Of a DNA stretch of 11,766 nt, positions 1 through 11,766 are shown in pieces; positions within the stretch are counted from its first letter, which is position 1; each line of letters begins with the position of its first letter. The DNA is from Nitrospinota bacterium (GTDB taxonomy: Bacteria; UBA8248): NCBI GenBank assembly GCA_003506735.1, contig DNYS01000005.1:1-11766 (forward strand), read 5' to 3'. A program made the position numbers and the translations under genes. Under the pieces are notes generated by a model. The model made no database searches. It was given only the letters and a program-made list of their open reading frames with translations, and was not told the origin of the DNA.

Positions 1-135
1 AATCGAGCAAAGGAACTGAGAAGCACTACATAGTCAGTTCGCCGCGAATGATCAGATACATATTGAATTGAGCGAAAACATGAGTGATGTTCAGCTAGCC
101 TAGGTGTACAATTCAGATGAATTTTTGGACAGGAC
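1..135 (+). mobile_element. Terminal part of a decayed insertion element (left copy)
   Basis: This segment matches, in inverted orientation, 3485-3608, at roughly 70-75% identity by eye over about 125 bases. Shared blocks include AGGAACTGA, TACATATTGA and CAGGAC. The outer tip (110-134) recurs almost perfectly, 24 of 25 bases, in inverted orientation at 6487-6511. Three copies sharing one sharp end ('TGTCCAAAAATTCA' read inward) look like the terminus of an insertion sequence. The element body would extend leftward out of the window. I see no intact reading frame in it. The family is not identified. Confidence 0.5.
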
Positions 136-331
136 GGGGGGGAGGGGTATTTCGGAAGGAGAGGATGAGAGCCCAAATCCGCACGATGCCACCTCGAGCT
201 GGGTGATATTTGATTAAACCCGGATTCCCATGTGGATTCATGATTTTCACGCTTTTCATTCCAGCGTCGGTTTATAATTCAACCCGCATCATCCATCTTT
301 TTTTCATCATTCCGTAGATACGAGGTCAGCT
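136..331 (+). promoter_or_regulatory. Upstream region of the first amidohydrolase with a candidate -10 box
   Basis: No gene is seen here. TATAAT occurs at 273-278, about 54 bases before the ATG at 332, but no convincing -35 hexamer lies 16-18 bases upstream. GAGGT, five bases before the ATG, is a reasonable ribosome binding site. Confidence 0.3.
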
Positions 332-1378
332 ATGCATAGAGGCGGAACAATTCCAAGCCAGTCCAGCGTTACGGACCTATGGTGCTTCATTCTCGGCAGT
401 ATCCTGATTTCATCATTCGTCCAGCCGCAACAGGTATTTTCCGGCGAGAAGAGGCGATCAAATTCAGCCGCCAGTCCTTATCGTGGCCCCATCATCGATG
501 CGCATAACCACCCCAAGAGAAAGAAAATTCACTTGAAGGAGTTTTTCGGAGAAGCGAAAGCGGCAAACGTTGAAAAGGTCATCGTCATGACAACGCCCAA
601 CGACTACCGCAAAGGAGAGCAGAGGCTTTTACGGAACGCCCGGAATTATTCCAGGGCCATCATTCTGTGTTCCTCCAATTTTGTCGGGTTCATCCATGTG
701 GAGGACCTTGATCGGGCACGGCGGGAGCTTAGGCAAGTGAGGGAGGATTTGAAAAACGGGGTTTGCGGCGGCGTCGGGGAAGTGGGACTGCGGCACTACG
801 ATAAGACTGCAAAACAAGGGGGGAACTATCGAGGCCAGCCCGAGGTTTTAATTAATCTGGACCACGCGCTGGTGCTGGAGATGATTAGCCTCGCCGACAG
901 GCATGGCGCACCCGTTGTCATGCATATCGAGCCCGTCTACAGAGTAGCCGGCATCGATAAACTTTCAGAGGTCAAGAAATGGTACAAAAAAACCTGTCGC
1001 CGGTATCCGAGGGCGAAACTGATCGCCTCCCATAACGGAATGATGTCGCCTAAGGATTTAGAAGATCTTTTTTTGAGTTGCGCAAACCTTTTTGCCGATA
1101 TCAAGTTCTTGCATTCCCGAGGCTTGGTCGCCGGGTTCCAAGATCTTCATCCCATGAACGACCTTGATCTCGAACTTTTCCCGCACTGGGGCCAAATGAT
1201 TAAAAAATATCCAGAGCGTTTTATTTTCGGGTCGGATTGGAAATACGGCCGCCGAAGGTCGTTTGGTGACTATACTGGGCATCTCCGAGCCGTGCGTAAG
1301 ATGCTTGAGGTTCTGGCCCCAACCATTCAAAGGAAGGTTTTGTACGAAAACGCAAAACGAGTTTTTTCGATCGACTGA
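332..1378 (+). CDS. Amidohydrolase / TatD-like metal-dependent hydrolase with N-terminal export or anchor segment
   Basis: A 348-residue TIM-barrel metal hydrolase of the amidohydrolase superfamily (amidohydrolase_2/TatD-like). All expected metal-binding positions are visible: the H-x-H of DAHNH (H58, H60), Glu150 in G-E-V-G-L, His198 in VVMHIEP, His234 in LIASHNG and Asp302 in FGSDW. Residues about 15-31 are strongly hydrophobic, followed by a polar linker and then the barrel from about residue 52, so the protein is probably exported or anchored by its N-terminus. The start is supported by GAGGT five bases upstream. It ends in TGA with no homology beyond, so that UGA is a real stop. Substrate cannot be told from sequence. 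It is convergent with the UGSC unit and so not in its operon. Confidence 0.85.
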   Translation: MHRGGTIPSQSSVTDLWCFILGSILISSFVQPQQVFSGEKRRSNSAASPYRGPIIDAHNHPKRKKIHLKEFFGEAKAANVEKVIVMTTPNDYRKGEQRLLRNARNYSRAIILCSSNFVGFIHVEDLDRARRELRQVREDLKNGVCGGVGEVGLRHYDKTAKQGGNYRGQPEVLINLDHALVLEMISLADRHGAPVVMHIEPVYRVAGIDKLSEVKKWYKKTCRRYPRAKLIASHNGMMSPKDLEDLFLSCANLFADIKFLHSRGLVAGFQDLHPMNDLDLELFPHWGQMIKKYPERFIFGSDWKYGRRRSFGDYTGHLRAVRKMLEVLAPTIQRKVLYENAKRVFSID

Positions 1379-1417
1379 AGGTCCCTGCCTCGCTCGGTTT
1401 AATCGAGATTTCCCTGA

Positions 1418-1475
1418 CTCCACAAAAAGTGGATCACATATAGATTGAATGGGTAAAGAAGTTGGCTTGGTGGGG
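1418..1475 (+). repeat. 58-bp direct repeat, copy A
   Basis: This segment aligns without gaps to 3372-3429, with 49 of 58 positions identical by my count (cores such as AGTGGATCACAT and the end GGTGGGG). Copies A and B lie on either side of the UGSC two-gene unit. Neither copy lies in a recognised gene. It could be a footprint of insertion, a duplicated regulatory sequence or a remnant of a dispersed repeat. Confidence 0.7.
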
Positions 1476-1559
1476 ATTTTGCCACGCTTGAGATCCATCA
1501 AGCGACCTTTTGATGATATTCAGCCAAGGCAGGATCCGATTTTGCGGAGCGCAGGTCTC

Positions 1560-2608
1560 TCAACCCTTTATTTCGCGCGTGACGGATTGGGTGGCTCCGA
1601 AACTCTGAATGTACATGCTGTGCTGCACCGCGTCGCCGCCCACAATTACGATGATCCCGTCTGGGTCCGCACAAAGAGAAACTCAATCGGGATCCGCCAG
1701 AGGTTCCACCTCGTCGCGGCAGTAGCTTTCAGGAAAATCCTCGGCGGGATTCCATGTATTATTCCACAGGTACTCTTTCAGCTCCTGCTTGGAAACCTTG
1801 TCGCGTTTCAGAATCGCGGCGTGCTGAGGACAGATGGTCAGAAGAATTTCCCCTCCGACGAGGTAGGAGTTCGAGCCCATGATCTTTAAAGAATTCGCGA
1901 GCATGTGCATTAGATCGGTGGCGGTTTTCGAGCTCCGATCGTTGAGGTCAAAGATGCCGCCGGCGCCGTACACCGTTACCACGCTTTGATCTTCCCTGAA
2001 TCTCCGCTCCACGTGCAGTGGTTCCCAGGGATTTTCGGCGGCGTTTTCGGCCGCGCAGAAGGTGTATTTTCCTGGCTGTCCTGCCGTGCTCCTGTCGAGT
2101 TCGCCCGGATGGGCGCCGCCCACATTGCGGAGGACTAAATTCACGGCTCGGCCGACCGTGGCGTTTGGGCGCAAGCCGGGGCCGAAAAGGTTGTAACCGT
2201 AGTTGAAGCCGAGCTCATCGACAACCGGTCCGTTGAGGATGAGGAGCGGAGCAACAGCGTGAGTCGTCGCCTGCGTGCCGTAGAGATTGCAGGGTTTTCC
2301 AGCAGGGCTTCAAGGGCGGAGAGTACTACGGGCATGTATTCGGGCGCACAACCCGCCATCACGGCGTTCGCGGCGACGACCTCCACCGTCGCCTCGCCTC
2401 ACCGGGGCGGAATGAGCCCAATCGCCTCGCCAGGGCTGCGTCCAGATCCGGCGATTATCAACTCAACACGTTCTGGAGTGGGTGGAACGACCGGGAGTCC
2501 ATCTGTCCATCCCTTTCCGTTCAGGAAATTGATTTGGGCTTCCAGACTGGTTGGCGCGCGAACTTTCTCCGCAGGAGAACCCGCCTCATATGCCGATGCT
2601 TGGCTCAT
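1560..2608 (-). CDS. UGSC-associated conserved protein; candidate selenoprotein, interrupted by two UGA codons and one frameshift
   Basis: The open pieces assemble into one protein of about 349 residues. It starts MSQASAYEAG, runs through GWTDGLPVVPPTPERVE, meets UGA at 2399-2401 (residue 70, IPPR-UGA-GEATVE), and continues through NAVMAGCAPEYMPVVL. A lost base near 2290-2298 then shifts the frame. The other frame resumes with NLYGTQATTHAVAPL, FGPGLRPNATVGRA and PGKYTFCAAENAAENPW. A second UGA at 1683-1685 (PLADPD-UGA-VSLCADPD) precedes GGDAVQHSMYIQSFGAT and the final TGA at 1560-1562. I recall this conserved uncharacterised family beside UGSC genes, but cannot name a function. Fifteen bases separate it from the UGSC stop, with AGAGG before the ATG, so they form an operon. 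The first UGA has a good SECIS-like hairpin; the second does not. It is either a selenoprotein with a homopolymer error or a decaying gene. Confidence 0.6.
2372..2393 (-). promoter_or_regulatory. Candidate bacterial SECIS hairpin after the first UGA of the UGSC partner gene
   Basis: In the mRNA sense, five bases after the UGA, GGCGACG pairs perfectly with CGTCGCC (7 bp) around the loop GTGGAGGT. The loop begins with G and carries further G residues, and starts about 13 bases after the UGA. Bacterial SECIS elements are short hairpins inside the coding sequence just after the Sec codon, with G near the start of the apical loop. This loop is slightly close to the UGA; pairing the flanking G and T would shorten it. 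Confidence 0.45.
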
Positions 2609-2623
2609 GGGCTGGGGACCTCT

Positions 2624-3241
2624 CTACTTGAAAACCTGTTTGGCGCGAAAAGCGCGTTTGGGCGCGGCGTATTCTTTTGCGGCGTACGCTTCGGCGAGCG
2701 ATCTGGCGTTTTCGGTGATGATCCGGACGACTTCGCTTACAGCGTCTTTGGCCCGGGCTTCCGCATCAGGCCCCAGCAGGGAACTTGTCGGATGCGGCAG
2801 CACGACGAGGGGCATCTCCGGCAGGCCGAGCGAGCCGCATTCGCACTTGGCGAGCGCAGGGAATTCATCCGTCGTTAGGGTGGCGGTCGGGATGCCTCGC
2901 CGTTCCAGCTCGATTCCATCGTGGATACTCCACGAAGTACAGGACCCTCAGTCTCCAATCCCGTTGACCACGGCGGTGCATTGCGACTTGATATCGTCGA
3001 GCATTTTTTCCGGACAAGGGTGCGCGACGCCCAGTTTTCGAAAGTGGACCACTTTTGAAAACCCGAGTTGCTCTGCAACAGTTTCCCCCACCTTTTCCAG
3101 AATAAGCCTGACATTGGTCTTTCCATTGTTGAGCAGGCCGAGGGCGCGCTCATCCGGACCCTCTCTCCGCTCGGCCAACCGGTAGCGGGGTGGCCGGGCC
3201 ACGCCGCAGGGGTCGATTAAAACATTCTGCTCGATCACCAT
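2624..3241 (-). CDS. UGSC family selenoprotein (Sec at UGA 2948-2950)
   Basis: A 205-residue protein when UGA at 2948-2950 is read as selenocysteine (residue 98). The context is VVNGIGD-U-GSCTSW, the signature after which the UGSC family is named. The frame stays open on both sides, upstream NNGKTNVRLILEKVGE and downstream IPTATLTTDEF, VVLPHPTSS and ERRGIP, ending in TAG. Family members carry Cys or Sec at this position and are thought to be redox proteins; the reaction is not known to me. I chose ATG 3241 (MVIEQNVLID): AGGGGAG lies just upstream and a good promoter at 3307-3336 rules out starts near 3532. A 6-bp hairpin sits 12 bases after the UGA. The partner gene follows 15 bases downstream. 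A standard gene caller would split it into an N-terminal and a C-terminal fragment. Confidence 0.92.
2919..2935 (-). promoter_or_regulatory. Predicted bacterial SECIS of the UGSC selenoprotein
   Basis: In the mRNA sense, TCGTGG pairs perfectly with CCACGA around the five-base loop AGTAT. The stem starts 12 bases after the UGA and the loop 18 bases after it, with G at the second loop position. This matches the usual position and loop preference of bacterial SECIS elements recognised by SelB. Confidence 0.75.
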
Positions 3242-3306
3242 CTCCGGTGCTCCCCTTGGATATTCATGCCGTAAAATAATTAATTGCGGGTATGTGGCTT
3301 TCAGAG

Positions 3307-3336
3307 ATAATAGGCTTTCCGAGTTTCCTTTGACAA
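3307..3336 (-). promoter_or_regulatory. Sigma-70-type promoter for the UGSC operon
   Basis: Read on the minus strand, TTGTCA (3336-3331) and TATTAT (3312-3307) each match five of six consensus bases, with an 18-base spacer. Transcription would begin near 3300, leaving a leader of about 60 bases before the ATG at 3241. This supports the start chosen for the UGSC gene. Confidence 0.6.
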
Positions 3337-3371
3337 CTACCCCTGCCAACGACGGCGCTCCGTAGGGTGTT

Positions 3372-3429
3372 CTCCACAACAAGTGGATCACATGTAGATC
3401 GAATATGTTGAAAAGTTGGCCTGGTGGGG
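3372..3429 (+). repeat. 58-bp direct repeat, copy B
   Basis: Partner of 1418-1475 (49/58 identical, no gaps). It lies just upstream of the UGSC promoter and about 55 bases from the insertion-element end at 3485. The same orientation as copy A means the UGSC operon sits between two direct repeats. Confidence 0.7.
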
Positions 3430-3484
3430 CAAGACATTTCAAATTCCCCGCCATGGACACGATCGATACAATATTCCAAATCCT

Positions 3485-3608
3485 GTCCTGACCAAAAGTC
3501 CCCTGAAATGTAAATCTAAGCCAGTTGAACATTACTCAAATTTCCCCTCGAATCAATATGTAGCTGGTCGTGCGCGGCAAACTGACCATGTAAGAGCTTT
3601 CAGTTCCT
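3485..3608 (-). mobile_element. Terminal part of a decayed insertion element (inverted copy)
   Basis: The reverse complement aligns with 11-135: AGGAACTGA at one end and CAGGAC at the other, with conserved blocks such as TACATATTGA between. Both copies also translate to related strings (GTE..Y.VS.PR...YIL), suggesting a once-coding or conserved element tail. The element body would extend rightward, where a transposase remnant is found. Confidence 0.5.
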
Positions 3609-3755
3609 CTGGCCAATTTAGGGGGGGCTCTTTCGTTTGCTTCTCTTTGGTCAGCCTTCGGAAAGCCCTAGAGTACCTGGAAGAAACCCGTTTTCATTAT
3701 TCGGGGTTTTTAGCGGCCATACTAGTTAGCACCGGTTATAGACCCCTATATGGAA

Positions 3756-3919
3756 AACAGATTTGAGGGGCCCATATTGGGTTTCGGTCCTGTGGGTTGT
3801 GAATTTGTGGTTTGCCATCGACAGGAGATTTTCGAAGACGAGAGCCTTTGCGTCGCCTGGGTTGAGCAATTTGACAACTGTGGCGAGGATGTGGCGAAAG
3901 CCAGGAATAGATTTTTCAT
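3756..3919 (-). pseudogene. Remnant of a transposase/integrase N-terminus
   Basis: On the minus strand the text can be pieced together across two frameshifts: MKNLFLAF, then RHILATVVKLLNPGDAKALV followed by FENLL, then a diverged stretch ending near 3756. This resembles, from memory, the N-terminus of a common class of integrase-type transposases that reads MKFLLA...HxLATxxKLLGPGG..A.VAENLLLKHQ. No catalytic DDE region is present. With the terminal sequence at 3485-3608 it looks like an element that lost its central part. Intermediate bases 3609-3755 hold no gene I can support. Confidence 0.4.
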
Positions 3920-4054
3920 GGCGGGGAAGGCTAGGTGGACCGCCAATCAAGGGCAAGGCGACGAAAGGTTTGAATTCAGGAGAGAATTACTTATTCGCCG
4001 GCAGGAGCCCCGGTTCCCGCATCAATCCGACTTTAGATGTTTCGTTTTCCCTTG

Positions 4055-4063
4055 TGCTATAAT
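4055..4063 (+). promoter_or_regulatory. Extended -10 promoter of the dodecin gene
   Basis: TGC directly before a perfect TATAAT (4058-4063) forms an extended -10 element, 54 bases before the dodecin ATG. No good -35 is seen, as is common for extended -10 promoters. Confidence 0.55.
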
Positions 4064-4116
4064 ATTTAATTATCAGTAGGCTAAATTGAGAGTTTTTTGC
4101 TTAATAGGAGGTAATC

Positions 4117-4320
4117 ATGGCTATCGCCCGAGTGACCAAGATTACAGCTTTATCACCTATAGGTTTCAGGAACGCCATCGAGGATGGACTGACTCGCGCC
4201 TCTAATTCCTTGCGCGGAATCACGGGTTTGGAGGTTCTATCTCAAAAGGCAACGGTGGAGGACGAAAGAATCGTAGAATTCCGGGCCACCATGGAAGTGA
4301 CCTTCATTCTGGAGGATTAA
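4117..4320 (+). CDS. Dodecin family flavin-binding protein
   Basis: A 67-residue protein, the usual dodecin length, with the typical beta-alpha-beta-beta pattern: MAIARVTKITALSPIGF, the helix RNAIEDGLTRASNSL, then LRGITGLEVLSQKA and the closing strand ATMEVTFILED. Dodecins form hollow dodecamers that store or sequester flavins in the cytoplasm. The tryptophan that stacks on flavin in the best-studied members is here replaced by Gly37; many bacterial relatives share this, so the ligand may differ. A consensus AGGAGGT lies four bases before the ATG and an extended -10 promoter stands upstream, so it is probably well expressed as a single gene. Confidence 0.9.
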   Translation: MAIARVTKITALSPIGFRNAIEDGLTRASNSLRGITGLEVLSQKATVEDERIVEFRATMEVTFILED

Positions 4321-4521
4321 TTCGGGTTCCAAAATTTTCAGGAAATAATCAAAAACTCAAAAAAACGTCTCGCTAGCCAAAGCTCAGGCGGCTTTGTTGA
4401 CTATGAAGATTCCTTCTTGCCGGTGGGACGTATTTTGATGTGGGCTATTTTTTAGGAAAGACATTAGGGGAGCATCCTCAGAGGTCATCTGATGCTAGAA
4501 TGAGCCTATTCAAGGAATAAA
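4321..4521. other. Intergenic region without a supportable gene
   Basis: About 200 bases between the dodecin and the next amidohydrolase. A weak AAAGC/GCTTT hairpin lies near 4380-4395, not followed by a T-run, so I do not call it a terminator. TTGACT at 4397-4402 resembles a -35 box but has no matching -10. I see nothing else. Confidence 0.4.
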
Positions 4522-4548
4522 ATGGGAAACGCTGGCTTAATGCTATGA
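4522..4548 (+). CDS. Possible 8-codon leader peptide overlapping the amidohydrolase start
   Basis: ATG at 4522 has AAGGA five bases upstream and encodes MGNAGLML before TGA at 4546-4548. This TGA overlaps the ATG of the next gene (4545-4547) as ATGA. The main gene has no ribosome binding site of its own, and TAA at 4518-4520 excludes an upstream in-frame start. It could serve translational coupling. It could equally be a chance ORF. Confidence 0.25.
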   Translation: MGNAGLML

Positions 4549-5423
4549 CCCCGCCTATCATCGATTTCCGCTTCACCTGCCCCATCCCTTTGGGCCTGGA
4601 CCGCTACCTGAAACCGAAAGGACCCACAGCGGATTTCGCGGCGCATTACGGTAAAAACGTCTACGGTGAGGACTCGGATCTCCACTATATGACCCCGGAC
4701 GAACTCGTGGCTTGGATGGACGAGCAGAGTGTCGACAAGGTGGTCATCAAGTCGGCGGATAACACCACTACGACGGGGAGCAAGTTCCCCGGAGAAGACT
4801 TGCACGCATTTATCAAGGATTACCCCGACCGTCTCATCGGGATCGCTGGCGCCGACCCCCATAAGGGAACGGATGCGGTCCGCGAATTGGAGCGCGATGT
4901 CAAAGAATTCGGTTTTCGGGGAGTGAATCTGACTCCGTTTGAGCAAGACCTTTTCGCCAATGATAAGAAATACTATCCCATCTACGCCAAGTGTGTGGAG
5001 CTAGACATCCCGGTGCTGCTCCATACCTCCACCAATCTGACGCGGACCAAGCTGGCCGAGTACGGCCGGCCCATTTACCTGGATGGAGTGGCTAAGGATT
5101 TTCCGGAACTTCGCATCGTTGCGGTTCACGGAGGCTGGCCCTGGATTCTTGAAATGATCGCCGTAGCATTGAAGCAGCCGAACATCTATATCGAAATCAG
5201 CGGGACACACCCCCGCTACATCGGCATGCCCGGAACGGGCTGGGAACCTCTTCTGGTGTATGGGAATTCTCTTCTTAAACACAAAATTCTGTGGGGTTCA
5301 AACTGGCCGATGATAGGACCCAAGGAGAGCCTCGAAGAATTCCGTAAGTTTCCCCTGAAAGAAGAAGTCAAAGACCTTTGGTTCGGAGGAAACGCGTTGC
5401 GGGTGCTCAAGTTGGACAAATAA
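4545..5423 (+). CDS. Amidohydrolase_2-fold protein with substituted metal ligands
   Basis: A 292-residue TIM-barrel protein of the amidohydrolase_2 (ACMSD-like) group. Recognisable blocks are the opening strand IIDFRF, then LIGIAGADPHKG, RGVNLTPF, PVLLHTSTN (His160), RIVAVHGGWPW (His195) and KILWGSNWPM (Asn253). The usual H-x-H after the first strand is replaced by F8-R9-F10, and the metal-binding Asp of G-S-D is Asn253. Two central histidines are kept. It may bind a mononuclear metal differently, work without metal, or not be an enzyme; related IDFR-type proteins do occur in databases as I recall. It ends TAA and has no signal peptide. Start discussed under the leader peptide. Confidence 0.85.
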   Translation: MTPPIIDFRFTCPIPLGLDRYLKPKGPTADFAAHYGKNVYGEDSDLHYMTPDELVAWMDEQSVDKVVIKSADNTTTTGSKFPGEDLHAFIKDYPDRLIGIAGADPHKGTDAVRELERDVKEFGFRGVNLTPFEQDLFANDKKYYPIYAKCVELDIPVLLHTSTNLTRTKLAEYGRPIYLDGVAKDFPELRIVAVHGGWPWILEMIAVALKQPNIYIEISGTHPRYIGMPGTGWEPLLVYGNSLLKHKILWGSNWPMIGPKESLEEFRKFPLKEEVKDLWFGGNALRVLKLDK

Positions 5424-5456
5424 CGTCACCTGACCTCCCCCCCAAACCGGTCCAAG

Positions 5457-5476
5457 CCGAATGAGAGAAAATTCGG
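5457..5476. other. Hairpin between convergent genes
   Basis: CCGAAT pairs with ATTCGG around an eight-base loop. It lies between the plus-strand amidohydrolase and the convergent Grx-DinB gene, where a terminator is expected, but no T-run follows on either strand. Confidence 0.25.
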
Positions 5477-5574
5477 TACTAATTCGGACGGGTCGCCCAA
5501 TCCGGGGGATTTTCACAAGCAAGAAGCGCCACACCGCAGAGCAGATCATTCCTAAGCCGCACGATACCAGCAGC

Positions 5575-6324
5575 CTAGAATAAATCTTTGGGAACGGGAA
5601 CCTCCTTGTAATCCTCGCGGGCAAGGGGCCGATCCGGCTCGATGCCTATCGTCGGCATGTAATGGTACGTCTGCCGAAGATGCTGGAAGGCGTGACCGAG
5701 GGCAAGCTCTATCAGCTCATGGACGGTGATCGGTCCCATGTAGCTCTTCACCTTCTTGGCGAGCTTCTCGCCGTGTGTGAGAAACTCAGCCAGCTCGGAC
5801 TCGATCCGATCACCAAAGGCGCAAATTTCCTCATGCGTATGGTAGTTCTGGGCGAGCTCCTCATAGCGCCGGACCATATCGCGGGAGTACTCCCCGCTCT
5901 CGTGCGCCTCGATGCCAAGTATGGGACGCTCGAAACTGTGCCATAGAAGCTGGCGCAACGAGCGCGGCCTGCCCGGGGTTATCCAGTCGAGTTGCTCGAG
6001 CGAGAGTTGATTCACTGCGCGCTTTATGGCGTCGAACACCAGGCGGTACATTTCCATCATATTTTCAGGGTGCATCGGGCCGCCTATCTTTGCGTCGATG
6101 TCGAAAGTCTTGCAAAGATCTTCGACGTTATAGCCCACCACCACGTCGTCCCCGCGTACCGAAACGGGAAGCGACTTAATGCCCAGCGCCTTGAGCTCCG
6201 CCATTGCCTCAGGGTCGTTCGTGCAGTCGCGGTTGATGACTTCTATTCCGTTCGACGAGAGAAACTCTCTCGTTCGCGCACAGGTGTATCAACCGTGGCG
6301 CGTATAAACCTTAACCGGTCCCAT
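5575..6324 (-). CDS. Glutaredoxin-DinB fusion selenoprotein with UYTC active site (Sec at UGA 6289-6291)
   Basis: Read from ATG 6324 with UGA at 6289-6291 as Sec (residue 12), this gives a 249-residue protein. Residues 1-75 form a glutaredoxin domain: VKVYTRHG-U-YTCARTREFL is strand-loop-helix with U-x-x-C replacing C-x-x-C. VINRDCTNDPEA follows, then the cis-proline segment IKSLPVSV and DDVVVGYN. From about residue 85 comes a DinB-like four-helix bundle with WHSF and GHAFQHLRQ histidines, suited to metal binding. Such fusions may couple thiol/selenol redox chemistry to a DinB transferase. AGGAG seven bases before the ATG supports the start, and an 8-bp hairpin follows the UGA. Ordinary gene calling starts at Met 6204 and loses the active site. 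It ends TAG, convergent with the amidohydrolase. Confidence 0.9.
6255..6273 (-). promoter_or_regulatory. Predicted bacterial SECIS of the Grx-DinB selenoprotein
   Basis: In the mRNA sense, ACGAGAGA pairs perfectly with TCTCTCGT (8 bp) around the loop GTT. The stem begins 15 bases after the UGA and the loop 23 bases after it, with G first in the loop. A CG/CG pair with one bulged A can extend the stem outward. Position and loop fit bacterial SECIS rules well. Confidence 0.8.
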
Positions 6325-6380
6325 GGCTTGGCTCCTTTGATAGGTTTAAGCTGGAATGATGGGGCAGGCGCCGCCCGTTC

Positions 6381-6458
6381 TCAGGTTTCGCACCAATGGC
6401 GCAGCATTCCTGCCATCTTTCTCAAATAGAGTTCAAAAATTTTAGCAGAAGTCACCAT
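6381..6458 (-). CDS. Small ORF ending in C-E-T-UGA upstream of Grx-DinB
   Basis: ATG 6458 is preceded by GAGGTG with a six-base spacer, a strong ribosome binding site. It encodes 25 residues, MVTSAKIFELYLRKM followed by AGMLRHWCET, then UGA at 6381-6383. The peptide looks amphipathic and ends in a Cys; if UGA were Sec, the motif would be C-x-x-U. Read-through would give about 35 more residues overlapping the Grx start in another frame. A GC-rich hairpin follows, but its loop lies only about 10 bases from the UGA, too close for a standard SECIS. Most likely it is a short peptide gene or leader co-transcribed with Grx-DinB. Confidence 0.4.
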   Translation of the reverse strand: MVTSAKIFELYLRKMAGMLRHWCET

Positions 6459-6486
6459 GTGATTCACCTCTTCCTTTCGACACTCA

Positions 6487-6511
6487 TCCTGTCCAAAAAT
6501 TCATTTGAATT
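6487..6511 (+). repeat. Insertion-element terminal sequence, third copy
   Basis: Matches the reverse complement of 110-134 at 24 of 25 bases. The match stops abruptly, so only the terminal inverted repeat is shared. It may be a solo end left by an excised or deleted element, or the opposite end of the same type of element. Confidence 0.55.
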
Positions 6512-6577
6512 TTATGACCCTTTAATACAAGAGGTTGTGATGCGATAAAGATACATCATTAACCACATAGAAAAGGG

Positions 6578-6601
6578 AAAAAATGCCCTTATGATAAGGG
6601 C
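6578..6601 (-). terminator. Rho-independent terminator, minus strand
   Basis: GCCCTTA pairs perfectly with TAAGGGC around a three-base loop (6585-6601). On the minus strand it is followed by ATTTTTT. The geometry is that of an intrinsic terminator that would stop antisense transcription coming from the E1-like gene or insulate the Grx-DinB region. No minus-strand gene directly upstream needs it. Confidence 0.55.
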
Positions 6602-6627
6602 GGTACAGCCCGGGGAATTCCTCCTTT

Positions 6628-6654
6628 GTATGGCGAAATACTAATTCGCCATAC
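6628..6654 (+). promoter_or_regulatory. 10-bp perfect hairpin in the leader of the E1-like gene
   Basis: GTATGGCGAA pairs perfectly with TTCGCCATAC around the loop ATACTAA, 79 bases before the preferred start at 6734. There is no T-run, so it is not a simple terminator. It could be an operator for a dimeric regulator, an mRNA-stabilising hairpin or part of an attenuator with 6585-6601. Confidence 0.4.
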
Positions 6655-6733
6655 ACGGCTTCGGTATGCGATAGATATGGTTGGACGGGATCGAATATTG
6701 TCAGCAACTCGTTCCTCCGGAGAGTTACCAACA

Positions 6734-9106
6734 ATGAAACGTGAGCCCCCTCAGCCTTCTTTCGATGAGGAAGAGTTAGACATTCTTCGGCGAATCGAAA
6801 AGCGCCTTCTCTGGCTTTCCACCTACAGCATCCACTACGCGAACAACATTCGGGTTCAGGATCAGAGCATCAAGATCGGCGGCCACCAGGCCAGCTCATC
6901 GTCCGTGGTGAGTTTGATGACCGTCATGTTTTTCCGGTGGCTTCGGACCGGGGATCGGCTCGCGATCAAGCCCCATGCGTCGCCGGTCCTTCACGCCGCG
7001 CATGCCCTGCGCGGAGATCTTCCCCTGGAGCGTCTGAAAGAGCTCAGGGCTTACGGCGGTTTGCAGGCTTACCCGAGCCGGAAAAAGGATTTTTTCCCAG
7101 TGGACTTCTCGACGGGTTCTCTGGGGCTCCCCTCCGTGACCGCTTCTTTCGCCGCTTTGATGCAGTCCTACATTTTCGATCATTTCGGGCCAGACCATAT
7201 GCAGCGGTTTATCTCCTTGGTGGGTGATGCGGAACTCGATGAGGGGAATATCTGGGAAGCGCTCGCCGAAGAGTATATCCGGAACCTTGGGAATATCATT
7301 TGGATTGTCGATCTCAACCGCCAAAGTCTCGACCGCATTGTTCCGGACGGCAAAGCCCAGCAAATTCGAGATCAATTCCGCCTGCATGGCTGGCATGTCG
7401 TGGAGCTAAAATACGGAAAGCGCCTCCAGACGGCTTTTGCCCTGCCGGGGGGAGAAGCGCTTCGCCGGCGAATCGACGGTATGCCCAACAGCGAATACCA
7501 GAGTCTGATTGGACGGGACGGATCGGAAGTACGCGAAGGGCTCCTCCGGTTGAAGACGAAGCGGTATCGAGGGCTGGATCGCGTGCTCGATCATTTTAGC
7601 GATGAGGAACTGCCTGAACTTTTCGCCGATCTCGGCGGCCACGATCTCGCGTGCATCCTTGAGGCGCTGGAAGAAGCCGACGGCGTGGCCGACCAGCCCG
7701 TCATGATTCTCGCCTACACCATCAAGGGCTGGGGGCTGCCAATCGCGGGCGATCCGCTGAACCATTCCCTTCTCCTGACGGACGAGCAGATTGGCGCCAT
7801 GCGCGTGGAAGCGGGGCTGGATACCGGCCGGGAACTATCCCCGTTTCCGGAGAAGGGCCCGGAAGCGGACGTGGTCCGGAAAGCGGTTGAACGCTATGAC
7901 GCGAAGTTCCAGCCGCGGCGCGAGGCGCTGAAACCGCCTCCGGTTCCCGGTGAAATCGACACCCGTTTCTCGGATGTATTCTCCACGCAGGAAGCCTTTG
8001 GCTCGATCATGACGAATATCGGCCGGGATGAATCTCTTTCCCGCCACATCCTCACGGCTTCGCCAGACGTTGCCGTGAGTACCAATCTGGGTGGATGGAT
8101 CAACCGTAGCGGCGTATATCACCCGAGGGGAAAGACGGACTTTTTTGCGCTTCAGCAGATCCAGCGCCTCCTCAAATGGGAGGAATCCCCGCAGGGACGG
8201 CACATTGAGCTAGGCATTTCTGAGAACAATCTCATGCTCCTTCTGGCGGCGTTCGGCCTCTCCGAGGAACTTTGCGGCGTCCGCCTGTGCCCCATCGGAA
8301 CGCTGTACGACACGTTCATCGGCCGCTGTCTGGACGCGCTACGGTATGCCGTTTACAACGGCGGCCGGTTCATCATGGTGGCGACGCCCAGTGGAACGAG
8401 CCTATCCCCCGAGGGCGGCGCTCATCAGAGCATCCTCACGCCCGCGTTGGGCCTGGAGATGCCGGGTCTCGAAGCGTTTGAGCCGGCCTTCGCGGTGGAG
8501 GTCGAGTGGATTCTTCTGGATGCGATCCGCCGAGTGCTCCACGAGGAGGAATGCCCCGCCTTTTATCTCCGCCTGACGACGAAACAAGTTGATCAGAGCC
8601 TACTGCCCGGCGAGTGGCTGGCGGATTCGCTCCGACGGGAGGTGCTTCGTCAGAATGTGCTTCACGGCGGGTATCTGATCCGCTCTGCCTGGGCGCATCC
8701 GGCCTACCGGCCCGGCGTGAACGGCGTCAATCTGTTCGCGGCCGGGGCAATGCTGCCCGAGGCTGTGGCGGCGTCGGAAGTGTTGGTCAGGGAGGAAATT
8801 TTTGTGAACGTCTACGCCCTCACGAGCGCGGACCGCCTCTACGCCGACTGGCGCGCGGCCCAAAAAGCGGGGAAGCGATCCCGGCTGGCGATGATCGTCG
8901 GGGAGGAGGAGGTGGACAATCCCGTCGTCTCCGTCATCGATGGTCATTCCCAGGTGCTCTCCTTCCTAGGCGGAGCTCTTGGGGCCGAGCAGATTTGTCT
9001 GGGCAGCGATCAGTTCGGCCAGAGCGGTCTTCCGGAAGAGATATACGAGGACCTGGGGTTCGGGCAGGGCGACATCGAAGCTGCCTGCCGTAGCGCCCTC
9101 TTGTGA
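6734..9106 (+). CDS. Thiamine-diphosphate enzyme, homodimeric pyruvate dehydrogenase E1 / transketolase-like
   Basis: A 790-residue protein resembling single-chain 2-oxoacid dehydrogenase E1 (AceE-like, about 890 residues) and the broader transketolase group. The ThDP/Mg motif reads GDAELDEGNIWEA from Gly164, ending at DLNRQSLD. The pyrimidine-domain glutamate lies in GISENNL (about Glu497). AceE-like blocks follow: CPIGTLYDTFIGRCLDALRY, TPSGTSLSPEGGAHQSILTP. The C-terminal third is a transketolase C-domain. No E2 or E3 gene is beside it, so the acyl acceptor or reaction is unknown; it may act alone as a decarboxylase or ketolase. I prefer ATG 6734 (MKREPPQPSF) with GGAG about 11 bases upstream; the frame stays open to 6626, but that part overlaps the 6628-6654 hairpin and lacks similarity. 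It ends TGA. Confidence 0.8.
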   Translation: MKREPPQPSFDEEELDILRRIEKRLLWLSTYSIHYANNIRVQDQSIKIGGHQASSSSVVSLMTVMFFRWLRTGDRLAIKPHASPVLHAAHALRGDLPLERLKELRAYGGLQAYPSRKKDFFPVDFSTGSLGLPSVTASFAALMQSYIFDHFGPDHMQRFISLVGDAELDEGNIWEALAEEYIRNLGNIIWIVDLNRQSLDRIVPDGKAQQIRDQFRLHGWHVVELKYGKRLQTAFALPGGEALRRRIDGMPNSEYQSLIGRDGSEVREGLLRLKTKRYRGLDRVLDHFSDEELPELFADLGGHDLACILEALEEADGVADQPVMILAYTIKGWGLPIAGDPLNHSLLLTDEQIGAMRVEAGLDTGRELSPFPEKGPEADVVRKAVERYDAKFQPRREALKPPPVPGEIDTRFSDVFSTQEAFGSIMTNIGRDESLSRHILTASPDVAVSTNLGGWINRSGVYHPRGKTDFFALQQIQRLLKWEESPQGRHIELGISENNLMLLLAAFGLSEELCGVRLCPIGTLYDTFIGRCLDALRYAVYNGGRFIMVATPSGTSLSPEGGAHQSILTPALGLEMPGLEAFEPAFAVEVEWILLDAIRRVLHEEECPAFYLRLTTKQVDQSLLPGEWLADSLRREVLRQNVLHGGYLIRSAWAHPAYRPGVNGVNLFAAGAMLPEAVAASEVLVREEIFVNVYALTSADRLYADWRAAQKAGKRSRLAMIVGEEEVDNPVVSVIDGHSQVLSFLGGALGAEQICLGSDQFGQSGLPEEIYEDLGFGQGDIEAACRSALL

Positions 9107-9399
9107 AGGGATTGTTCTCCTCAATATTGGGAACCTTAAAATCCCGAATTTCCCATTTGTTGGTTAAAAAAAATAACCCCGAAACACGATCGGACCTCAA
9201 GGGTTGTTTGTTTAAATCTTTAACTTGAGCGGAAAACTTCAGGCTATGTCTTTTTAAAATGTCCCGCCAAGTCAACCGTAAGATCTAAATTGTTATCCAC
9301 GAGGAGAATTTTCTTTTTGTGTTCCTATATAGTTTCATGTCCCTTCTTTTTTCCCGAGCACATCAGAGATCACTTCCTGGGCGGCGGCTCCGGTTTTGT
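9107..9399. other. Intergenic region between convergent genes
   Basis: No gene is supported. It is AT-richer than its neighbours. It contains the weak terminator at 9166-9205, and nothing else I recognise. Confidence 0.5.
9166..9205 (-). terminator. Weak terminator candidate for the LeuC/LeuD-like operon
   Basis: On the minus strand AACCC (9205-9201) can pair with GGGTT (9179-9175), followed by A and eight T. The stem is short and the loop long (about 21 bases), so it is marginal, but the T-run and the place after the operon fit. Confidence 0.35.
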
Positions 9400-9930
9400 T
9401 CAGGAGGAGTTTCCTTCTTCTAGGCGTTTTTTCAGAGCGGGAATGCTTCCGCCCAGTTCAATGATTTCTCTCAAAGGAGCGGGCAAGGGTTCGGCCTCCA
9501 CGGTAATTCCCCTCGTGAGGTTCTCGATTTGCCCCGTTTTAAAATCTACCCGCATCATGTCGCTGTTTTCAAAAATTTCACTTATTCCCGGGCAAAAAGG
9601 AAGTGCGGGCAACCCTGCCGCGACGATCATCCGGTAGGTGAAGTGAGGGACGCTCTCGGCGATGAGGCCCACGCCGAGGGCGGTCATCCCAAGAAGGCCG
9701 TAGATGTGAGGATTCCCCTGGCCGAAGCGGGCGCCCGCAACTACGATGTCGCCCGGCCGGGCCCGGTCGGGAAAGTCTGGGACGAGATTGGTGAAGACAT
9801 ATCTCTTGAGAATTTCGGGGTCCGAAATACGCACGCCCTCGACAAACACCTTGGAAAATTCGAGGATATCGTCATCGAGCGATAGGTTGTCCCCGAATTT
9901 CCAGCACCGGCCTTCCATCACCCAGTTCAT
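9400..9930 (-). CDS. Aconitase-superfamily small (swivel) subunit, LeuD-like, with altered substrate loop
   Basis: A 176-residue protein with the swivel-domain opening KFGDNLSLDDDIL (LeuD: FGDN-DTD) and the domain end IENLTRGITVEAEPLP. The loop that in LeuD and aconitases reads NFGCGSSREHA is here RFGQGNPHIYG (residues 69-78), so the conserved Ser-Ser-Arg-Glu that contacts substrate carboxylate is missing. It follows the LeuC-like gene after 11 bases (AGAGAGCGGAA before ATG), clearly one operon. It probably makes a hydro-lyase (dehydratase/isomerase) with a substrate other than isopropylmalate. It ends TGA; the nine codons beyond are not conserved-looking. Confidence 0.75.
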   Translation of the reverse strand: MNWVMEGRCWKFGDNLSLDDDILEFSKVFVEGVRISDPEILKRYVFTNLVPDFPDRARPGDIVVAGARFGQGNPHIYGLLGMTALGVGLIAESVPHFTYRMIVAAGLPALPFCPGISEIFENSDMMRVDFKTGQIENLTRGITVEAEPLPAPLREIIELGGSIPALKKRLEEGNSS

Positions 9931-9941
9931 TTCCGCTCTCT

Positions 9942-11201
9942 TTAGTTTAAATACTCACGGGGATCGGCAATTTGTCCTGCCACCGCGGAAGCCGCAACCG
10001 TCGCGGCGCTTGAGAGATAGATCTCGGCTTTTCGGCTTCCCATGCGTCCCGTATCGTTCCGGGTCACGGTGGCGATGCAGACTTCCCCGTCCGCGAGCGG
10101 CCCTCCACGCCCGATGGCACAGGGACCGCAACCGGGCGGACCCACACAGGCGCCCGCCTCCAGGAAGACTTCCATGATCCCCTCCCTCACACACCGCTCG
10201 GCCACTTCTTTGCTGCCCGGGTTGATGATCATCCGAACGCCCGGCGCAACCCTCCGTCCCCGCAACACTTCCGCCGCCTCGGCCATGTCCTCGTACTGAT
10301 CGCCCGCGCATGATCCCAGGTAGGCCGCATGTACGGGCACTCCCTCGGCTTCCCGGAGCGGCACCACATTGTCCGGCAGGGGAGGGAGGGCCACCATCGG
10401 CTCTACATCGGAAAGGTTAAAGCGGTAAACAGCAAAAAACTCGGCGTCAGGGTCGCTCTCTATAGGATCGAACGGTTTGAGACTTCGCTCTTTGAACCAT
10501 TCGGATACGAGTTCATCGGCAGGGACGATGGCGGTCTTGGCCCCGATCTCAATGGGCAAGTTGCACAGCTTTACCCGGGCATCGACGCCAAGATGCGCGA
10601 GGGCCGGCCCGGTGTACTCGAATACGCGGTAGTCAGCCTGGTCGGGGCCGATCTGGCGTATGATCAGGGCCGCCAAGTCCCGGATCGTTACACCTGGAGT
10701 GAATTTTCCATCGAGCACGATCCGGATCGTCTCCGGAACACGGTACCAGTGGCTCCCTGTTGCCAGCACGGCAGGGAACTCAAACACAAGGGAGATGCCC
10801 AGGCAGCCCACGGCGCCATAGTTTGTTACGTGGATATCGTAGGCCTGTACGCACATGCCCGGCCGCACGAGCCCGATTTCCATCGGGAAAACGTGACCCT
10901 GGCCCCGCCCCGGTCCGTAGAAGTGTTTCACCCCCCAGCGCTGGACAATATCCCGGATGTTTTTGGCGCGGTTCGCCACTGCGACGCTCTGAGGAATGAT
11001 ATCGTGGTCGAAGCAGACGAAGACGCGATCCGGATTCCAGGGCCGCTCCACCCCGAGGGCGCGAAGCTGTGTGTCGGCCTCGACAACATAAAGGTCGTGG
11101 ATAGTTGCGAGGTCGGCCTCGGGATAGACGATTTCGCCCGGGCGGACGGTGGCGCGGCCCGCCGCACGTGCCATGATCTTTTCGGTAAGCGTCATGCCCA
11201 T
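9942..11201 (-). CDS. Aconitase-superfamily large subunit, LeuC-like
   Basis: A 419-residue hydro-lyase large subunit starting MGMTLTEKIMARAAG, the usual LeuC/homoaconitase opening. The three Cys ligands of the [4Fe-4S] cluster are all present: Cys298 in AAYLGSCAGDQ and Cys358/Cys361 in PPGCGPCAIG. Other blocks are VKHFYGPGRGQGHVFPME and SRKAEIYLSSAATVAASAVAG. The GDSHT-STHGA motif of LeuC is changed to AYDIHVTNYGAVG, so the active site differs from isopropylmalate dehydratase. The frame is open to TTG 11264 overlapping the previous stop, but those 21 residues look non-conserved, so I take ATG 11201. It partners the LeuD-like gene; no leuA or leuB is in view, arguing for a catabolic role. Confidence 0.8.
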   Translation of the reverse strand: MGMTLTEKIMARAAGRATVRPGEIVYPEADLATIHDLYVVEADTQLRALGVERPWNPDRVFVCFDHDIIPQSVAVANRAKNIRDIVQRWGVKHFYGPGRGQGHVFPMEIGLVRPGMCVQAYDIHVTNYGAVGCLGISLVFEFPAVLATGSHWYRVPETIRIVLDGKFTPGVTIRDLAALIIRQIGPDQADYRVFEYTGPALAHLGVDARVKLCNLPIEIGAKTAIVPADELVSEWFKERSLKPFDPIESDPDAEFFAVYRFNLSDVEPMVALPPLPDNVVPLREAEGVPVHAAYLGSCAGDQYEDMAEAAEVLRGRRVAPGVRMIINPGSKEVAERCVREGIMEVFLEAGACVGPPGCGPCAIGRGGPLADGEVCIATVTRNDTGRMGSRKAEIYLSSAATVAASAVAGQIADPREYLN

Positions 11202-11260
11202 GATTGGAGAATTTTCCCACGTCTGCTCATAGATGTCATTCGAACCTGACAGATGGAAAA

Positions 11261-11766
11261 TCAATCATAAAACTCGGGGAGGGTGAGGTATCCCTCCCGA
11301 GGCAGGTCTCTAACAAGCGGAAGCCCCTGTCTCATCTTTAGCCTTTGGACCGTGCGCAGATGGGCGAGCACGTTCCAGTAGATGTGGCGCAACGTTGTGC
11401 CGATTTCGACATGGAATAGGCCAGGCCGTTTGGGGTCTTCTTGAAATCCATAAGAATGGAGGCCGGCGGCTATTCTGTGGTAGTCAACCGGTTTTTGGGG
11501 GTCGCCCGGCCGAACCGCTTCTGGGTCCGTGTAATGGGTGAATGACAAGGATCGTAACCTTTCCTCTCCCTCTCGATCAATAATTTCACAACAAAGATCT
11601 GCCCAAGGCTGCATAAAGGCAATGATGGCCTTCCGGTCGGGGGCCACTTCTGGCGGTACGTGCCGAATTCCGGCAGCGATGAGATCGGCGATAATCTTGG
11701 CAGTCTCTGGAAATGTATAGCCCGCCCGATAAAGCACTTCCCCCGCCCCCGTCTTGCGCCTCACCG
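11261..11766 (-). CDS. Unrecognised protein, 5' end beyond the window
   Basis: An open frame enters from the right edge and ends with TGA at 11261-11263. At least 167 residues are visible, so the gene is partial here. I do not recognise the family. It is rich in charged and aromatic residues, soluble-looking, without membrane segments; notable stretches are AAGIRHVPPEVAPDRKA, WADLCCEIIDREGEER, LHSYGFQEDPKRPGLFHVE and REGYLTLPEFYD. The next gene on the strand, LeuC-like, begins 59 bases later, so they are probably in one operon and may share a pathway. GTG near 11764 is possible as a start but sits at the window edge. Confidence 0.6.
   Translation of the reverse strand, partial: VRRKTGAGEVLYRAGYTFPETAKIIADLIAAGIRHVPPEVAPDRKAIIAFMQPWADLCCEIIDREGEERLRSLSFTHYTDPEAVRPGDPQKPVDYHRIAAGLHSYGFQEDPKRPGLFHVEIGTTLRHIYWNVLAHLRTVQRLKMRQGLPLVRDLPREGYLTLPEFYD

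Follow-up and report, generated by a model that had tools for sequence, protein, structure and literature searches.

A probable selenocysteine glutaredoxin fused to a DinB/S-transferase-like domain, in a family mostly annotated as truncated

The window, i.e., the whole stretch of 11,766 nucleotides of DNA analysed here, carries on its minus strand a gene in which an in-frame UGA at codon 12 almost certainly encodes selenocysteine (Sec), as judged from sequence comparisons. The predicted product is a Sec-glutaredoxin (Grx) joined to a DinB/S-transferase-like (STL) domain. We conclude that the Grx-DinB family, mostly annotated in truncated form, is almost certainly Sec-containing, because TGA is retained in all of the loci read, the codons ahead of it are under selection, a downstream hairpin is conserved, SelB and tRNA-Sec are present, and natural Cys forms exist. 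The Sec coding, the two domains, and the triad of His residues are well supported by the sequences, and we only infer metal binding, cooperation between the domains, turnover, and the substrate. Taken as a whole, the explanation that combines a selenoprotein with a working model for the Grx-DinB protein is one that we consider fairly probable.

The fusion gene and its domains

The features of the gene discussed below are located as follows.

5575..6324, minus strand: putative Sec-glutaredoxin/DinB fusion gene of 249 residues, from ATG 6324 to TAG 5577-5575, translated with TGA as a residue
6332..6336, minus strand: Shine-Dalgarno sequence AGGAG, 7 nt ahead of ATG 6324 (from the sequence)
6289..6291, minus strand: UGA codon 12, very probably a Sec codon, at the start of the U-Y-T-C motif (all 71 loci read have TGA at the corresponding codon; four proteins have Cys)
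6280..6282, minus strand: Cys15, which closes the U-x-x-C motif and presumably acts as the resolving Cys (in 21/21 A3 rows reaching the position)
6255..6273, minus strand: SECIS-like hairpin, 8 bp, GUU loop (from sequence, stem energy, and conservation)
6202..6204, minus strand: ATG codon 41, start of the annotated close homologues, a 209-aa protein (from database comparison)
6094..6324, minus strand: glutaredoxin domain, residues 1-77
5602..6087, minus strand: DinB/STL four-helix domain, residues 80-241
5938..5940, minus strand: His129, predicted metal ligand (His in 65/65 A3 rows)
5692..5694, minus strand: His211, predicted metal ligand (His in 65/65 A3 rows; Gln in L148, outside A3)
5680..5682, minus strand: His215, predicted metal ligand (His in 65/65 A3 rows)

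If TGA is taken as a residue, the minus-strand frame from 6324 to 5575 is a single open reading frame of 249 residues, of which the UGA at codon 12 is the sole interruption. An earlier note on this DNA had assigned the first Cys of the glutaredoxin C-x-x-C to a UGA at 6289-6291, and codon 12 of the frame indeed reads TGA, the remainder being open.

The Pfam comparison finds Glutaredoxin (PF00462) at residues 4-54 with an E-value of 5e-10 and 39.8 bits, against a cut-off of 22.9. The window protein thus passes the Pfam cut-off for glutaredoxin membership, and it has both the Grx fold and the UxxC motif. The DinB_2 match at residues 97-218 is weaker (E 6e-4, 20.7 bits vs a curated cut-off of 24.8); this cut-off is exceeded by the relatives P0044, P0055, and L049, and a DinB_2 match at E ≤ 0.01 is found in 61 of the 65 A3 members. 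The AlphaFold model of the fusion has a pLDDT of 94.2 and a pTM of 0.90, and the comparison of the model with known folds recognises a Grx fold and a four-helix DinB fold. The fusion proposed in the note is supported by these independent analyses, with DinB_2 itself scoring below its cut-off in the window protein.

His129, His211, and His215 are unchanged in all 65 A3 members, at identities down to 24%, and one diverged member outside A3, L148, has a Gln at the position of His211. The three residues were matched to H67, H160, and H164 of BstA by their pattern and order, and not by residue-level superposition.

The UGA codon, selection, and the Sec machinery

The aligned codon is TGA in 71/71 loci read, which belong to 70 genomes from three phylum-level groups; for L065 (genome G290), which has a broken frame, only the stretch around the UGA was used. 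The pN/pS ratios, calculated for six sequences of the window group (15 pairs), are 0.054 for codons 1-11, 0.172 for codons 13-40, 0.269 for codons 41-80, and 0.199 for codons 81-249. Codons 1-11, which lie ahead of the UGA, are under strong purifying selection. In the same 15 pairs, pS falls from 0.64 ahead of the UGA to 0.28 in codons 13-40 and rises again to 0.51-0.52 further downstream, and this dip at the position of the hairpin is what an RNA signal beneath the code would give.

The window's own genome contains SelB, with a score of 375 bits relative to a cut-off of 242 that is exceeded by 2 of the 14 control genomes, and tRNA-Sec, with 73.7 bits relative to a gathering score of 47. The tRNA-Sec is over the cut-off in 16/18 genomes of the window's phylum, compared with 5/14 controls, and the two phylum genomes that lack it at this level are the least complete ones (70% and 67%). 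Outside this phylum, SelB exceeds the cut-off in 44 of the 48 genomes that carry the fusion in the phylum of G102, to which we refer as Rokubacteria-like on the basis of the names of related database proteins. Among these 48 genomes, SelB was not found at E ≤ 1e-40 in G351, G368, and G378, and G337 has a fragment only; G378, without a SelB match, is rated 100% complete.

The SECIS-like hairpin

The note had also described a perfect 8-bp hairpin beginning 15 bases after the UGA, and this element, ACGAGAGA-GTT-TCTCTCGT, is present as claimed at 6273-6255 of the minus strand. The distances from the UGA to the stem and to the loop are 15 and 23 nt, respectively, and the stem energy is -9.6 kcal/mol. 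Among 1000 synonymous versions of the coding sequence for this peptide, one gave an equal or better hairpin. The bacterial SECIS model, in the terms stated in the text of PMC13188914, has a loop of 3-9 nt, a stem of 4-16 bp, a G at loop position 1 or 2, a spacing of 16-37 nt, and an energy of at most -7.5. When the hairpin is compared with this model, a check that the note had suggested, it fits on all of the terms given there.

The conservation of the hairpin in the family was evaluated for seven pairs, formed by bases 18-24 with bases 30-36, where base 0 is the U of the UGA. All seven pairs are kept in 19/30 distinct sequences (52 loci), the null from 1000 synonymous recodings having a mean of 0.3 and a maximum of 3, and in 21/40 distinct sequences (69 loci, leaving out L066 and L148), with a null mean of 0.36 and again a maximum of 3. 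In the latter set, 252 of the 280 cells are paired, vs 160 in the null (maximum 181), for a stem picked on the tested sequences themselves, which moreover are related to each other. Changes on both sides of the stem are seen at pair 21/33, from A-T to C-G, and at pair 22/32, from G-C to A-T; the 22/32 pair is broken, as A-C or A-G, in 13 of the 40 distinct sequences. The weak hairpins are those of L049, with 4/7 pairs, and of L051, L118, and L124, with 5/7 pairs, and no good hairpin was found in L049 or L051 by the stem-energy scan. The stem energy reaches -7.5 kcal/mol in 16 of the 21 scanned sequences, and not in L018, L026, L049, L050, and L051. The hairpin is conserved beyond what the amino acid sequence needs. 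To our knowledge, bacterial SECIS elements are not represented in Rfam by a general family, and the Rfam scan of the window, which gave no match at E ≤ 1, therefore says little.

Distribution of the family

Of the 18 genomes of the window's phylum, 17 (the own genome and 16 further ones) contain a full-length match in which TGA occurs exactly once, G012 being the genome without such a match; this count leaves out the contig-end piece G016:C349 and matches to the Grx part only. Besides the window gene, the own genome carries another copy (L002, G000:C35:2528-3292), which is 51% identical and likewise contains the TGA. In the search of 290 genomes, the own 18 included, the only full-length matches outside the own phylum are in G112, G250, and G102. 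The phylum of G112 has the fusion in 5/5 genomes, in G290 as a broken frame, and in the Rokubacteria-like phylum 48 matches of full length were obtained from 95 genomes, not counting the partial matches in G367, G351:C100, G327, and G348, standalone DinB proteins, and Grx-only matches. The names on the related database proteins include, among the matches listed, Candidatus Tectomicrobia, Nitrospinaceae, Candidatus Rokubacteria, Acidobacteriia/Terriglobia, and Deltaproteobacteria.

Standalone DinB matches without Grx occur in G347-G351 and G360, with weaker ones in G172 and G292. Homologues lacking the N-terminal Grx part, which according to the note would speak against its reading, thus do exist, but as separate paralogues, and the four genomes checked (G347, G349, G350, and G351) each also carry a full-length fusion with TGA. 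The standalone paralogues L165-L168 (G349, G350, G351, G347) come from genomes of one Rokubacteria-like genus. As a separate observation, Grx-only matches with an in-frame TGA, many of them frames of ~65 residues, are present in 10/18 genomes of the window's phylum, including G012 (e.g., G000:C247:9563-9730).

Homologous proteins and other readings of the UGA

The database homologues considered here are the 212 proteins among the matches listed, two of the three lists being limited to the best 120 of 1122 and the best 120 of 323, and they include P0002, the window's own truncated frame. In 206 of these 212 listed proteins the start lies past the Sec codon, such that public annotation mostly removes the active site. 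The front part missing from most annotations of the related genes is most likely lost because the Sec codon is taken for a stop. Only six listed proteins reach the Sec position, and four of them have a Cys there, the remaining two a Trp. The four Cys proteins (P0044, P0055, P0072, and P0127, among the matches listed) are of full length with the same two domains, so that the search for Cys-12 homologues proposed in the note was successful. The Cys forms lie in at least two separate places and need at least two changes on the 88-row tree, in which 54/85 inner branches are well supported and the 66 ungrouped rows are truncated proteins known as protein only.

The Trp proteins, P0016 and P0021, have 203 and 221 of 250 residues identical to L026, whose DNA reads TGA. 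Judging from the DNA of this close relative, the Trp probably stems from table-4 gene calls, and we have rejected the two proteins as a sign of a residue other than Sec at this site.

Were the UGA a true stop, the functional gene would be the 209-aa DinB protein starting from Met41, as in the public annotation, and both the 206 listed proteins that begin downstream of the UGA and the existence of standalone DinB paralogues without Grx would follow naturally. Such a gene is, however, very hard to reconcile with the strong purifying selection ahead of the UGA (pN/pS 0.054), with the AGGAG located 7 nt before ATG 6324, and with a TGA that is retained in every locus read; the hairpin is conserved, and the Cys forms run continuously through the site. 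According to the AlphaFold model, a start at Met41 would also split the Grx fold of residues 1-77. Even more improbable is a UGA read as Trp or another residue via a reassigned code or a suppressor tRNA, as P0016 and P0021 might suggest, because these are probably table-4 calls, TGA is the stop codon of the four other window frames checked, SelB and tRNA-Sec are present, and the four other full-length listed proteins have Cys and not Trp.

Other in-frame TGA codons and the gene neighbourhood

Two other frames of the window contain an in-frame TGA. The one at 2627-3667 (minus strand), with the TGA in the context ...GIGD-U-GSC..., is likely a second selenoprotein, of the UGSC family (NF041046), with 122.6 bits, just under the cut-off of 125. 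The other, at 2138-2608 (minus strand), is an open frame with the TGA in ...GLIPPR-U-GEATVEVVAANAVMAGC..., for which no NCBIfam match was found; by eye, it may carry on in another frame, at 1686-2174.

The genes surrounding the fusion were grouped into clusters by a crude choice of ORFs, and antisense frames entered some of these clusters. In the own-phylum genera g2, g3, and g6, the fusion is followed in nine loci by a same-strand gene from a single cluster, the one member checked being a Peptidase_M20. Several loci also have, close to the fusion, a pyridine-nucleotide disulfide oxidoreductase (one member checked) and a gene resembling those for membrane proteins, with no Pfam match. At the 23 loci outside the own phylum, an enoyl-CoA hydratase cluster (one member checked) lies upstream of the fusion, at 8 nt to ~4 kb, in 12 cases, and an FGE-sulfatase cluster (one member checked, Pfam) lies on the opposite strand within ~4 kb in 10 cases, including L098. 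FGE-sulfatase is the other domain type of EgtB. No neighbour common to the own-phylum loci and the 23 outside loci was seen, and we therefore claim no substrate; the neighbourhood was set aside as a substrate clue since the neighbours differ between lineages.

Divergent from the fusion, the window has at 6626-9106 (plus strand) a gene for an 826-aa pyruvate-dehydrogenase-E1/transketolase-like protein (aceE, 205 bits vs a cut-off of 860), and genes of its cluster are found close to the fusion in six g3 loci. Right after the second own-genome copy, L002, comes a gene that has a relative in the window, namely the partial gene at 11261-11764; neither the L099 copy of that gene nor the window piece has an NCBIfam or Pfam match.

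Proposed mechanism and the role of small thiols

In the working model, SelB and tRNA-Sec would insert Sec at UGA codon 12, steered by the downstream hairpin, and the product would be a dithiol glutaredoxin of the NrdH/YruB kind (U12-x-x-C15), joined to a metal domain of the DinB/S-transferase type with His129, His211, and His215. At a divalent metal, the DinB domain would hold the substrate, which may be a disulfide or an oxidised or electrophilic small molecule. The selenolate of Sec12 would then attack the substrate or its thiol adduct, Cys15 would resolve the resulting selenenyl-sulfide, and a thioredoxin-reductase-like flavoprotein would recharge the Sec12/Cys15 pair. We infer that the selenol and the metal site may cooperate in cis, a proposal whose chances of being right or wrong we see as evenly balanced.

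Glutaredoxins classically handle thiol mixed disulfides, which is consistent with a different assignment of roles, namely a transferase of the DinB/STL type acting with a low-molecular-weight thiol while the Sec-glutaredoxin arm merely recycles this thiol or its mixed disulfides. On the other hand, the Grx part is nearest to the YruB and NrdH models, and these proteins are not typically GSH dependent. The studied DinB/STL enzymes, as described in the text of PMC5815605 and PMC10950700, use bacillithiol or mycothiol. A thiol-dependent transferase is also favoured by the presence, among the 18 genomes of the window's phylum, of EgtD in 10 at E ≤ 1e-15 (in 8 over the cut-off, the other two genomes being fragmentary) and of GCS2 in 6. 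However, BshA is over the cut-off in 0/18, with weaker matches in all 18, and GshB likewise in 0/18, with one partial match in G014; GCS2 is confined to g3, EgtD is absent from all seven g3 genomes, and G013, in which none of the four is over the cut-off, retains the fusion. The tested pathways thus leave carriers uncovered, and a thiol pathway common to all carriers was not found among BshA, GshB, EgtD, and GCS2 in these 18 genomes. We consider a transferase of this kind to be unlikely, albeit the strongest of the alternatives.

Slightly less likely is that the DinB part is a mere scaffold or substrate docker and that the protein acts as a general Sec-glutaredoxin, since a scaffold would not need His129, His211, and His215 to be invariant in 65/65 members down to 24% identity.

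Within the working model of a selenol acting together with a metal site, the patchiness of the tested thiol pathways, and the fact that G013 keeps the fusion without any of them, point to a more specific possibility, in which the tethered Sec-glutaredoxin would give its selenolate to the His3 metal site, in place of a freely diffusing thiol (bacillithiol or mycothiol, for example). We put this forward tentatively, with doubts that outweigh our confidence. If true, it would amount to a GST-like enzyme made from a glutaredoxin and a DinB domain, in lineages that share none of the tested low-molecular-weight thiol pathways. The natural Cys versions would serve as controls in working out the contribution of the selenol to an active site of the metal-thiol type.

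Comparison with known systems

A 2026 catalogue comprises 119 prokaryotic selenoprotein families and subfamilies (PMC13188914); its main text does not contain the word "DinB" (0 occurrences) and the Grx-DinB class is absent there, in agreement with the earlier view that a Sec Grx-DinB protein is not a described selenoprotein class. The literature search, in which subscription journals were sparsely covered, found no described Sec member of the DinB superfamily and no Sec Grx-DinB fusion. What appears to be new, at the level of sequence, is thus a Sec-glutaredoxin in a fusion layout that we have not found described, together with a DinB/STL member with Sec. It would add a selenoprotein family for which we have seen no catalogue entry, carried by 17/18 genomes of the window's phylum and, at full length, by 48/95 of the Rokubacteria-like phylum.

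On the glutaredoxin side, the nearest known Sec-glutaredoxin structures named are 7c10 and 7c12, those of cGrx1, which we take to be the selenoprotein Grx of a clostridium. NrdH and YruB are single-domain Cys proteins. They are among the best NCBIfam relatives of the Grx part, with scores under the cut-offs (YruB, TIGR02196, 49 bits vs 88.55; NrdH, TIGR02194, 41 vs 85.75). Uxx-star (NF041212) is likewise a small Grx-like domain with Sec first, and the window protein again stays below its cut-off (42.3 vs 66). The HUGP/GUXX-star fusion (NF045501) likewise has a Sec-Grx inside a fusion, but it is matched by the Grx part only (25.2 vs 325). The Sec-containing glutaredoxin of the catalogue (entry PF00462, UxxC) is a plain Grx, whereas the Grx of the window is joined to a DinB/STL metal domain.

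On the DinB side, the four-helix fold and the three conserved His are shared with the DinB/S-transferase-like superfamily, which includes BstA/YfiT, mycothiol S-transferase, maleylpyruvate isomerase, and EgtB/OvsA. For BstA-H of B. subtilis, the text of PMC5815605 describes three such His as the only completely conserved residues and the activity as metal dependent. For M. tuberculosis, the text of PMC10950700 reports a mycothiol S-transferase that relies on two His plus an Asp, such that not all DinB enzymes use three His. Members of the superfamily are known to bear second domains, as stated in PMC5815605; the window protein differs in that its second domain is an N-terminal, probably Sec-containing glutaredoxin, which would bring selenium into the DinB/S-transferase superfamily.
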